From assembly GCA_003223245.1 (NCBI GenBank), contig QHYI01000136.1, positions 55,764-119,763 of the forward strand: 64,000 nt of DNA. Reading direction: 5' to 3'. The translations under genes were made by a program, and so were the position numbers. Position 1 is the stretch's first letter. Each line of letters starts with the position of its first letter. The notes under the pieces were generated by a model. It was not told where the DNA came from and did no database searches. It saw nothing but the letters and a program-made list of their open reading frames with translations. This stretch comes from Acidobacteriota bacterium (lineage in GTDB: Bacteria > Acidobacteriota > Terriglobia > Acidiferrales > UBA7541). Of this stretch, positions 1-64,000 are shown one piece after another.

Positions 1-2458
1 CCTGCTTGCTCTCCAGAATGTGCTGGAGCAACGCGTTCGTCGCGGTCGCACGCAGCCGTCCCAGGGCCTCGATGACCTTCACTCGAGCAAAACCCATGGT
101 GTCATCTTCTTGCAGCAGCGCAATGAGCTTGGAGATGCATTTGGCCTGTCCGCTCATGCCCATTTCATCGATAGCCAACGGACGAATCAAAGGATCAAGC
201 GAATCGTAAATGGCGACAAGCAGCTGCGCCCGTTGCTCGGGGGGCGCTCCGGAAAGCTGGCGAATAGTCCGGTCGTGAGATGAGCGGGGCCACTGCGACA
301 ACCTTACCGGCAACACCTTCTCAACGGTTTCCGGTGAGAGTTGGCTTAGCAACCCAATGGTTTCAGCTGCTTCTCCCGCGGGAGCCGTCTGCAGCGTTTC
401 AACCAGCCGCTGTATGGCATCTTCTCCAAGATTGCGGATCACCGTGCAAAGCAGTTCGCAATCTTCCCGGAATCCGCAATGCCCAAAGCGGTTGGTTACG
501 TAATGAATCGTGGCCTTGGGCATGAGTCCCAGAATATCCATCATGCCGTCGGCGATTTGGCCGGTGCGCATGGCCTCTTCGATGAATTCGGGCAGACGTT
601 CTTCCGCGCCGATGCGCGGCCGCAAGCTTTGTGTTGATCCGGGCCGCTGCGCTTCCACGCTTTCCAGCGAAGCCAGCGCTTGTTGCATCGCCGGGTAGCA
701 GCGCTTCGAAGCCGCTTCCTGGCTCAAGCGCACAAACGCCGCTCCGACCAGCGTTTGCAATTCCGGTTCGCGCTCAATGGCCAGTTGGTTGCCCACGCGC
801 CGGATGGCTTCCATCAGCGCGCTGCCATCGCCACTGCCGTACAGCTCCCCCAAATCGGAAAGCCCGATCGCTGTGGTTCGTCGTGCTTCCGGCGCTTCCA
901 GTCCGATACACGATGCGTATTTCATCAAGATTTCGTTCGCTGTTTTCAATTCACCGCGCCGCAGCATCTCTTCCAGGAATGCCCGCACGTTCCGGGGCGG
1001 CACGCACCATGCTTCGTCCGAGGTGAGCACTTCCTTTTTGTTTTCTTCCGGCACTTGCTCCCAGAATTCCTGGTCCAGCAGTTCCGTGTACGACTGCACG
1101 GAGAGCCCCGCCTGGGCCATCATCTGTTCCTGCGTCGAAAGGATTTTGCGCAGCGCTTCGATTTCCGTGTTCATGCGGTCCAGCAGCTGCTTCACCGCAT
1201 TCACGCGCAACTCGCCGCGCTCGTAACTGTCCAGCGCGAAGCGAATGGCCACATGCTCTGCCAGCTTGAGAAGCATCGGTTTGTCGGGTTTGGCATCGGG
1301 AGCCTGCGCCGCCAGTCCCGCCAGCGCCTGCTGCAACGTGTATTGCGCGCGCACGGGCATGGCGCTCAAACGCGACTGGAACGTTGGCACGTCCATGCGT
1401 GAATCAGGATCCTTCCGCGCCTTCCCCAATTGCGCAAACAAGCCGAGCATCGAGCGGACCTCTTCCTCTTCAACTCGGTAGCCGCCTTCGCTGCCTCCAC
1501 CAAGTCCCTGCCCACTCTTTTCGCCTCGTAGCAACGCCGATGCCGTCAGCCATTTACCCGGAATGCCGGTTCCCGTCCCTCCGCCACCCCCTCCGGCTCC
1601 TCCGTGCCCGGTGCCTCCTGCTGGACCCGTATCGCCTCCGGGGCCACTGCCGCCACCTCCTGGTTCTCCACTAACACCAGTCCCACCGCCTCCGGCCCCC
1701 CACAAGCCTCCGCCACCGGTGCCTGTGCCAGCGCTGCCAGAACCTCCTGATCCCGTGTCCCCTCTGCCTGTACCTGATCCACTACCCCCACTTCCGCCCA
1801 TTCCCCCGCCGCCAAGGCCAAATCCTGGACCCGAACCTCCCGGGCCGTGCCCTGGTCCGCCCGCTCCTGCTCCCCCTCCGCCTGAACGGGCGCTTTCGGC
1901 TGCCAGAATCATCTGCAACATTTTGTTGGGATCTTCAAAGAATTCCCGGAACTTGTCGCCCTGAGCCCCAAGCGCCTTCGCCGTCAACTGCGCAGCCACT
2001 TTGATTCCCGCTACCGACGAGTCTTCCGCCACGTAGCGGATTTCATTCATCTTGATGCTCGTGTCTCCGCCCAGCGCGGTCTTGAGTTGTTCGGCTAATG
2101 CGGACGGCTTGGCGTTTCCGCTGGGAAACGCGCGCACGAAACGCGCAAATTGCGCTTGAGACACGGAAGTGGAAAAGTGAATGCTGGCGATTCCCGAGGA
2201 AGTCAGCAGTTGTGCGAAGCTTTTCTCGCCGGCGGATGAGCCCATGGGCACGCCGTCGAGCAAAATCTGGTGCCCCGAGGCGCCCAGCAGCACGCCGCTG
2301 CCGCCGCTGGCCTCCAGCGCCTGCCGTAGCTCTCTCCAGGCCGTTTCGAATTGCGCCGTCGTCTTGGCGTGGCCAAACTCGTACAACCGCGCGAACTTCA
2401 GCAGAATGTTCAAACTGCGGACAAACGCCCTCGCTCCGGTTTGTGTTTCAGGACTCAT
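1..2458 (-). CDS. HEAT-repeat protein with long Gly-rich linker (partial, C-terminus outside window)
   Basis: Reading the minus strand from the ATG at 2458 gives an uninterrupted frame of 819 codons that runs off the left edge. An in-frame TGA lies about 27 bases upstream of this ATG, and an AGGG sits directly before it, so the start is well fixed. The N-terminal ~190 residues look like a globular alpha/beta domain. Residues ~192-300 are almost pure Gly/Ser/Thr/Pro/Ala linker. After that comes a long helical region. The last visible residues (e.g. GMSGQAKCISKLIALLQ, then VIEALGRLRATATNALL) have the helix-pair spacing of HEAT repeats. Such proteins usually act as scaffolds; no enzyme motif is visible and no signal peptide is evident. 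The function is unknown. The coding call is firm because the frame stays open through the low-complexity stretch. Confidence 0.85.
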   Translation of the reverse strand, partial: MSPETQTGARAFVRSLNILLKFARLYEFGHAKTTAQFETAWRELRQALEASGGSGVLLGASGHQILLDGVPMGSSAGEKSFAQLLTSSGIASIHFSTSVSQAQFARFVRAFPSGNAKPSALAEQLKTALGGDTSIKMNEIRYVAEDSSVAGIKVAAQLTAKALGAQGDKFREFFEDPNKMLQMILAAESARSGGGGAGAGGPGHGPGGSGPGFGLGGGGMGGSGGSGSGTGRGDTGSGGSGSAGTGTGGGGLWGAGGGGTGVSGEPGGGGSGPGGDTGPAGGTGHGGAGGGGGGTGTGIPGKWLTASALLRGEKSGQGLGGGSEGGYRVEEEEVRSMLGLFAQLGKARKDPDSRMDVPTFQSRLSAMPVRAQYTLQQALAGLAAQAPDAKPDKPMLLKLAEHVAIRFALDSYERGELRVNAVKQLLDRMNTEIEALRKILSTQEQMMAQAGLSVQSYTELLDQEFWEQVPEENKKEVLTSDEAWCVPPRNVRAFLEEMLRRGELKTANEILMKYASCIGLEAPEARRTTAIGLSDLGELYGSGDGSALMEAIRRVGNQLAIEREPELQTLVGAAFVRLSQEAASKRCYPAMQQALASLESVEAQRPGSTQSLRPRIGAEERLPEFIEEAMRTGQIADGMMDILGLMPKATIHYVTNRFGHCGFREDCELLCTVIRNLGEDAIQRLVETLQTAPAGEAAETIGLLSQLSPETVEKVLPVRLSQWPRSSHDRTIRQLSGAPPEQRAQLLVAIYDSLDPLIRPLAIDEMGMSGQAKCISKLIALLQEDDTMGFARVKVIEALGRLRATATNALLQHILESKQ

Positions 2459-2640
2459 CCCTGTCGACCGTCTTGCTCCGGAATCTCACTGCTACCTATG
2501 CTTCTTTATTCTGCCTAATCCCTTCCTAATCCGTGGTTTCTTCCCGCTTTCCCACAGGACGCAGGGACACAATCTACATTAGTTTCTCGACTCCTGTGAA
2601 ACAAGCCTCCCCGCGCGTCCTGTACCCATCTCAATAACAG

Positions 2641-2765
2641 ATTTTGTTGCCGGTTTGGAAACATTTCTGTGCCCGAGCGGCAGTGGTCCGGCGCTGGCCT
2701 GGGAGTTGTGCCCATTCAACGAGTTTGGGCAACAAAATAGGGAGGGCCAACTGGCCTTCCCTTTT
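2641..2765 (+). ncRNA. candidate structured RNA or leader with terminator-like 3' hairpin
   Basis: An 11-bp perfect inverted repeat (ATTTTGTTGCC at ~2642, GGCAACAAAAT at ~2727) encloses about 75 bases. It is followed at once by a second stem, GGGAGGGCCA/TGGCCTTCCC with one wobble pair, and a TTTTT run (about 2738-2765). A closed stem plus a rho-independent-type terminator is the shape of a small RNA gene on the plus strand. The 4.5S SRP tetraloop core and known 6S features are absent. It could instead be a divergent leader or attenuator for the minus-strand gene at 2458. Low confidence. Confidence 0.3.
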
Positions 2766-2807
2766 TGGCGGCCAGGCTAGCCAAATGGTCAACGCTTTAC
2801 TTTGTCT

Positions 2808-2836
2808 TTGAATATGAAATGCCTTTCCAGTATAAA
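2808..2836 (+). promoter_or_regulatory. sigma-70-type promoter for the 2853 gene
   Basis: TTGAAT (2808-2813) and TATAAA (2831-2836) are separated by exactly 17 bases. Transcription would start around 2843, so the ATG at 2853 would have only a very short leader. This argues against the longer TTG start at 2802. Confidence 0.55.
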
Positions 2837-2852
2837 ATCAAGCCGCCGCCTT

Positions 2853-3545
2853 ATGCCCGACCAGCCCCCACCGGACCGCTTCAAAGCAGACATGCCGCAA
2901 ATCCCCGGCGTTCCCGCGCACGGCTCGCAACCGGCGGCCTCCCACGATTCTGCTCTCAAACTTGGAATCGGCCTTATCGCGGTGCTGCTCGCTGTGTTCC
3001 TGGGAGCGCGCTGGGCGCTCCGCCCCCGGCCCACGGCGCCTAAAGCCCCCGATCAGCAGCCGCAAATCGACGTTCCTTCGCCTGCTCCGGACCCAAGCAC
3101 TTTGCTGCCGCACGCCACCGACACCGCGCCGGGCATCGCGGAAGTCCAGGAAGTGGCCAAGCCCTGGTCCTCCAAGCCGTTTTTCATTCGCAACCGACTC
3201 AGCGGCGAAAACGTTCCCGCAATGCTCATTCGTTTGCCAACGGGCTCCGCTTCGCAAGCCAGCGGCTATTGGGCTTTTTCAATGAATGCCCCGTACGGGG
3301 ACTGCAAGCTGGAGTACGTCACCGACCTGGCGAGGCTGAAATCCGATTACGGTTTTCGGTTCGCGAAACATCCCATGGTGGGCAATCCTTGCAGCGGCGC
3401 GCTTTTCGATCCCCTTAAGATAAGCACTCTTCCGGGGAATTTTTTTGTGCGCGGAGCGATTGTGCAGGGCTCGGATCTGCGCCCGCCCTTGGGCATCGAA
3501 CTTCGCATTCGAGGCAAAGACATTCTGGCGATCCGCACGGAGTAG
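2853..3545 (+). CDS. membrane-anchored protein of unknown function, degenerate Rieske-like C-terminal motif
   Basis: A 230-residue protein. The Pro-rich cytoplasmic start (MPDQPPPDRF) is followed by one transmembrane helix at about residues 36-57, a Pro/Ala-rich spacer to ~105, and a folded extracytoplasmic domain. I chose the ATG at 2853 because a 17-bp-spaced promoter lies inside the longer frame. In the C-terminal domain, HPMVGNPCSGALFDP resembles the second half of a Rieske cluster motif (CPCHG-x-x-FD), but the histidine ligand is missing and no first-half CxH pair is seen, so an Fe-S cluster is unlikely. The resemblance is my inference; otherwise this is an uncharacterised protein. It stands alone, upstream of the receptor gene. 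Confidence 0.7.
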   Translation: MPDQPPPDRFKADMPQIPGVPAHGSQPAASHDSALKLGIGLIAVLLAVFLGARWALRPRPTAPKAPDQQPQIDVPSPAPDPSTLLPHATDTAPGIAEVQEVAKPWSSKPFFIRNRLSGENVPAMLIRLPTGSASQASGYWAFSMNAPYGDCKLEYVTDLARLKSDYGFRFAKHPMVGNPCSGALFDPLKISTLPGNFFVRGAIVQGSDLRPPLGIELRIRGKDILAIRTE

Positions 3546-3652
3546 CTTGATGTTTGCCGTTCGCCGTTTGCGGTTTCAGCGGTTAGTTCTTAGTTGTTGG
3601 TTTTGGGTTACGGAGACCAGAAAAGAGAAAGACTTGTCAATTCTTATAGGAT

Positions 3653-3778
3653 AGTGAATCTCCATAGCACAGTGAATCTCCGCATACTTGAATCTAAATT
3701 AGATAAATCCTCCAAAAGTATCGAAGTTTAGATTTTGGCCCCTCCAAGTTGGCCCGCAAGTCATAGAAAAATCTAAAT
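3653..3778. promoter_or_regulatory. repeat-rich upstream region of the first TonB receptor
   Basis: The gap 3546-3932 has no gene. It contains an 18-bp-period tandem repeat of AGTGAATCTCC (3653-3663 and 3671-3681), a self-complementary ATCTAAATTAGAT near 3692, and a long-range inverted repeat TTTAGATTTT (3728-3737) / AAAATCTAAA (~3767-3777). The tandem sites look like regulator-binding sites and the inverted repeat could form a leader hairpin. A TTGTCA at ~3634 may be a -35 element. The operator role is inference. Confidence 0.35.
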
Positions 3779-3932
3779 CTTGCTGCCACAACCCAGTGGC
3801 GCTTGACCTGCAAATTGCTTCGCTGACCTGAACCTGAATCATCGCTTTCCAGCCGGATTTTGGTGTGCAGGTTCGAGGCTGCAAGGTGTCGAGGCGGGTG
3901 GATTGATTTCTCATTCAAGAGGGAGGGGAGCA

Positions 3933-6900
3933 ATGAATTTTGAAAGAACAATAGGGACTGGGCATTGTCGCGACTCAGCCTATCGCCGGAAGGGCGCAGT
4001 TTTTGCGCTGTTGGCTTCGGCGGCGACGCTGTTTTTTTCTGTGGTCGCTTTTGGCCAGGGAACAACTGGGACGCTCCGGGGACAGGTGCTTGACCCAGCA
4101 GGCGCGGCCGTGGCGAATGCGCAGGTTACAGCCATTAATAAGGAAACGGGAGTCTCCACAAAGACGGTCACGACTTCCGCGGGAGCTTACAGTGATGTTG
4201 CGGTGTTGGCGGATCGAGATAACGTAGCGGACGCGCAACTGGAGCTGGGGGTGGCCACCGAGACCATTGAAGTCAACGCGGGATCGGTACAAGTGCAGAC
4301 CACCTCCTCCTCGCTGGCCCAGGAATTCAACGCCAGTGACGTGTCCAACCTTCCCCAAGCCGGTGGCACGCTGAACGGCAGCCCTTTGAATCTGGCAGTG
4401 CTGGCTCCGAACGTCGTGGCGCAGCCCGGAGGCGTAACCGGAGTAGGCGGATCGGTCGGTGGGACGCGTCCGCGCGAAAACAATTTCGTCATCGATGGCG
4501 TGGATGATAACAATCTCGGCGTAACCGGACCCAATTCGACGGTAATTCCGGACGCGGTTGCCGAGTTTAACCTGCAGACGAATCAATTTAGCGCCGAGTA
4601 CGGCCATTCGTCGGGCGGTCAATTTACGTTGGTTACGAAAACCGGCACCAATAATTGGCACGGCTCCGGTGAGTGGTACAACCAGAACAAAAATTACAAT
4701 TCTGTAGACCAGTTGACCAAGCAAGCCATCGCCGGCGGGACGATCCCTGGTGTGCCGGACTTTGACAACAACCGTTTCGGCGGAACTCTCGGCGGTCCCA
4801 TTGTCAAAGATAAGCTATTCATTTTTGGCGCGTACGAATACACCACGCTGCATGGCGCGGGAAGCCCGACACCGCTCTTGGCGCCTACTGCAAGCGGCTT
4901 AAACACTCTGAAGTCTATGGCGGCGGATACAGCGGTCTCCAACATTCTGGCTAACTTCCCGGTAGCTCCCGCGAATGACGCGGGCACGATACCCGTCAAT
5001 GGAGCGGGAGTTCCCATCGGAAATCTCACCATCATCAGTCCAGTGTTTCAGCGGGAGCATGACGCCCAGATGAATGCGGACTATACGATGGGGAAGCATC
5101 AATTTGGTGCGCGCTTCACTTTTAACCAGGAAAAGTTCATCTTGCCCGTGAACTCCACCCAGGCGGTCTTCAATCAGAATGAACCCATTCACAATCGCAA
5201 GATTGCTCTTACGGACACTTGGACCATCAACAGCCATTGGGTCAATGATTTGCGTTTGCAATACTCGTTCTTCTTCCTGGGATTGACGAACAATTGCAGC
5301 GTGTGTCCCGGGGATGTCACCATCGGAGACCTTGGTTTCAACACGATCGGTCCTTCGGACATTCAGCATCAGCAACAAAATACTTACCAGCTCCTTGACA
5401 CTGCCTCCTGGTCGGTTGGCAAGCACACCTTCAAGTTCGGCGGGCAATATACGCATTTCATTTATCCGCAGTTTTTCCTGCCCCGGAGCAACGGAGACAA
5501 CTGGTACCTGACGACGCAAACGTTCATCAACGATCTCGTTCCGGACATACCGAGCAGAACGCTGCGCGGCGCGGGTACCGGAAGCTTCTTGGGCACACAG
5601 AGTTTGTTTGCTGGATTTGCCCAGGATGATTTCAAGTTTAATCCGCGCTTGACCTTAAACCTTGGCGTGCGCTACGAATATTGGACCAACCCAGTGGGTT
5701 CCAACGCGCAAGCCCTCAATGCCATTTCGAGCGTTCCGGGTGTGATCACCTTCGGGCGGCCGAAGACGGACAAAAACAACATTGGCCCACGCATGGGGTT
5801 TGCTTACGACCCAACGGGCAAGGGCAAGACCTCGATTCGTGGTGGCGGCGGAATTTCCTACGGCTGGAAGTTCCAGAACTTCGCCTCCATCACTTTGCCG
5901 CCGCAATTGCAAAGCGAAATGGACGAAGCCTCAGCCTGCTCTTTGACTACTCCCCCGTTGTGGTGCACCAATGGCGGCACTGGTTTCCTGCAGAACGGCG
6001 GGCTGCCCGCAACGTACCTTGCCCCTGCTAATCAAGCGCAGACGCGCGGCCTAACCACTGCCTACATCGACGACACGGTCATGCCTAAGATCCTGACTTG
6101 GTCACTCGGCGTACAACACGAAGTCTATCGAAACGCCACCGTCGAGGTCCGTTATCTGGGCACGCGCGGTTTGGAACTGCCGGTTCAGTTCAGGCGCAAT
6201 AAAGAAAGCGCCTTCGACGCGGGCGTTGCGCCGTTGCCAACGTTTCTGCAGTCATCCGATGTGCCGGCGACATGGAACGCCAGCACACCCACCGATGGGC
6301 CCTTTAATAGTTTCAACCCGAACATTTATGCCAATTTTCCTTGCACAGATGGGTCCGCGAAGACGTGCGGCTTCCGGGGGAATCTAACCTCTGATCCGCC
6401 GCTGGGAGGGAGCAAATATCATGCTGGATCGTTGAATTTCATGCAGCGGTCACGCTACGGGCTGACGTTCAACGCCAATTACACCTATTCCCACACGACA
6501 GACAGCTCGACGAACGAGTTCTTCACCAGTCTTCTCAACCCCCGGCGCGCTCAGGATACGAACCGGCTCGCAGACGATTGGGCAAGTTCGGATCTGGACG
6601 TTCGACACAAACTAGCTCTCTCGTGGGTCTATGATGTTCCGAAAGCCAAGACTGAGAGTAGCCTCCTGAAAGGCATCCTGAACGGCTACCAACTGGGCTC
6701 TGTGGTCCTGGCGCAGACCGGTCAGCCGGTCACACTCCAGTCCGGCATCGATTCGAATGGCAACGGCGATTCTGCCGGCGACCGCGTGGTGTTCAATCCT
6801 TTCGGAAGCGGCAGGACCGGTTCCGATGTTTACGCCGTATGCGAGTTGCCAGGTGGGGTGACCGGACTATCGAATGGCGGTCCAGGCGCATTCACCACGC

Positions 6901-7331
6901 CCACGGGCGTAGCCGCTGGTGGGGCTTGCTTCGATCCAAGCGATCCCTCCGGGAATACCGTCTTTCCTGCCATTGGTTATACACCGGTCAATGGGAATGC
7001 CAGATACTTGGTTACGGGCCCGGGCGCCAAGGCCACCGTGGGCAGGAACAGCCTCACAACACCGGGCTTCGGTGTGCTGAACCTTTCCGTCGGCAAAAAG
7101 ACGTTTTTCGGAGAGGGGAAGTACCTACTGGTTAAGGCAGACGTTTTCAACGTGCTCAACCACCCCAGCTTCGCGCTCAGCAACGGCAACATCTTTAGCG
7201 TCGCTGGTGTCACCACCGCAACCACGACGCAAGGATTCGTACTGCCAACCGATCCGAACTTCCTGCAGCCTGACAAATTCTTCAGCGGCGGGGTTCGGTC
7301 CATGACCTTAGGACTGAAGTTCGTCTTCTGA
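3933..7331 (+). CDS. Oar-like TonB-dependent receptor (first copy)
   Basis: A 1132-residue outer-membrane receptor of the very large type typical of Acidobacteriota, presumably importing an oligosaccharide or other polymer fragment. The start at 3933 follows a GGGAGGGGAG Shine-Dalgarno. A signal sequence (residues ~20-41) ends at AFGQ. It is followed by a carboxypeptidase-regulatory-like domain, a plug (NNFVIDGVDDNN; LVTKTGTNNWHG) to ~residue 240, and a beta-barrel ending in ...LGLKFVF, the aromatic C-terminus expected for barrel assembly. The regulatory-like domain is shortened: GAY is followed almost directly by the conserved ADAQLELGVATETIEV strand, and about 25 residues present in the second receptor (13320) are missing. 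The substrate cannot be read from sequence. Confidence 0.93.
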   Translation: MNFERTIGTGHCRDSAYRRKGAVFALLASAATLFFSVVAFGQGTTGTLRGQVLDPAGAAVANAQVTAINKETGVSTKTVTTSAGAYSDVAVLADRDNVADAQLELGVATETIEVNAGSVQVQTTSSSLAQEFNASDVSNLPQAGGTLNGSPLNLAVLAPNVVAQPGGVTGVGGSVGGTRPRENNFVIDGVDDNNLGVTGPNSTVIPDAVAEFNLQTNQFSAEYGHSSGGQFTLVTKTGTNNWHGSGEWYNQNKNYNSVDQLTKQAIAGGTIPGVPDFDNNRFGGTLGGPIVKDKLFIFGAYEYTTLHGAGSPTPLLAPTASGLNTLKSMAADTAVSNILANFPVAPANDAGTIPVNGAGVPIGNLTIISPVFQREHDAQMNADYTMGKHQFGARFTFNQEKFILPVNSTQAVFNQNEPIHNRKIALTDTWTINSHWVNDLRLQYSFFFLGLTNNCSVCPGDVTIGDLGFNTIGPSDIQHQQQNTYQLLDTASWSVGKHTFKFGGQYTHFIYPQFFLPRSNGDNWYLTTQTFINDLVPDIPSRTLRGAGTGSFLGTQSLFAGFAQDDFKFNPRLTLNLGVRYEYWTNPVGSNAQALNAISSVPGVITFGRPKTDKNNIGPRMGFAYDPTGKGKTSIRGGGGISYGWKFQNFASITLPPQLQSEMDEASACSLTTPPLWCTNGGTGFLQNGGLPATYLAPANQAQTRGLTTAYIDDTVMPKILTWSLGVQHEVYRNATVEVRYLGTRGLELPVQFRRNKESAFDAGVAPLPTFLQSSDVPATWNASTPTDGPFNSFNPNIYANFPCTDGSAKTCGFRGNLTSDPPLGGSKYHAGSLNFMQRSRYGLTFNANYTYSHTTDSSTNEFFTSLLNPRRAQDTNRLADDWASSDLDVRHKLALSWVYDVPKAKTESSLLKGILNGYQLGSVVLAQTGQPVTLQSGIDSNGNGDSAGDRVVFNPFGSGRTGSDVYAVCELPGGVTGLSNGGPGAFTTPTGVAAGGACFDPSDPSGNTVFPAIGYTPVNGNARYLVTGPGAKATVGRNSLTTPGFGVLNLSVGKKTFFGEGKYLLVKADVFNVLNHPSFALSNGNIFSVAGVTTATTTQGFVLPTDPNFLQPDKFFSGGVRSMTLGLKFVF

Positions 7332-7355
7332 ACTTCGTTTTTCTATCTCATTTTC

Positions 7356-7390
7356 GGGAGGCGCTGCCAGACGCGCCTCCCATTTTTTTT
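7356..7390 (+). terminator. rho-independent terminator after receptor 1
   Basis: A perfect 9-bp stem GGGAGGCGC/GCGCCTCCC with an 8-base loop is followed by A and a run of T, 24 bases after the receptor stop codon. Confidence 0.85.
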
Positions 7391-7590
7391 CGCATGCACG
7401 TTAGCGGCGAAGAGCAGCGAACTGCAAATCCGAGAAGGCCTTCCGCAAGGTGCAATAAGGCAGCGCCTCAGCGGCTCGCCGCATCTATTTGATTGAGTGT
7501 TATTTAACCTGCAACGGATGCTCTAGCTGTCTACCAAACGGGCCGCCCCAGTCCTCCCGCCAATGTCATTACCGCCAACGCGGAGGGTAA

Positions 7591-7875
7591 ATGCGCAAAT
7601 ACAAACTCGGCACGTTGGGATTTTTCCTGGCCATGTTTTTCCTGGCCGGCGGTTTCACCGTTTCTTGCTCGCGATTATTGCTGCCAAGCGATGCTGCCAT
7701 CACCAAGGACATCAAGGGCAAAATGTCTTCCGACCCATTGCTCAAGAACGCTTCAGTAGGCGTCTCGACGCACGGCCATGTGGTCACTCTCACCGGGCAA
7801 GTGCCGGACGATTCGGCGCATTTGGCGGCCTACAAGATTGCTACAGAGGAGAAGGGCGTAACTATAATAAGGTAG
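7591..7875 (+). CDS. BON-domain lipoprotein-like protein, N-terminal fragment of a frameshifted gene
   Basis: Ninety-four residues: a signal/lipoprotein-like N-terminus (hydrophobic to residue ~24, then VSCS), then a BON domain (AAITKDIKGKM...VVTLTGQV...EEKGV), a fold that associates with envelopes or phospholipids. The frame ends prematurely in TAG at 7873. Restoring one base near 7868 makes the BON domain continue as KVDDQINVAI in the neighbouring frame. A second compensating change near 7965-7975 (an extra G in ACCGGGCG) returns to this frame and continues into the glycine-zipper half at 7918-8559. The intact gene would be 7591-8559, about 322 residues. It is either a pseudogene or carries two assembly indels. 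Confidence 0.6.
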   Translation: MRKYKLGTLGFFLAMFFLAGGFTVSCSRLLLPSDAAITKDIKGKMSSDPLLKNASVGVSTHGHVVTLTGQVPDDSAHLAAYKIATEEKGVTIIR

Positions 7876-7917
7876 ACGATCAGATCAACGTGGCGATCGC
7901 GCCTCGGGAAAACGACC

Positions 7918-8559
7918 TTGAAGCATCGGCTACACCACCGGCTGGGGCCGAGCCCGCCTCCGCCGCGCCGACCGGGCGCGAAGCCCGCGGCTTCGCCGCC
8001 TGCACAACCGGTCACGGTGACCGTGCCGGAGAACACCATTGTGACGGTACGGACGATTGACTCCATAAGCTCAAGAAGTAATCACGCAGGCCAGTTTTTC
8101 AGGGCTTCGCTGGATGCGCCGGTCGTGGTGGATAACCGCGTGGTTGTGCCGGCCGGGACGTATGTCGATCTCAAACTCGTAGAGGCGAGATCGGCGGGCC
8201 ATATGGCGGGCCGCAGCGAACTCCGGCTGGAGCTTTCCAGTATTTCGTTCCAAGGCAAGACATACGAGGTCGTCAGCAGTGAAGTGCGGAGAGCCGGAAC
8301 TTCGCGAGGCAAGCAGACAGCCGAACGTGTCGGAGGTGGGGCCGTGCTGGGCGCATTGATTGGAGCCATTGCAGGAGGCGGCAAAGGCGCGGCGATTGGA
8401 GCCGCGGTAGGCGGCGGCGCAGGAACGGGCGCGCAGGTCTGGACCCACAGCCAGCAAGTGAGAATTCCCTCGGAAACGCGGCTGGACTTCAGGCTCGAGC
8501 AGCCGCTTGAGATTACTTACATTCCTGGCCAGTGGTCGCAACGCCATGCAAGCTCCTAG
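7918..8559 (+). CDS. glycine-zipper envelope protein, C-terminal half of the frameshifted BON gene
   Basis: The frame contains a Pro/Ala-rich linker, then a compact domain (VTVTVPENTIVTVRTIDSI ... DAPVVVDNRVVVPAGTYV), then a glycine zipper (GGGAVLGALIGAIAGGGKGAAIGAAVGGGAGTG in segments, residues ~145-175) and a closing IPSETRLDFRLEQPLEI. This arrangement is known from envelope-stability proteins in which a BON domain precedes the linker. Here the BON part sits in the same frame upstream (7591), but the joining ~100 bases are read in another frame. The TTG at 7918 is only a nominal start. Protein from this half alone would lack a signal peptide, so it probably functions only if the frame is really intact. 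Confidence 0.6.
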   Translation: MKHRLHHRLGPSPPPPRRPGAKPAASPPAQPVTVTVPENTIVTVRTIDSISSRSNHAGQFFRASLDAPVVVDNRVVVPAGTYVDLKLVEARSAGHMAGRSELRLELSSISFQGKTYEVVSSEVRRAGTSRGKQTAERVGGGAVLGALIGAIAGGGKGAAIGAAVGGGAGTGAQVWTHSQQVRIPSETRLDFRLEQPLEITYIPGQWSQRHASS

Positions 8560-8700
8560 CCGGCATCTTCGTAATCAATTGGCCTCCGTAGGCGAGCCTC
8601 GAATCCTCCAGATTCGGGCGCTAGGAGTTTCCACAACGAACGAGCTTTTGGGGCTCCATCGATTTTCTCGCGTCTCCTATGCAATCTATTGACAAGGGAA

Positions 8701-8728
8701 GGCGGCAAAGATAAAGCTTTTTGCCGCC
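8701..8728 (+). promoter_or_regulatory. hairpin abutting the start codon of the M24 peptidase
   Basis: GGCGGCAAA (8701-8709) pairs perfectly with TTTGCCGCC (8720-8728); the ATG follows at 8729. A TTGACA at 8689 could be a -35 element, with a weak GATAAA inside the hairpin loop. No clear Shine-Dalgarno exists, so the stem may control initiation. Function inferred. Confidence 0.35.
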
Positions 8729-10036
8729 ATGCATAAACAAACTTCGAACATTCCACCCTCTCTTTTGCGCCGCGAATTCTTAAAAAGCAGCGTAGTTCTT
8801 GCTGCCGCAGGGCTCGCGCCGCTCGGCAGAGCGGCGTCTAACTGCGAAGCCGATGCTCTCCCCGAGGCTTTCTCCAGCCTCAAGCCGCTCGGCTCGCGCG
8901 TTCATCCCATTACCACCGAAGAGTATCGTGGCAGGCTCGAGCACGCTCAGAAGCTGATGACCGATCTCGATCCGAAGTACCAGGCGCTCTTCGTGGCCCC
9001 CGGAACTTCTCTTTATTACTTCACGGGAATTCGCTGGAGCATGAGCGAGCGGCTTCTCGCGTTCCTGCTTCCACGCACGGGCGAACCCATCATCGTCGTG
9101 CCGGCTTTTGAAGAGAGCCGCATGCGCGAAAAGCTGCAATTCCCGGCGGAAGTCCACATCTGGCAGGAAGATCAAAGTCCGACGAAAATCGCCGCAGAGG
9201 CGCTGGCAGATCGTGGAATTCGCGCTGGACGGATCGGCGTGGAAGAAACCGTCCCGTTTACGTTCCTCGAGCATCTGCGCGCGGCCGCACCGGGACTCGA
9301 ATATGTTTCCGCCGATCCGGTGACCATCGCTTGCCGCGGCCGCAAGTCGCCGCACGAACTGGAGCTCATGCGGCTGGCCTGCGAAGCCACGTTCGACGTT
9401 TTTCGCGCCGTCTTTGCGTCGGTCAAAGAAGGCATGTCGCAGGAGGACATCGGCGAGCTGGTGGGAGGTGGCTTTTCGAAAATGAGCTTGCACGGAGGCG
9501 CGCTTGTCTTGCTGGGGGCTTCGGCCGCGCTGCCGCACGGCACCATAAAGCCACAAAAACTGAAAGAAGGCGATGTCATTCTCATCGATGGCGGGTGTGC
9601 CGTCGAGGGTTATCAATCGGACGTGACGCGCACCGGAATCCTGGGCAAGCCTTCGGAAAAAATCACGCGGGCGTTTGAAATTGTTCGCGGAGCGCAAGAT
9701 GCTGCTTTGGACGCGGCGCGTGCCGGCCGCTTGTCAGGCACAGTCGACGATGCTGCGCGGAAAGTCGTCACTGATGCCGGATTCGGTCCCGGCTACAGGA
9801 CCTTCACGCATCGGCTCGGGCATGGGATCGGCCTCGACGGACACGAGCATCCTTATCTTGTGCGCGGCAGCAAAACCGTCCTCGAGCCGGGCATGACGTT
9901 TTCCAACGAGCCGGGGATTTACCTTCCTGGCGAATTCGGATTGCGCTGTGAAGATGACATGGTGATTACCGCGGACGGTCCCGCCCAACTTTTAACTCCG
10001 GGTTTTGCCTTGTCCCTGGAAAAACCGCTCGGCTGA
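8729..10036 (+). CDS. Tat-exported M24-family metallopeptidase (Xaa-Pro aminopeptidase-like)
   Basis: A 435-residue enzyme of the pita-bread fold that cleaves N-terminal residues, often before proline. The N-terminus carries a twin-arginine signal (RREFLKSSVVLAAAGLAPLG, residues ~14-33), implying folded export. An N-terminal creatinase-like domain (~50-190) precedes the catalytic domain. The dinuclear metal ligands are all visible: the two Asp in DGGCAVEGYQSDVTRT (~287 and ~298), His in HRLGHGIG (~366), Glu in SNEPGIY (~394) and Glu in RCEDDMVIT (~409). Length is normal for the family. It stands as a single gene. Substrate preference within M24 (prolidase versus aminopeptidase P) cannot be settled here. 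Confidence 0.9.
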   Translation: MHKQTSNIPPSLLRREFLKSSVVLAAAGLAPLGRAASNCEADALPEAFSSLKPLGSRVHPITTEEYRGRLEHAQKLMTDLDPKYQALFVAPGTSLYYFTGIRWSMSERLLAFLLPRTGEPIIVVPAFEESRMREKLQFPAEVHIWQEDQSPTKIAAEALADRGIRAGRIGVEETVPFTFLEHLRAAAPGLEYVSADPVTIACRGRKSPHELELMRLACEATFDVFRAVFASVKEGMSQEDIGELVGGGFSKMSLHGGALVLLGASAALPHGTIKPQKLKEGDVILIDGGCAVEGYQSDVTRTGILGKPSEKITRAFEIVRGAQDAALDAARAGRLSGTVDDAARKVVTDAGFGPGYRTFTHRLGHGIGLDGHEHPYLVRGSKTVLEPGMTFSNEPGIYLPGEFGLRCEDDMVITADGPAQLLTPGFALSLEKPLG

Positions 10037-10228
10037 GCCCTGCAGCAGCATGGGGGGTTCACCCGGTCCGCTCCTGCTGTTTCTCACCTCGTGATTTCAA
10101 CAGTTCATGGGATTGTTGAAGCTAACGCGCAATCACTAGCATCGGTGCGCCCTTGTCCAGTCGGTGTGCCCTCCAGCCTGTTTCCCGGCGGGGCCCGGCA
10201 GATTACTTCCGTAAATTCGAGGTGTAAC

Positions 10229-11824
10229 GTGATCCTGCTCCATGCTCGTGTGCACAATTCTGCAAGGCGCTTCGTACCGCTGCTGTTGCTTATGGGAACC
10301 ACGCCGTTAGTGGTGTGGGCTCAAAGCAACGTTCCAAGTTACGCCATCAGTAGTTCCATCCACTACCGCGAGAGCGGCATCCCAGACGGCACTGGGGAAA
10401 ACGACGGCTCTCCGGTTATCAACGCACGTGCCCTCCTCGGCAAAGACAGCAACACCACCGTGGAGCTCACCACCGGAAAGCTGGATTCCAGCACCACCCC
10501 TCCGGGCAGTTTCGCCTATGTACGACTCCGACCTCTCACCCCATCCGGCGTGGCGCTGTTTAGTCAATATTTCCGTAATCTCGCGAGGCCTACCGGATAT
10601 TACAGCTTTACCTGGCCCTCTCTTTATCGCGGAGAGCAAATCCAGTTGCGCAGTTACGTGAGCGGCTTTCCCGAAGACGACCCGGTGACCGTGTATACGA
10701 CGGTAAAGCTGCGGCCCGATCTGGCGGTGCAAGGCCTGACTTTCCCGGAAACGGCCATCGTCCAGCAGACGGTCAACATTCGCGCCCATATTGCCGAGTT
10801 GAATGGTGATAGTGGGGCCACCACCGCTTGTGTGCTGGGCATCGACGGCAACAGCGTGGACCAAGCGAATAACGTTTACGTGGACGCCGGAGGTGGCGTG
10901 ACCTGCGAATTTTCGTACATCTTCAGCGGTGCGGGAACGCACTCGATTGACGTCAGCGCCGCAAATCCCGTTCCCGGGGACTGGGATCTCAGCAACAATA
11001 CCGCCTCGGCCACCATCACGATTTCCACCGACAATGCGGAACATGGCTTTGCTTCCTTTGTCGACGCCAGTGCTCAAGCGAGCACGACGGTAACGGCTCA
11101 AGCAGCATATCAAGGCAATACGGTCTTTAATTATTCGAAGACCATCGGCAGTTCCGCGGAGGCCCAAGCTACTTATTCACAGATAGTGAGTTACGGCTGC
11201 ACGGGCGCCACCAACGCCACCTCGTGGCAAGTTCCGGTGGACATTTCTTACACCGAAAGCATGGACGGAACGCAGAAGATCGCCTTCACGGACACAGGAT
11301 TGAACGCCATTGGGACATCTGTTGCGGGTTCTTTTCCCATTTGCAACTCCACCGCCGCCAGCTTGGTCACGCAGAACGGCAGTACTTTCATCACTGACCA
11401 TTTCGACTACATTGGTTCCCGCCAATATTTGGACAGCGCCGGAAACCCGCTTTTTTCTTTACAAGTTGTGACCGTGGAAAGACAAGCGGGCGCCGTCACT
11501 TACTTCTCGAGCGGCTATCAATGCTCCTGGTGGAAGAATTGCAGCAATCCTGCGGACTACTACGCCTGGAACACTTCCACACAGACAATATCGGGAACAG
11601 TGCTGCCGGTCGGAAGTACCTGGGAATCGAGCATTGCGTCCAAGGACGCCTCGGGCAACACCTTCGCTGGGATTTTGACCGTCCCGCTCAACAGCTCCGC
11701 ACAGGCTCATGTTCAGCCAACCGCATGCGTAACTAGCGGCCCCGACAGCTTCGGCTATACCTATAACAATTGCACTTCGGCGAATGCGCAAACGAACGTG
11801 ACTTCCGGCATCACCGCCTACTGA
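10229..11824 (+). CDS. secreted CARDB-like protein of unknown function
   Basis: About 531 residues from a GTG at 10229, preceded by GAGGTG. An upstream GTG at 10091 is possible but would place an implausible 46 residues before the signal peptide. The hydrophobic signal (FVPLLLLMGTTPLVVWAQ) is followed by beta-rich modules. Residues around DLAVQGLTFPETAIVQQTVNIR to DWDLSNNTASATITI have the pattern of a CARDB (cell-adhesion related) domain. Several spaced cysteines in the C-terminal half suggest disulfides after export. No catalytic motif is seen. Probably a surface or secreted binding protein. Confidence 0.7.
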   Translation: MILLHARVHNSARRFVPLLLLMGTTPLVVWAQSNVPSYAISSSIHYRESGIPDGTGENDGSPVINARALLGKDSNTTVELTTGKLDSSTTPPGSFAYVRLRPLTPSGVALFSQYFRNLARPTGYYSFTWPSLYRGEQIQLRSYVSGFPEDDPVTVYTTVKLRPDLAVQGLTFPETAIVQQTVNIRAHIAELNGDSGATTACVLGIDGNSVDQANNVYVDAGGGVTCEFSYIFSGAGTHSIDVSAANPVPGDWDLSNNTASATITISTDNAEHGFASFVDASAQASTTVTAQAAYQGNTVFNYSKTIGSSAEAQATYSQIVSYGCTGATNATSWQVPVDISYTESMDGTQKIAFTDTGLNAIGTSVAGSFPICNSTAASLVTQNGSTFITDHFDYIGSRQYLDSAGNPLFSLQVVTVERQAGAVTYFSSGYQCSWWKNCSNPADYYAWNTSTQTISGTVLPVGSTWESSIASKDASGNTFAGILTVPLNSSAQAHVQPTACVTSGPDSFGYTYNNCTSANAQTNVTSGITAY

Positions 11825-11872
11825 GTGGACGGCGAAAAGGCGGCGCGCCCGTAACAGGGGAAGCGTACCCGC

Positions 11873-12862
11873 TCATGCCGCAGCCTGTGCCTGGCAGAAA
11901 TCCACGATGCGCTGCTCCGCCCAGAAGCGTTCGGCGCCGCCGTGTTTTGAAATGAAGCCGCAGTGGCCGCCGTGCTGCGGCGCAATAAACCGAATCGCAG
12001 GATTGTCGCTGATCCTTGCGCGAACGAAGGATGAATAGGGCACGAACGGATCGTCTTGCGCGGTGATCATCAGTAAGGGCGCGCAAATTTGCTCCGCCAC
12101 GCGCTCGGCGCTAGCGTGCTCATAATAGTCCTGTGCATTCCGATAACCGAATTGCGGAGCGGTGATGACATCGTCGAATTCGCGCACCGTTCGAACGAGT
12201 CCGAGGCCATTGAGTTGGTAGCGCTCGGGAAACAATTTGTGTTTGCGCGCATAGCGCTTCATCAATCCGGAAACGAAGTGCCGCTGGTAGAAATAATTCT
12301 CCTTGCGCTCGAGCGCATCCGCGCAGGCTGCTAAATCCAACGCCGGACACACGGCGCAGACGCCTCGCAGCGCTCGCGGCACGGCAGAACTAAACTCTCC
12401 CGCCATTTTCGCGACGAGGTTTCCTCCCATCGAGTAGCCCGCGAAAAAGATCTGCTCGAACCCATCGCCGTTCGAAAGTTCCTCGAACACGGCGCGGTAA
12501 TCCGCGCTCATCCCCGAATTGTAGAGGGTGGGAGTCAGCGCTTCACTCCTGCCGCAATTCCGCTGGTTCAGGCGCACCACGTGAAATCCGCAATGAAACG
12601 CTTTCTCCGCAATGCCGCGCATGTAATTGGAATCGCTCGAACCCTCGAGCCCATGCACCAAAACAAGAACCGGCGCGTCCTTCCTCTTTCCCGGCTGCCA
12701 ATGGCAGTGCCCCAGCAGCCAGGAATCTCTTTCCACCTGGAAACGCCGCGCTTCAGGCGCTCGAATATCGAATCGCCGCGGCGCGAAAGCCGCCGCAATC
12801 GTCATTGCATGACCATTTCTCAGCAGCGGATGCGGCTCGAAAGGGGGAAGCGTGAGGTCCAT
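11873..12862 (-). CDS. alpha/beta hydrolase, YheT/UPF0017 type
   Basis: A 329-residue cytosolic hydrolase. The start motif FEPHPLLRNGHAMTIAA is typical of the YheT group (putative esterases). The oxyanion/strand region reads VLVHGLEGSSDSNYMRG, the nucleophile elbow is GYSMGG (Ser at ~134), the acid lies in AQDDPFVP, and the His is in QHGGHCGF. All catalytic elements are therefore present and the length matches the family. It is convergent with the 10229 gene (49-base gap) and stands alone. The physiological substrate is unknown. Confidence 0.88.
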   Translation of the reverse strand: MDLTLPPFEPHPLLRNGHAMTIAAAFAPRRFDIRAPEARRFQVERDSWLLGHCHWQPGKRKDAPVLVLVHGLEGSSDSNYMRGIAEKAFHCGFHVVRLNQRNCGRSEALTPTLYNSGMSADYRAVFEELSNGDGFEQIFFAGYSMGGNLVAKMAGEFSSAVPRALRGVCAVCPALDLAACADALERKENYFYQRHFVSGLMKRYARKHKLFPERYQLNGLGLVRTVREFDDVITAPQFGYRNAQDYYEHASAERVAEQICAPLLMITAQDDPFVPYSSFVRARISDNPAIRFIAPQHGGHCGFISKHGGAERFWAEQRIVDFCQAQAAA

Positions 12863-13046
12863 CTAGAGACTTTATTTCAGGGATACGGACCGAGACAAGC
12901 CGAGCTCGCAGGCATTTGTGATGCTCACCTCGCTCTGATTCGATCGGCTAGAAACTATGATTATTTGTAGCTCCCGATCTACCTAATCTCATATTTCTGC
13001 GAGATCCAGTCATCTCGTTATGCCTAAACTGATGCTTTACTAGCAC

Positions 13047-13075
13047 TTTATTTTTAGAGCTTATTGGTATATAAA
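13047..13075 (+). promoter_or_regulatory. possible promoter of the second TonB receptor
   Basis: TATAAA (13070-13075) is a good -10, with a weak TTTATT -35 (13047-13052) 17 bases upstream. It would give a leader of roughly 240 bases. No gene is seen in 12863-13319. Confidence 0.35.
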
Positions 13076-13169
13076 TTGCCCGATTACTCGCAAGCTCGAT
13101 TTACAGAGAATTGAGCTCGCTCCGCGAGTGGTCGGTCCAGGTTTAATTTCCAAGAGGAAGTTAGGGCGA

Positions 13170-13278
13170 ACTAATCCGCCAGCCGGGGGGTGTTTTTTGG
13201 GGCCCGTCCTTCGCTCCGGACTTTCGATTCCAGTCATGCAGGCGGGTTAGTGAGCCTCAGGCAGCCCCTGAAAAGGGG
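13170..13278 (+). promoter_or_regulatory. structured leader of the second TonB receptor
   Basis: ACTAATCCGCC (13170-13180) pairs with GGCGGGTTAGT (13241-13251), leaving a ~60-base apical region. A small CCCC/GGGG hairpin follows at 13265-13278, about 25 bases before the GGGAGAAG Shine-Dalgarno. The layout fits a regulated 5' leader. It does not carry the conserved cobalamin-riboswitch core, so no ligand is proposed. Confidence 0.35.
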
Positions 13279-13319
13279 AGGATTGCAGCTCTGGCGCAAT
13301 CGAGGGAGAAGAATCAAAA

Positions 13320-16300
13320 ATGAGAAAAACTCTATATTTGTTAATCATCGGAGTCGTGCTGTTGGGCCTTGGGAGCAGCAACGCTTTTGGTCAGGCCACC
13401 GCCAGCGGGACAATTCAAGGGACGGTCACGGATTCCTCGGGTGCAGTTGTGCCGGGCGCGCAAGTGGTCGCCAAGAACAAATCCACCGATTTAAGCCGGA
13501 CAACCGCTTCCTCCGATACAGGTGACTACCGCTTCGAATTGTTGCCCGTTGGCAACTATACAATAACCATCAGCAAGTCAGGTTTTGCCACTTTTGTTCA
13601 AACACTCGAAATTCTGGTTGGTCAGACAGCCACGGTAAACGCGCAGTTGAAGCCAGGCGTTGCCACGGAACTCATCGAAGTCACCGGCGCAGCGCCGCTG
13701 GTCGATCAGGCCAAAACGGATGTGAGCCAGAATATTACGCCGACGCAAGTCGAGGAACTCCCCATGGTCGGCCGGGACGTGGCCAATCTCGCCTACCTGG
13801 CACCCGGGGTGAAACCTGCCGATTCTTACGATCCCACAAAAAACCGTTACGCCATTTTGTCGGTCAACGGCAACGGCGGACGGGATGTCAACGTAACGGT
13901 CAACGGGATCGACAACAAGGACAATACCGTGGGCGGGCCGGTCATGCAGCTGCCCTTGGAAGCGGTGCAGGAGTTTCAAATCAGTACGCAGCGCTTTTCG
14001 GCTGTGAATGGCCGTTCGCAAGGCGCCGCCATCAACATGATCACCAAGTCCGGCACGAACCTCTTTCACGGTTCGTTCCTTGGTTATTTCCGAGCCACGG
14101 ACCTAAACACCGATGAGCAGGATCCCAATGGCGATGGCACCACCTCTAAGTCTCACCCAGACTATACACGGCAGCAGTTTGGAGGATCCTTGGGTGGGCC
14201 ATTTAAGAAGGACAAGCTCTTTGGCTTCTTTGCCCTCGAACGGGAGCGCGAGCACCAGGCACAGACAGTGGACCCGACTTCTTTCAGTGAACTTACCATC
14301 GCGAAGGCGAACGGGTTTGCGGATCAGCCGGCTGCTTCCATCGCGCGGCCCTTTTTTGAGTGGCGCTACAACGGCCGCACGGACTGGGTCATCAACAGCA
14401 AGAATAATGTGTACCTAAGCTACACCGCACAGGTCAATGACAGCTTGAACGACCAGACGGACGCCACCATGGACCTGACGGAAGGCAACTTCACCAGAAA
14501 CCATATGATCGTGAGCAATCTGACGTGGAACTCGCTTTTTTCCAATACCACGGTCAACCAATTCACCTTTGGTTATCAGTATTGGAACAACCTCATTGAC
14601 AGCAACCTCCGTGCTCCTAACATCATATTCCCTCATGCCTCGTTTGGTACCAATACGAACGTTCCTCAGCAGTCTTTCCAGAAGAAATGGCAGTTCAAGG
14701 ACGACCTCTCGAAAACCGTTGGACGGCACACCTTCAAGTCCGGCGTGGACTATATTTATAATCCTGTGGAAGGCGGCTTTTTTGAGTTCAATCCCACGCT
14801 TCTAATTCGCTTTGGAGTCGACCCCAGCGTCGTCGTGGCGAATGCCAATAACGCCTATCCACAAGGGTTTGCCACCCCAGGCTTAGTTACGGAAATGTCC
14901 ATCGCCAACGGCAACCCATACTTCTTGGTTGCCACCAAGCAATTAGGTCTCTATTTCCAAGACGATTGGAAAACCACCAATCGTCTGATCCTCAGCCTTG
15001 GACTTCGTTGGGACAAGGACTTCAACCTGATTGGCGGCTCGGATGTCAAGAATAGCCGCACCTATCAGGAACTGGTGGCGATCAACAGCCCCATTACGAA
15101 TCCCTACATCAGCAAGGTTGCGCAGGACGACAACAAGGACTTCAGCCCGCGCGTCGGCCTCGCCTACGATTTGACCGGCAGGGGGAACCACATCCTGCGC
15201 GCCGGCTTTGGCCTGTACTTCGGAAACGTGTTCCAAAATATTCCGTTGTTTATGGAGCAGCAAGCCAACACCACGGTTTTTCAGACCTTATTCGACATCA
15301 CAGACCCGGTCAATGACATCGTGCCGGGAACAAATCCCACCATACCGCTGGGTCAATGGCGCTATGGCGTCGATCCCATGCCGACGATTGCTGCTCCCTC
15401 CTCCCAGCTCAATCCGGGCAGCATCGGTCGTTTGATGGACCCCAACTATCGCAATCCGATGAGTGAGGAATTCAATGGCGGTTATAGCTGGGCGCTGAAT
15501 CCGAATACGGCGATTGAGGTGGAGTACACGCACGTTCTCGGCCTTCATGAAAACAAGACCATCAACATCGACCAGAAAGTTCCAGTGGGCGGAGTCTGCT
15601 GCACGCGTCCGCTCGATGCAGCGTTTAAGGCGGCGGGCCAACCAGAACTGGGCAGCGTACGCAACGACGAGTCGATTAACCGGTCGCACTACGACGGCGC
15701 GAACTTCACCTTCCGCCAGCGCATGACTCATCGCTTCTCCATCAACGCGAACTATACGTTGGCTTGGGCGTACTCCTATGACGGCGGTGGTGGTACCTAC
15801 CGCAACTATCCGAGGCTCGCGACCAATCCGTTTGCTCCCTACGAGTGGGGCCCGGACTTCAACGACGAACGGCACCACGTGACCGTGAGTGGAATCGTTG
15901 ATTTGCCAAAGGGCTTCCAGCTTTCACCGATCCTGCAGTTCGGTTCCGCGCGTCCCTACAACCTTACGAACTCCTATAACACTTTGAATACAGGCGGGGG
16001 TACGGGGACTGCTGTGCTCGTCCCTACCGGCAACATAACTGACTATCTCTACGGCACACATTATATCGGCGCATTTGTTCAGGCATATTGCGCGGCAAAT
16101 CCGGGTTCGACCTGCCAAGCAGATGGGACGGCACAAGCTAAGCTAAATCTGCAGAATTGTTTCTACGGAACGTGCGCGACGCGGTTTGGAATACCCCTAT
16201 CAGCCCTGACCATCGCAAAATACGATCCGCTGCGCGGCGAGCCGTTCTTCCAGCTCGATATGCGCCTGGCGAAAAACATCAAGTTCGGCGATCGCATGAA

Positions 16301-16490
16301 CCTGCAACTGCTCGCGCAGGCGTTCAATCTGACAAACCGCGCCAACTACGGCAACAACTTTGGTGTCGGTGGCGCCGCCAACATTGCCGATCCCGCGCAC
16401 TTCGGCCATCCACAAGGCTTCATCAATCCGTCGAGCACCATCATCCCCCACGCACTTTGGGGTGAGCTCGGCTTCCGCTTCACTTTCTAA
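13320..16490 (+). CDS. Oar-like TonB-dependent receptor (second copy)
   Basis: A 1056-residue outer-membrane receptor. The signal peptide MRKTLYLLIIGVVLLGLGSS ends near NAFGQA. A complete carboxypeptidase-regulatory-like domain (residues ~27-108, ending GVATELIEVTGAAPL) precedes the plug (VNGIDNKDNTVGG; NMITKSGTNLFHGSF) and the long barrel, which ends GELGFRFTF. The start is supported by GGGAGAAG seven to eight bases upstream. It differs from the 3933 receptor mainly in keeping the full N-terminal sandwich domain. TonB-linked uptake of a large substrate is the family role; the ligand is unknown. No TonB, ExbB or SusD-like partner is nearby. Confidence 0.93.
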   Translation: MRKTLYLLIIGVVLLGLGSSNAFGQATASGTIQGTVTDSSGAVVPGAQVVAKNKSTDLSRTTASSDTGDYRFELLPVGNYTITISKSGFATFVQTLEILVGQTATVNAQLKPGVATELIEVTGAAPLVDQAKTDVSQNITPTQVEELPMVGRDVANLAYLAPGVKPADSYDPTKNRYAILSVNGNGGRDVNVTVNGIDNKDNTVGGPVMQLPLEAVQEFQISTQRFSAVNGRSQGAAINMITKSGTNLFHGSFLGYFRATDLNTDEQDPNGDGTTSKSHPDYTRQQFGGSLGGPFKKDKLFGFFALEREREHQAQTVDPTSFSELTIAKANGFADQPAASIARPFFEWRYNGRTDWVINSKNNVYLSYTAQVNDSLNDQTDATMDLTEGNFTRNHMIVSNLTWNSLFSNTTVNQFTFGYQYWNNLIDSNLRAPNIIFPHASFGTNTNVPQQSFQKKWQFKDDLSKTVGRHTFKSGVDYIYNPVEGGFFEFNPTLLIRFGVDPSVVVANANNAYPQGFATPGLVTEMSIANGNPYFLVATKQLGLYFQDDWKTTNRLILSLGLRWDKDFNLIGGSDVKNSRTYQELVAINSPITNPYISKVAQDDNKDFSPRVGLAYDLTGRGNHILRAGFGLYFGNVFQNIPLFMEQQANTTVFQTLFDITDPVNDIVPGTNPTIPLGQWRYGVDPMPTIAAPSSQLNPGSIGRLMDPNYRNPMSEEFNGGYSWALNPNTAIEVEYTHVLGLHENKTINIDQKVPVGGVCCTRPLDAAFKAAGQPELGSVRNDESINRSHYDGANFTFRQRMTHRFSINANYTLAWAYSYDGGGGTYRNYPRLATNPFAPYEWGPDFNDERHHVTVSGIVDLPKGFQLSPILQFGSARPYNLTNSYNTLNTGGGTGTAVLVPTGNITDYLYGTHYIGAFVQAYCAANPGSTCQADGTAQAKLNLQNCFYGTCATRFGIPLSALTIAKYDPLRGEPFFQLDMRLAKNIKFGDRMNLQLLAQAFNLTNRANYGNNFGVGGAANIADPAHFGHPQGFINPSSTIIPHALWGELGFRFTF

Positions 16491-16516
16491 ATTGCGAGCA
16501 TTTGCGAATCTGGAAC

Positions 16517-16556
16517 AAACCCTGGGCTGACTCGAGCGAGTCAGCCCAGGGTTTTT
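16517..16556 (+). terminator. very strong rho-independent terminator after receptor 2
   Basis: An uninterrupted stem of about 15-18 bp (CCCTGGGCTGACTCG paired with CGAGTCAGCCCAGGG, extended by AAA/TTT) with a 2-base apex is followed by TTTTT. It is symmetric enough to work for both strands. Confidence 0.88.
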
Positions 16557-16707
16557 GACTGCGGAAGTCTCACAGGCTCTTTTCCGCGTGTTTTCTGTGG
16601 CATGCCTCGCTCCAGCCTTGCCTTCAACTTGACCCCAATTGCCTCGCACCCTAGAATGGAGCATTCACCGTGATGGATTTTTTCGATCTGGATGCGTTGC
16701 TTTAACG

Positions 16708-16729
16708 GCCCAGCGGGCACCCGCTGGGC
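16708..16729 (+). promoter_or_regulatory. perfect hairpin in the guaB leader
   Basis: GCCCAGCGGG pairs with CCCGCTGGGC across a CA apex, about 57 bases before the guaB start. No T run follows, so it is not a terminator. It may stabilise the leader or take part in purine-dependent control. A GCGTTGC direct repeat flanks it. Confidence 0.3.
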
Positions 16730-16785
16730 TGCGTTGCATTATGGCGCCTTTTTCCAGGCGACCGATCCTTCTACGTGAGGTTGGA

Positions 16786-18249
16786 ATGAACGATGGTTTG
16801 ATTCCCGACGCGCTCACCTTTGACGACGTGGTGCTTTTGCCCGGCCGCTCGACGGTGTTGCCGACGGAAGTGGATACCACCACGCATTTTTCGCGCAAAG
16901 TGAAGTTGAATGTGCCGCTGGCGTCCGCGGCCATGGACACGGTTACGGAATCGCGTCTGGCCATAGCCATCGCCCGCCAAGGTGGTATCGGCATCGTGCA
17001 TCGCAGCATGCCCGTTGAAAAACAAGCGGAAGAAGTAGACCGCGTGAAGCGCTCGGAAAGCGGCATGATCGTTGACCCGGTCACCATTTCTCCGGACATC
17101 ACCATCCGGCAAGCGCTGGAAATCATGAACAAGTACAAAATTTCGGGCCTGCCCGTAACGCGCGGCTCGCGCCTGACCGGGATTCTGACCAACCGCGATT
17201 TGCGTTTCGAAAAAAATCATTCGCAACTGGTTAGCTCGGTGATGACCAAAGAAAATTTGGTGACCGTCCCCGTAGGCACCACTTTGGAGGAAGCCGAGCG
17301 CATTCTGCAGAAGCATCGCATCGAAAAATTGCTCGTCGTGGATCAGGACTTCAACTTGAAGGGCCTGATCACCGTGAAAGACATTCAGAAAAAATTGGAA
17401 TACCCGCGCGCCGCGAAGGACGAGCATGGAAGATTGCGCGTGGGTGCCGCCGTTGGCGCCACCGGCGATTTTCTCGAGCGCGCCGTAGAATTGTCCAAAG
17501 CCAAAGTCGACGTGCTCGCGATTGACACGGCGCACGGTCATTCCTCCCGCGTGCTGGAAGCCATCAAAGCCATCCGCCACCGCTTGCCGGACATTCCGCT
17601 CGTCGCCGGAAATGTTGCCACCTACGAAGGCGCCAAAGAATTGATTTCGCTGGGCGTGGATGGCTTGAAAGTCGGCATCGGACCGGGATCCATCTGCACC
17701 ACGCGCGTGGTGACCGGCGCAGGCGTGCCGCAATTGACGGCCATCATGGAAGCCGCGCGCGCCGCGCGGGGCACCGACGTGCCGCTAATTGCCGACGGCG
17801 GGATCAAGTATTCCGGCGATATTTCGAAAGCGCTCGCGGCGGGCGCGTCGTGCGTAATGATTGGAAGCCTGTTCGCGGGAACGGAAGAGTCTCCGGGTGA
17901 AACCATTCTGTATCAGGGCCGCACGTTCAAGTCGTATCGCGGCATGGGCTCCACCGGAGCGATGGAAGCCGGCTCTGACCGCTACGCCACCGTGCAGGAT
18001 ACCGACGAACGCGGCAAGTCTGTGCCGGAAGGCGTGGAAGGGCGCGTTCCCTACAAAGGGCCGCTGGGCGCTCTGACCGATCAGCTTGTCGGCGGGCTGC
18101 GAAGCGGGATGGGTTACGTAGGCGCGAGCACGCTCAAGGAACTGCAAGAGAAGAGCCGCTTCATTCGCGTCACTGCTGCTGGATTGCGCGAGAGCCATGT
18201 GCACGACGTCATCATCACCAAGGAAGCGCCGAATTATCGCATGGAGTAG
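16786..18249 (+). CDS. guaB: inosine-5'-monophosphate dehydrogenase
   Basis: Oxidises IMP to XMP with NAD+, the committed step of GMP synthesis. From the ATG at 16786 (GAGG Shine-Dalgarno at 16777) the product is 487 residues, the usual length, and begins [16 protein letters not shown] tandem CBS (Bateman) insert at ~92-205 is followed by the catalytic barrel. The active-site loop [17 protein letters not shown] has the catalytic Cys at ~304, and the flap region [10 protein letters not shown] ... [13 protein letters not shown] is intact. A further 49 in-frame codons upstream would include leader hairpin sequence and are not needed. guaA is not adjacent. Confidence 0.97.
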
Positions 18250-18446
18250 CGCCCTTTGCTCACGCTCGCGCGATCGCGCAGAGAATCGATTGAACATGGC
18301 CTTGTGTTTTAACGCTTCGCCTTCACTGTCTTTCGTTGTAACTTAGCCTTTTGGACGGCGAGAATTCTCCTTTCCTCTGCGGCGTTGCGCAGCACGGAGA
18401 ATCGAAAATCGTGCCAACAAGAAGAGAAGGGAACTGAACGCGAATC

Positions 18447-18977
18447 GTGGACTCCCAACCCTGGCGCAACCCGCGTCCCGCACCCAGCTTCTCGGAAATG
18501 CCCGCGAAAACTCCCGCGCCGCGCGCCGTGCGATGGTTGTGGACCTGGGGACCTGCCATTGTGTGGTCGGGCGCGATCTTCATCATGTCGACCGACGCTT
18601 TTTCAGCCGAACACACGAAATGGTTCTTCGAACCGATTCTGCGCTGGCTGATTCCTGGCTTGGCGCAAAGCCAGTATGACTTCATGCATCACATCATTCG
18701 TAAGTGCGCGCATTTGACGGAATACTATGTATATTTCGTGCTGCTCTATCGCGCGGTGCGAGCTGGCCGAGCCGGCTGGCGTTGGGCCTGGGGAACCGCC
18801 GCGTTGCTGATTGCTGCGGCGTACTCTCTGACAGATGAATTTCATCAGTCGTTCGTGGCCAGCCGGACCGCTTCGCCTTACGATTCGCTGCTCGATACCA
18901 CGGGTGCGTTTGTCGCATTGGTGGTGCTGTGGTTCTGGTTCCGGCCGCGGCGCAGCGCCTGGCGGAGTCGCCTTTGA
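18447..18977 (+). CDS. VanZ-like membrane protein
   Basis: A 176-residue protein with four predicted membrane segments: WTWGPAIVWSGAIFIMS, the helix around YYVYFVLLYRAV, WAWGTAALLIAAAYSL, and the C-terminal FVALVVLWFWF. The hallmark VanZ residues are present: HHIIRKCAHLTEY followed by SLTDEFHQSF and SLLDTTGA. VanZ-like proteins are linked to teichoplanin tolerance in Gram-positives, but in other phyla their role is unsettled. The GTG at 18447 is taken as start; an ATG at 18498 is a possible alternative. Nothing in the context points to glycopeptide resistance. Confidence 0.85.
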   Translation: MDSQPWRNPRPAPSFSEMPAKTPAPRAVRWLWTWGPAIVWSGAIFIMSTDAFSAEHTKWFFEPILRWLIPGLAQSQYDFMHHIIRKCAHLTEYYVYFVLLYRAVRAGRAGWRWAWGTAALLIAAAYSLTDEFHQSFVASRTASPYDSLLDTTGAFVALVVLWFWFRPRRSAWRSRL

Positions 18978-19010
18978 AAGCACCGCCCCGAAAAGACGCA
19001 AAGGGGAAGC

Positions 19011-19032
19011 CCCATAAATTGCCCATAAATTG
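19011..19032. repeat. tandem 11-bp duplication
   Basis: CCCATAAATTG occurs twice head to tail in the intergenic region after the VanZ-like gene. Probably a slippage duplication; no function apparent. Confidence 0.6.
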
Positions 19033-19269
19033 AATATAGCTTCTGCGATTCGGGAACGCGCTCTGACGCCTTTTTGCCCTTTTTCTCTTCCGCCGACGGA
19101 ATAAACAGACGAAAAGGCAGTCCCCTTGTGTGGAGGGGATGGAACTATAATGTTCCTTGCTCGTTGGGCAACGAGCAGGTCCTGTCGGGGCATCTTTTTT
19201 GGCGGACCGGGACAGACTGGCCGGGTGGATAGCCGCCATTCCTGTAAATTTGCTACGTAAGGGGAAAGT

Positions 19270-19698
19270 ATGAAACAGATTACAAGGTGTGCGCTGTTGA
19301 TTGCGGCCGTCGGTTTTTTCCTGATCATCAATCCATTCTCGGCAGGCTTCATCTCGATTCACGCTCAGGATCAAAACATTCAGACCATTGAAGTTACGGC
19401 AAAAAAGTACGAGTTTTCGCCCTCGCCCATTCATGTGAAAGCCGGAACCAAAGTTCAGCTTAAGATTACCGCCGTGGACCACGATCACGGTTTCAAAATC
19501 GCGACGGTTCCCGAAGGCGTCTCGGACAATAAGCCCGGGTTAGTTTTTGCTTCGCCGCAGGAATGCTTCCAGCTAAAAAAGAAGCAAACAACAACGATTG
19601 AGTTCGTGGCCCAAACACCGGGCACCTACGCCTTTCGCTGCTGTCATGTTTGCGGTTTCGGCCACAAAGGCATGCACAGCGAGCTGATCGTCGAATAG
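19270..19698 (+). CDS. secreted free-standing cupredoxin with a CuA-type ligand motif
   Basis: A 142-residue exported copper-protein candidate. The signal peptide covers residues ~1-32 (ends IHAQ). The single beta-sandwich domain ends with C124-x3-C128-x3-H132-x2-M135, exactly the ligand spacing of the dinuclear CuA centre of cytochrome oxidase subunit II and N2O reductase. The upstream histidine is in DHDHGF (H73). A neighbouring extra Cys (C125) and His (H126) replace the usual Ser-Glu between the cysteines. No membrane anchor or oxidase subunit is present, so it is either a periplasmic electron carrier or a copper chaperone. It is monocistronic. Confidence 0.87.
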   Translation: MKQITRCALLIAAVGFFLIINPFSAGFISIHAQDQNIQTIEVTAKKYEFSPSPIHVKAGTKVQLKITAVDHDHGFKIATVPEGVSDNKPGLVFASPQECFQLKKKQTTTIEFVAQTPGTYAFRCCHVCGFGHKGMHSELIVE

Positions 19699-20036
19699 CT
19701 TTCGCGGTAACGTGCTGCCAGTACGGCAAATGGGTTGCCCGAGAGCCGCGCGGCACGTCATCTTCACGAACTATTGAATCTCGCAAAATATTGCGACCGT
19801 GCCCTTTGGAGTCTGTGGTTCCGGCTCCCCGACCCTGTGCCAGCTCGCGCCGGACTTGTGAATACAGGCTCTTGTGGGCCTCAGATTCTTCCACGGTGTT
19901 CGAGCTTAGGGCGGGGCCTATCTCCAAAACAGGCTGCTGGCTCACGCCAGGCCTCGGTGCGGCCCGACCTCTCCGGAACCCACGCTCTTCCCGTGTAGTT
20001 TCCTCGGCCCGCATTCAACATACAAGTCAACCGTTA
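19699..20036. other. 338-base interval without a recognisable gene
   Basis: No frame here resembles a known protein and no clear terminator or promoter was found. The frame of the downstream BlaI remnant is open through it, but its translated sequence looks non-coding. Confidence 0.4.
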
Positions 20037-20336
20037 TTGAACTTGCCGAAGCTCACGAAGTTGGAACTGCAGATCGTGGAAGCGGTTTGGAGCCGAGGTG
20101 CGTCCTCCATTCGCGAAATTCAAGAAGCGTTTCCGGAACGCCGCCGGCCCGCTTACACGACCGTTCAGACTACTGTGTACCGTATGGAACGCAAGAAAGT
20201 CGAACACGGACCCTCGTTCCTTGCGGCAATTCATGAGCAGCTCGGCCTTACGCTGCTCCCATCGAACGAGCAAACTGCTCGTGTTGAAGCCCTCGTCATC
20301 GATCACGCCGAACGACTCACCGGAAACCAGCACTAG
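20037..20336 (+). pseudogene. chimeric remnant: BlaI/MecI-type repressor N-terminus joined to a TIGR03435-like C-terminus
   Basis: The first ~50 residues (LPKLTKLELQIVEAVW, SSIREIQEAFPE, RPAYTTVQTTVYRMERKKV) are the winged-helix DNA-binding domain of a BlaI/MecI/CopY repressor. They switch abruptly to GPSFLAAIHEQLGLTLLPSN ... ARVEALVIDHAERLTGN, which matches the end of TIGR03435-type proteins common in Solibacter-like acidobacteria. The BlaI dimerisation half is gone, as is any BlaR1-type M56 peptidase. In relatives these genes are often neighbours, so an internal deletion that fused the two ends in frame is the simplest explanation. There is no good start: only TTG codons at 20037 and 20043, and no Shine-Dalgarno. 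Confidence 0.65.
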
Positions 20337-20401
20337 GACGCAGCACGCCTAAACTGATTCCCTTAGCAGCTTATGTCTCTCTCTCTGCGCTCGCTTCCAT
20401 G

Positions 20402-20450
20402 AATGTGTCATCCGTATAAAATGTGTCATGCTGACCGAAGCGAAGGATCT
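20402..20450. repeat. short direct repeat and dispersed-repeat remnant
   Basis: AATGTGTCAT occurs at 20402 and 20420. The second copy runs into GTCATGCTGACCGAAGCGAA and GGATCTCT, which resembles a dispersed intergenic repeat common in soil bacterial genomes. The rest of 20337-20657 shows no gene. Confidence 0.45.
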
Positions 20451-20657
20451 CTCTTCCTCTTCTTTCTCAGCATATATCGCCTGCGAAACCCTCGCGGAAT
20501 CTGTGGCGGCGGGTCGTTAGCCCCTCGCTTTTACTAGAGGCTCTTTCGCGGTGCTGGCTTCCCAGGATTACCGCAAATTCCTGTTAACCGCGGCTGCCTT
20601 TCATTCGTATCTAAAAATAGACATCCTGGTGCGGGATTCGTTCGAAGAAGGAGGCCC

Positions 20658-21575
20658 GTGGTGCAGAGAAGTCCGCGACTCTGGTTAAGAGCGGGGTGTT
20701 TGCCGCTCTTGCTGATGATTTTTGCTGCGAGCTCGATGATGGCTGTCGCACGCTCCGCTCCGCTCCAGAAGAAAACCTCGCCAGCGGCGGTCACGCAGGA
20801 AAGCAAGGATATTGAAGCTGTTCGCTCCGAACTATTGGAGTTATTGCGGTTGAGTCCGAAGCTCACCATGGCGGTTTCAGCCGACCCCACTCTCCTCGCG
20901 GACGAAGCTTACGTGAGCCGCAATAACCCTGAGCTTGCTGAGTTTCTCCATAGCCACCCCGAGGTCGTCCGCAATCCAGAGTTTTACTTGTTTTTTCCCA
21001 ATGATTTCCCGGGCAGGGGAGGCCGACAAGGGTTTCAGGCTACCGTATGGCCTGAACTTCGAGGCACCGAGAGAACGCCAATTGAAGTCCTGAACTCTCA
21101 AGTGATTGCTTTTCTCGTGTTCGTGTTGATCCTTGGCGCGCTACTTTGGATTTTTCGTATCGTGTTAGAGAACAAAAAATGGAACAAGCTCCACAAGATG
21201 CAAACGGAGCTCTTTAGCAAACTTCTGGACAGGTCCAGCACAAACGAAGAGCTGCTTGCCTCATTTCGCAGCAGCGCCGGAAAACCATTTTTCGACTGGG
21301 CTACTATCGAGTCCCGCCTGGGGAGCCCCCTGAGCCGGGTCTTCCTGCCACTGCAGTTCGGTATTGTGCTGACTTTGGGAGGGGGAGGGTTCCTCTTTCT
21401 GCGCCACAGTGGCCCACCAGAGCACGATGCTTGGCCTTTCCTTGTACTTGGAACTTTTGCGTTTACCTTGGGAATAGGTTTTATCATCTCAGCTGGCGTT
21501 TCCTACTTGCTGGCCCGGCATCTGGGAATGCTGCCTGGTTCGGCCAAGGCACATGAGACTGGCACAAGCGACTGA
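20658..21575 (+). CDS. membrane protein of unknown function, first gene of an ECF sigma operon
   Basis: A 305-residue protein starting at GTG 20658 (or 20661) behind AAGGAGG. It has a signal-like N-terminus (LPLLLMIFAASSMMAVA). The extracytoplasmic part reads LADEAYVSRNNPELAEFLHSHPEV. A membrane helix (VIAFLVFVLILGALLWIF, ~150-172) is followed by a cytoplasmic stretch (~175-225) and two further C-terminal helices (FGIVLTLGGGGFLFL; FLVLGTFAFTLGIGFIISAG). The ECF sigma gene begins 18 bases downstream. A sensor or co-regulator role is inferred from this position; no enzymatic motif is visible. Confidence 0.75.
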   Translation: MVQRSPRLWLRAGCLPLLLMIFAASSMMAVARSAPLQKKTSPAAVTQESKDIEAVRSELLELLRLSPKLTMAVSADPTLLADEAYVSRNNPELAEFLHSHPEVVRNPEFYLFFPNDFPGRGGRQGFQATVWPELRGTERTPIEVLNSQVIAFLVFVLILGALLWIFRIVLENKKWNKLHKMQTELFSKLLDRSSTNEELLASFRSSAGKPFFDWATIESRLGSPLSRVFLPLQFGIVLTLGGGGFLFLRHSGPPEHDAWPFLVLGTFAFTLGIGFIISAGVSYLLARHLGMLPGSAKAHETGTSD

Positions 21576-21593
21576 TCGCCTGGCAACCTGAAG

Positions 21594-22184
21594 ATGAAGA
21601 CCACTTCCATCCCGTGGCAAGGCGCGATTCCCCAACTGGATGCCGCCGATGCGGCAGATAGCAGTGGTCTGTCCATGAATCATGAGGAATTTGCCTACTT
21701 TTATCAACGTACCGCCCGCCCGGTGTGGAGCTACCTCGTCCATGTCTCAGGCAACCCCGCTCTCGCGGACGATTTGTTGCAGGAAAGCTATCTGCGCTTT
21801 TTGTGTGCGGCGCGCCTGAGCGACGGTGAAGGGGCTTGTCGGCGCTATCTATTTCGCATTGCCACGAACCTTCTCCGTGATCATTGGCGCCGGCGCGCTC
21901 CCGCTTCGCTAGAGGGCCTCCCGGAAGAAGCCTGCGGGACAGATCAGGGCTCCGACATCGCCCAAATCGATTCTCAAAGAATGCTTGCTCGCGCTTTCCA
22001 TCGCATGCGTCCTCTGGAGCGCCAATTGCTCTGGCTTGCTTATGCGGAAGGAGCAACGCATGCCGAAATCGCGGAGATTACCGGACTGCGTACGGCGGGT
22101 ATTCGCATGCTGTTGTACCGTGCCCGGCGGAAGCTGGCCCGTCTCCTGAAACAACGCCCGGCAATTCCGCGGAAGGGATTATGA
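21594..22184 (+). CDS. ECF-type RNA polymerase sigma factor
   Basis: A 196-residue sigma-70 family member. Region 2 (FAYFYQRTARPVWSYLVHVS, LADDLLQESYLRFL, RYLFRIATNLLRDHWR) covers ~residues 30-100, and region 4 (MRPLERQLLWLAYAEGATHA, EIAEITGLRTAGIRMLLYRARRKLA) covers ~130-190. It probably directs RNA polymerase to a small envelope-related regulon. It lies 18 bases after the membrane-protein gene and overlaps the next gene by ATGA, so the three are surely co-transcribed. The ~27 residues before region 2 are not conserved. Confidence 0.92.
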   Translation: MKTTSIPWQGAIPQLDAADAADSSGLSMNHEEFAYFYQRTARPVWSYLVHVSGNPALADDLLQESYLRFLCAARLSDGEGACRRYLFRIATNLLRDHWRRRAPASLEGLPEEACGTDQGSDIAQIDSQRMLARAFHRMRPLERQLLWLAYAEGATHAEIAEITGLRTAGIRMLLYRARRKLARLLKQRPAIPRKGL

Positions 22185-22714
22185 ATTTGTTCTGCTGCAC
22201 ATCGGAAATGGCACTGGAAGCAACGCTCCGCCAAGGCCGCTGGCCGCACGCCTGCGATCCTGATCTGCGCGCTCACGTGGACGGCTGCCGCGATTGTCAG
22301 GAACTTGTTTTGATCGCGCAAGCTTTGCAAAGAGCGAGATCGAACCGGGAGCAGCCGGCCGGGCTCCACCTTGCCCGCGTCAGCGGGTCTCCCGGCTTGT
22401 TGTGGTGGCGTGCCCAATTGCGTCGCCGGAAGGAAGCGATCCAGCGTGTAAGCGAACCCGTGAGCTTGGCGGAAAAGGTCGGTTTTGTCGGGCTGCTTGC
22501 AGCGTTCTTGGTTGCAATCTGGCAATGGGGCCGGTTCGCCGACTTGCTGAGCCTTTTTCAAAGCTTTTCGAATTCCGGTCTTTCTGAACTGAAAGACTTC
22601 TGGGCTGCGTCATTCGGTGCGAGCTTCTGGATGACAGTCTTGGGAGTCGCAGCACTGGGTGCACTGGTTTTCTTTGCGACTCTTGCCGTTTTCCTGCTGA
22701 AAGACGAGACCTAA
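22181..22714 (+). CDS. membrane-bound anti-sigma factor with zinc-binding HxxxCxxC motif
   Basis: A 177-residue protein whose ATG overlaps the sigma factor stop (ATGA). The N-terminal segment CDPDLRAHVDGCRDCQELV has the His-x3-Cys-x2-Cys pattern of zf-HC2/ZAS anti-sigma domains, which hold a cognate ECF sigma factor inactive. Two membrane helices follow (VGFVGLLAAFLVAIWQW at ~100-118 and MTVLGVAALGALVFFATLAVFLL at ~148-171). The pairing with the sigma factor is firmly supported by overlap; the signal is unknown. Confidence 0.85.
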   Translation: MNLFCCTSEMALEATLRQGRWPHACDPDLRAHVDGCRDCQELVLIAQALQRARSNREQPAGLHLARVSGSPGLLWWRAQLRRRKEAIQRVSEPVSLAEKVGFVGLLAAFLVAIWQWGRFADLLSLFQSFSNSGLSELKDFWAASFGASFWMTVLGVAALGALVFFATLAVFLLKDET

Positions 22715-22776
22715 CGCGGTTCAACAAAACGACGCCATCCGGGAACGGTGGTCAAGTGGCCCGTAGGGTGCGCGGA

Positions 22777-22820
22777 GGGTGCCGCATCCTTTCTCGGGCT
22801 TTCAAAACGTGCGGGTTATG
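22777..22820. repeat. degenerate dispersed repeat
   Basis: GGGTGCCGCATCC followed by TTTCTCGGGC and a GTGCGGG end resembles a short intergenic repeat common in acidobacterial genomes. It lies between the anti-sigma gene and the convergent pentapeptide gene. Confidence 0.35.
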
Positions 22821-22907
22821 GATTCTCCGCTTCCGACCTCGAACCTTCTAACCCCTGCCCCTTTTCCGCTATTCCAACCTCTAATCTCCAACTTCTAAGC
22901 TCTGCCT

Positions 22908-25016
22908 CTAGTGCGATCCGCAGCGCACTTGGACTTCCCCCGCAAGATCCGGATCCATGATGGCCGTGCGGCCGTTCTGTGCGGAACAAACTTGCGACGA
23001 CGTCATTCCCAGCGCTCCTCGCAAGTCCGCTCCCGCAAGGTTGGCTCCGTCCGTTTTCGCTCCTCGCAAGACCGCGCCCGACAAACTGGCTCCGCGCAAA
23101 TCCGCGTTGTTTAAATCGGCATCCAAAAAAATGGTTCCTTTACACACCGCTCCCGTCAGATTCGCATCTTCGAGCCGCGCTGAGGAAAGGTCCGTCTGCT
23201 CCAAGCTGGCAAAGGAAAGCACAGCATGTTCCAAGCGGGCATCGCGCATGTCGCTACGCGAAAAGTCCGCGCGCAAAAGTTGACTGTTTTTCAAATCCAC
23301 TGCATAGAGCGACGCGCCGGAAACTCGGGCGTTCGAAAGCACAGCGTTTTCGAACGTGCCGTAGGAAAGGTCCGCGAAGCGCAAGTCGGCCGAGGCGAAG
23401 TTTGCGCCGGTGGCGTTGGCGGAAACCAGCGCAGCGCGATCCAGCCGGGCGCGGTCGAAAATTCCGGACCGCAGCAAAGTTTCTCGCAAATTCGCCCCTC
23501 TCAAGTCCGCTTCGGAAAGATAAATTCCTTCGAGATTGGCTCGCCACAATTTGGCGTTCACCAGAAACGCGCGATAGGCGCGAGCATAGCGCAGATTCAT
23601 CTCGTTCAGTCGCGCGCCTGAAATTTTCGCAACATTTTCATCCGTCCAGGGAGTGCCCTTGGGAAGCGGCGTCGAGAGCGAAGCCTCAGTTAAGTCCGCG
23701 TACGGCCGGTAGCCTACAGATTGGAAAACCGTGGCCGCCCAGCGGCGGGGATCGGCGGCGGACGCGGCCACAGTGCTGGTTTTGTCGGAAGGCAACCCCC
23801 GGTTCACGCCAAGAGAAATGACAAATAGAATGCAGCCCACGGCGAGTGCGGCGCGCGTGGTTCCCAGAAGCATTCGAAGGATATTTCTGGATTTTGGCAG
23901 TCGGATATCGCCCGGCCGGAGCACGCGCGACACCACGAAAGGAACGCTCGTCGCTGTCGCCACCGCCAAGGTCACCAGAACAACGTGGAGCAACGTCCCA
24001 CGAAAATCCTGGCGCGTGAGATAGCGCAACCAGAAGAAGAACAGCGTAACGGGGACGATCCAATACGCCAGGATCGTCGAAAGCACCGATTCGAACGCGG
24101 TCATGGCCGCGCGCGATTCGCCCTGCCAGCGGAAATGCCTCCGCACGAGCCCCATCAGGTACCACGGCCCGTCTTTTTCGAGGGTTTGTCCGTCCGGGAA
24201 CACCGCGGGCAAGGCGGCCATGCTTCCCCACAAACGCAACAGCAGAAAATGGAAACGCAGCGAGAGGATGAGGAGAACGATGGGCCCGCCAAGAAAGAGT
24301 CCGGTCGTGGGCAGCACGTTGCCGAGCTTGGGGAAAGGAATCGCCGAGGAGTTCAGCAGCAGACGCACATCGGTGGTGTAAATCATGAGCACGCAGCAGA
24401 GCAAGCTCAGGCCCACGGTCAGGAAATAGAACCAGCGCGCCACTTTTGTGGCATCACCGATGGCTTTGGAGCTGTCCACCGCCGAAATCGACTCAGGAAG
24501 CACTGCGTCAAAAAGATTCGTTCCGCCGAGGCGCCCGAACCACAAGCCGTCGGCCCCGTACACATTCGCGCCCATTAAATTCGCGCCTCTTAATTCCGTT
24601 CCTAATAGATTCGCATTCTGCAAATTCGCGCGAACCAGGCTGGCTCCGCGCAAATTGGCCATCGAAAGGTCCGCGCCTGTCAAATTCACGCGATGCAAAA
24701 CGGCGCCCTGTAAATTCACGCCGGTGAGATCGGCTTTGGCGAGATTGACGCCCGAGAGGTCGGCTTTGCCGCCGGTTTCTCCGCCTGATTCCACCCACTG
24801 TTTGTGTTGGTCAAGGAGTTCCGCCAGATCGATCAGAGAAATCCCGATCGCGCCTGCGCGGCCGCGAGGTTCCTCTGCGGCAGGAGGCGTCTGCGTGACG
24901 GGAGGTTTCTCGGCGACGGAAGGCGTCTCCTTCGCCGAAGGATCGATCGTGAATTCGGTTCTCAGTTCTGTTCTAAGTTCTTGGATTTCTTTGCTTGCGT
25001 GGATGTCCGTAGCCAT
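22908..25016 (-). CDS. pentapeptide-repeat / multi-spanning membrane / pentapeptide-repeat protein
   Basis: About 702 residues from the ATG at 25016 (GGGGAAAG upstream); an in-frame ATG at 25052 is an alternative. After a Pro/Glu-rich start, pentapeptide repeats of the A(D/N)LxG type form a first right-handed beta-helix (~85-165, e.g. ANLRGASLVRANLQNANLLG). There follow roughly five to six membrane helices (~195-440) and a second, longer repeat array (~475-690, e.g. ADLRGANLRETLLRSG to DLNNADLRGASLSGAVL). Two beta-helices on either side of a membrane domain suggest a scaffold or channel-associated protein. Pentapeptide proteins are otherwise known as DNA mimics or effectors. Function unknown. 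Confidence 0.85.
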   Translation of the reverse strand: MATDIHASKEIQELRTELRTEFTIDPSAKETPSVAEKPPVTQTPPAAEEPRGRAGAIGISLIDLAELLDQHKQWVESGGETGGKADLSGVNLAKADLTGVNLQGAVLHRVNLTGADLSMANLRGASLVRANLQNANLLGTELRGANLMGANVYGADGLWFGRLGGTNLFDAVLPESISAVDSSKAIGDATKVARWFYFLTVGLSLLCCVLMIYTTDVRLLLNSSAIPFPKLGNVLPTTGLFLGGPIVLLILSLRFHFLLLRLWGSMAALPAVFPDGQTLEKDGPWYLMGLVRRHFRWQGESRAAMTAFESVLSTILAYWIVPVTLFFFWLRYLTRQDFRGTLLHVVLVTLAVATATSVPFVVSRVLRPGDIRLPKSRNILRMLLGTTRAALAVGCILFVISLGVNRGLPSDKTSTVAASAADPRRWAATVFQSVGYRPYADLTEASLSTPLPKGTPWTDENVAKISGARLNEMNLRYARAYRAFLVNAKLWRANLEGIYLSEADLRGANLRETLLRSGIFDRARLDRAALVSANATGANFASADLRFADLSYGTFENAVLSNARVSGASLYAVDLKNSQLLRADFSRSDMRDARLEHAVLSFASLEQTDLSSARLEDANLTGAVCKGTIFLDADLNNADLRGASLSGAVLRGAKTDGANLAGADLRGALGMTSSQVCSAQNGRTAIMDPDLAGEVQVRCGSH

Positions 25017-25279
25017 TCGAGCACTTTCCCCCGCCGGATTTCCTTCGCCCATGCGCGCATCTGGCCGCGGATTCCCAGGGAATCCGCGAAACGCCAGCCC
25101 CCACTTTCGAGTTCACCAGGAAGTGCCGCAGGGCCCTCCAATCCTCTCTCAGCTGCACTGTGAAAATCGCCTGCCCCAAGGTACAGGTTGCGCCATGGGG
25201 TAACGGTTGGCAAGCCCGTAGCTAATATAGCCAGTAACCTTTGCGAAACTCGCGGCTGGCGCAGAAGAGATGGGACCAG

Positions 25280-25415
25280 TCACGCATAGCGCAGCGCCAG
25301 GATGGGGTCAACAGGTATCGCGCGTCGCGCGGGGATGTAACTGGCGAGCAGGGCCACGATAAGGAAAAGTAAAGGAACAGAAATGAATGCGATGGTGTCA
25401 TGTGCACTGACGCCG
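25280..25415 (-). pseudogene. C-terminal scrap of an FtsX/MacB-type (ADOP) permease
   Basis: Reading the minus strand gives [19 protein letters not shown], then [25 protein letters not shown] and a stop at 25280. This is the typical end of acidobacterial duplicated-orphan permeases (ABC exporter membrane subunits). Nothing upstream of ~25415 continues the homology, so only the last ~45 codons remain. The rest of 25053-25555 shows no gene. Confidence 0.65.
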
Positions 25416-25555
25416 GCATCGTTGCCGGAGTCGCGGGGATGGTGCCGCTCCTGCTTGCTTTCGGAAGTTTTTTGTTTGCGGACTAACCTTATGGGTCGTT
25501 AACCCTCCGGAGCGTTGTGGCGATCACGGGCCATCCCGAAACGAGGAATCCATTC

Positions 25556-26575
25556 ATGTTGAACCTGCGGTTGAAGACGGCGCTAAAGTGCTTGGGATTC
25601 TTGATAACGGCAGGACTCGTCACCGGCATTGTTTACGAGCAAATAGGTAAGACACGAGATCGAAGGCGGCTCCCGCAAATTGGAAGGTCGGTGGACATGG
25701 GAGACCGGAACCTCAACATCTCCTGTTTGGGAACGGGTGGGCCGCCCGTTATCTTCGAGTCTGGCGGAGCAGGACCAGGACTCGGATGGCAGCCCTTGCA
25801 GGCCGAAGTTGCCAAGTTTACCCAGGCCTGCTGGTACGACCGCGCGGGCGAAGGCTGGAGCGACCTAGGTCCCTTCCCGCGAACCAGCGTTGCGATTGCC
25901 AAAGATCTTCATGAGCTCTTGGAACGAGCGGGCGTGCTGCCGCCGTATGTCTTCGCTGGCGCATCCATTGGCGGTATGAACTCGCGCGTCTACGGCAGCC
26001 TTTATCCCAAAGAAGTAGCGGGAATGGTGCTCATCGACTCCGCGCACGAAGATGAACTTGAACGCGCACCCAAGTTTTACCTAGCTCATGCAGTGCCGCG
26101 ACTCCTCCGTCACCCTCTCTATGTTGCTTTAGAAACCGCCGCGTTTGTTGGCTTGATACGACTCATGGAACCTTCTCCAGCTAAAGAAAAGGACTCCTCG
26201 CAAATGACTCGCGAAGAGATCATTGCGGCTCTGAGGGCACAACCAAAGTCGTTTGTAGGGGACGCTGCAGCCGGCGTCGTCTTGCCTGAAAGCTACCAGG
26301 AAGCGAAAGCAGTCGTGAGGTTGCGGAATTTTCCTTTGATTGTTTTGACGGCGGGACAATCGTTCGATTTCCGAAATGCGGAATTGAACAGAGAAGCGGC
26401 AGCGTATCAGCAAGTTTGGATTCACGAAATCCAGCCAAAAGTCGTGAAGCTATCCACCCGCGGACGCCAGATCGTTGTCCCAAATGCCACGCACGGCACG
26501 ATCCCCCGCGAAGTCACCCTCAGCTCGATACGCGAGGTAGTCAACGAAGCCCGCGGCGAAGCTTCGGGCCATTAG
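25556..26575 (+). CDS. membrane-anchored alpha/beta hydrolase
   Basis: A 339-residue protein from the ATG at 25556 (GAGGAA upstream; a GTG at 25517 is less likely). One N-terminal helix (LGFLITAGLVTGIVYEQ) anchors or exports it. The fold is clear: oxyanion loop FESGGAGPG, CWYDRAGEGWSD, nucleophile elbow AGASIGG (Ser at ~144), and a late catalytic His in PNATHG. The acid residue is probably in the LIVLTAGQSFDFRN region. An esterase or proline-iminopeptidase-like activity is plausible but unproven. It is the last intact gene before the decayed stretch 26.6-28.0 kb. Confidence 0.82.
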   Translation: MLNLRLKTALKCLGFLITAGLVTGIVYEQIGKTRDRRRLPQIGRSVDMGDRNLNISCLGTGGPPVIFESGGAGPGLGWQPLQAEVAKFTQACWYDRAGEGWSDLGPFPRTSVAIAKDLHELLERAGVLPPYVFAGASIGGMNSRVYGSLYPKEVAGMVLIDSAHEDELERAPKFYLAHAVPRLLRHPLYVALETAAFVGLIRLMEPSPAKEKDSSQMTREEIIAALRAQPKSFVGDAAAGVVLPESYQEAKAVVRLRNFPLIVLTAGQSFDFRNAELNREAAAYQQVWIHEIQPKVVKLSTRGRQIVVPNATHGTIPREVTLSSIREVVNEARGEASGH

Positions 26576-26581
26576 ACAACC

Positions 26582-26676
26582 ATGATTCTGAAGCAAGATG
26601 GCAACCAGGTGGCAGGAAGGGTAGGACCGAATGACGAGGAACCGCTGCCGTTTGAGGGCGGGAAGGTCGAAGGCAA
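26582..26676 (+). pseudogene. fragment of a secreted-protein repeat domain
   Basis: Thirty codons read MILKQDGNQVAGRVGPNDEE and PLPFEGGKVEGNAV. This resembles a small beta-domain (LKQDGxxLTGxVG...GKVxG) recurrent in acidobacterial exported proteins. It has a stop codon just before it and no continuation after ~26676, where a fragment on the other strand begins. Confidence 0.45.
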
Positions 26677-26823
26677 CGCTGTCCTGCGTGATTCCGAGCT
26701 TCCCGGCGACGCGTGCCTGCGTGAGCTTGCGAGCCTTTCGGGAAGCGCGCTCCGTTCGCATGTCTTTGTCAAGAGCGTCGAATTCCGGTTTGACTCGTCG
26801 GCCAGCTCGACGGCCCATTTCAC
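26672..26823 (-). pseudogene. HigBA-like toxin-antitoxin remnant, fused and frameshifted
   Basis: From GTG 26823 the minus strand reads VKWAVELADE, then loses one base near 26792 and continues in the next frame as KPEFDALDKDMRTE. These two together are the start of a HigB/RelE-type toxin. Without a toxin core it then runs into RKARKLTQARVAGKLGITQD, the helix-turn-helix of the HigA/XRE antitoxin. Both genes are truncated and joined by deletion; no functional module can be made. Confidence 0.6.
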
Positions 26824-27018
26824 GACTATGAGTATGGGATGTAATCCATATGGAGTCAGGCCCATTGTTTCCGGCGAAGACATCTCGTCGTTCCCTGTGG
26901 CGGGGCTACGATTCAGCCGGGATGGTACGGGAAGGTAAACCGCTTGCCTATTCCATCTGGGAAAATCAACGTACGGGACTGTCTAAAGTGTACCGTTGAC
27001 GAACTACCTGCTCATAGT

Positions 27019-27607
27019 TGTCCGCGCCGGTTTAAAAAAGCAGCAGTTTCGCCGGTTTGATCGGCAGCAGTCGATGTGACTTTTCGGGTGCGGGCACATG
27101 AGGGCGGGACCGAGGGGGTGAGCACACGGTCTTGAGCTGGAGTTTTTTCCCTGCGCCGTGATTCAGTCCAAGTGGAAGACCTCCCGCGCCGTCAGCAGGA
27201 ACGGGAACGCTAGAGCACTGGGCGTGGCTGGTGTCGAGCCGGACCAATTCGATCACCAGATAAAGTTTATCGGCAATGTTGACTTTACCCGCCACGCAAT
27301 CGGCCTGGCCAGGCACGAAGGGGCGGCTTTGCTGGAGTCATGCAGCCGATAAACGCTGCGTGTCGTGGTCAACCAGCGGCAACACCTGCACACGACCCCG
27401 TACTCCTTCAGCGCGAACAACGTGTGATTGGCGCTCACAGACAAGAACGCGGACACGAGAATATCAGAACTTTAGAAAATTACTTCCGAGAGTTTTCATT
27501 TTTTTTCGGATATAGAGACTGCTATAGAGTTTTTTACCGCGTCCCCGCCGATGGGGCGCTGCTCACTAAACCGGCAGAATTGCTGCTCTTTTAGGCCGGT
27601 GCCGACA
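27019..27607. mobile_element. 589-bp non-autonomous mobile element with terminal inverted repeats and 6-bp target duplication
   Basis: The left end (TGTCCGCGCCGGTTTAAAAA...) and the inverted right end (TGTCGGCACCGGCCTAAAAG...) match at 32 of the first 40 positions without gaps. Each end contains a second subrepeat at ~25-bp spacing (GCCGGTTT...GCAGCAG). CATAGT is duplicated exactly at 27013-27018 and 27608-27613, immediately outside the ends, as a target-site duplication. The TGT ends with internal subterminal repeats recall IS21-family termini (inference). No transposase (DDE or IstB-like) can be read inside, so it would need a transposase in trans. Confidence 0.75.
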
Positions 27608-27659
27608 CATAGTCGGCGAATCAGCGTTTGTCTGTGAGAATCCGCGGCTGGTGCTTAGA

Positions 27660-27708
27660 ATAAAAACTGAGCCGGGGCGCTTCGCTGAGGGGCCAAGGCA
27701 CCCCGGCT
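27660..27708 (-). terminator. rho-independent-type hairpin on the minus strand
   Basis: On the minus strand, AGCCGGGG pairs with CCCCGGCT around a ~23-base apical part and is followed by CAGTTTTTATT. It could end transcription from the PilZ gene 290 bases upstream. Its sequence also looks like a dispersed repeat. The rest of 27608-27997 has no recognisable gene. Confidence 0.5.
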
Positions 27709-27997
27709 GATCCTGCCCGCCTCCGCAGGGTGCGAGCAAGAAACCCGGAAGAGATTTTTTCGCAGACTGCATAAGCAGACTGCTGAAAGTGTTTGGCCTT
27801 TCTTCAGGGGCGTTGCGCGACCTGGGCAGAAGCTCAGGCCACGCCGGCCTCTTCAGAATAAGGCAATCCGCGGGCACTAAAGATCCCGTCTTCAAGCACG
27901 CGCCTGCCGGACCTCCGCGTACACCTAGCCCGGAGACTTTGGTCGAGCGGAACGTGCGTGGCGAGCCGGTGGGACTTGCGGCTTCGCCGAAAAGAAT

Positions 27998-28384
27998 CTA
28001 TCGATCCTCGTCGCCGCGAAGGAATTCGTAGCGCTCAATCGCGGCTACCACTCCGACGGCGCCTTCATCGCGCGGTTCAGTGCGCTGCACGCGGCCGAGG
28101 CAGCGGACGCGCACGGGACCGGCCATGGTAATTTCGTTGGGCAACGTCAGGAGAATCTCGACAGGCGAGCCTTCTTTGACGTCCTTGGAAAGATAGAAGT
28201 ACACGCCGCGCGAGCTTACGTCGCGGGATTCCGTGCTGGTTTCGCCTACGGCGGCACCGGTGGTCCAGCGGACCGTTAGCGGCAGCCGCATGGCGAAGCG
28301 CTGGGTGGTGCGGCGTTCAGAACCCGTCAAGACAGTCCTCCTGACCGCCCTGAAAGTGTAGCTGGCAAAAGGTCCGGTGAACAA
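27998..28384 (-). CDS. PilZ-domain protein (putative c-di-GMP receptor)
   Basis: A 128-residue single-domain protein. The c-di-GMP-binding elements are visible: a basic loop ERRTTQRFAMRLPL (RxxxR) and the D-x-S-x-x-G motif in SRDVSSRGVYFYL (~58-70). The barrel continues to the GVVAAIERYEF strand. PilZ proteins switch motility, secretion or polysaccharide synthesis when they bind c-di-GMP. The start could be the ATG at 28384 or a little downstream, since the first ~20 residues are not domain-like. No partner gene is adjacent. Confidence 0.82.
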   Translation of the reverse strand: MFTGPFASYTFRAVRRTVLTGSERRTTQRFAMRLPLTVRWTTGAAVGETSTESRDVSSRGVYFYLSKDVKEGSPVEILLTLPNEITMAGPVRVRCLGRVQRTEPRDEGAVGVVAAIERYEFLRGDEDR

Positions 28385-28587
28385 TAGGACTGCCGATACA
28401 AAATCGATTCAATTCTGAGAAGTACGAATGTACTAGCACAATTTAGGACCCCGCGCTGAGGGGCGAGAAAGACGCGCAACTCTAGAATTTCGGGTTTTGC
28501 ATGGTTAGGCGTAATCCACTGAAACAACATGACTTACGAGCGCCAGCTCCCGCTGCAGGCATGCCGCTCGGGAGAATCCCACACTTG

Positions 28588-30723
28588 TTAGGTCTCCTGG
28601 CCGAAGCGTTTGATGTCTTCTGGGCCTTCCCGGAGCTTCACGGCGGCGCGGCCTTGTACCAGTTCGCGAATTTGCTCGACGATGTCGGGATTGGCCAGCG
28701 TGGTGATGTCGCCGGTGTCCATGTGATTGGAAATGGCGGCAAGCACGCGGCGCATAATCTTGCCAGAGCGCGTCTTGGGCATGTCCGGCACGATGTGGAT
28801 CTGCTTTGGCCGCGCAATCTTGCCGATCATGGTTTCGATCGTGATGGTTACTTTTTCCTGGATGGATTTCTTTGGCAAGAATCCGGGCTTCAGAGAAATA
28901 TAAACGACCGGGACGCGGCCTTTCACTTCATCTACTGCGGGAACGACTGCTGCCTCGGCGACTTCCGGAACCGTGAGGCAGGCGGACTCGACTTCCTTGG
29001 TGCCAAGGCGGTGGCCGGCGACGTTAATCACGTCATCCACGCGGCCAAGGATGCGATAGTAGCCGTCCGCGGGAAGCACCGCCCCGTCTGCGGCGTAATA
29101 CGGCCAATCGTGCCAATCCTTGCTGTGCGGGTTCTTGTTGTACTTCTTGTAATACTGATTGAGGAAGCGCTGGGGATCGCCCCAGATGGTTTGCATGATG
29201 CCGGGCCAGGGATTTCGAATGCAGATGTTTCCTGCGAGGTGCGAGCCCGGTTTAATTTCGTGGCCCTCTTCGTCCCAAATCACGGGATAGATTCCGAGCA
29301 CGGGAGGGCCGGCGCTGCCGGGCTTCATGGGATCGAGAGCCGGTTTGGTGGAGCAGAGGAAGCCGCCGGTTTCCGTTTGCCACCAGGTATCGACGATGAC
29401 GGCTTCACCTTTGCCCACGCATTCGTAATACCACTGCCAGACTTCGGGCTCGATGGGCTCCCCGACCGTAGTCATGTGCTTGAAGTGGTAGTTGTATTTC
29501 TTGGGTTCGTCGGCGCCGGCTTTGCGGAGCATGCGAATGGCGGTCGGGGAGGTGTGGAAAATGTTGACGCCGAGGCGTTCGGCGATGCGCCAGGGGCGGC
29601 CCACATCCGGGAATTGTGGCACGCCTTCGTAGAGAACGCTCGTGGCGGCGAGCGCGAGCGGTCCGTAAACAATGTAGGAGTGCCCGGTGATCCAGCCGAT
29701 GTCGGCCATGCACCAGTAGACGTCCGTGGGATGAATGTCCTGATAGTATTTCGCGGTGCCGGTCACGTAGGCGAGATAACCGCCGGTGCGGTGCTGGCAG
29801 CCCTTGGGTTTGCCGGTCGTGCCGCTGGTATACATGAGAAAGAGCGGAGCTTCCGAATCCTGCGAAACAGGCTCGACGGTGTGGCCGCGATAGTCCTTCA
29901 AAACATCGTCGATAAAATAGTCGCGCTCCATGACCATGGGCGTTTCTGAGCTGTACTTGCCGGGGTAGCGCTTCCAGACCAGAACTTTGTCGATTTCCTG
30001 GCCTCCTTTTTGCGCCGTTTGCACGGCGATGTCCGCGCTGGCTTTGTGATCCACCCACTTGCCGTTTCGCCAATAACCGTCCGCGTAAATGAGGACGCGG
30101 CTGCCGGAATCGGCGGCGCGCAAGCCGCAAGCTTCGCCGCTGAATCCGCCAAAAACGACCGAATGGACGACCCCAAGCCGAGCACAAGCCAGCATGGTGA
30201 TGGGCAGCTCGGCGATCATGGGCATGTGAATCGTCACGCGGTCGCCGGTTTTTAGGCCCGCGAAATCGCGGAGCAGCGCCGCGGTTTCATTCACGCGCTT
30301 GTAAAGCTCCTGGTAGGTAATGACGACGTGAGCTTCACCTTCGGGTTCGGGAACGAAAATGATCGCGGCCTTATTTTTGTACTTTGCGAGATGACGATCG
30401 ACGCAGTTGTAGCAGGCATTGAGCTTTCCGCCGACGAACCATTTCCAGAAGGGCGGATGCTCGGTGTCGAGCGTGGTGTGCCAATACCTGTCCCAGTCGA
30501 GCAGTTCGGCGTAGTGCCGGAAACATTCCGGGAAATATTTCTCGTCGAACATGGCGACGAGATCGGGGTCGTTCAGATTGGCTTGGCCAATGAACTTTGC
30601 GGGCGGGCGGTAATAGCCCTCTTCTTTCCAGTGGACGGCAATCTGCGCCTCACTGACTTTGTGTTTGCCTTTATGGTCTTTCGAGATTTCTTTTGTAGTT
30701 AATTTTTGACGTGGTGTGGCCAT
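28588..30723 (-). CDS. acs: acetyl-CoA synthetase (AMP-forming)
   Basis: A 711-residue acetate-activating enzyme (acetate + ATP + CoA to acetyl-CoA + AMP + PPi). It has the N-terminal Acs cap (HWKEEGYYRPP...), the nucleotide loop YTSGTTGKPKG, the acetate-pocket region TVGEPIEPEVW and DTWWQTETGGF, the hinge region YYRILGRVDDVINVAGH, and the C-terminal acetylation-site motif PKTRSGKIMRR. It is longer than classical Acs (~650) owing to a linker around KYNKNPHSKDWHDWPYY and a C-terminal tail. It is monocistronic. It fits the 2-carbon and hydroxy-acid metabolism encoded downstream. Confidence 0.96.
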   Translation of the reverse strand: MATPRQKLTTKEISKDHKGKHKVSEAQIAVHWKEEGYYRPPAKFIGQANLNDPDLVAMFDEKYFPECFRHYAELLDWDRYWHTTLDTEHPPFWKWFVGGKLNACYNCVDRHLAKYKNKAAIIFVPEPEGEAHVVITYQELYKRVNETAALLRDFAGLKTGDRVTIHMPMIAELPITMLACARLGVVHSVVFGGFSGEACGLRAADSGSRVLIYADGYWRNGKWVDHKASADIAVQTAQKGGQEIDKVLVWKRYPGKYSSETPMVMERDYFIDDVLKDYRGHTVEPVSQDSEAPLFLMYTSGTTGKPKGCQHRTGGYLAYVTGTAKYYQDIHPTDVYWCMADIGWITGHSYIVYGPLALAATSVLYEGVPQFPDVGRPWRIAERLGVNIFHTSPTAIRMLRKAGADEPKKYNYHFKHMTTVGEPIEPEVWQWYYECVGKGEAVIVDTWWQTETGGFLCSTKPALDPMKPGSAGPPVLGIYPVIWDEEGHEIKPGSHLAGNICIRNPWPGIMQTIWGDPQRFLNQYYKKYNKNPHSKDWHDWPYYAADGAVLPADGYYRILGRVDDVINVAGHRLGTKEVESACLTVPEVAEAAVVPAVDEVKGRVPVVYISLKPGFLPKKSIQEKVTITIETMIGKIARPKQIHIVPDMPKTRSGKIMRRVLAAISNHMDTGDITTLANPDIVEQIRELVQGRAAVKLREGPEDIKRFGQET

Positions 30724-30980
30724 GGTAGCAGCTCCGGTTGAAGATTGATTTGGTTTCAGCGCAACCTCTAGGGAAAGTGAAATTCTGGCAGGCCATTGGA
30801 AGGCGAGAGAAACCTCCTCTGTCTAAAAATGATGCTACTTCGCAGCCGCGCGAGTCAATCGCCCAGCCACCCCACCCACCCCACTTCGTTCCTTCCGCTC
30901 CTGCTTGAAATAGGTGATTGGGGGTGTTTGCAATCTTGGTTGGCTGGAGAATGAGCTGGAAGTCGTGATACAACCGCTGC

Positions 30981-31748
30981 TTGAACCTGCAGAGCGCTAT
31001 CTTCCTGTTCTTCGCCGGGGCCCTCGGAGGCGGCATGAACGCCGTGGCCGGGGGCGGGAGCTTTATCGCCTTTCCCGCGCTACTGTTTACCGGCGTTCCG
31101 GCGATTCCCGCGAATGCCACGAACACACTTTCCTTGTGGGTAGGGACCACAGCCAGCGGCGGGGCCTATCCACAAAAACTGAATATTCCGAGGAACATCC
31201 TGATTCCTCTGGGGATCACCAGTTTGGCGGGGGGACTCTGCGGGGCGATTTTGCTCATTCACACCCCGGCACGAACTTTTCTTCGCGTGATTCCCTGGTT
31301 GCTGCTTGGCGCGACACTGCTTTTCGCGTTTGGCAAGCATCTCACGGGACGAATTTCCGCGGGTATTTCGCCTGGCGCAGGCAGCGGAGCAGTGATCGGC
31401 GCCTCGGTCTTTGAACTGCTGGTTGCCCTGTACGGCGGCTATTTTGGCGGCGGAATCGGGATCATGAACCTCGCCATGCTCTCAGCGCTGGGCATGACAG
31501 ACATCCACGCCATGAACAAGCTGAAGGTGATGCTCGGGGCTTTGATCAACGGTGTCGCGACCGTGACGTTCATTGCGACGAAAGCCATTTTCTGGCCGCA
31601 GGCCATCGTGATGATATGCGGCTCGGTTCTTGGCGGAGTATCTACCGCGCACTATGCGCAGAAGCTGCCGCAGTCGTGGGTCAAAGGCTTCGTCATTTTC
31701 GTCGGAGCAGCCATGACCGCCGTTTTCTTCTGGCGCGGCTACCGGTGA
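30981..31748 (+). CDS. TauE/SafE-family permease
   Basis: A 255-residue integral membrane protein with about eight helices. The two half-motifs of the family are seen: GGGMNAVAGGGSFIAFPALL near the start and GYFGGGIGIMNLAMLSALG in the middle, each a Gly-rich kink. Family members export or import sulfonates, sulfite or other organic anions. The TTG start at 30981 is chosen because the first helix follows immediately. The neighbours deal with organic acids, so an organic-anion role is possible but not proven. Confidence 0.85.
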   Translation: MNLQSAIFLFFAGALGGGMNAVAGGGSFIAFPALLFTGVPAIPANATNTLSLWVGTTASGGAYPQKLNIPRNILIPLGITSLAGGLCGAILLIHTPARTFLRVIPWLLLGATLLFAFGKHLTGRISAGISPGAGSGAVIGASVFELLVALYGGYFGGGIGIMNLAMLSALGMTDIHAMNKLKVMLGALINGVATVTFIATKAIFWPQAIVMICGSVLGGVSTAHYAQKLPQSWVKGFVIFVGAAMTAVFFWRGYR

Positions 31749-31813
31749 ATACTGTCGCGCCGAATGGGCCTTGCCAAGCAGGAAGCCGTGGGACTGCCCG
31801 TTGGAGTCTGCCT

Positions 31814-31981
31814 ATGCCACCTGCACAAGCCTTTGGCAAAATAAAGGAACTGGCCCTGCTGGCAACCGCTAAAAACGATCATCTGCCGGAAGGCCACGGG
31901 GCTTTGGCTACCGCAAAACTTCACTAGGACCGGGATTTCGCTTTCGCGGAGCAGGAATTCAAAAAAGCAGTGGACCGCACG
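31814..31981 (+). pseudogene. tetratricopeptide-repeat fragment with internal stop
   Basis: In one frame the sequence reads KNDHLPEGHGALATAKLH, then TAG (31925-31927), then DRDFAFAEQEFKKAVDR. This is a clear TPR unit of the LPEAHxALAxxKLxYDWD...AEREFKRAI kind, with the tyrosine codon turned into a stop. Nothing more of the parent gene (such proteins are often transcriptional regulators with TPR tails) is left. Confidence 0.55.
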
Positions 31982-32026
31982 TTCAGGCGCGATTTCTTCC
32001 CGGGGTTTGATATAGTCGCCGATGTC

Positions 32027-33346
32027 ATGAGCGCCGCAGCATTTCCTGCAAACTCAGAACCGGGCCCGACTCCACTGACGCGAAATCAGATTCGCGGGTT
32101 CTGGGCTTCCTGGGGAGGCTGGGCGCTGGACGGAATGGACTCGTTTATTTATGCGCTGGTGCTCGTGCCGTCTCTGCGGGAACTTCTGCCGCGCTCGGGT
32201 ATTGCCGCGACGAAAGGCAACATCGGTTTTTACGGCGGATTGCTGTTTGCGCTGTTTTTGGTGGGCTGGGGGCTGGCGTTTTTGTGGGGGCCGGTCGGAG
32301 ACAAGTTTGGGCGCGTTCGAACGCTCATGCTGACCATCGTGTGGTATTCCGTTTTTACGTTTCTGAGCGCGATCGTCACGGGCGTGTGGCAGCTGGCCAT
32401 TTTGCGGTTGCTTGCGGGAATCGGGATTGGCGGCGAGTGGGCCATGGGCGGGACTTTCGTGGCTGAAGAATGGCCCGAGGAGAAGCGGCTTGCGGGCGCG
32501 GGATACCTGCACACGGGATATTACGTAGGAACCTTTCTTGCAGCGGCTCTCAACTTTCTAATCGGCAGTTATTTTGGAGCATCAGCTTGGCGCGTAATGT
32601 TTGCGGTGGGCGGGTTGCCCGCGCTGTTGCTGGCCTGGGTGCGGTACGGCGTGACCGAACCGGAGCGCTGGAAACAAAAAGAAAATGTCGTGCGCTCCTG
32701 GAAAATTTGGCGGCCCTTTTCGGCGCTTTTTTCAAAGGCGCTCTGCCGCCGGACGATCCTGAATTCGCTGTACATGCTGGCGTCGATTTGCGGATTGTGG
32801 GCAGGAACAGTTTACGTGCCCGCGGCAGTAACCACGCTGGCGGAGGCGGCCGGAAAGATTGGCCCGCCGGCCGCGCAGCTGGCTTCGCACGCAGCGATGT
32901 TGGTTTCGTTCGCGACGATTCTCGGCTGCCTGGCGATGCCGTGGCTCGCGGAAAAATTCGGCCGACGCGGCGCGCTGGGGTTCTATTTTGCGTTGATGCT
33001 TGCGTTCATTGCTGCAACGTTCGGGAAAGTCTTTTATCTCGGGGCGGCGGCGCTCCCGTGGTTTTTTGCGTGCCTTTTCTTCCTGGGATTCGGCGGGGCG
33101 AATTTTGCGGTGTACACGCTTTGGCTGCCGGAGCAGTATCCTACGGAGTGCCGTGCCAGCGCGTTTGCGTTTTCCACTTCGTTCGCGCGCTTTGCAGGGG
33201 CGGGAATAACCTTTCTCGTCGGCTTTGGCGTCGAGCGCTACGGCTCGCTGGGAGTTCCCGTAGCGCTGACGTCGATAGCCTTTGTGATTGGTTTATTGCT
33301 CGTTCCTTTTGGAGCAGAGACCCGCGGAGAATGCCTGCCCGCCTAG
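32027..33346 (+). CDS. MFS transporter, sugar/organic-acid proton symporter type
   Basis: A 439-residue carrier with twelve predicted helices. The ATG at 32027 is chosen over a longer frame because the upstream part overlaps the TPR remnant. The loop 2-3 signature GPVGDKFGRVRTL and the GIGIGGEWAMGGTFVAEEWP segment match the metabolite:H+ symporter/SHS branch, which includes lactate, aromatic-acid and dicarboxylate carriers. It lies 20 bases before the Ldh2-type dehydrogenase and is probably in one operon with it, so a hydroxy-acid substrate is likely (inference). Confidence 0.86.
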   Translation: MSAAAFPANSEPGPTPLTRNQIRGFWASWGGWALDGMDSFIYALVLVPSLRELLPRSGIAATKGNIGFYGGLLFALFLVGWGLAFLWGPVGDKFGRVRTLMLTIVWYSVFTFLSAIVTGVWQLAILRLLAGIGIGGEWAMGGTFVAEEWPEEKRLAGAGYLHTGYYVGTFLAAALNFLIGSYFGASAWRVMFAVGGLPALLLAWVRYGVTEPERWKQKENVVRSWKIWRPFSALFSKALCRRTILNSLYMLASICGLWAGTVYVPAAVTTLAEAAGKIGPPAAQLASHAAMLVSFATILGCLAMPWLAEKFGRRGALGFYFALMLAFIAATFGKVFYLGAAALPWFFACLFFLGFGGANFAVYTLWLPEQYPTECRASAFAFSTSFARFAGAGITFLVGFGVERYGSLGVPVALTSIAFVIGLLLVPFGAETRGECLPA

Positions 33347-33366
33347 CGCCCCGCATCCGGTGAAAC

Positions 33367-34458
33367 ATGACCGAAGTACAATCCAAGATTTTTCCCATCG
33401 AAAGACTGCGCGAATTCTGCATCCGCGTGTTTCTGCATTTTGGCGTACCGAACAGTGATGCCGACCAAGCTGCGGACGTGCTAGCCTGCGCGGATTTGCG
33501 CGGCGTCGACTCGCACGGCGTGGCGCGGATGTGCAGCTATTGCGGGATGCTCAGCGAAGGCCACATCAATCCGAAGCCCAAAATCAAAATCGTGCGATCG
33601 ACGGCGAGCACCGCGACGGTCGATGGCGACAACGGCCTAGGGCTGGTGGTTGGCCCGCAAGCGAATCGCATTGCGATGGACATGGCGGAAAAATGCGGCT
33701 CGGGCTGGGTGAGCCTCTGCAATACCAATCATTTTGGCATTGCCGGGTATTACGTTTTGAAGGCCCTGGAGCGCGATTTGATCGGCTGGGCAATGACCAA
33801 TTCGACGAAGCTGGTGGCGCCGCTGTGGGGCGCGGAACGCATGCTGGGCACGAATCCCATTGCGATTGCGTTTCCAGGGAAAGAAGAACCGCCGATCGTG
33901 ATTGACATGGCGACCAGTGCGGCGGCGTACGGAAAAATCGAACTTGCGCGCCGCCGAGGCGAGCCCATTCCAGAAGGCTGGGCCATCGATCGCCAGGGCC
34001 GCCGCACCAGGAATCCCAATGAGATGATTGACGGTGGAGCGATGCTGCCGCTCGGTTCGGAGCGCGAACGCGGCGGCCACAAGGGCTACGCGCTGGCGAT
34101 GATGGTGGATATTCTTTGCGGCCCGCTGAGCGGGGCGAATTGGGGGCCGTTTGCGCCGCCGTTTGCATTGCGCCAGGAAATTCCGAAGCGCAGTGTGGGG
34201 AAGGGCATCGGACACTTTTTCGGGGCGATGCGCATTGACGGTTTTATGGACGCCGACGAATTCAAACGCCAGATCGACGAGTACATTCGCGTGTTTCGCG
34301 CGACGAAGCCTGCACCGGGCACGCGTGGCCCACTGATTCCGGGCGACCCGGAGCGCGAAGCGGAGCAGGTGCGGCGAAAAAAGGGCGTGCCATTGATTTT
34401 GCCGGTGGTCGAGGAGTTGCGGGTTATTTCGCAGAAGACCGGCATTCCGTTCGAGTGA
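33367..34458 (+). CDS. Ldh2-family NAD(P)-dependent 2-hydroxyacid dehydrogenase
   Basis: A 363-residue enzyme of the malate/L-lactate dehydrogenase (Ldh_2) family, unrelated to classical LDH. The family also contains ureidoglycolate and sulfolactate dehydrogenases. Diagnostic segments are ADLRGVDSHGVAR (catalytic His), NTNHFGIAGYY, and GTNPIAIAFPG followed by VIDMATSAAAYGKI. It lies 20 bases after the MFS gene and 6 bases before the convergent glcF stop. The substrate is a 2-hydroxy/2-oxo acid pair. Given the neighbours, lactate, malate or a related acid is favoured, but this is inference. Confidence 0.88.
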   Translation: MTEVQSKIFPIERLREFCIRVFLHFGVPNSDADQAADVLACADLRGVDSHGVARMCSYCGMLSEGHINPKPKIKIVRSTASTATVDGDNGLGLVVGPQANRIAMDMAEKCGSGWVSLCNTNHFGIAGYYVLKALERDLIGWAMTNSTKLVAPLWGAERMLGTNPIAIAFPGKEEPPIVIDMATSAAAYGKIELARRRGEPIPEGWAIDRQGRRTRNPNEMIDGGAMLPLGSERERGGHKGYALAMMVDILCGPLSGANWGPFAPPFALRQEIPKRSVGKGIGHFFGAMRIDGFMDADEFKRQIDEYIRVFRATKPAPGTRGPLIPGDPEREAEQVRRKKGVPLILPVVEELRVISQKTGIPFE

Positions 34459-34464
34459 TTTCTT

Positions 34465-35796
34465 TCACCGCACTCTCTCTAGCAAAGACTCGGGCGATTG
34501 GGCGCGGATGGAAGCGTCGAGCAGTTGAATCGTGTGAACTACGGGCGTCTTCTGATGGCGCCGGGCAAGGGCGGCCTGGAGTTGGAGAATGCAGCCGGGG
34601 TTGCCGGTGGCAACGATGTTGGGTTTCAGTTGAGAAATGAGGTTTGCTTTGCGATCGCCGAGGGCGTTAGCAGCGTCGGGCTGCACAAGATTGTAAATTC
34701 CCGCGGAGCCGCAGCAGATGGCGGATTCGGGAATTTCCGTGAGTTCGAGACCGGGAATGCTCGAAAGCAAGGCGCGGGGTTGCGAGCGCACACCCTGCGC
34801 ATGCTGCAAATGGCAGGAATCGTGAAACGCCACGCGTAATTTGAGGGGATGACGGCGCGTGCGAGGCTCAAGTTCGGCGAGAACTTCCGTAATGTCCTTG
34901 CATTTCGAGGAAAAAGCCTTTGCGCGTTCGGCGTAGTCGGGATCGTCGCGAAGCAGGTGGCCATATTCCTTCACATTGGAGCCGCATCCGGCGGCGTTGG
35001 TGATGATTGTTTCGACGTTGGCTTGCTCAAAGGCATCCATCGTTCTCTTCGCGAGGTCGAGGGCCGCCGATTCTTCTCCCGCGTGCACAAGCAACGCGCC
35101 GCAGCACGGTTGCGCTTGCGGGGCGATCACTTCGCAGCCTTCCGCGGCGAGAACGCGAGCCGTAGCCGCGTTGACGTGTGAGAAAAACTCGCGCTGCACG
35201 CAGCCGAGAAGCAGGCCCACGCGGCGGCGTTTTGTGCCCATGGCCCGAGTGACTTCTGGGACGGCTTCTTGCGGCGCAAGCTTGGGGAGCAGCGCCTCCA
35301 TAGCCCGCCATTTTTTGGGCAGAAGCTTCGTCAGGCGCAACGCCCGCACGAATGCCTGCAAGCCGGACTTTTGATAAGCGAGGAGTGGCGTGCGCAAGCG
35401 GTGCAGACGCTCCGGCCGAGTGAACCGTTCAAAAAGAAAATGGCGATGGCGTTTCTCAGCGGCCGGGCGCGTGAAATTGCGTTCGATTTGCGCCCGTGTG
35501 GCTTCGATCAGCTTGCCGTAGTCCACGCCGGAAGGGCAGGCGGTCATGCAAGCCATGCAGCCGAGGCAGGTATCGAAGTGGCTGACCCATTTGGCGTTGA
35601 TTTCCGCTGAGCCTTCCGAGGCGAGCTTCATCAAGTAGATGCGCCCACGCGGCGAATCCATCTCCTGGTTCCATAGGGCGTACGTTGGACAAACGGGGAG
35701 ACAGAAGCCGCAGTGCACGCACTTGTCGATGATGGCCAGGGAAGGAGGGTGGCGGGTGTCAAAGGCGGAAGGAAGCGGATTGGCGATGGTTGTCAT
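34465..35796 (-). CDS. glcF: glycolate oxidase iron-sulfur subunit
   Basis: A 443-residue subunit from the ATG at 35796 (the longer frame starts only with TTG). Two 4Fe-4S motifs are intact: CVHCGFCLPVCP (~26-37) and CLGCMACMTACP (~79-90). The two C-terminal cysteine-rich CCG domains follow (CCGALLVHAG; CCGSAGIYN). It passes electrons from the flavin subunits to the quinone pool. It is the third gene of the glcD-glcE-glcF run on the minus strand, 116 bases after glcE. The order and content match the three-subunit glycolate dehydrogenase of enterobacteria. Confidence 0.92.
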   Translation of the reverse strand: MTTIANPLPSAFDTRHPPSLAIIDKCVHCGFCLPVCPTYALWNQEMDSPRGRIYLMKLASEGSAEINAKWVSHFDTCLGCMACMTACPSGVDYGKLIEATRAQIERNFTRPAAEKRHRHFLFERFTRPERLHRLRTPLLAYQKSGLQAFVRALRLTKLLPKKWRAMEALLPKLAPQEAVPEVTRAMGTKRRRVGLLLGCVQREFFSHVNAATARVLAAEGCEVIAPQAQPCCGALLVHAGEESAALDLAKRTMDAFEQANVETIITNAAGCGSNVKEYGHLLRDDPDYAERAKAFSSKCKDITEVLAELEPRTRRHPLKLRVAFHDSCHLQHAQGVRSQPRALLSSIPGLELTEIPESAICCGSAGIYNLVQPDAANALGDRKANLISQLKPNIVATGNPGCILQLQAALARRHQKTPVVHTIQLLDASIRAQSPESLLERVR

Positions 35797-35912
35797 TGCA
35801 AAAAGCCCAAGATGAGCCGCCAAAGGAAAAAGTACTAGAGAGATGACCGCAAAGCAATGGCAGGCGAGGGTCGAGGACGTACTGTAGACAGAAAGTATAT
35901 GCCCATCGGATT

Positions 35913-37241
35913 TCAGAGACCGTAAAGGAAGCGGGAGGGATTGAGCGTGTGGAAAGGATCGAGACGGGACCTGACGGCTTTCATGAGAGGAAGGGAGTCG
36001 CCCGGCGAGCCCCAGGCGTCGAAGGTGGGGAGTCCGGCGGGGCGGTGGAGGAGGACAAGAGAGCCTTGCCTTTGTTCGAGGCCGCTTCGAAGGCTGCTCA
36101 GCGCGCGGTGCAAATTGTTAGCAGGGCCTTCTAGGGCGAGCCAGCCGAGGCCGGTGGCGTACATCAGAGATTTCCAGTGGAGGTGCGAGGAATCGGCTGT
36201 GCCGCGGATGAGTCCGACGGTGTGTGCCAGATCCGCAGGCAGAGCGCTGATTTTGGCGATGGCGAAAGAAAAAGCCGCAAGGCTGACGGTCCTTCGAGAC
36301 TCAGGGCCAACCTGAGCTACAGGGGCGTGCTGAGAGTCGGAATGAGACCATAGTTCCTGGCGGGCGTTCCAAACCGCGGGGGAAGATTGCGCAAATTTTG
36401 CGGACTGGCAAAGAGCGCGCAAGCGCGCTGCTTGCGCATCGAGGCCAGCTTCGGTGCCTTCGAAGAGGATGTCGATAGAGGGAGGTGTTTCCTGGCACAA
36501 GTGGGATTGAAGGGCGACGTGCGCGAGTTTAGAATCTTGGATAGTAAGAATTAGTTCCTGCGCTTCTTGGGGGCTGCTCACGGAAATCGTGAAGGAACGC
36601 GTGTGATGGGGGAGGGGATGAAGACGAAAGACAGCGCGCGTGATGACCCCAACAGTGCCCAGAGCGCCGGTGACGAGTTTGGGAAGATCGTAGCCCGCGA
36701 CGTTTTTGACGACTTTGCCGCCGCTGCGAGCAAGCGTGCCGTCGGGGAGCGCAATGGTCACGCCGATGATGAGGTCGCGCAGCGCGCCGAAGCGCAACCG
36801 AAGCGCGCCACTGTCGTTCGTGGAGAGGATTCCGCCAATCGTTGCTCTTTCCGGCCACAGCGGATCGAGTGCAAGACGCTGGCCGTGCTGCGCGAGCGTT
36901 TCCTGTAAAGCTTTGATCGTGCAGCCCGCTTCGACGGTGGCGGTGAGGTCAGCCCAGGCGTGCTCGATGACCTTGTTAAGGCGAGCGGTGGAGAGGATGA
37001 CGTCCGCGCGTGAGGGCGGATTGCCCCAGCCAAGCTTGGTACCGCCCCCTCGCGGGAGGACGGCGAGTTTGGATTCGTTCGCGAGACCGAGCGCCTCGGC
37101 TAGTTGTTGTTCGGTTGATGGTTCGAGGGCCAGTTGAGGCTGGACTCCACAAACGGTGTCGGCGGGTGTTGCCGGGCGTATTTGGTCGGCGCCCAGGACA
37201 GCGCGGAAATTGCTTTCGAGTGTGGCGGAGGTCGGAGTCAT
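35913..37241 (-). CDS. glcE: glycolate oxidase FAD-binding subunit
   Basis: A 442-residue flavoprotein subunit. The ATG at 37241 is preferred over a longer frame that enters a dispersed repeat. The PCMH-type FAD-binding domain shows [29 protein letters not shown] and [25 protein letters not shown]-like segments (here [10 protein letters not shown]). It pairs with GlcD to oxidise glycolate to glyoxylate. The position between glcD and glcF fixes the identity better than sequence alone. Confidence 0.9.
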   Translation of the reverse strand: [442 protein letters not shown]

Positions 37242-37274
37242 GTTTGGCAATCGCGCTAACGGCGTACACCGTAA

Positions 37275-37345
37275 AAGCGGCGTCCCTTCGGCTGCGCTCC
37301 GGACAAGCAAGCCGCCCTTCGGGGCTCAGGGTAAACCGCACGCCA
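37275..37345. repeat. dispersed palindromic repeat between glcE and glcD
   Basis: The segment CGTCCCTTCGGCTGCGCTCC ... CCTTCGGGGCTCAGGG translates to the well-known spurious peptides RLRSGQAS and ACPERSRR on its two strands. This is a hallmark of a short repeat scattered in many soil bacterial genomes. It sits in the 115-base glcE/glcD gap. Confidence 0.6.
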
Positions 37346-37356
37346 AAACGGAGACA

Positions 37357-38823
37357 TCAGAAGCGCTCCGCGAGCCCGGCGGATTCAAGGGGATGGGGAA
37401 CGTATTCGCCGGGTTTCTCGCCACAAAGGCGCGGCGTCGGAAAAACTTTTGTGGGATTCGAGAGTTGCATGGGATCGAAGGCGCAGCGGACGCGCTGCAT
37501 GGTGGCGAGGTCGGGCTCGGCAAACATTTTGGACATCATGCACTTCTTTTCTTCGCCCACGCCGTGTTCACCGGTAATGGAGCCTCCTGCAGCGATACAA
37601 AGCTCGAGAATTTTCATCGAGAGTGCGAGGGCGGCTTCTTCTTGACCGGGGATGCGGCGGTCGTACAGCACTAGCGGATGGAGATTGCCATCGCCAGCAT
37701 GAAACACATTGGCGACGCGTAGGCCGTTTTTCTTGCTCAAGCGCTCAATTTCGCTCATCACTTGAGGAAGAGCCGTGCGGGGGATTACGCCGTCCTGGAC
37801 GAGGTAGTTGGGCGAGATGCGGCCCACGGCCGCGAAGGCAGCTTTGCGGCCCTTCCAGACAAGGGCGCGCTCGGCCTCGGATTGCGCGACACGAATTTCC
37901 CAAGCCCCGTTTGAACGGCAAATTTCATCCACCTGCGTCATAAGCGCTTCGACTTCGGCAAGCGGGCCATCAAGCTCGACGAGAAGCAGGCCGCCGCAAT
38001 CAGGATAGTTGGCGTGCACGGCAGCCTCGGCGGCCTGAATGGCGAGGTTGTCCATCATCTCGATGGCGGCGGGAAGCATGCCCAAAGCGATGATGCCGCT
38101 CACGGCTGCGCCAGCTTCGTTGGTGGAAGGAAAAGCAGCGAGCAGCGTGCGGACGCATTCGGGGCGCTTAACGATGCGAAGAATAATTTTCGTCGCGACG
38201 CCAAGCGTGCCTTCGGAGCCGACAAAAACGCCGGTGAGATCGTAGCCGGGAGTGTCGAGCGTCTTTCCGCCGAGATGGACGAGCGAGCCGTCGGGAAGAA
38301 CGACCTCGAGGCCGAGCACATGCGTGGTGGTAAATCCGTATTTCAGGCAGTGCGCGCCGCCGGAATTTTCCGCCACGTTGCCACCGATGCTGCAAACCGA
38401 TTGCGAAGAAGGATCGGGCGCGTAGAAATACTCCTGTGGCTGGACGCGGCCGGTCACATCGAGATTGATGACTCCGGGCTCGACCACCACGCGGGCGTTG
38501 GGAATGTCAACTTCCAGAATGCGATTCATGCGCGCAAGGCTGAGAACGATGCCGTTTTCCACCGGAAGCGCACCGCCACTTAGACCTGTACCGGAGCCGC
38601 GCGCCACAAACGGAATTTTTTCGCGATGGCTTACGCGGAGGATGGCCTGAACTTGTTCGGTCGAGGAAGGAAGCAAGACGGCGCGCGGAAGGACCCGGAA
38701 ATTCGTGAGGCCATCACATTCGTAGGTATGGAGTTCCTCGGGGGAGGAGATAACACCGTGGTCGCCCACGATCGAGCGGAATTCGTCCAGGATGGAGGTG
38801 TTCATCATGGAGCCACGGTACAT
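37357..38823 (-). CDS. glcD: glycolate oxidase subunit GlcD (FAD-linked)
   Basis: A 488-residue flavoprotein of the FAD_binding_4 / FAD-oxidase C family that oxidises glycolate (or D-lactate). It shows RGSGTGLSGGALP, SIGGNVAENSGGAHCLKYG, the flavin contact FVGSEGTLGV, and the C-terminal active-site block HAGDGNLHP ... GEHGVGEEKK. The start at 38823 or the ATGATG at 38808 are both possible. It is the first gene of the glcDEF unit, divergent from the malate synthase gene across a 269-base regulatory gap. A close relative could be a D-lactate dehydrogenase, but linkage to glcE and glcF decides. Confidence 0.93.
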   Translation of the reverse strand: MYRGSMMNTSILDEFRSIVGDHGVISSPEELHTYECDGLTNFRVLPRAVLLPSSTEQVQAILRVSHREKIPFVARGSGTGLSGGALPVENGIVLSLARMNRILEVDIPNARVVVEPGVINLDVTGRVQPQEYFYAPDPSSQSVCSIGGNVAENSGGAHCLKYGFTTTHVLGLEVVLPDGSLVHLGGKTLDTPGYDLTGVFVGSEGTLGVATKIILRIVKRPECVRTLLAAFPSTNEAGAAVSGIIALGMLPAAIEMMDNLAIQAAEAAVHANYPDCGGLLLVELDGPLAEVEALMTQVDEICRSNGAWEIRVAQSEAERALVWKGRKAAFAAVGRISPNYLVQDGVIPRTALPQVMSEIERLSKKNGLRVANVFHAGDGNLHPLVLYDRRIPGQEEAALALSMKILELCIAAGGSITGEHGVGEEKKCMMSKMFAEPDLATMQRVRCAFDPMQLSNPTKVFPTPRLCGEKPGEYVPHPLESAGLAERF

Positions 38824-39020
38824 TTTATGCTTTTGTTAAGGAAGAGAGAAGCACAGGGAGCGGTGTGGTCGCAGAGGAAGGCCGCAGCAGTGCCTGCTTG
38901 TTGGAGGCGGGCTCCCGCCCCTACAGCCAAGGAAGACGCAACCCCTTGGCATGAACGGGGGCAAGGCGTACGCGTATACCATCGGTGGTTGCACCTAGCA
39001 GAGTAGCGGGTAAGCAGGTA

Positions 39021-39049
39021 TTGACCCGGCCTGGGAATAGTGCTCTAGT
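39021..39049 (+). promoter_or_regulatory. promoter of the malate synthase gene
   Basis: TTGACC (39021-39026), a 17-base spacer and TCTAGT (39044-39049) lie 44 bases before the ATG at 39093, inside the divergent glcD/aceB gap. Confidence 0.5.
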
Positions 39050-39092
39050 TCGGCTAATGCGCGGCAGGCGTAGCGAAATGGCGAGGTGACGG

Positions 39093-39473
39093 ATGATTCG
39101 CGAAGACATTCGGGCGAAATTCCCGGAACTGCTTGGCGTCCGGCGAATCCATGGCCGCGAAATTGATATCGAAGAGACGATCGTATCTCTCACCAGAGAA
39201 CTGCGGCCGGCGATTGCCGCGGCGTTGGGGGCACGCCGTGAACTCCTGCAATCGAGCGGCCCCGTCACACGAAAATACGCCTGGCCGGCCTGGGATGAGA
39301 AATTCGAGGACCCTCTCAGCGGCCAATTGTGGACCTTTCGCCAGATTGTCCAAGGCATGATCGATAATTTTCTTGGTCGCGAGAGCGAATGGCGGTGGCG
39401 GCTGAAACAATCCCGGACTGGAGCTCACCGGGCCTTGGCATCCTCTGGATATGGCCTTCAATGCCTTGAATAG
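39093..39473 (+). CDS. aceB: malate synthase, N-terminal fragment (frameshifted gene)
   Basis: Residues 1-~104 (IREDIRAKFPELLGVRRIHG, VTRKYAWPAWDEKFEDPLSG, FLGRESEWRWRL) are the start of a malate synthase-like protein. At 39402-39408 the run CTG AAA C carries one base too many. Removing one A turns it into L-N-N-P-G-L-E-L-T-G-P-W-H-P-L-D, which leads straight into the 39451 frame. Without this, translation ends at 39473 in out-of-frame sequence. The restored gene would span 39093-41391, about 765 residues. GAGGTGACGG precedes the ATG. Confidence 0.7.
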   Translation: MIREDIRAKFPELLGVRRIHGREIDIEETIVSLTRELRPAIAAALGARRELLQSSGPVTRKYAWPAWDEKFEDPLSGQLWTFRQIVQGMIDNFLGRESEWRWRLKQSRTGAHRALASSGYGLQCLE

Positions 39474-41391
39474 CGCCGCGCCGATGAACATGCCGGATTT
39501 TGAAGATGCCTCGCCGCCGCACTTTCAGCCGGACGGGACCGCGAAGAACCAGCCGGTGGGCATTTTTGCCGCGCTGCAAAATGCCAAGGAAATTCTGGAA
39601 GGGCGCTGGGAAGGTCGCGCGTACGAAGCGACCAAGAAGGGGCAGAAGCGAACCTATAAACTGCAGAAGCCAGCCGCGCAGTGGCCAAAACGCTTCGTGC
39701 GACCGCCGAGTATTCACGTGCAATACGATCACGTTGTTGTGGATGGCCAACCCGCGCCGGGGATAATTCCGATCGTAGTGCTTTGGGCGGTGAACCTTTA
39801 CGAATCTCTGACGCGCGCTGGAACAGGCATCTACTTCTATATTCCAAAACTGCAGACTCCGCGGGAGGCGCTCATTGTTGAGAAGCTTCTTGCGAGGCTG
39901 GAAGGCTTGCTCGGCTTAGCCGCGGGCTCGTTCAAGATTAAGATGCTCTACGAAGAGGGAAACGCCGGCAGGACCTTGCCGGCGATTTGCTGGACTCTGC
40001 GACGCCGCTTGCTGGGCACGAATGTGGGCCGCTGGGACTATTTGGGCAGCCTGATCGAAATATGGAAGGACGATGCACAAGGCGTGTTTCCGGACCCGCA
40101 GACGATCGGGATGGCCTCGCCGAACATGATCGCCTATCAGCGCTACAATGCGCTGACCATGCTGCTGGCGGGAACCAAAAACGGCGAGCTGACGCAAGCC
40201 GCAGCGATCGGCGGGATGGCCGCCGTGATGATCTATCCGCAAAGCGATCCGTACGGCCGTGCGCGTTACAACCCCATCGCGCTGCGGGGAATGGTATTGG
40301 ACAAATTGCGCGAGCGGTTGCTCGGCTTGATGTTCGTGCCGGGAAGTGGCTTGTCCCCCGAGCAGCCGCACACACTGGAGGAGCTTCTTTCGGGCCGGGT
40401 AAAAGGCCGGCTGTATGATGCCTACCGGCAAAGCTGGGTGGCCAGCCCCGAACCGGCCTACGTGGCAGCAGGCAATGCGCCGCTGCGCACGCCCATCGAG
40501 CAACTTCAGACACGGCTCGACGCGCCGGTTCAGACCGTCGATGTGCAAGGGAAACGCGTGCCAACCGTGGAAAGCGGTCTTGATCAGGCCGAGCGCGCGG
40601 TGCTGCAATCGCGCGGCTTGCTCGATGGGGCCGGCAAAATCACGCCGCGGGTGCTCCCTGCGGAAAGCATCGACGCGCCGGAGAAAATCTTGACGGTCGA
40701 ACTCTGGAATGCGATTTACGGGGTCCCCAAAGGCGACATAACCATCGATCATATGCAGCATTCGTTTTACATGGCCGCGAATTACGGATTTCAGATCCTG
40801 AATGGAAATTTCGCTGCGGCAATCGATGATTACGAGCTGAACCTTCGCTTCATGAACGACCTGGCGACTTACCGGATCAATGTCTCCTGGCTCTGGACGC
40901 TGCTGCGCCATCGAGCGACGATCACCCAGGATGGGTATCTGAAGCGCGCGGCGCTCACCGAAAACGGCGTTATTCCCTCGGTCAAGGATTTCCCGGTCAA
41001 GGCGGGTATGCGCTTCACGCCCGAGCTGTTTCTGAAGGTTTGGGAGAACCACAACGAGTGGACCGCCGCGTTTTTCGCCGAGCTGGACCGCCGCGGCGAG
41101 CCGGGCCGTTTCGACCGCTCCAAAGCGCCGGTCATCATGGAGCTTCTAAAGAGGCAGCTGCTTTCGGGCCGCTACATCCAGCACAGCGCGCGCGTGTTGT
41201 TCGTTGCGGCCGAGGCCAGTGCGCAGGACCGCGGACAACTCTTCGATGCCATTTTCGACCTTTCGCGCGAGGAGATAGCCCGGCGGGTGCAAGCCGGCTC
41301 GCTCCCGAAAAAACTCCTTGCCGCGCACGACTACATTTTTGATATCTTCCCCGGTACCGAAGTCTCCACCCGGCCAGCGACCGCACGTTAA
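39451..41391 (+). CDS. aceB: malate synthase, main part (glyoxylate + acetyl-CoA to malate)
   Basis: 646 codons carry the rest of the enzyme: DMAFNALNSAAPMNMPDFED, the barrel segments LYEEGNAGRTLPAICWTLRR, GTNVGRWDYLGSLIEIWKDD, QAAAIGGMAAVMIYPQSDP, and the C-terminal helical domain (DHMQHSFYMAANYGF...). The GRWDY and IGGMAA motifs are the glyoxylate/acetyl-CoA site of malate synthases. The 39451 ATG is an internal Met; the true start is 39093, in another frame, because of a one-base insertion at ~39405. Whether protein is made depends on that indel being real. It faces away from glcDEF, whose product glyoxylate it consumes. Confidence 0.85.
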   Translation: MAFNALNSAAPMNMPDFEDASPPHFQPDGTAKNQPVGIFAALQNAKEILEGRWEGRAYEATKKGQKRTYKLQKPAAQWPKRFVRPPSIHVQYDHVVVDGQPAPGIIPIVVLWAVNLYESLTRAGTGIYFYIPKLQTPREALIVEKLLARLEGLLGLAAGSFKIKMLYEEGNAGRTLPAICWTLRRRLLGTNVGRWDYLGSLIEIWKDDAQGVFPDPQTIGMASPNMIAYQRYNALTMLLAGTKNGELTQAAAIGGMAAVMIYPQSDPYGRARYNPIALRGMVLDKLRERLLGLMFVPGSGLSPEQPHTLEELLSGRVKGRLYDAYRQSWVASPEPAYVAAGNAPLRTPIEQLQTRLDAPVQTVDVQGKRVPTVESGLDQAERAVLQSRGLLDGAGKITPRVLPAESIDAPEKILTVELWNAIYGVPKGDITIDHMQHSFYMAANYGFQILNGNFAAAIDDYELNLRFMNDLATYRINVSWLWTLLRHRATITQDGYLKRAALTENGVIPSVKDFPVKAGMRFTPELFLKVWENHNEWTAAFFAELDRRGEPGRFDRSKAPVIMELLKRQLLSGRYIQHSARVLFVAAEASAQDRGQLFDAIFDLSREEIARRVQAGSLPKKLLAAHDYIFDIFPGTEVSTRPATAR

Positions 41392-41588
41392 GGGTAAGGG
41401 AGGTTGCCGAGAACGCCGGATCTGCCATTCCGAAGGTGGTTTGCGCCTGAGGAAGCCCGCCTTGCTCGGCTCTGAGCCGCCGAAAAGAAGGTTCTTCGAG
41501 CCGGCCGCCTGCGGGTGAGCAGGAATGGCAAAGGGGGCGGCAATCCCGTTTGTGAGCGGCGGAAGCCGCCTAGAATCGAGGCAGATGC

Positions 41589-43211
41589 ATGTTCCAGCAA
41601 AACCTTGTGCCCGCGGGTTCCCTGGGAATTACGGTTCTGATCTCGCTGGTTCCCCTGGCCGTGCTTCTGTTTTTGCTTGCCGGCGTTCGCATGACGGCCT
41701 GGTTGGCAACCCTGATCACCGGGGTGATCACCATCCCGGTTGGCGTTTTTCTATGGCACGCGCCGTTCCGGGCTACGCTGCAAGCCTACTGGTACGGGTC
41801 GCTGACCGGCGTGTGGGTGATTGATTGGATCACGTTCTGGGGCTTGATCATCTTCAATACGCTGGTCGTCACCGGCGATTTTGAGCGGTTCCAGAAATGG
41901 ATGATTCATCATGCCACTGCCGACGTGCGCATTCAGACGCTGATGCTGGCCTGGGCTTTCGGCGCGCTGCTTGAGGGCGTGGTTGGGTTTGGCTTCCCCT
42001 GGGCGGTGGTGGCGCCAGTGCTCATCGCGCTGGGAATTGCTGATCTCGACGCCATTCGCGTGGCGGCGCTGGCTAATAACGCCCCGGTGTCTTTCGGGGC
42101 GCTGGGCGCGCCGATTCTAGCGCTTTCGGCGGTGACGTCGCTGCCTTTGCTGAGCCTCTCGGCTTCGGTGGGGCACATTGTAGCGGTGCTGGCACTGTTC
42201 CCCACGTGGGTCCTGCTCTACCTGGTCAGCGGCTGGGCGGGGATGGTGGAAGCGTGGCCGCTAGCCATCGTGGGCTCGCTCGCCTACATTGCCGGGCAGT
42301 GGCCCGTAGCACGTTATTGGGGGCCCTATTTGCCGGACATCAGCGGTTCGCTCCTTTCGTTCTGGGCGTTGTATGCCTTGGTGCAGGTTTGGAAGCCGAA
42401 AACGATTCGCGGCTTTGGCGGCGTTGCGCTGACGCAAACGCCGACAGCGGTGGCGGCGAATTCCGATTCGAAGGTCGGCGCGTTTCGCGCGTGGCTGCCG
42501 TACATCGTGTTGCTCGTGGTCGTTGGGATTTGGACCGGTCCGTGGTTGCCGGCATATTTCCACGTGAATCTCCCGAGCTACAGCCTGCAGAAGTGGAGCG
42601 TCAGCGCGATCTCCTCGGTCTCGCACAAGCCGTCAGCTTCTACTTTCAATTTCAACCCGCTCAGCGGCGGGACCTCCATCCTGGTTTCCTGGCTGGTGAT
42701 TTTGCTGTGCCTGCGCCCGACCGGGGCGCAGCTAAAAGAGGTATTTCGGAAGACTTTTCGGCAGATGTGGGGCGCGCTGCTGGTCGGCTTTTTCATCTTC
42801 GGACTCGCGTATGCCTTCGTCTTTACGGGCATGGCCAATTCGCTGGCGTTTGGGCTTTCCAAGATCGGGCCGGCGTTTGTGATTCTGTGTCCGATTCTCG
42901 GCTGGATTGGCGTGGCCCTTTCCGGAAGCAATACTTCGACCAACGCAATGTTCGGCCCAGTGCAAGCCGTGACCGGGCGGCTGCTCAACTTGCCGGTGCT
43001 GCTGCTGCCGTCGCTCAATTCCGTGGGGGCGGAAGTGGGTAAGCCGGTGGCTCCGCAGACCGCCAGCGTGGGCGTTTCGACCACGCGATTTGTGAGAAGT
43101 GAAGGAGAAGTGATTCGCCATAATATGAGTTGGACGTTCGTGATGCTCGGGTACTTGGTGCTGGTCGGCCTGCTCTTCTATTTCTGCTTCCCGAAGGTGA
43201 TGCAACTCTAG
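41589..43211 (+). CDS. L-lactate/glycolate permease, LctP family
   Basis: A 540-residue carrier with 12-14 predicted helices. Family landmarks are the paired GALLEGVVGFGFPWAVVAPVL and NAPVSFGALGAPI segments and the C-terminal GSNTSTNAMFGPVQ with GAEVGKPVAPQTASVG. LctP/GlcA proteins import L-lactate, D-lactate and glycolate with protons. GAGG lies upstream of the ATG at 41589. It sits 197 bases after malate synthase and 198 before the aminotransferase, supporting a role in supplying glycolate or lactate to GlcDEF and the Ldh2-type enzyme. Confidence 0.92.
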   Translation: MFQQNLVPAGSLGITVLISLVPLAVLLFLLAGVRMTAWLATLITGVITIPVGVFLWHAPFRATLQAYWYGSLTGVWVIDWITFWGLIIFNTLVVTGDFERFQKWMIHHATADVRIQTLMLAWAFGALLEGVVGFGFPWAVVAPVLIALGIADLDAIRVAALANNAPVSFGALGAPILALSAVTSLPLLSLSASVGHIVAVLALFPTWVLLYLVSGWAGMVEAWPLAIVGSLAYIAGQWPVARYWGPYLPDISGSLLSFWALYALVQVWKPKTIRGFGGVALTQTPTAVAANSDSKVGAFRAWLPYIVLLVVVGIWTGPWLPAYFHVNLPSYSLQKWSVSAISSVSHKPSASTFNFNPLSGGTSILVSWLVILLCLRPTGAQLKEVFRKTFRQMWGALLVGFFIFGLAYAFVFTGMANSLAFGLSKIGPAFVILCPILGWIGVALSGSNTSTNAMFGPVQAVTGRLLNLPVLLLPSLNSVGAEVGKPVAPQTASVGVSTTRFVRSEGEVIRHNMSWTFVMLGYLVLVGLLFYFCFPKVMQL

Positions 43212-43409
43212 CGAGTTTCCATTTTGCAAGGCAGGACCCTTTCTGGGGATTTGCCCATGGTTCCGGCCAAATTGTCGGTTGCGCAGTTGCGAGGGATTGC
43301 GCGAAAATTGGTTTTCCGCCGGGATAAGCAAGTCCCCTGACTCAAAACCCGTGGGTGTTCGCTCCTTATCAGCGGGAAAAAGCAGCAATCACCAAGAAGG
43401 GCAAAGACC

Positions 43410-44618
43410 ATGACGCAACAGATTGGAGAACTCAATCCCCCCCTACGGCTGATGTTGACACCGGGGCCATCTTCCATGGACCCCCGCGTGTACCGTGCGC
43501 TCGCGACGCCGCTGGTGGGCCACCTGGACCCCTGGTTCCGCGGGTCGATGGACGAAACGCAAATCCTGCTTCGCCAGATTTTTCAGACCGAGAGCCGCAT
43601 CACGCTTCCGCTCTCAGCTTCCGGTTCGGGCGGAATTGAAGCCGCGGTCGTCAATGTCTTGGAAGAAGGCGATGAAGCCATCGTTGCCGTGAACGGCGTG
43701 TTTTCCGAGCGCATGTATGAGATTGGCAGCCGAGCCTCGTCCAAAGTGACAAGAGTTGAAGCGCCGTACGGCAAGCCGGTGGACCCCGAAGACGTCCGCC
43801 GTGCCGGCAAAGGCAGGAAGATCAAAATGGTCGGGCTGGCACACGGCGAAACGTCCACCGGCGTGCTGACAAAGATTGATGGCTTTCGCAAAGTGGCGGA
43901 TGAATTGGGGGCCTTGCTCGTCGTGGACACGGTTGCGTCGCTTGCCGCCTTGCCATTGCATGTGGACCGCGAACGGATTGATGTGTGTTTCAGCGGTTCG
44001 CAGAAAGCCATCAGCGCGCCGCCGGGAATGTCCCCCATCACGGTGAGCTCTGCAGCCGAAGAAGTGTTTCGCCAGCGCAAGACCAAAGTGCAGAGCTGGT
44101 ATTTCGATTTGACCACGGCGATGAATTATTGGGGCAAGGACCGGCTCTATCATCACACGCCGCCGATTTCGCTGATTTTTGCGCTGCGCGAAGCAATGCG
44201 CCTGGTCATGGAGGAAGGCTTGGAAGCGCGTTGGGAGCGCCATCGCGTGAACCAGCTTGCGCTCATCGCGGGTCTGGAAGCGATGGGACTGAAACTGCTG
44301 GTGGAGAAAACGGCGGATCGCCTGCCAACGGTCACCGCGGTGATGATTCCGAGCGGCATTGACGATGGGAAGCTGCGGAATCAGCTCCTCGACGAGTTCA
44401 ATATCGAAATTGCCGGAGGCTTCGGGGCCCTCAAGGGCAAAATCTGGCGTGTCGGCCTGATGGGCTACTGTAGCCAGATGACCAATGTGCTGCTGTTCCT
44501 CGCGGCGCTGGAAAAGTGCTTGATCGATCAGGGATTCCGCGTGGGAAGCGGCGCGGGCGTGGGTGCAGCAGTGAAAAGCTATACGCACGCAGAGACTGCT
44601 GCTGCGGTTAGCCGCTGA
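43410..44618 (+). CDS. alanine/serine-glyoxylate aminotransferase family enzyme
   Basis: A 402-residue class-V PLP aminotransferase. It begins LMLTPGPSSMDPRVYRAL; the cofactor region shows SASGSGGIEAAVVN, VDTVASLAALPL and the Schiff-base Lys in SGSQKAISAPPG (~residue 195). Relatives convert glyoxylate plus alanine or serine to glycine, or make phosphoserine-like products. With glycolate oxidase and malate synthase upstream, the glyoxylate role is the best guess. A good start is ATG 43410 (AAGAAGGGC upstream). Confidence 0.88.
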   Translation: MTQQIGELNPPLRLMLTPGPSSMDPRVYRALATPLVGHLDPWFRGSMDETQILLRQIFQTESRITLPLSASGSGGIEAAVVNVLEEGDEAIVAVNGVFSERMYEIGSRASSKVTRVEAPYGKPVDPEDVRRAGKGRKIKMVGLAHGETSTGVLTKIDGFRKVADELGALLVVDTVASLAALPLHVDRERIDVCFSGSQKAISAPPGMSPITVSSAAEEVFRQRKTKVQSWYFDLTTAMNYWGKDRLYHHTPPISLIFALREAMRLVMEEGLEARWERHRVNQLALIAGLEAMGLKLLVEKTADRLPTVTAVMIPSGIDDGKLRNQLLDEFNIEIAGGFGALKGKIWRVGLMGYCSQMTNVLLFLAALEKCLIDQGFRVGSGAGVGAAVKSYTHAETAAAVSR

Positions 44619-44695
44619 TGGCGAGAGCTGTTGTCAGAGTTTGTTTCACTGAAAACTTAGGACTGAAAACCTAGAACCAATCGAAAGGAGTAAGC

Positions 44696-45070
44696 GTGAC
44701 GACACGGCCTGTGTTGGCCAATGCCGGTGCGATGAGCCAATTCATTGCCCCGTTTGAAGTGACTTCCAAACTGAGCGGACAAACCTACCAGTGCCGCTCC
44801 GCGCACATGTGGAACGGCAGCGCCACGCGCCACGCGGACACCATCGACGCGAAATTCTTCGTCGACGGGGAGGCCCATGTTGTCGGGCTGGCGCACACTG
44901 CGTTTGTGAAATTTCGCGAAAAAGCCCGCCGCGACCTTACGGATCGCGAAGCCAGTTTTGTGGCTGCCGAGTATTTGCGCGAACGCCTCGAAGAAGACGA
45001 TATCCGCCCGCTCTACGACGTTCCGGAGAGCGAAGTCCTTCGCCTCATCGAGCTAGTCGGCATCAAGTAA
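44696..45070 (+). CDS. conserved hypothetical protein
   Basis: A 124-residue soluble protein starting at GTG 44696 with a clean AAAGGAG Shine-Dalgarno. No signal peptide or membrane segment is present. The core VTSKLSGQTYQCRSAHMWNG ... KFFVDGEAHVVGLAHTAFVK looks like a small beta-rich domain, and the C-terminal half (DREASFVAAEYLRERLEED) is helical. I do not recognise the family. It follows the aminotransferase by 77 bases and may be co-transcribed. Confidence 0.7.
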   Translation: MTTRPVLANAGAMSQFIAPFEVTSKLSGQTYQCRSAHMWNGSATRHADTIDAKFFVDGEAHVVGLAHTAFVKFREKARRDLTDREASFVAAEYLRERLEEDDIRPLYDVPESEVLRLIELVGIK

Positions 45071-45130
45071 TTCCCGCGAGAGCTGATTGGAAAGAAGCCG
45101 GCGGTGTTCAGTTACTTTTCTTGCCGCTCC

Positions 45131-46375
45131 TCAGTCTCCCGGCTCAGCGCGGAAGGCCTCGAGGATGGGGTGGCGAATGCCATCCCGGCGAATGAAGTAC
45201 ATCACGAGAAACATCAGCAGCGCGCCGCAGACCATCACGCCTACGGCGATTTGCAGGCCCACTTGCAGATCATGCTGGTCGGAGATTTTGCCCACCACAT
45301 GCGGCCCCAGTCCGCCCAGCAATTGCGTCGCGAACATATACACGCCAACGGAAGTGGCATGCGCACGGCGCGGCATCATGTCGTGCAAGACTGCGGTGAC
45401 CGGTCCGTGATACCAGGACATAAAAAAACTGGCGATGAAGAATCCCAGCAGAATAGTTGACTTTTCATCCGACTGAATCGCCAGCAAGAGAAAAGGCGCC
45501 GCTATAAGCAGTGCCACCGCAATGGCGATAATGCGCCCGTAGGTAAATGATCTTTGCAAGCGGTCCGCGACGTAACCGCCTGCGAGAACTCCCAGCACCA
45601 ACGCAAAAAGCGTAATCAAGGCAAGGAAAACGGAAGCTTCGCGCAAACTGAAGTCCTTGTAGTTCACGGCGAAGTCCACACCCCAGGAAATCAGCGACAC
45701 GCTCGAAAACGTGATGCACACGCCCGCCGCGATCAGGGAAACAAACGCGGGGACGCTCAGCAGGCGTCGGATGGGCACGACCTCCGAAAGGGGTCCTCGC
45801 GGCGGTTCTTCCAGTCCAATCAGCGCCAAGCCCGGGAAAATTCCCAGGATCGCAACGACAAAAAGCGTGGACTGCCAGCCGTAACGAGGCCCGACAATCC
45901 CGCCCAGGGCCAGCCCTGTCGCTCCCCCCAGCAACATGCCCGCGGCAAATATCGCTTGGGCAAACGCCCGTCGTTCCTGCGGAAACGCGCCGGATATCAT
46001 GGATTGCGCCGCGGGAGCATACGCCGCTTCACCCAGGCCCACCAGGGCTCGGGCGATCAAAAAGTAAGAAAAAATCGAGAACAGGCCGCCGGCAAAAGAA
46101 GCCACGCTCCAGCAGACAATGCCGATGGCGATGATGGCTTTGCGGCTGAAGCGGTCGGCTAGGAAGCCAAAAGGAATGCTGGCAAGCGCCAGGACCACCA
46201 GGAGCCAGGTTTGCAAGTCTCCGAGCTGCGCATCGGTGACGTGGAAATGGTCGCGGAGGACGGGAACCAGCGGTACGACGACCCAACGCGCCGCAAAGTT
46301 GACAAAATTGATTAAAGCAAGTACAGCAAGGAGGCGAATCTGCTGGCTATTGAGCGGAGTGGGCTTTGTTGCCAT
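45131..46375 (-). CDS. MFS transporter (spinster-like)
   Basis: A 414-residue carrier with twelve predicted helices. It has the loop 2-3 motif GFLADRFSRKAII, the GEAAYAPAAQSMISGAFPQERRA stretch typical of spinster/lipid- or organic-anion-type MFS members, and GYVADRLQRS in the second half. It starts at the ATG 46375 and ends convergently with the 44696 gene. Substrate unknown. Confidence 0.86.
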   Translation of the reverse strand: MATKPTPLNSQQIRLLAVLALINFVNFAARWVVVPLVPVLRDHFHVTDAQLGDLQTWLLVVLALASIPFGFLADRFSRKAIIAIGIVCWSVASFAGGLFSIFSYFLIARALVGLGEAAYAPAAQSMISGAFPQERRAFAQAIFAAGMLLGGATGLALGGIVGPRYGWQSTLFVVAILGIFPGLALIGLEEPPRGPLSEVVPIRRLLSVPAFVSLIAAGVCITFSSVSLISWGVDFAVNYKDFSLREASVFLALITLFALVLGVLAGGYVADRLQRSFTYGRIIAIAVALLIAAPFLLLAIQSDEKSTILLGFFIASFFMSWYHGPVTAVLHDMMPRRAHATSVGVYMFATQLLGGLGPHVVGKISDQHDLQVGLQIAVGVMVCGALLMFLVMYFIRRDGIRHPILEAFRAEPGD

Positions 46376-46496
46376 GCCAAGTATGCTTTGGTGACCCGTA
46401 TGCGACCTGGTGGAGCGGAAGGGAAAAGCTCTCGGAAGGCAGCCGGAACACCTGACGGGCCGCGTCCGCTCGACCTGGAAAGATTATAGTACGACC

Positions 46497-47588
46497 ATGA
46501 ATGCCGCCCCTTCAACGGATGCTACGGCCAGCCGCCTGACGGTGGTGCTCTCTTATGGCGTATTGCTTCTGCTGATCTACCTGGTTTTCCGCATCTCGGA
46601 ACCGTTTTTGAGTGCACTGGCGTGGGCCGCCATTCTGGTGACTTTCTTTTACCCCATGCACAAGCGCCTCGCCAAGCGCTTTTCTTCCGCTCGCGCCTCG
46701 GTAATTAGCACCGTCGCCGTCACGATTTTTCTCATTGCCCCTGCGATCCTCATAAGTACGCTGTTCGTGCGGCAAGCCATTTCGATTTCGCGCGAGGTCC
46801 AGCATTCCATCACCGGGCAACAATCACCCGCGATCGCCAGCAGCTGGTCCCTTATTTCCAAGGGCTGGTCCTGGGTTGCTCATCACGTTCCAGGAATGGA
46901 TCCCAACGCCGACCTTTTCCAGACGCTGGGACAGGCAATGGAAAAGGAGTCAGGGTTCCTTGCGGCAAGGCTCGGAACGATGGTGAAGAACATTGCCCGG
47001 TTTATTTTCGATTTGTTCGTAATGATTTTTGCGATGTTCTACTTTTTTCGCGATGGCGAGAAAATCCTGCGGGCCATGCGCAGTCTCGTGCCGCTCGATG
47101 CCGAACACCGCGACCCCTTGCTCGCCCAGGCCCGGGAGCTGATTTCCGCGAGCGTGATTACCAGCATGCTCGTTGCCGCGGTTCAGGGCGCCCTGGGTGG
47201 CATCGGCTTTGCCATCGTCGGTTTGCCTGCGCCAGTTTTCTGGGGTGTGCTGATGGCTTTCTTTTCTCTGATACCCATCGTGGGGTCGGGCTTGATTTTT
47301 GTGCCGGCGTCCATTTGGCTGGGGCTCACCGGGAATTGGGGTCGGGCGCTTTTGCTAGTGGCGATTTGTGCTGGAGTCTCGGCAATTGTGGACAATGTGC
47401 TGCGTCCCTTGTTGCTCGGCGGCCGGACGGAACTGAGTGGATTGGTCATCTTCATCAGCATCGTCGGTGGCTTAAATCTGTTTGGCATGCTTGGCCTCGT
47501 GCTTGGGCCGATCCTGGTGGCCATGGCCGCGGGAGTTTTGAGCGTTTACCAGGAGGGCAGAGAGCGTGCGCCGATAACCGCTGGATAA
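46497..47588 (+). CDS. AI-2E family transporter (PerM/TqsA-like)
   Basis: A 363-residue membrane protein with about eight helices. The ATG at 46497 is chosen because the 29 codons before it include a TATAGT-like element and lack membrane character. Typical segments are FLSALAWAAILVTFFYPMHKRL, FYFFRDGEKILRAMRSLVPL, and AVQGALGGIGFAIVGLPAPVFWGVLMAF, with a final LGPILVAMAAGVLSVYQEG. The family name comes from autoinducer-2 export, but most members are Na+(Li+)/H+ antiporter-like or uncharacterised. Monocistronic. Confidence 0.85.
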   Translation: MNAAPSTDATASRLTVVLSYGVLLLLIYLVFRISEPFLSALAWAAILVTFFYPMHKRLAKRFSSARASVISTVAVTIFLIAPAILISTLFVRQAISISREVQHSITGQQSPAIASSWSLISKGWSWVAHHVPGMDPNADLFQTLGQAMEKESGFLAARLGTMVKNIARFIFDLFVMIFAMFYFFRDGEKILRAMRSLVPLDAEHRDPLLAQARELISASVITSMLVAAVQGALGGIGFAIVGLPAPVFWGVLMAFFSLIPIVGSGLIFVPASIWLGLTGNWGRALLLVAICAGVSAIVDNVLRPLLLGGRTELSGLVIFISIVGGLNLFGMLGLVLGPILVAMAAGVLSVYQEGRERAPITAG

Positions 47589-47655
47589 CACTTACCCTAT
47601 CCGCCCGTGGTCGCCCAGCGTGAGTGTGCTAGAGTAACCCGCTCGAAAGGATTTC

Positions 47656-50106
47656 ATGACCACGAAGCCTGCACCGAAGCCCGTCGAGCTTCCTGCGGCA
47701 AAATTGCGCTGGAAGTGTGAACTTTCACGGATTCCCTTCGAAACTACGGCGCAGGCGGATCTGCGCGAAGGATTTATCGGGCAGGAGCGCGCTTTGCGCG
47801 CCTTGAAAATGGGTGTGGAACTCTCCGCTCCCGGCTACAACGTCTTTGTTTGCGGATTGGCCGGCACCAGCCGCGGCGGCACCATCGCGCACATGATTCA
47901 AGAGCTCCATCCGCCGACAAAAGAGTCTTTGGACCGCTGTTACGTTAACAATTTCAAATTCCCGGACCGGCCGCGGCTGCTCACCCTTCCACGCGGACAG
48001 GCCGACTCCTTCAAGAAGGACATGCAAGCGGGAATCGACTTCCTGCGCCGCCGCATTCCTCAAGTGTTTGAAGGCGAGCCGTTCCAGCGGCAAAAGGGAA
48101 GAATCGTTGAGCGCTTTACTGTCCGGGAAAAAGAGTTGATGGACGATTTTACGCGGCGCATCGCGCGCGACCAGTTTGCTCTCGGCCACATGCAGGTCGG
48201 CGCGGTAGCGCTGCCGGAAATCTTCCCTGTGCTCGAAGGGCAGATGATTCCTATCGAGGACATTTCCAAAATGGTCCACGAAGGAAAACTCGAAGGGACG
48301 GTTGCGGAAGAAATCGAGCGAAAGTACGAGCAATTCCGCCAGGAGTTTACGGTGGTTTACCGCAAGACGCTCACGCTATCGCGCGAACTCGCCAGCGAGT
48401 TGAGCTACCTGGAACAGGAAGCTGCTTCCGTGCTGGTGGATGGCGTCATCGAAGAATTGAAAGAAAAATATCCCGGCTCGAGTGTCGCGGAATACCTCGA
48501 AGAAGTACGGCATCATCTGCTGGACAATCTCGATCCGTTCAAGGAGCGCGAGGGGGAAGGCGAACAGGAAGAAGAGCCGCCCGACGGTCTGCCGAAAGGC
48601 CCGGGCGGACCGGAACGCGATCCATTTCGCGTGTATGGGGTCAACGTCATCCTCGCGCACAACCACGGGGAAACATCTCCGGTGATTTTTGAAACCACGC
48701 CGACTTACGCGAATCTTTTTGGCACGATTCAGCGGGCCTACGATGCGCGCGGCGGCTGGAGCAGCGACTTCATGGATTTGCGCGGCGGTTCGCTGCTTCG
48801 CGCGGACGGCGGCTTTCTCGTCATGTATGCGATGGAAGCGCTGTCGGAAACCGGCGTGTGGCGCGCGTTGAAACGCACGCTGAATCACAACCGCCTGGAA
48901 ATTCAGCCACAGGAAATGTTTTATCCCTTCGGTGGGAGCGCGCTGAAACCCGAAGCCATCGACATTAACGTGAAAGTGATCCTTATCGGGGATCGCCAAC
49001 TTTACGAACTGCTTTACGAATACGAAGAGGACTTTCGCAAAATTTTTAAAGTACGCGTGGAGTTCGACGAAGAAATGGCCATGAGCGACGACGTCATTGC
49101 GGAATATGCCGGGCGATTGCGCGCGCTTTCGGAAAAGGAAAATCTGTTCCCGTTCGACCGCGGTGCGTTCGCGGCAATGCTCGAATATGGAGTTCGCCAG
49201 GCCGGCCGCAGGAACAAAGTGACCGCACGCTTCGTGGACATCGCCGATTTGGCGCGCGAAGCGCATTACAGTGCCGCTGCCACGGGGGAGACCGTAGTTC
49301 GGGCCCATCACGTCCGCCTCGCTTTGTTTTCCAAAATCGAGCGGCACAACCTCATCGAAACGCGCATCCGCGAAATGATTGAGGAAGGGACCTTGCTCGT
49401 GGATGTATCCGGCACGCGGATTGGCCAGGTGAACGGTCTTAGCGTGCTCGAGATTGGCGGGTACTCGTTTGGCAAGCCGGTGCGCATTACCGCCACCGCG
49501 GCCCTGGGAAAAGCGGGCCTGATCAACGTCGAGCGTGAAGCCAATCTGAGTGGGCGTTTGCACGACAAGGGCGTGCAAATCATCGCGGGATATTTGCGCA
49601 GCCAGTTCGCGCAAGATAAACCTTTATCGCTGGCCGCCAGTATCTGCTTCGAGCAATCGTATTCGGGAGTGGACGGAGACAGCGCCAGCTCCACGGAAAT
49701 TTACGCGTTGGTTTCGGCGCTGTCGGGGCTTCCTTTGCGCCAGGATATTGCCGTGACGGGATCGATCAATCAGCAAGGCGACATTCAAGCCATCGGCGGC
49801 GTGAACGAAAAAATCGAAGGCTACTTTGACGTCTGCCGCATCAAGGGCCTCACCGGCACGCAGGGGGTGATGATTCCGGAAGCCAATGTCGAAGACCTGA
49901 TGCTGCGCGAAGATGTGCTGGACGCGGTGGCCTCGGGAAAATTTCACGTGTGGCCCGTGGCCAAAATCGAGCAGGGAATCGAAATTTTGACCAATGTTTC
50001 CGCCGGAAGCAGGAATGGCGTCGGCAAGTTTGACGCGGGCACCGTTTTTGCTCTGATGGATGAGCGCCTGAGCAAAATGGCCAAGACGCTCAAGGAATTC
50101 GAGTAA
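47656..50106 (+). CDS. Lon-like ATP-dependent protease (YcbZ/LonH type)
   Basis: An 816-residue AAA+ protease without the Lon N-terminal domain. Residues ~30-550 form the AAA_32-like ATPase part. Its P-loop is degenerate (GLAGTSRGGTIAHM), with a long helical insert containing an acidic linker (EREGEGEQEEEPPD, ~295-310). The C-terminal Lon S16 domain (~575-770) has the catalytic Ser676 in GDSASS and Lys719 in NEKIEG. Their spacing of 43 residues equals that of E. coli Lon. It should degrade selected cytosolic proteins if the ATPase is active. The missing consensus P-loop lysine is a family trait worth noting. Confidence 0.9.
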   Translation: MTTKPAPKPVELPAAKLRWKCELSRIPFETTAQADLREGFIGQERALRALKMGVELSAPGYNVFVCGLAGTSRGGTIAHMIQELHPPTKESLDRCYVNNFKFPDRPRLLTLPRGQADSFKKDMQAGIDFLRRRIPQVFEGEPFQRQKGRIVERFTVREKELMDDFTRRIARDQFALGHMQVGAVALPEIFPVLEGQMIPIEDISKMVHEGKLEGTVAEEIERKYEQFRQEFTVVYRKTLTLSRELASELSYLEQEAASVLVDGVIEELKEKYPGSSVAEYLEEVRHHLLDNLDPFKEREGEGEQEEEPPDGLPKGPGGPERDPFRVYGVNVILAHNHGETSPVIFETTPTYANLFGTIQRAYDARGGWSSDFMDLRGGSLLRADGGFLVMYAMEALSETGVWRALKRTLNHNRLEIQPQEMFYPFGGSALKPEAIDINVKVILIGDRQLYELLYEYEEDFRKIFKVRVEFDEEMAMSDDVIAEYAGRLRALSEKENLFPFDRGAFAAMLEYGVRQAGRRNKVTARFVDIADLAREAHYSAAATGETVVRAHHVRLALFSKIERHNLIETRIREMIEEGTLLVDVSGTRIGQVNGLSVLEIGGYSFGKPVRITATAALGKAGLINVEREANLSGRLHDKGVQIIAGYLRSQFAQDKPLSLAASICFEQSYSGVDGDSASSTEIYALVSALSGLPLRQDIAVTGSINQQGDIQAIGGVNEKIEGYFDVCRIKGLTGTQGVMIPEANVEDLMLREDVLDAVASGKFHVWPVAKIEQGIEILTNVSAGSRNGVGKFDAGTVFALMDERLSKMAKTLKEFE

Positions 50107-50208
50107 GCCTTAGGGGGGATTTCCGGCATGGCTCTTTTCGAATTTCGCTTTGAGGCCTTAGACTCACAATTCTTATTTACCCGTTTCCTTCTTTCATCCT
50201 CACCCCCG

Positions 50209-51198
50209 TCACCTTGATAGCGCAGCCGCAGCTGGCGCAAGATACGCTTGCCGGTGGTCCACACGCCGCTCGCCGCCTTTCACTTTCACTTCGATCGAAT
50301 GGATTTGTCCATCATGGACAGGCGGCGTAAACGCAATGCTGTATTCGTGGCGAATCAGCTGGGCAATCTCCGCATAAGCGCGGTCAAAATCTTTTTGGTT
50401 CTTCGGGAAATAAACGCGCCCGCCGGTAAGTCGGGTGAGTTCACGCAAAGAATCGTCGGCGGCTCCAAAGCCTTGTTTCAACAAGGCGCGATCTTCTTTT
50501 TGCTCGTGCGTGAGCACTCTGTGTTTGACGGGTTTGCGAAAATCGCCCGAAAGCGAGACTGCCAGAACTCGAACATCGGAGGTCTCCAGCTTCTGCCGGA
50601 TGGCCTGCCATTTTCCCTCCGGCGTAGTATCCACGCCCGTGGACAAAACCACGATGCTCTTCTTCCCGCGCAAATGGTCGAGCCAATCGATGGCTGACAC
50701 CAGACTCGATGATAAATTCAGCTGGGCAAAGCCCAACATGAAGTTCAAATTCTCGAGGGCCAAGCGAGTCGTTGCTTTATCGGCCGTGAAATCTTGAAGC
50801 AGTTCCGGCTCCCTCGAATACCCTGCAATGGCAACACGGTCGTCGGCGGAAAGTCCGTTCAAGAGCTTATCTGCTGCACGCATGTGCTCCGCTCCGAGAA
50901 AAACAACCGCCGGGCCGGATTCCATGAACAGCAGGACTTGCGCGGGCTCCGTTACCGAAAGAAAATCTGTGATCGGCTGCTCCACGCCATTGTCGAAGAC
51001 TCGGAAATCTTCGCGGCCCAGCCCATCGAAGAAATTTCCATCGCGGTCCGTAACAATCACGCCCACATTGACGCGGTCCACCGTGACGCGAATCGGAGGG
51101 CCCTGCTCTAGCGGAATTGTCTGGGCGGAGGTGCGAGGACAAGCGTGCAACAAAACACCAAGGAAAAATCCTGCGATCCAAAGGCGGAGCGGTTTCAT
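50209..51198 (-). CDS. secreted VWFA-related protein
   Basis: A 329-residue exported protein (signal peptide to ~residue 25, FFLGVLLHACPRTSAQ). The N-terminal block IRVTVDRVNVGVIVTDRDGN ... LGREDFRVFDNGVEQPI is the signature of the VWFA-related family that is greatly expanded in acidobacteria. The VWA core follows (VLLFMESGPAVVF, VAIAGYSREPELLQDFT, SIVVLSTGVDT). The metal-binding DxSxS motif is not conserved (MESGP instead). Likely a cell-surface adhesion or assembly factor. Single gene. Confidence 0.82.
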   Translation of the reverse strand: MKPLRLWIAGFFLGVLLHACPRTSAQTIPLEQGPPIRVTVDRVNVGVIVTDRDGNFFDGLGREDFRVFDNGVEQPITDFLSVTEPAQVLLFMESGPAVVFLGAEHMRAADKLLNGLSADDRVAIAGYSREPELLQDFTADKATTRLALENLNFMLGFAQLNLSSSLVSAIDWLDHLRGKKSIVVLSTGVDTTPEGKWQAIRQKLETSDVRVLAVSLSGDFRKPVKHRVLTHEQKEDRALLKQGFGAADDSLRELTRLTGGRVYFPKNQKDFDRAYAEIAQLIRHEYSIAFTPPVHDGQIHSIEVKVKGGERRVDHRQAYLAPAAAALSR

Positions 51199-51348
51199 CG
51201 TGGGACTATTAAGATGCTTGATCGACCTGCTTGAGCATTCAGTCGCATTCGAGACTAGCGACGCGGCGAAAAGGAAAAGCCCTATTCGCAGGTTGTTTCC
51301 GAAACGCCGAACAGGGCCGTTAAGGAAAAACTCGCACGCGAACCGCGC

Positions 51349-52251
51349 TTACGGCTTGTCCGTCGAAGGCGTCGTTGGCGTGTTAGACGCAGAGGGAGCG
51401 GGTGCCGCCGCGGGCGCAGGCGTGCCACCCTCCTTCGGCGTGGCCAGGTACCCGGTAATCTGGTTTCTGCCCACGTCAAACACCACGATTTCGTACGGCG
51501 CCATCCGCGAACTTTTCACGTAAAACTGCACCGGTTCTCCGGAAGTCTTGTCTTTCTTTTCGATGGTTTTGTCGTCGGCGATGACGTAGATGGTGTACTT
51601 GGATCGCTTCGGGTCCGTCTTGGTCAAGGTTACCTGTACCGGCCCGACGCGCTGCGCGTGCTTGGATTTCTGTATCGTAAATTCGTAATAGTTGCGGTCG
51701 CCGCGCCGGCGCAATTCCTCCAGGTCATCGCGATTATGCGCGATTAATCCGCTCATGACGTTCATGTCGCCCATGCTGCGATCCAGCTTGCCCTTGGTGG
51801 CCTCCAGATCGCTCTTGGTCGCCTCCAAGTCCTTCTTTGCACCGCCGACCTCGGTGGCCACCGCGCCAATCTGCTCCTGGCTCGCCTTGAGCTGGGTGGT
51901 CAGCTCTTGGTCGGCGGTTTGCTGTTCCTTGCGAATGTCCTCCGCGCGGCTCTTGGCCTTGGCCAGTTCCGACTGCGTCAAGCCCATTCTTTGCGTGGTG
52001 ATTTCCACCTGGCTTTTCAGGTCCGCGATCCGCGAATTGGCCTGGTCCAATTGCGCGCTGAGAATCTTGTTTTGGTCCCGCTGTTTCGCCACGTCATCGC
52101 TGAGACGCGCCTGCGCCGTATAGCCGAAATAAACGGCCACGCCCAGCCCGGCAATCAGCAATCCGAACAATACGGAGATCCACCGCGGCGTCCCAGGGGT
52201 TTCATACCCATAGGACTCTTCCGGGCTTGGTATGTTTGGAGAAATGCTCAT
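51349..52251 (-). CDS. membrane-anchored coiled-coil protein
   Basis: 300 residues: a short cytoplasmic N-terminus, one membrane helix (WISVLFGLLIAGLGVAVYFG, ~24-43), a long coiled coil (~50-175, rich in Gln/Lys/Glu/Ala heptads), then a beta-rich domain (YEFTIQKSKHAQRVGPVQVT, KYTIYVIADDKTIEKKDKT, ~185-270) and an Ala/Pro/Thr-rich tail. The product probably spans the periplasm like a scaffold. Function unknown. It lies 150 bases upstream of the VWFA-related gene on the same strand, which may mean shared expression. Confidence 0.8.
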   Translation of the reverse strand: MSISPNIPSPEESYGYETPGTPRWISVLFGLLIAGLGVAVYFGYTAQARLSDDVAKQRDQNKILSAQLDQANSRIADLKSQVEITTQRMGLTQSELAKAKSRAEDIRKEQQTADQELTTQLKASQEQIGAVATEVGGAKKDLEATKSDLEATKGKLDRSMGDMNVMSGLIAHNRDDLEELRRRGDRNYYEFTIQKSKHAQRVGPVQVTLTKTDPKRSKYTIYVIADDKTIEKKDKTSGEPVQFYVKSSRMAPYEIVVFDVGRNQITGYLATPKEGGTPAPAAAPAPSASNTPTTPSTDKP

Positions 52252-52367
52252 TCTTCCCTCTCTTTGATTAGGTATTACCCCGGCCTAAGGAAATTATGGC
52301 CTGCAAAAAGCCTCCTGTCCAATCCTGTATCCGCAGAGCTGGTGAAGATTTGACGCTTTCGGCGATG

Positions 52368-52778
52368 CTACCGTTTCCCTGACTTGCTCTTGTACTCTAG
52401 CGCAGGCCAGCGCGCGAGGACGGTTGTGGCCAGCCCGCCGCGCGGAGTGAATTCGCCGCGCACGATGCACCATTCGGGTTGCACGGCCGCGACGATGTCG
52501 CGAAGGATGCGGTTCACCGCGTTTTCGTAGAAGATGCCCAGGTTGCGGTACGCCAGCAGATACATTTTCAGCGCTTTCAGCTCAACGCACTCGTTCTTGG
52601 GCATGTACTGAATGGTGATCGCGCCGTAATCGGGCAGGCCCGTCTTGGGGCAAACTGAGGTGTATTCCGGAAACCGCGTGGTGATGACGTAGTTCGCGAA
52701 CTGATTCGGCCAGGTTTCGAGCGTCGGCAATTTGGCGTCTATCCCGGCCCGGGCGTGTTCCCGTGTGTAATTGGGCAT
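52368..52778 (-). CDS. queF: NADPH-dependent 7-cyano-7-deazaguanine reductase
   Basis: A 136-residue type-I QueF, which reduces preQ0 to preQ1 for queuosine in tRNA. The catalytic Cys43 and Asp50 lie in TSVCPKTGLPDYG. The QueF motif with the substrate-binding Glu is ECVELKALKMYLL (~64-76), and ILRDIVAAVQPEW follows. Length is normal for the short form. No other queuosine gene (queC, queD, queE) is adjacent. Confidence 0.95.
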   Translation of the reverse strand: MPNYTREHARAGIDAKLPTLETWPNQFANYVITTRFPEYTSVCPKTGLPDYGAITIQYMPKNECVELKALKMYLLAYRNLGIFYENAVNRILRDIVAAVQPEWCIVRGEFTPRGGLATTVLARWPALEYKSKSGKR

Positions 52779-53249
52779 GCGTGCTCCTTGGGCTTTTCAT
52801 TGTATCGTGCCAGGGGCAAGAGTCTGTTTCTCTCTGTCGACCTCACGGCGGCCGCGGTCGCTCTCCGTCCACCTCCAAACTCCTCGCAAACACAGCTTTA
52901 GGTAATCACTTTGTAATTGACTAACCGTCTATAATGCAGTTGTCTTTCAGGCGCTCGTTTGCGCCTCGAAGTTATGACGGTCGCCAGCACGGAACATCTC
53001 TCACTCGCGCAGCTTCCCAGCACCCTAGTTATTCTCTCATAACCGAAAAACGCCTTTTTGCCCTCCTTTATTTTCATGCACTTACGCACTGCCCAATTTG
53101 CAAGTCCTTCGTTTTGATGACGATCCAACAGTGGGGGTGCGTGCCCCTCGCAGTCGGCTTGCCTGGTTACTCCTTCACTCCCGGCGTCCGTATCTCCTTT
53201 TCTCTGGAGCCTGCTACACTCAGAGTCAGAAATCATTGAGGAGCCAGCT
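52779..53249. other. 471-base divergent intergenic region (queF / fumC)
   Basis: No gene recognised. A TATAAT at 52930-52935 could be a -10 element for plus-strand transcription, but no good -35 accompanies it. GAGGAGCCAGCT just before 53250 is the fumC ribosome-binding site. Confidence 0.4.
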
Positions 53250-54665
53250 ATGTCTGAAGCCGGAAAAGCGCCCGCGAGAGGTGCCACTCGCACCGAGTCG
53301 GATTCCATGGGGAAGATTGAGGTTCCTGCCGACCGCTATTACGGGGCTCAGACCGCGCGCTCGCTCGTCCACTTCGCCATTGGCAAAGACACCATGCCGC
53401 CCGAGCTGATCCGCGCTTTCGGCATCCTCAAGAAGGCTTGTGCGCTGGTGAACCAGGACCTGGGCAAGCTGCCGCGCGAAAAAGCGCAATTGATCGTGCA
53501 GGCCGCCGATGAAGTCATCTCTGGCAAGCTCAACGCGCATTTCCCTTTGCGCATCTGGCAGACCGGCAGCGGCACGCAGACGAACATGAACGTCAACGAA
53601 GTGATCTCGAACCGCGCCATCGAAATCGCGGGCGGCGTGATGGGTAGCAAGAAGCCCATCCACCCCAACGACGACGTCAACATGTCGCAATCCTCGAACG
53701 ACACGTTTCCCGCGGCCATGCACATCGCCGCGGCGACCGAAACGGCGCGGCTGCTGCTGCCTGCGGTGAAGACGCTGCGGGACGCGCTCGACGCCAAGGC
53801 GAAGGAATTCGCGGGCATCGTGAAGATCGGCCGCACGCATTTGCAGGACGCCACGCCGCTTACTCTGGGCCAGGAATTTTCCGGCTATGTAGGCCTGCTG
53901 GAGCGCGACCTCGCGCGCGTCTCGCAGGCGCTGGACGGGCTCTACGACCTGGCCATCGGCGGCACCGCCGTCGGGACGGGCCTCAACACGCATCCCGAAT
54001 TCGCCGAACGTGCCGCGCGCAAAATCTCCGAGCTGACCGGCCTGCCCTTCCGCTCTCATCCGAACAAGTTCGCCGCGCTCTCGGCGCACGACGAAATCGT
54101 GTTTGCGTCGGGCGCGCTGAAAACGCTCGCCGCTTCGCTCATGAAAATCGCCAACGACATTCGCTGGCTCGCTTCCGGGCCGCGCTGCGGCCTGGGCGAG
54201 TTGACGCTGCCCGAGAATGAGCCCGGCTCGTCCATTATGCCGGGCAAAGTGAATCCCACGCAGTCCGAAGCGCTCACCATGGTGGCCGTGCAAGTGATGG
54301 GCAACGACGCCGCCATCGGCTTCGCCGGCTCGCAGGGCAATTTCGAGCTAAACGTCTTCAAGCCCGTAATGATCTTCAATTATTTGCATTCCGTTGAGCT
54401 GCTCGCCGACGCTTGCCACAGCTTCGTCGAGCACTGCGTCCGCGGCATCGAAGCGAATCGCGAGACCATCGACCGGTATGTCCACAATTCGCTGATGCTG
54501 GTCACCGCGCTTGCTCCCAAGATTGGCTACGACAACGCCGCCAAAGTGGCGAAAACCGCGCATAAGGAACACACGAGCCTCCGCGAGGCGGCCATCAAGC
54601 TAGGCTTAGTTACCGCCGCCGAATTCGACGCCCTCGTCAAGCCCGAGGACATGACGCATCCGTAG
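53250..54665 (+). CDS. fumC: class II fumarate hydratase
   Basis: A 471-residue iron-independent fumarase that converts fumarate to malate in the TCA cycle. Substrate-site segments are present: [53 protein letters not shown] and the signature loop [16 protein letters not shown] (~residue 325-340). A GAGGAG ribosome site precedes the ATG. Length is typical. It produces the same malate pool fed by malate synthase 12 kb away; no TCA partner is adjacent. Confidence 0.97.
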
Positions 54666-54722
54666 GCAGGTTGCCATGGCTGCCACCAACACACCAACGA
54701 AAGGCCCGTTGTACTCGCCCTG

Positions 54723-54911
54723 TTGGCACCGGCGATCCTGGGCGGTTATGTTGCGGACCTGATGTTGGATTCTTTGGACGGCTTTCCGGAACAGGAGCGG
54801 CAGGCGCGGCTCAAACTGGTTCACGCCGCGCTTAGTGGTAGCTCGGGAAATAATAGCAAGCGGCCCAAGCGTTCTTCCAAGCGGGCGAGCTCTCCATTGT
54901 CGCGGCGTTAA
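54723..54911 (+). CDS. possible small protein
   Basis: Sixty-two codons from a TTG, ending 8 bases before the SIS gene. The sequence starts with a short hydrophobic stretch (LAPAILGGYVADLMLDSLDG), has a helical middle (EQERQARLKLVHAALSG) and a very basic tail (KRPKRSSKRASSPLSRR). It looks more like protein than chance translation but has no ATG, no clear ribosome site and no recognised family. Confidence 0.3.
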   Translation: MAPAILGGYVADLMLDSLDGFPEQERQARLKLVHAALSGSSGNNSKRPKRSSKRASSPLSRR

Positions 54912-54918
54912 CGATACG

Positions 54919-55356
54919 ATGACACATTTCTTGAAAGACATATTGCGGCAGCCGGAGGAGTTGCAGCGGGCCATCCTGCTTTTGGCGGGAGCGAATCGTG
55001 CCGGACGAGGCGCGCTCGACGCGGCTGCGGAAGCGATTCGCGGCGCGCGGCATGTGTATTTAACGGGAATTGGGAGCAGCTGGCATGCGGCGCTGAACGT
55101 TGGCGCGATGTTTCATCAACACGGGCATCCTGTGTACTTGCTCGATGCCGACGAGTTGCTGCGCTTTGCCGCGTTTCCCAAGGACTCCGCGATGATCATC
55201 ATTTCGCGGAGCGGCAAGAGCACGGAGATTGTGCAGTTGGAAAGAAGCGCACGCCGCCATCGTCGTGCCCATCAAGTTCGATCACGCCATTTCCGTGAAC
55301 ACGTATACAACGCTCGCGCTGGCGACAGGAATGCTGGCGAATTTGGTGGTTGGTAG
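54919..55356 (+). CDS. SIS-domain (GlmS-like) protein, N-terminal fragment of a broken gene
   Basis: The first ~105 residues are the start of a sugar-isomerase (SIS) protein: THFLKDILRQPEELQRAILL, VYLTGIGSSWHAALNVGAMF and the phosphosugar-binding IIISRSGKSTEIVQL. After ~55235 the frame reads nonsense and ends at 55356. The homology continues in the next frame from ~55240 (frame starting 55229). Compared with GlmS, about 22-25 residues are missing between SGKSTEIVQL and FDHAISVNTY, so a ~70-base deletion is the likely lesion. Likely original role: amino-sugar phosphate deaminase or isomerase. Confidence 0.6.
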   Translation: MTHFLKDILRQPEELQRAILLLAGANRAGRGALDAAAEAIRGARHVYLTGIGSSWHAALNVGAMFHQHGHPVYLLDADELLRFAAFPKDSAMIIISRSGKSTEIVQLERSARRHRRAHQVRSRHFREHVYNARAGDRNAGEFGGW

Positions 55357-55999
55357 CACAGGCACTCTTGTTTACCCTGTAAGGGGCGGTGCTCCGCGCG
55401 ATAGCGTTTCACAAGCCGCACAGGCAAGAGTGCTTGTGCTAGCCGATCTCGCTGAATCGCTTACGGGCGCCATCGCGGAAGCGGCGCGCGCGATTCCGCA
55501 ATGCCAGGAACAGATTGCCAATTCGGCGTGGCTCAAGCCGCACAGCACGACGTACTTTCTAGCGCGCGGGTCGAGCCTGGGCAGCGCTTATGAAGCGCGG
55601 CTGATGTGGGAAGAAGGAGTGAAAACGCCCGCGACGGCCATGGGCACGGGCGGCTTCCGTCACGGCCCGCAGGAAGTCGTCGCCAGGGGTGCCCGCTTTG
55701 GCATGTGGATTGACGGCGCGCAAATGCGCGAACCGGACTTGGTGGTGGCGCGCGACCTGCGAAAGCTGGGCGCGAGCGTGATGCTCATCGGCCAAAAGCT
55801 TCCGGAGGATGCGGCGGATTTGGTATTTCAGCTTCCGGCGATTCCCTCGGAGTGGCAATACCTGATTGACATTATTCCGGCGCAGCTCGTTGTTGAGCGC
55901 TTGGCGCAGCTATCGGGTGTGGATTGCGATACGTTCCGGTTGTGTTCGTTCGTTGTGGAAGATGAGGGCGGTTTGCTGCCGAAAGAAAGCAGGAATTAA
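55229..55999 (+). CDS. SIS-domain (GlmS-like) protein, C-terminal fragment with inserted repeat
   Basis: This frame continues the SIS protein: IKFDHAISVNTYTTLALATG, then, after an alien ~29-residue stretch (STGTLVYPVRGGAPRDSVSQ...), the second SIS subdomain with STTYFLARGSSLGSAYEARL, FRHGPQEVVARG and DIIPAQLVVERLAQLSGVD. The alien stretch is encoded by an 88-bp palindromic element (55354-55441) inserted in frame. The nominal TTG start at 55229 is not a real start. The gene is followed 31 bases later by a ROK-type sugar kinase, as expected for an amino-sugar catabolic pair. Confidence 0.65.
   Translation: MCSWKEAHAAIVVPIKFDHAISVNTYTTLALATGMLANLVVGSTGTLVYPVRGGAPRDSVSQAAQARVLVLADLAESLTGAIAEAARAIPQCQEQIANSAWLKPHSTTYFLARGSSLGSAYEARLMWEEGVKTPATAMGTGGFRHGPQEVVARGARFGMWIDGAQMREPDLVVARDLRKLGASVMLIGQKLPEDAADLVFQLPAIPSEWQYLIDIIPAQLVVERLAQLSGVDCDTFRLCSFVVEDEGGLLPKESRN
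55354..55441. repeat. 88-bp palindromic element inserted inside the SIS gene
   Basis: TAGCACAGGCACTCTTG (55354-55370) and CAAGAGTGCTTGTGCTA (55425-55441) are inverted repeats with one mismatch in 17, bounding the insertion. The sequence resembles miniature repeats (REP/MITE-like) common between genes in acidobacteria. Here it keeps the frame open and adds about 29 codons. Confidence 0.65.
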
Positions 56000-56030
56000 C
56001 ACGGAGAACCCAGAGGACACAGAGAAGAAA

Positions 56031-56966
56031 ATGATTGGGGCGGTGGACATCGGAGGGACGAAGATTGCCGCGGGCATCGTGGACGATGCCGGCAAAGTCC
56101 TCGCGAAGATGGAAACGCCAACCGAAGCGGCGCGCGCGTACACCGACGGGCTGCGCCACATCGTGCGCATGCTGCGCGAAGCGGCGCGACAGGCCAACAC
56201 CGAAGTTTCGGGTATCGGCATCGGCTCGACCGGCTGGGTTTATCCCCTCACCGGCGAATTTGGCGATGTGGACTTCCTTCCTGGCTGGAAGGACTGCAAT
56301 CCGGTGAACGACTTGGCGCGCGAGTTTGGCGCGCGCGTGGCGCTTGAAAACGACGGCGATGCCGCGGCCCTGGGAGAAGCGTCATGGGGTGCGGGAAAAG
56401 GGAAGTCGCGGCTCGTTTACGTGACCGTGGGCACAGGAATTGGTGGCGGAATCATTCTGGACGGCCATCTGTATCGCGGCGCGGATCGAGCGCATCCTGA
56501 AGTTGGGCATCATGTGATTGACGCTTCCGGCCCGCCGTGCACCTGCGGCTTTCGCGGCTGCTGGGAAGCGCTGGCCACCGGCCCCGCGATGGCCGCGTGG
56601 TTCCATGCGAAAGCGAAGGCAGTTGATCCGCAGGCGAAAGCTCTCACGGCCAAGGAGATTTTTCAATGTGCCGAGGAAGGTCAAGCGCTCGCTCGCGAGG
56701 CGGTCATGCGCGAGGCGTATTATCTCGGCTTGGGCTTGGCCAACCTGATCAATTTGTTTGTGCCGGAGCGGATCGTGATGGGCGGCAGCATCATGAAAAG
56801 CATGCGCCTCGAAGATATCCGCAACGTGATTGCGCAGGGCTGTCGCTTCGTTCCTTATGAGCAGACGGAGCTGGCGCTGGCCTCGCTCGGCGAAGACGCC
56901 AACCTGATTGGCGCCGCCCAGGTTTGGTACCATCGCTTCGCGAAAACTGCCGCTGGAGTTTCCTGA
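56031..56966 (+). CDS. ROK-family sugar kinase (glucokinase / N-acetylglucosamine kinase-like)
   Basis: A 311-residue ASKHA-fold kinase. The ATP-binding start is IGAVDIGGTKIAAGI, the sugar site ENDGDAAALGEASWG (catalytic Asp in NDGD, ~107), VTVGTGIGGGIILDG, and the ROK zinc motif EVGHHVIDASGPPCTCGFRGCWEA. It phosphorylates a hexose or N-acyl amino sugar at O6. Placement 31 bases after a SIS-type gene hints at amino-sugar catabolism, but glucose cannot be excluded. The ATG at 56031 follows GAGAAGAAA. Confidence 0.9.
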   Translation: MIGAVDIGGTKIAAGIVDDAGKVLAKMETPTEAARAYTDGLRHIVRMLREAARQANTEVSGIGIGSTGWVYPLTGEFGDVDFLPGWKDCNPVNDLAREFGARVALENDGDAAALGEASWGAGKGKSRLVYVTVGTGIGGGIILDGHLYRGADRAHPEVGHHVIDASGPPCTCGFRGCWEALATGPAMAAWFHAKAKAVDPQAKALTAKEIFQCAEEGQALAREAVMREAYYLGLGLANLINLFVPERIVMGGSIMKSMRLEDIRNVIAQGCRFVPYEQTELALASLGEDANLIGAAQVWYHRFAKTAAGVS

Positions 56967-56985
56967 ACGAGTGGAGGATGAGTTG

Positions 56986-58023
56986 ATGATTCGCCGCAAT
57001 GCTGCGCTTTGGCTCTTATTGGGTCTGACCTTGCTCGTTGCCCAGCGAGCACCAGCCCAGACGACGTACACGCTGAAGCCGACGCCGAAGACGGTGGCGT
57101 GGGGCTACTACGACGCGAAGACCGCGCCGGTGCTGCGCATCAAATCCGGCGACACGGTGGAGATTCAGACGCTGATCACCAACAGCCCGAAGCGGCTGGA
57201 AGAGGCAGGCGTGCCGCCCGATCAAGTCGAGCATGCGCTGCGCGACATCACTGACCAGGTAAAAGACAAGGGGCCCGGCGGGCACATTCTCACCGGACCG
57301 ATCTACATCGAAGACGCGCAGCCCGGCGATGTGCTGGAAGTGAAAATTCTGGCCATCAGGCTGGCCATTCCGTATGCGTACAACGCGTTCGGGCCGGGCC
57401 GCGGCTATCTCCCAGACGATTATCCTTACTCGAAAATCAAAATTATTCCGCTGGATGAAAAACGCATGGTGGCGAAGTTCGCGCCAGGCATCGAAATTCC
57501 GCTGCATCCGTTTTTCGGCAGCATGGGCGATGCGCCGCCGGAAAGCGTGGGCAAGTGGAACAGCGCGCCGCCGTGGATCATGGCGGGGAATCTCGACAAC
57601 AAAGACCTCGTTGCGGGCTCGACGCTGTATATTCCGGTGCTCGCGCCCGGCGCGCTGTTTGAAGTGGGCGACGGCCACGCGGGACAGGGAGACGGGGAAG
57701 TAGACATCACCGCGCTCGAAACTTCGCTGATCGGCACGTTTCAGTTCATCGTGCGCAAGGACCTGCACCTCAAGTGGCCGCGCGCGGAAACGCCGACGCA
57801 TTACATCACCATGGGGCTGAACGATAACCTCAACGCGTGCGCCACGCTCGCCGTGCGAGAAATGATCGACTTTTTGGTGACCGAAAAGCATCTTTCGCGC
57901 GACGACGCGTACATGCTGGCGAGCGTCGCTGCGGATCTGCACATCACGGAATTGGTGGACGGCAACAAGGGTGTGCACATGATGATTCCCAAGGCAATTT
58001 TTGTCGCGTCTTCCAAAAACTGA
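56986..58023 (+). CDS. secreted acetamidase/formamidase family protein
   Basis: About 345 residues from the ATG at 56986 (GGAGG upstream). A signal peptide (LWLLLGLTLLVAQRAPAQ) sends it out of the cytoplasm. FmdA_AmdA family segments include VLRIKSGDTVEIQTL, GPGGHILTGPIYIEDAQPGD, HPFFGSMGDAPP and GDGHAGQGDGEVDITALE, with metal-binding His residues in GGH and GDGHAGQGD. It should hydrolyse small amides to acid and ammonia. It follows the kinase by 19 bases and may be co-transcribed with it. Confidence 0.88.
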   Translation: MIRRNAALWLLLGLTLLVAQRAPAQTTYTLKPTPKTVAWGYYDAKTAPVLRIKSGDTVEIQTLITNSPKRLEEAGVPPDQVEHALRDITDQVKDKGPGGHILTGPIYIEDAQPGDVLEVKILAIRLAIPYAYNAFGPGRGYLPDDYPYSKIKIIPLDEKRMVAKFAPGIEIPLHPFFGSMGDAPPESVGKWNSAPPWIMAGNLDNKDLVAGSTLYIPVLAPGALFEVGDGHAGQGDGEVDITALETSLIGTFQFIVRKDLHLKWPRAETPTHYITMGLNDNLNACATLAVREMIDFLVTEKHLSRDDAYMLASVAADLHITELVDGNKGVHMMIPKAIFVASSKN

Positions 58024-58158
58024 CAGAGTGCTGAGCTAAGGTCCGGCAACTGATCAAGCACAATCCAAAAAGGAAGATTTGCTCGCGTCCGTGCGGCGCT
58101 ATACCATAAATTGCGCGCGCCCAGCACAATCCCACGAGTCACAACCAAGGGGGAAATC

Positions 58159-59106
58159 GTGTGCTTTTGCAAAAGACTCGCACGACTGTGGCTGTTTTGT
58201 ATGCTGCCAGCCTCGCTGGCAGCGCAGACCAGAACCATCCCGGAGTGGTGCAAGCCGCTGCCGCGGCCGGAATACAAAGCGCTCATGCGCGTTCCCGTCA
58301 GTGATCCGTGGTTCGAAGTCTACAAGGTAGCGCCGGGGACGTTCGCGATCTACGAGCCGCATCAGGCTGAAGAAGTTATTTCCTATCTTATCTTGGGCAC
58401 CAAGCAGGCGGTCATTTTCGACACGGGCATGGGCATCAGCAGCATTAGCCGGGTCACCCGGCAATTGACGGCCAAGCCGGTGGTAGTGCTCAACTCGCAT
58501 ACGCACAACGATCACGTCGGCGGCAATTCGGAGTTCATGTTTGTGTATGGGATGGACACGGATTTCACGCGTAAGAACGCGCTGGGTTCCCGCGCCGACG
58601 CGCAGGCGGAAATCGCGCCGGACGAAATTTGCGGCAATCTGCCCCCAGGGTTTAACCGAAAGATGTACGTGACGAAGAAATGGAAGATTTCACGGTTTGT
58701 CCACGACGGCTTCAAGATCAATCTGGGCGCTCGGACGGTGGAAATCATTGCGACTCCCGGCCACACGCCGGACTCGATCGGGCTAATCGATCGCGCGAAT
58801 GGACTCTTATTTACCGGGGATACGTATTATCCCGCGCCGATCTGGCTGTATCGTCCCGAAACCGATATGGATGCTTATGTTGCATCCGTGACGCGTCTTG
58901 CCGCGCTTGCGCCACAGGTGCAAATGGTGCTTGGGGCGCACAACATTCCCGTGGCGGATCCAGGCGTGCTTCCGAAACTCGCAGACGCGATTGTGGCGGT
59001 GCGGGCAGGAAAAGGCGAAGTCAAAGCCGAAGGCACAGGGAAAGCCATCCACGCGTTTCAGGGCTTCAAGTTTTTGCTCGCAGAGCCCGCAAAAGGTCTA
59101 GATTAA
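58159..59106 (+). CDS. secreted metallo-beta-lactamase-fold hydrolase
   Basis: About 315 residues from a GTG at 58159 behind AAGGGGGAAATC; the longer frame from 58111 puts extra residues before the signal peptide (LARLWLFCMLPASLAAQ). The zinc motif SHTHNDHVGG (H-x-H-x-D-H), a further His in ATPGHTPDSIGL, Asp in LFTGDTYYP and the last His in LGAHNIP form the dinuclear site. The substrate is unknown: lactonase, alkylsulfatase-like or beta-lactamase roles occur in this fold. Probably monocistronic. Confidence 0.87.
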   Translation: MCFCKRLARLWLFCMLPASLAAQTRTIPEWCKPLPRPEYKALMRVPVSDPWFEVYKVAPGTFAIYEPHQAEEVISYLILGTKQAVIFDTGMGISSISRVTRQLTAKPVVVLNSHTHNDHVGGNSEFMFVYGMDTDFTRKNALGSRADAQAEIAPDEICGNLPPGFNRKMYVTKKWKISRFVHDGFKINLGARTVEIIATPGHTPDSIGLIDRANGLLFTGDTYYPAPIWLYRPETDMDAYVASVTRLAALAPQVQMVLGAHNIPVADPGVLPKLADAIVAVRAGKGEVKAEGTGKAIHAFQGFKFLLAEPAKGLD

Positions 59107-59169
59107 TATTATAAGGGCGGTGGGGCGCGATGGATCGTGCCCCGTGAACGTAGTGAAGAGTCATTTCGC

Positions 59170-59814
59170 ATGCAGGTTGTTCGTTACAAGCTGATTGCTC
59201 TTACGCTGCTGCTTTTCTTGCTTACCGTTCCGGCGGCTTCTCCGCAGCAGGGCAAACCCAATGGAAAACATGAAAAGGCGAAAAATGTTTGGAGCTACGA
59301 TGGGGGCGTGTTTTTCGAAACCGATGGCTCGCTTCCAAATAGCGTGTGCTTTCGCATCGAGGGCCGAATGAGCTCGGGTGACTTTTTCAACGGGCTCAAA
59401 CGCATCGATACCGATCAAGCCACAATTTTCCAGCGCGGCACTCAGACGGTGACGAAATTTCCCGATTCCGTCACCGTTTCGCTTTCTATCCATGACCAAC
59501 CCTGCCCGGACGGGCTTCGGCAAGTTGGCACACATCCTTACCTGACTCAGAAGATGATCGACAATTTACGCCTTGGAATTTATTGGAAGCATGGCGTGGA
59601 TTTGCACGCGGCGAAAGGTGTGAAGGAGGTAGGCCCGCGGGTGGACCGCGTCCCACCCTACGCCACCTCGCTTGCCGCGGACTTGCCCGCACGCTACGAA
59701 TGGTCCTACCGGTTCGTCGTTCCGAGCGCAGGCGTGTCCCTGATGGATAGTCTTGCCTTCGTTTTTAGTACGCCGGATGGACGCATTGCCGCGCGTGTCG
59801 CCGCGCGACTGTGA
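59170..59814 (+). CDS. secreted hypothetical protein
   Basis: 214 residues from the ATG at 59170 (a GTG at 59137 would add 11 residues). A clear signal peptide (LIALTLLLFLLTVPAASPQQ) is followed by a beta-rich domain with two Cys (VCFRIEG; HDQPCPDGL), which could form a disulfide. No known motif or family recognised. It follows the MBL-fold gene by 63 bases in the same direction. Confidence 0.65.
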   Translation: MQVVRYKLIALTLLLFLLTVPAASPQQGKPNGKHEKAKNVWSYDGGVFFETDGSLPNSVCFRIEGRMSSGDFFNGLKRIDTDQATIFQRGTQTVTKFPDSVTVSLSIHDQPCPDGLRQVGTHPYLTQKMIDNLRLGIYWKHGVDLHAAKGVKEVGPRVDRVPPYATSLAADLPARYEWSYRFVVPSAGVSLMDSLAFVFSTPDGRIAARVAARL

Positions 59815-59854
59815 TATTGGATTTTCACACCGCGGGCACGTTAGCGAAGGTTGG

Positions 59855-60253
59855 TCAGCCCATGGAGCTGACTTTTTGAGGCTCGATTTTGTAGATGACG
59901 CGGACTTCGCCGGGCTGCCGATACGGATAGACGGGCTTGCCGAGATATTTTTGTGAGAGTTTGTTGATGTGATCGTCGGCGCCCTTTTCGGTGATTTCGA
60001 CAACGCGCCCGCGCACTTCCAGATAGCGGTAGGGGTTTTCGGGGTCCTGTAGCGCGATGGCCACGCGGGGATCGCGGCGCATGTTTTTGTCCTTGACGCG
60101 GCCCTTTGCGGAATTGATGCGAACATGCTTGCCGTCGAAATCCACCCAAACAGGCGTGACCTGCGGGCTGCCATCTTTCATTAGCGTGCTGAGATTACCG
60201 AAGGCCTGCTTTGCGAACAGGTCGGCATACTTTGCTGGAATAACTTCACTCAT
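59855..60253 (-). CDS. PPOX-class F420/flavin-dependent oxidoreductase
   Basis: A 132-residue split-barrel protein. The ATG at 60253 is fixed by GGAGGGAAAA directly upstream. Segments FGNLSTLMKDGSPQVTPVWV, INSAKGRVKDKNMRRDPRVA and YLEVRGRVVEI are typical of the F420-binding branch of the pyridoxamine-phosphate-oxidase superfamily. It is the last gene of a tight minus-strand operon that also carries cofH and cofC, which make the F420 precursor, so F420 rather than FMN is the likely cofactor (inference). Confidence 0.86.
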   Translation of the reverse strand: MSEVIPAKYADLFAKQAFGNLSTLMKDGSPQVTPVWVDFDGKHVRINSAKGRVKDKNMRRDPRVAIALQDPENPYRYLEVRGRVVEITEKGADDHINKLSQKYLGKPVYPYRQPGEVRVIYKIEPQKVSSMG

Positions 60254-60280
60254 TTTTCCCTCCATAAGGCCAGGCAAAAC

Positions 60281-60985
60281 TCATGGCAAATGGATTTCCG
60301 GAACGCGGCCCTTTGTCTTCAGAGGCGCCCCCGTCAGCCTCTGCACTTCGTCCGGCGTCCAGCCCGGCGCAATCTCGCGTAAAACCAGGCCTTCGGGAGT
60401 GACGTCCACAACAGCGAGATCGGTAACGACCGTGTTCACGCACTCGAGGCAGGTCAGCGGATACGTGCAATTTTTGACAATTTTGGGCGCGCCGTCTTTG
60501 GTGATGTGCTCCATACAGACGATCAGTTTTTTTGCGCCAGCGGAAATATCCATCGCGCCGCCAATGCCTCCGGAGCCCTTCGCGCCAGGAATTTTCCAAT
60601 TGGCCAGGTCGCCTTTTTCCGAGACTTGAAAGCCGCCGAGCACTGCGACGTCAAGATGACCGCCGCGGGTCATCAGATGGGCGTCCGCTTGATTGAAAAA
60701 GGAGGCGCCGGGAATCAGGGTGACTGGAACTTTCATGGCGTCCACCAGGTCGTAATCTTCTTCACCGGGCCTGGCGCGGCGTCCCATGCCGAGGATTCCG
60801 TTTTCGCTGTGGAAGTAAACGGTGATTTCTTTAGGCAGATAATTGGCGATGAGATTGGGAATGCCCCAGCCCAGATTGACGTAGGCGCCGTCTGGCAATT
60901 CGAGCGCAGCGAGCTGCGCGATTTGCTCGCGAGTCAGGCGCGGTTTCTCCAGCAAGGCCTTTTCCTGAACGGTCTCAGCCGGCAT
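60281..60985 (-). CDS. scoB: 3-oxoacid CoA-transferase subunit B
   Basis: A 234-residue beta subunit of a family I CoA-transferase. The ATG at 60985 overlaps the end of scoA by 11 bases, so the two are translationally linked. The catalytic Glu is in HSENGILGMG (~residue 54), followed by GGHLDVAVLGGFQVSEKGDL and GGAMDISAGAKKLIVCMEH. It moves CoA between succinyl-CoA or acetyl-CoA and a 3-oxoacid such as acetoacetate. Confidence 0.92.
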   Translation of the reverse strand: MPAETVQEKALLEKPRLTREQIAQLAALELPDGAYVNLGWGIPNLIANYLPKEITVYFHSENGILGMGRRARPGEEDYDLVDAMKVPVTLIPGASFFNQADAHLMTRGGHLDVAVLGGFQVSEKGDLANWKIPGAKGSGGIGGAMDISAGAKKLIVCMEHITKDGAPKIVKNCTYPLTCLECVNTVVTDLAVVDVTPEGLVLREIAPGWTPDEVQRLTGAPLKTKGRVPEIHLP

Positions 60986-61652
60986 AGTGGAGTCCTTTGG
61001 CCTGCACGATGCGATGCACAAAAATAGCAGGAGTCATCACCTGCTCTGGCTCAATCGAGCCTACTGGCACGAGCTCTTCGACTTCAGCGATTGTCGTCTT
61101 TGCGGCCATGGCCATGATGGGATTGAAATTGCGCGCCGCAAGCCGGTAAGTCAAATTGCCGAGCCCGTCGGCCTTGTGTGCTTTGATGAAAGCAAAGTCC
61201 GCGTGAATGGGCATTTCCAAAATGCAGCGCTTGCCTTCGAGCACGCGCTCTTCTTTTCCTTCGGCGACTTCCGTGCCGACGCCGACGGTTGTGTAGAAAC
61301 CCTGTAGACCCGCGGCAGCGGCGCGCATGCGTTCGCACAAGATGCCTTGTGGCACAAGGTCAAGGGTGACCTCCTTTGCCGCGAATCGCTCTTGAAAATG
61401 GTTGGCGTGCGGGCCAGGAAAGGAGGCAATCACGTGCTTGATCTGATTGTTCTTGAACATCAGGCCAAGCTCGCCGTCGCGCGTGCCGCAATTGTTGCTG
61501 ATGGCAGTGATATTCTTAACCCCCTTGCGCACCAAAGCTTGGATTAAATTGTTAGGAAAGCCTGCACCCCCGAAGCCGCCAAACATGATACGCGCACCGT
61601 CGGGAACGACGGCTACCGCTTCGTCAAGGCTGGAATACACTTTTTTCTTCAT
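60975..61652 (-). CDS. scoA: 3-oxoacid CoA-transferase subunit A
   Basis: A 225-residue alpha subunit. It begins VYSSLDEAVAVVPDGARIMF and carries the CoA-binding GGFGGAGFPNNLIQAL, ISNNCGTRDGELGLMFKNNQ, and TYRLAARNFNPIMAMAAK segments of SCOT/AtoD-type proteins. It sits 21 bases after cofC and overlaps scoB, in the middle of the F420 operon. Confidence 0.92.
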   Translation of the reverse strand: MKKKVYSSLDEAVAVVPDGARIMFGGFGGAGFPNNLIQALVRKGVKNITAISNNCGTRDGELGLMFKNNQIKHVIASFPGPHANHFQERFAAKEVTLDLVPQGILCERMRAAAAGLQGFYTTVGVGTEVAEGKEERVLEGKRCILEMPIHADFAFIKAHKADGLGNLTYRLAARNFNPIMAMAAKTTIAEVEELVPVGSIEPEQVMTPAIFVHRIVQAKGLHYAG

Positions 61653-61673
61653 TTTTCCTGCCAGTTGATTGCC

Positions 61674-62372
61674 CTAGATTGGATATTCAGCGGCAACGCT
61701 CGATTCTTTATTTCTACCGCTTCGAAACTTCTCAGCCAAACCCGTTTCACGCAGCCAGCGGCCCGTCGTGGTCGCGCCGAGGTCATATTCCAATAAAGCG
61801 CGTAAGTCGGATTCCTCGTCGACATCCATTTCCAGGCGAGGATTGCGACGGATGAAAATTTCCGCGCGGGCGCGTTGCGCTCCTGCAACATGTTTCGCGA
61901 AGCTGCCCTCCCCAAAATGCGACGGGAACAGCGTGGGTGGCGTACGCAGCAAGGCGTTCGTGCCGGTGCCATCCCGTGAGGGAACGATGGCCATCGCGGG
62001 CGAGGGGCAATCGATGGTCAGCAGTTCCTCAACGTCGCTCGACCGGATTAAAGGAAGATCAATGGGAAGCCGTAACAGCGAACGAACTCCGCGCTGCGCA
62101 CAGATTCTGGAAGCGGCATCCACGGAATCGCTTTCCGAAATTTGGCGGTCCTCTCGAAGAATCTCCCAGCCATTTTCTTCGGCGATATCCAAAGCGGGCC
62201 CGTAATTGGTAATGACGAAGACTCTTTCGGCGTGGCGCACGCCCTGCACCGCTCGAATCGTGTCTGTGAGCATAGCCTGTGCCAGTCCAAATCTTTCTTC
62301 CGGCGCAAGCGCTCCCATCAATCGCTGTTTCGCGTTTCTCAGATCTTTCACCGGCAAAAGCAGCGCACGCAT
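61674..62372 (-). CDS. cofC: 2-phospho-L-lactate guanylyltransferase (CofC)
   Basis: A 232-residue nucleotidyltransferase that activates 2-phospholactate (or phosphoenolpyruvate) for coenzyme F420 synthesis. The N-terminal ALLLPVKDLRNAKQRL is the GTP-binding start; IDLPLIRSSDVEELL, PSRDGTGTNALLRTPP and RNPRLEMDVDEESDL are family signatures. It starts 9 bases after cofH ends, so the two are co-translated. Confidence 0.9.
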   Translation of the reverse strand: MRALLLPVKDLRNAKQRLMGALAPEERFGLAQAMLTDTIRAVQGVRHAERVFVITNYGPALDIAEENGWEILREDRQISESDSVDAASRICAQRGVRSLLRLPIDLPLIRSSDVEELLTIDCPSPAMAIVPSRDGTGTNALLRTPPTLFPSHFGEGSFAKHVAGAQRARAEIFIRRNPRLEMDVDEESDLRALLEYDLGATTTGRWLRETGLAEKFRSGRNKESSVAAEYPI

Positions 62373-62381
62373 AGGATTTGC

Positions 62382-63635
62382 CTAATAAGCGCCTTCTGTG
62401 TAGGCGATGTGAGCTTCGGACGGCGCAAAGCGCAACGCGGGCGGGGCCGGCGGTGGATCGTCCTCGGGCCGTTCAAACGTCCGGCGAATTTTGTACGTGG
62501 TGGAGCGCTCCGCAGGGACACGCCCAATCTTGCGAACGTACGCGCGAAATTCTTCCGGCGAAACGTACTCGCCAAACGTCGCGCCAGCAGCTTTAGAGAT
62601 ATTTTCCTCCATCAGCGTTCCGCCGAAATCATTGCCACCCGCTTGCAAGCAGGCAAGGGACGTTTCGATTCCCAGCTTTACCCAGGAGACCTGCACGTTG
62701 CAAATCGCGCCGTGCAGCAGCACGCGCGAAAGCGCGTGAACCCGTAAGTGCTCGTCGCGCATAGCTCCCGGCCGCGCGCCGCCGTGCTTGTAGAGGCGCG
62801 TGTTTTGATGAATGAAGCCTAGTGGAACGAATTCGGTGAAGCCGCCCGTGCGCTTTTGTATCGAGCGCAGTAAAAGCAGGTGCCGTACCCAATCGGCAGG
62901 CTCTTCGACGTGGCCATACATCATCGTGGACGTGGTAGGAATGCGGAGTTCGTGCGCCGTAGTGATGACTTCGACCCAGCGCGCAACCGGCAGTTTGTTG
63001 GGGCTGAGCTGCCGGCGGATGTGGTCATCCAAGACCTCAGCAGCTGTGCCGGGGATGCTGCCGAGCCCTTCGTCTTTCATCATTTGAAGGTAATCGCGCA
63101 AGGGCAGGCCGGTCTTCAGCACGCCGTAGTCAATTTCCATTGGCGAAAACGCGTGAACATGCATGGCGGGAAGAACGCGTTTGATGGCGCGCAAGAGATC
63201 GCGGTAAAAAAAACCATCCAGATCGCGCCGCAGGCCACCTTGAATGCAGACTTCGGTCGCGCCGCAATCCCAGGCTTCCTGCGCACGGCGAACGACTTCC
63301 TCAAACGAGAGCGAGTAGGCATCTGCGGCTTGGGGCCCGCGCCCAAATCCGCAAAAGCTGCAGCCAACAAAGCAGACGTTGGTGAAGTTGATGTTGCGAT
63401 TGACTACGTAGGTGACGGCTTGGCCTACAGTTTCGCGCCTCAAGTGGTCCGCTACCGCCACCAAAGCTTGCAGGTCCGCGCCTTCGGCAGTTGCCAAATG
63501 CAAGCCCTGCTCGAAAAAAAGTTCTTTGCCGCACAGAACTGCTTCGAGAGATTCGCGCGTGCCAGGCGCGCATAACGACAACGCGTTCTCCAGCGTCCCC
63601 TTTGAGATAGTTTCGTTTTTCGCTAAGAGGTTCAT
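62382..63635 (-). CDS. cofH: 7,8-didemethyl-8-hydroxy-5-deazariboflavin synthase subunit CofH
   Basis: A 417-residue radical-SAM enzyme from the ATG at 63635; longer in-frame starts (63710, 63893) add an uncharacteristic N-terminus. The cluster motif is CFVGCSFCGFG (C-x3-C-x2-C), preceded by NRNINFTNV as in CofH and the C-terminal half of FbiC. GGLRRDLDGFFYRDLLRAIK, HAFSPMEIDYG, and HEEPADW-like (HVEEPADWVRHLLLLR) segments follow. It joins tyrosine and the pyrimidine precursor into the deazaflavin Fo. CofG is not in the window. First gene of the operon. Confidence 0.92.
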   Translation of the reverse strand: MNLLAKNETISKGTLENALSLCAPGTRESLEAVLCGKELFFEQGLHLATAEGADLQALVAVADHLRRETVGQAVTYVVNRNINFTNVCFVGCSFCGFGRGPQAADAYSLSFEEVVRRAQEAWDCGATEVCIQGGLRRDLDGFFYRDLLRAIKRVLPAMHVHAFSPMEIDYGVLKTGLPLRDYLQMMKDEGLGSIPGTAAEVLDDHIRRQLSPNKLPVARWVEVITTAHELRIPTTSTMMYGHVEEPADWVRHLLLLRSIQKRTGGFTEFVPLGFIHQNTRLYKHGGARPGAMRDEHLRVHALSRVLLHGAICNVQVSWVKLGIETSLACLQAGGNDFGGTLMEENISKAAGATFGEYVSPEEFRAYVRKIGRVPAERSTTYKIRRTFERPEDDPPPAPPALRFAPSEAHIAYTEGAY

Positions 63636-63866
63636 GATTTTACCCAGATTTTGCTTTAACTGGAGATGTCGGCTGGTTCCTTCTGTCTCCTCTCCTGTGT
63701 ATGGGGCCATCCTATCAAAGCAAGGCCAACAACTGAAATCCGTAGAATCCTTGTATCCTTTTGCACGCTTGCGAAAACGAGCACGTTTTCCTGGCGTCGG
63801 ATCCGAAGTTCCCGAAAGAAAAAGGAGAAGACCAGCTATCATAAGCGGCGGAAACAGGAGGCTGAA

Positions 63867-64000
63867 ATGACACGAGGAAAAGGCGCAACGCAAGTTGCAG
63901 CTTTGGTGGTCATACTGGCGATGCTGTTCGCTGGCCGTGCGTTTGCGAATGATCAGGTGAAAACGGAAAGCGGGATCGTCGAGGGAGTGAAAGCGGCGTC
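63867..64000 (+). CDS. type-B carboxylesterase, N-terminal part (cut by window end)
   Basis: Forty-four codons are visible from the ATG at 63867, with AGGAGG six to ten bases upstream. A signal peptide (VAALVVILAMLFAGRAFA) is followed by DQVKTESGIVEGVKAA, the start typical of secreted carboxylesterases/cholinesterase-like enzymes. It is divergent from cofH across a 231-base gap. The rest lies outside the window. Confidence 0.7.
   Translation, partial: MTRGKGATQVAALVVILAMLFAGRAFANDQVKTESGIVEGVKAA

Follow-up and report, generated by a model that had tools for sequence, protein, structure and literature searches.

Elements of the IS21 family are usually treated as two-gene machines. The family duplicates 4-8 bp of its target and transposes through a circular or tandem intermediate. 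Mobile insertion cassettes (MICs) carry a passenger gene. Ends with two repeats are described for IS21, and a 5-bp target duplication for IS5376, in the relevant parts of PMC10122671. For Paracoccus members of the family a duplication of 7 or 8 bp is given, and multi-ORF structures are named as typical of IS21 and IS66 members (passages in PMC3281130). Transposase-less IS-related elements can be activated by a cognate transposase according to passages in PMC3129680 and PMC3281130.

The window, i.e. the whole 64,000-nt stretch of acidobacterial DNA analysed here, contains an element of exactly 589 bp (27019-27607) with CATAGT on either side. We consider it very probable that this block is the remnant of an IS21-family transposon after internal deletion, a statement that also covers decay in place. 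Its features are as follows.

27013..27018, no strand: CATAGT, left copy of the target-site duplication (end-pair scan)
27019..27607, minus strand: non-autonomous IS21-family element of 589 bp; the coding direction of the parent is the minus strand of the window
27019..27068, plus strand: right end of the parent (ORF3 side), with TGTC tip and two direct repeats 25 bp apart
27167..27450, minus strand: frameshifted remnant of ORF3, a predicted OB-fold gene; upstream limit inferred from alignments
27180..27202, minus strand: right subterminal block GTTCCTGCTGACGGCGCGGGAGG, starting 184 nt from the right tip (23-mer conservation scan)
27510..27557, minus strand: left subterminal block, GACGCGGTAAAAAACTCTATAGCAGTCTCTATAT from 65 nt inside the left tip plus the preceding ~14 nt
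27558..27607, minus strand: left end of the parent (istA side), with TGTC tip and two direct repeats 25 bp apart
27608..27613, no strand: CATAGT, right copy of the target-site duplication (end-pair scan)

An earlier note on this DNA had described a 589-bp element with inverted ends matching at 32 of 40 positions, internal subrepeats of ~25 bp and flanking CATAGT, all of which an end-pair scan confirmed. Over a longer stretch 38 of 50 positions are identical. Among 20,793 TGT...ACA pairs 200-4000 bp apart in the whole window, the ends of the block form the only pair with at least 26 of 40 matches; a general repeat finder did not report them as an inverted pair. Both ends start with TGT and hold two direct repeats, as is characteristic of IS21 (alignment A5), and the 25-bp period of the subrepeats is seen in the CCGG units of the aligned ends. 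The 6-bp CATAGT agrees with the short target duplication of the family, and random position pairs 400-700 bp apart show a 6-nt direct repeat at a rate of 0.0004. A model of the ends matched both tips with E ~1e-11, values that are flattering as the tips of the window are part of the model. Neither IstA nor IstB matched inside the element, and its three ORFs gave no NCBIfam match at E up to 1 and a single chance-level Pfam match (E 0.26), which bears out the absence of a readable transposase. The block is not empty, though: it contains the frameshifted remnant of ORF3, with 62% identity in the tblastn match at 27167-27385. As neither istA nor istB is encoded, the element is a derivative of the IS21 family, not a full member of it.

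The parent was reached through a partial match of the block in a related genome (L002, contig G041:C82), which encodes the last part of IstA, all of IstB and, downstream, a small ORF3, to which the interior of the window element aligns. Full-length elements of 3.4-3.5 kb with the gene order ORF0-istA-istB-ORF3 occur in related Acidobacteriota. Examples measure 3416 bp (G182:C40, duplication GTCTTG), 3496 bp (G178:C142, identical 40-bp ends, no duplication seen) and 3521 bp (L110, duplication GTACGC). The search for a full-length IstA/IstB-encoding relative was thus successful, and the homology of the ends of these elements to those of the window element supports the suggestion that the block is non-autonomous and of IS21 type. 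IstA combines rve and Mu-transpos_C_2 domains and IstB belongs to PF01695. In L088 IstA matched PF22483 (E 1.1e-12) and PF00665 (E 4e-10), both over the cut-off, as expected of a DDE/rve transposase; IstB of L002 matched PF01695 (E 6.1e-60) and NF038214 over its cut-off, as expected of the AAA+ helper. The genes istA and istB are adjacent, with overlapping frames in L032, and ORF0 encodes a small protein with CxxC motifs.

With ORF3 as query, 8 of 201 genomes gave matches, one of them the own genome. Scanning of genome contigs gave 30 ORF3 loci, several of them from the same genomes; 27 lie in records whose labels name Acidobacteriota lineages, and the other three come from MAGs carrying the labels Alphaproteobacteria, Bacteroidetes and Bradyrhizobium. 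By our own count, 24 of the 30 have a complete or partial istB immediately upstream of ORF3, the exceptions being L098, L106, L108, L114, L116 and L117. In a scan of viral contigs 18 stretches fitted a pattern, none of them a relative.

The parent shares with IS21 and IS5376, as far as the cited passages describe them, the istA/istB core encoding a DDE transposase and a DnaC-related AAA+ helper, the two-repeat ends and the short duplication. In contrast to these, its branch adds ORF0, ORF3, a conserved intergenic element and subterminal blocks, whereas the window copy lacks istA and istB. No IS21 element with genes like ORF0 and ORF3 was recognised in the literature searched, mostly at title level, nor did such an intergenic element or subterminal blocks turn up there. 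What is new here is a four-gene IS21 branch in soil Acidobacteria that is unusual for the family, while the window element is a derivative of a known kind. Like MICs and MITEs, as characterised in the cited sources, it has IS ends and no transposase of its own. As to movement, two placements are on record for a sister type of 612 bp and none for the window copy. Unlike in MICs, the passenger is the parent element's own gene, broken in several copies. No IS21-derived MIC was found in the literature searched, again mostly by title.

Several parent copies showed additional features. In two copies from one MAG (L092 1845-4430, L101 1829-4309) istB is split close to the Walker A codons by an insert of ~2.5 kb, which has almost the same left edge in the two copies and in L092 encodes a 696-aa serine recombinase (PF00239, PF07508). 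The palindromic motif CGGAGTYCGCATAAAAAYGGACTCCGCATTAA marks the start of the istB match at about codon 212 in two further parents (L093 4673, L115 841) and could be the border of a further insert. An open frame with rve and HTH_21 domains (L030 5422-6495), in our reading an IS3-type transposase, lies 12 bp from the end of the G182 full-length element and is apparently a nested insertion. Distant relatives of ORF0 with 30-37% identity were found on three plasmids (L132, L133, L134), upstream of recombinase/ParB/RepB or ParB/HTH/ATP-binding genes; this hints that ORF0 is a more widespread accessory protein of mobile elements.

The gap between istB and ORF3 contains a stretch of ~64 nt common to all 24 istB-linked loci, with a mean column identity of 84%. 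A stem model fits with 94.4% paired cells, 4 of 17 pairs are changed on both sides, and the covariation score was reached by none of 500 shuffles. Further pair types were no commoner than in shuffles (326 of 500 as high), one stem pair is unpaired in 11 of 22 rows, and the fold z-scores of five members range from +0.33 to -3.43. Because related sequences can exceed shuffles without any structure, this mixed support argues only moderately for a structured RNA; a conserved DNA binding site is a possible alternative. Rfam yielded no family at gathering or relaxed thresholds. Among 24 sources searched with a model, the element was present in L030, L033 and L034, all of which bear istB, and absent from the other 21, including the window and the searched mini-element loci. 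Throughout the phylum at least 2 of 297 genomes have it, in both cases between istB and ORF3; with 17 candidates scored per genome this number is a lower bound.

ORF3 matched no family over cut-off in Pfam, NCBIfam or PADLOC, no PHROG below E 0.1 and no PDB sequence. Sub-threshold Pfam matches (RMI2, E 0.044; AfaD, E 0.077) were not taken as evidence of membership, and one weak partial match on a plasmid (E 0.007) was regarded as chance. The median dN/dS of 0.18 over the first 76 codons indicates purifying selection overall; it derives from 220 of 276 pairs among 24 loci, one of them a mini-element, 56 pairs with dS outside 0-1.5 being left out. An AlphaFold2 model built from 27 sequences has five strands and a mean pLDDT of 81.7, with values above 90 in ten-residue blocks over residues 1-50 and a low-confidence tail at 79-94. 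OB-fold proteins, SSBs, RPA and PriB among them, dominate both lists of PDB structures obtained with this model. Foldseek gave a best E of 0.0038 and nothing at or below 0.001, and VIA Z scores were 8.6-10.2 among the 50 matches listed. Close structural matches were the mitochondrial SSB Rim1 (6cqk; Z 9.7, rmsd 2.2, 73 residues), PriB (4fdb; Z 9.4, rmsd 2.2, 73 residues) and SSB (1kaw; Z 8.6, rmsd 2.4, 72 residues), at sequence identities of only 12-14%. Unrelated OB folds (RecO, LEF-3, tRNA synthetases, CusF) score like SSB and PriB; what is shared is the fold only. A five-stranded OB fold is well supported as a prediction, and ORF3 may be a ssDNA-binding protein.

Besides the full-length elements we delimited seven mini-elements of similar build (503-618 bp), including that of the window.

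Window: 589 bp, duplication CATAGT
G018:C13: 618 bp, duplication CACGAC
G018:C85: 612 bp, duplication AATATGGA
G000:C92, a different contig of the window's own genome: 612 bp, duplication AAAAGTA
L108: ~560 bp, right tip lost in Ns
G193:C116: 503 bp, duplication GCCGCG
G083:C273: 504 bp, no duplication

The 612-bp elements of G000 and G018, two species, are identical at 592 of 612 positions, carry different duplications, have 300-bp flanks without similarity and contain a frameshifted ORF3 in both cases. Occurrence at two unrelated sites with ORF3 broken in both implies that this type has moved, presumably in trans, and it looks as if both copies carry the same dead ORF3. Exact duplications of 6-8 nt were present at 7 of 12 elements with both ends defined, full-length ones included, and absent from 5; this set leaves out L108, treats L090 as the same element as L033 and does not count a 7-of-8 match at L148. 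In a tree of 30 ORF3 rows the window copy is joined to L088 with support of 99/98. Its five mini-elements are placed with different relatives, and the supported branches force at least three changes of the mini label, L098 being entered as full though without istB and L114 being a solo row. Most simply, mini-elements arose by at least three separate deletions; one gain and two losses would formally also be possible.

Searching with the end model, which makes no use of ORF3, added two of the seven, G083:C273 and G193:C116, in which at most the last codons of ORF3 are recognisable. These weaken the impression, gained with ORF3 as bait, that retention of this gene is a rule of mini-element formation. 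In G018, eight tip matches resolve into two pairs and four single tips of copies cut by contig edges. Four solo-end matches (L137, L138, L139, L140) have no second end over threshold nearby and were classed as remnants, not mini-elements; L141 had one end in this check, and a separate search provided a weaker partner end.

Two subterminal blocks are common to mini-elements and parents. In 12 of 13 elements the left block lies 61-83 nt from the left tip; in L102 the distance is 133 nt. The right block is present in all 13 (7 mini-elements, 6 full-length), 182-199 nt from the right tip and with 0-8 mismatches in 23 positions; the distance is approximate for L108. The patterns were drawn from the same sequences, the right one from the window's own letters, so its perfect match there is uninformative, and the shuffle control covers the right block in four mini-elements. 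A pattern-free scan of all 567 23-mers of the window element also found the right block best conserved in five other mini-elements, with 2, 1, 2, 6 and 2 mismatches (13 in total; median over 23-mers 47). The next separate group is the left subterminal stretch (element positions 50-78), and the best 23-mer starting in the body of ORF3 (158-383) has 37 mismatches. In G083 and G193, which show no other recognisable trace of ORF3, five 23-mers of the left block come before the right block, which is sixth of 567. Upstream regions of further full-length loci contained the left block in 4 of 6; L097 starts too near ORF0 to contain it, and L099 showed no match. In full-length elements GTTCCTGCTGACGGCGCGGGAGG forms 3' codons of ORF3. 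Conservation of the blocks where ORF3 is dead or gone points to constraint at the DNA level, and most simply they would be cis sites for transposition. Read as a natural deletion series, the mini-elements suggest a cis requirement of ~115 bp at the left end and ~190 bp at the right end.

Compared with L032 (the same element as L088), the left end, ORF3 region and right end of the window element are 83, 82 and 75% identical, and ~3 kb between left end and ORF3 are missing, with a junction blurred over ~60 bp. We propose that a parent with ORF0, istA (DDE transposase), istB (AAA+ helper), the ~64-nt element and ORF3 (predicted OB fold) suffered a deletion that would have fused ~100-160 bp of the left end to the start of ORF3, with loss of ORF0, istA and istB. 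The window copy would then have retained both two-repeat ends, both subterminal blocks and an ORF3 that is now frameshifted. Mini-elements would be expected to move if the cell also contains an IstA/IstB pair able to recognise their ends; IstAB probably mobilises them in trans, and the window copy itself may have moved as a mini-element rather than shrunk in place. The earlier note took the intact duplication as a sign of little later rearrangement. It does not indicate a young copy, as ORF3 is frameshifted and shares just 80% identity with the closest full-length element.

The same note regarded lack of any other copy as an argument against transposition, and for the own genome (6.3 Mb, 237 contigs) the test did turn out this way, with one copy of the 589-bp sequence. 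The block matched 6 of 101 genomes (the own and 100 others), the other five in part only. A query with one IstA protein found matches of only 25-26% identity in the fragmented own assembly, and thus no close mobilising partner there. Six relatives provided no empty site; they have a homologous right flank, and the DNA adjoining it bears no relation to the left flank of the window element. On the right, a non-coding stretch of ~86 nt (27662-27748) follows 3' of a PilZ-domain gene (PF07238). Of 35 other genomes of the genus, 31 contain it at 84-99% identity; no Rfam family reaches its cut-off, and the stretch may be an RNA or a DNA site that is conserved but unrecorded. In the left flank, a minus-strand frame (26450-26818) matches the helix-turn-helix family HTH_3 below threshold (E 0.016) and may be a decayed regulator; several relatives have parts of this region on other contigs.

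As the window copy is single, its deletion may have happened in place: a four-gene element inserted here and later lost ORF0, istA and istB, so that the block never travelled as a mini-element. This sub-case of the explanation given above is conceivable but rather unlikely. It agrees with the lone copy, the broken ORF3 and the lack of a close partner in the assembly, and would leave a target duplication of the same appearance; yet relatives hold mini-elements of the same build, one type in several copies with different duplications, and the still recognisable tips and subterminal blocks of the window element speak weakly against decay as well. A mobile insertion cassette selected for its passenger, in which ORF3 was kept for a benefit of the OB-fold protein to element or host, seems improbable to us. 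The purifying selection on ORF3 and its open frame in the 618-bp mini-element and in L108 would fit such a cassette, but the window element and both 612-bp copies have a frameshift in the gene, the 612-bp type was placed at two sites despite this, and in the two mini-elements from the ORF3-independent search all but its 3' end is unrecognisable. A chance inverted repeat beside a chance hexamer, without any transposable element, found no evidence in its favour and can practically be dismissed: the ends of the block are the best of the 20,793 pairs tested in the window, the end model matches both tips, if with flattered values, and transposase-encoding full-length elements carry homologous ends, which refutes this reading.

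Speculatively, and with doubts of our own, we suggest that the parent lineage carries a replication-type module: ORF3, as an OB-fold ssDNA-binding or primosome-like protein whose expression or recruitment is governed by a conserved structured element downstream of istB, might together with the DnaC-related IstB link transposition to fork assembly or strand protection, and the subterminal blocks might serve as the cis sites that go with it. A branch in which an OB-fold protein and a conserved intergenic element accompany the DnaC-related helper would make a handover from transposon to host replication testable.
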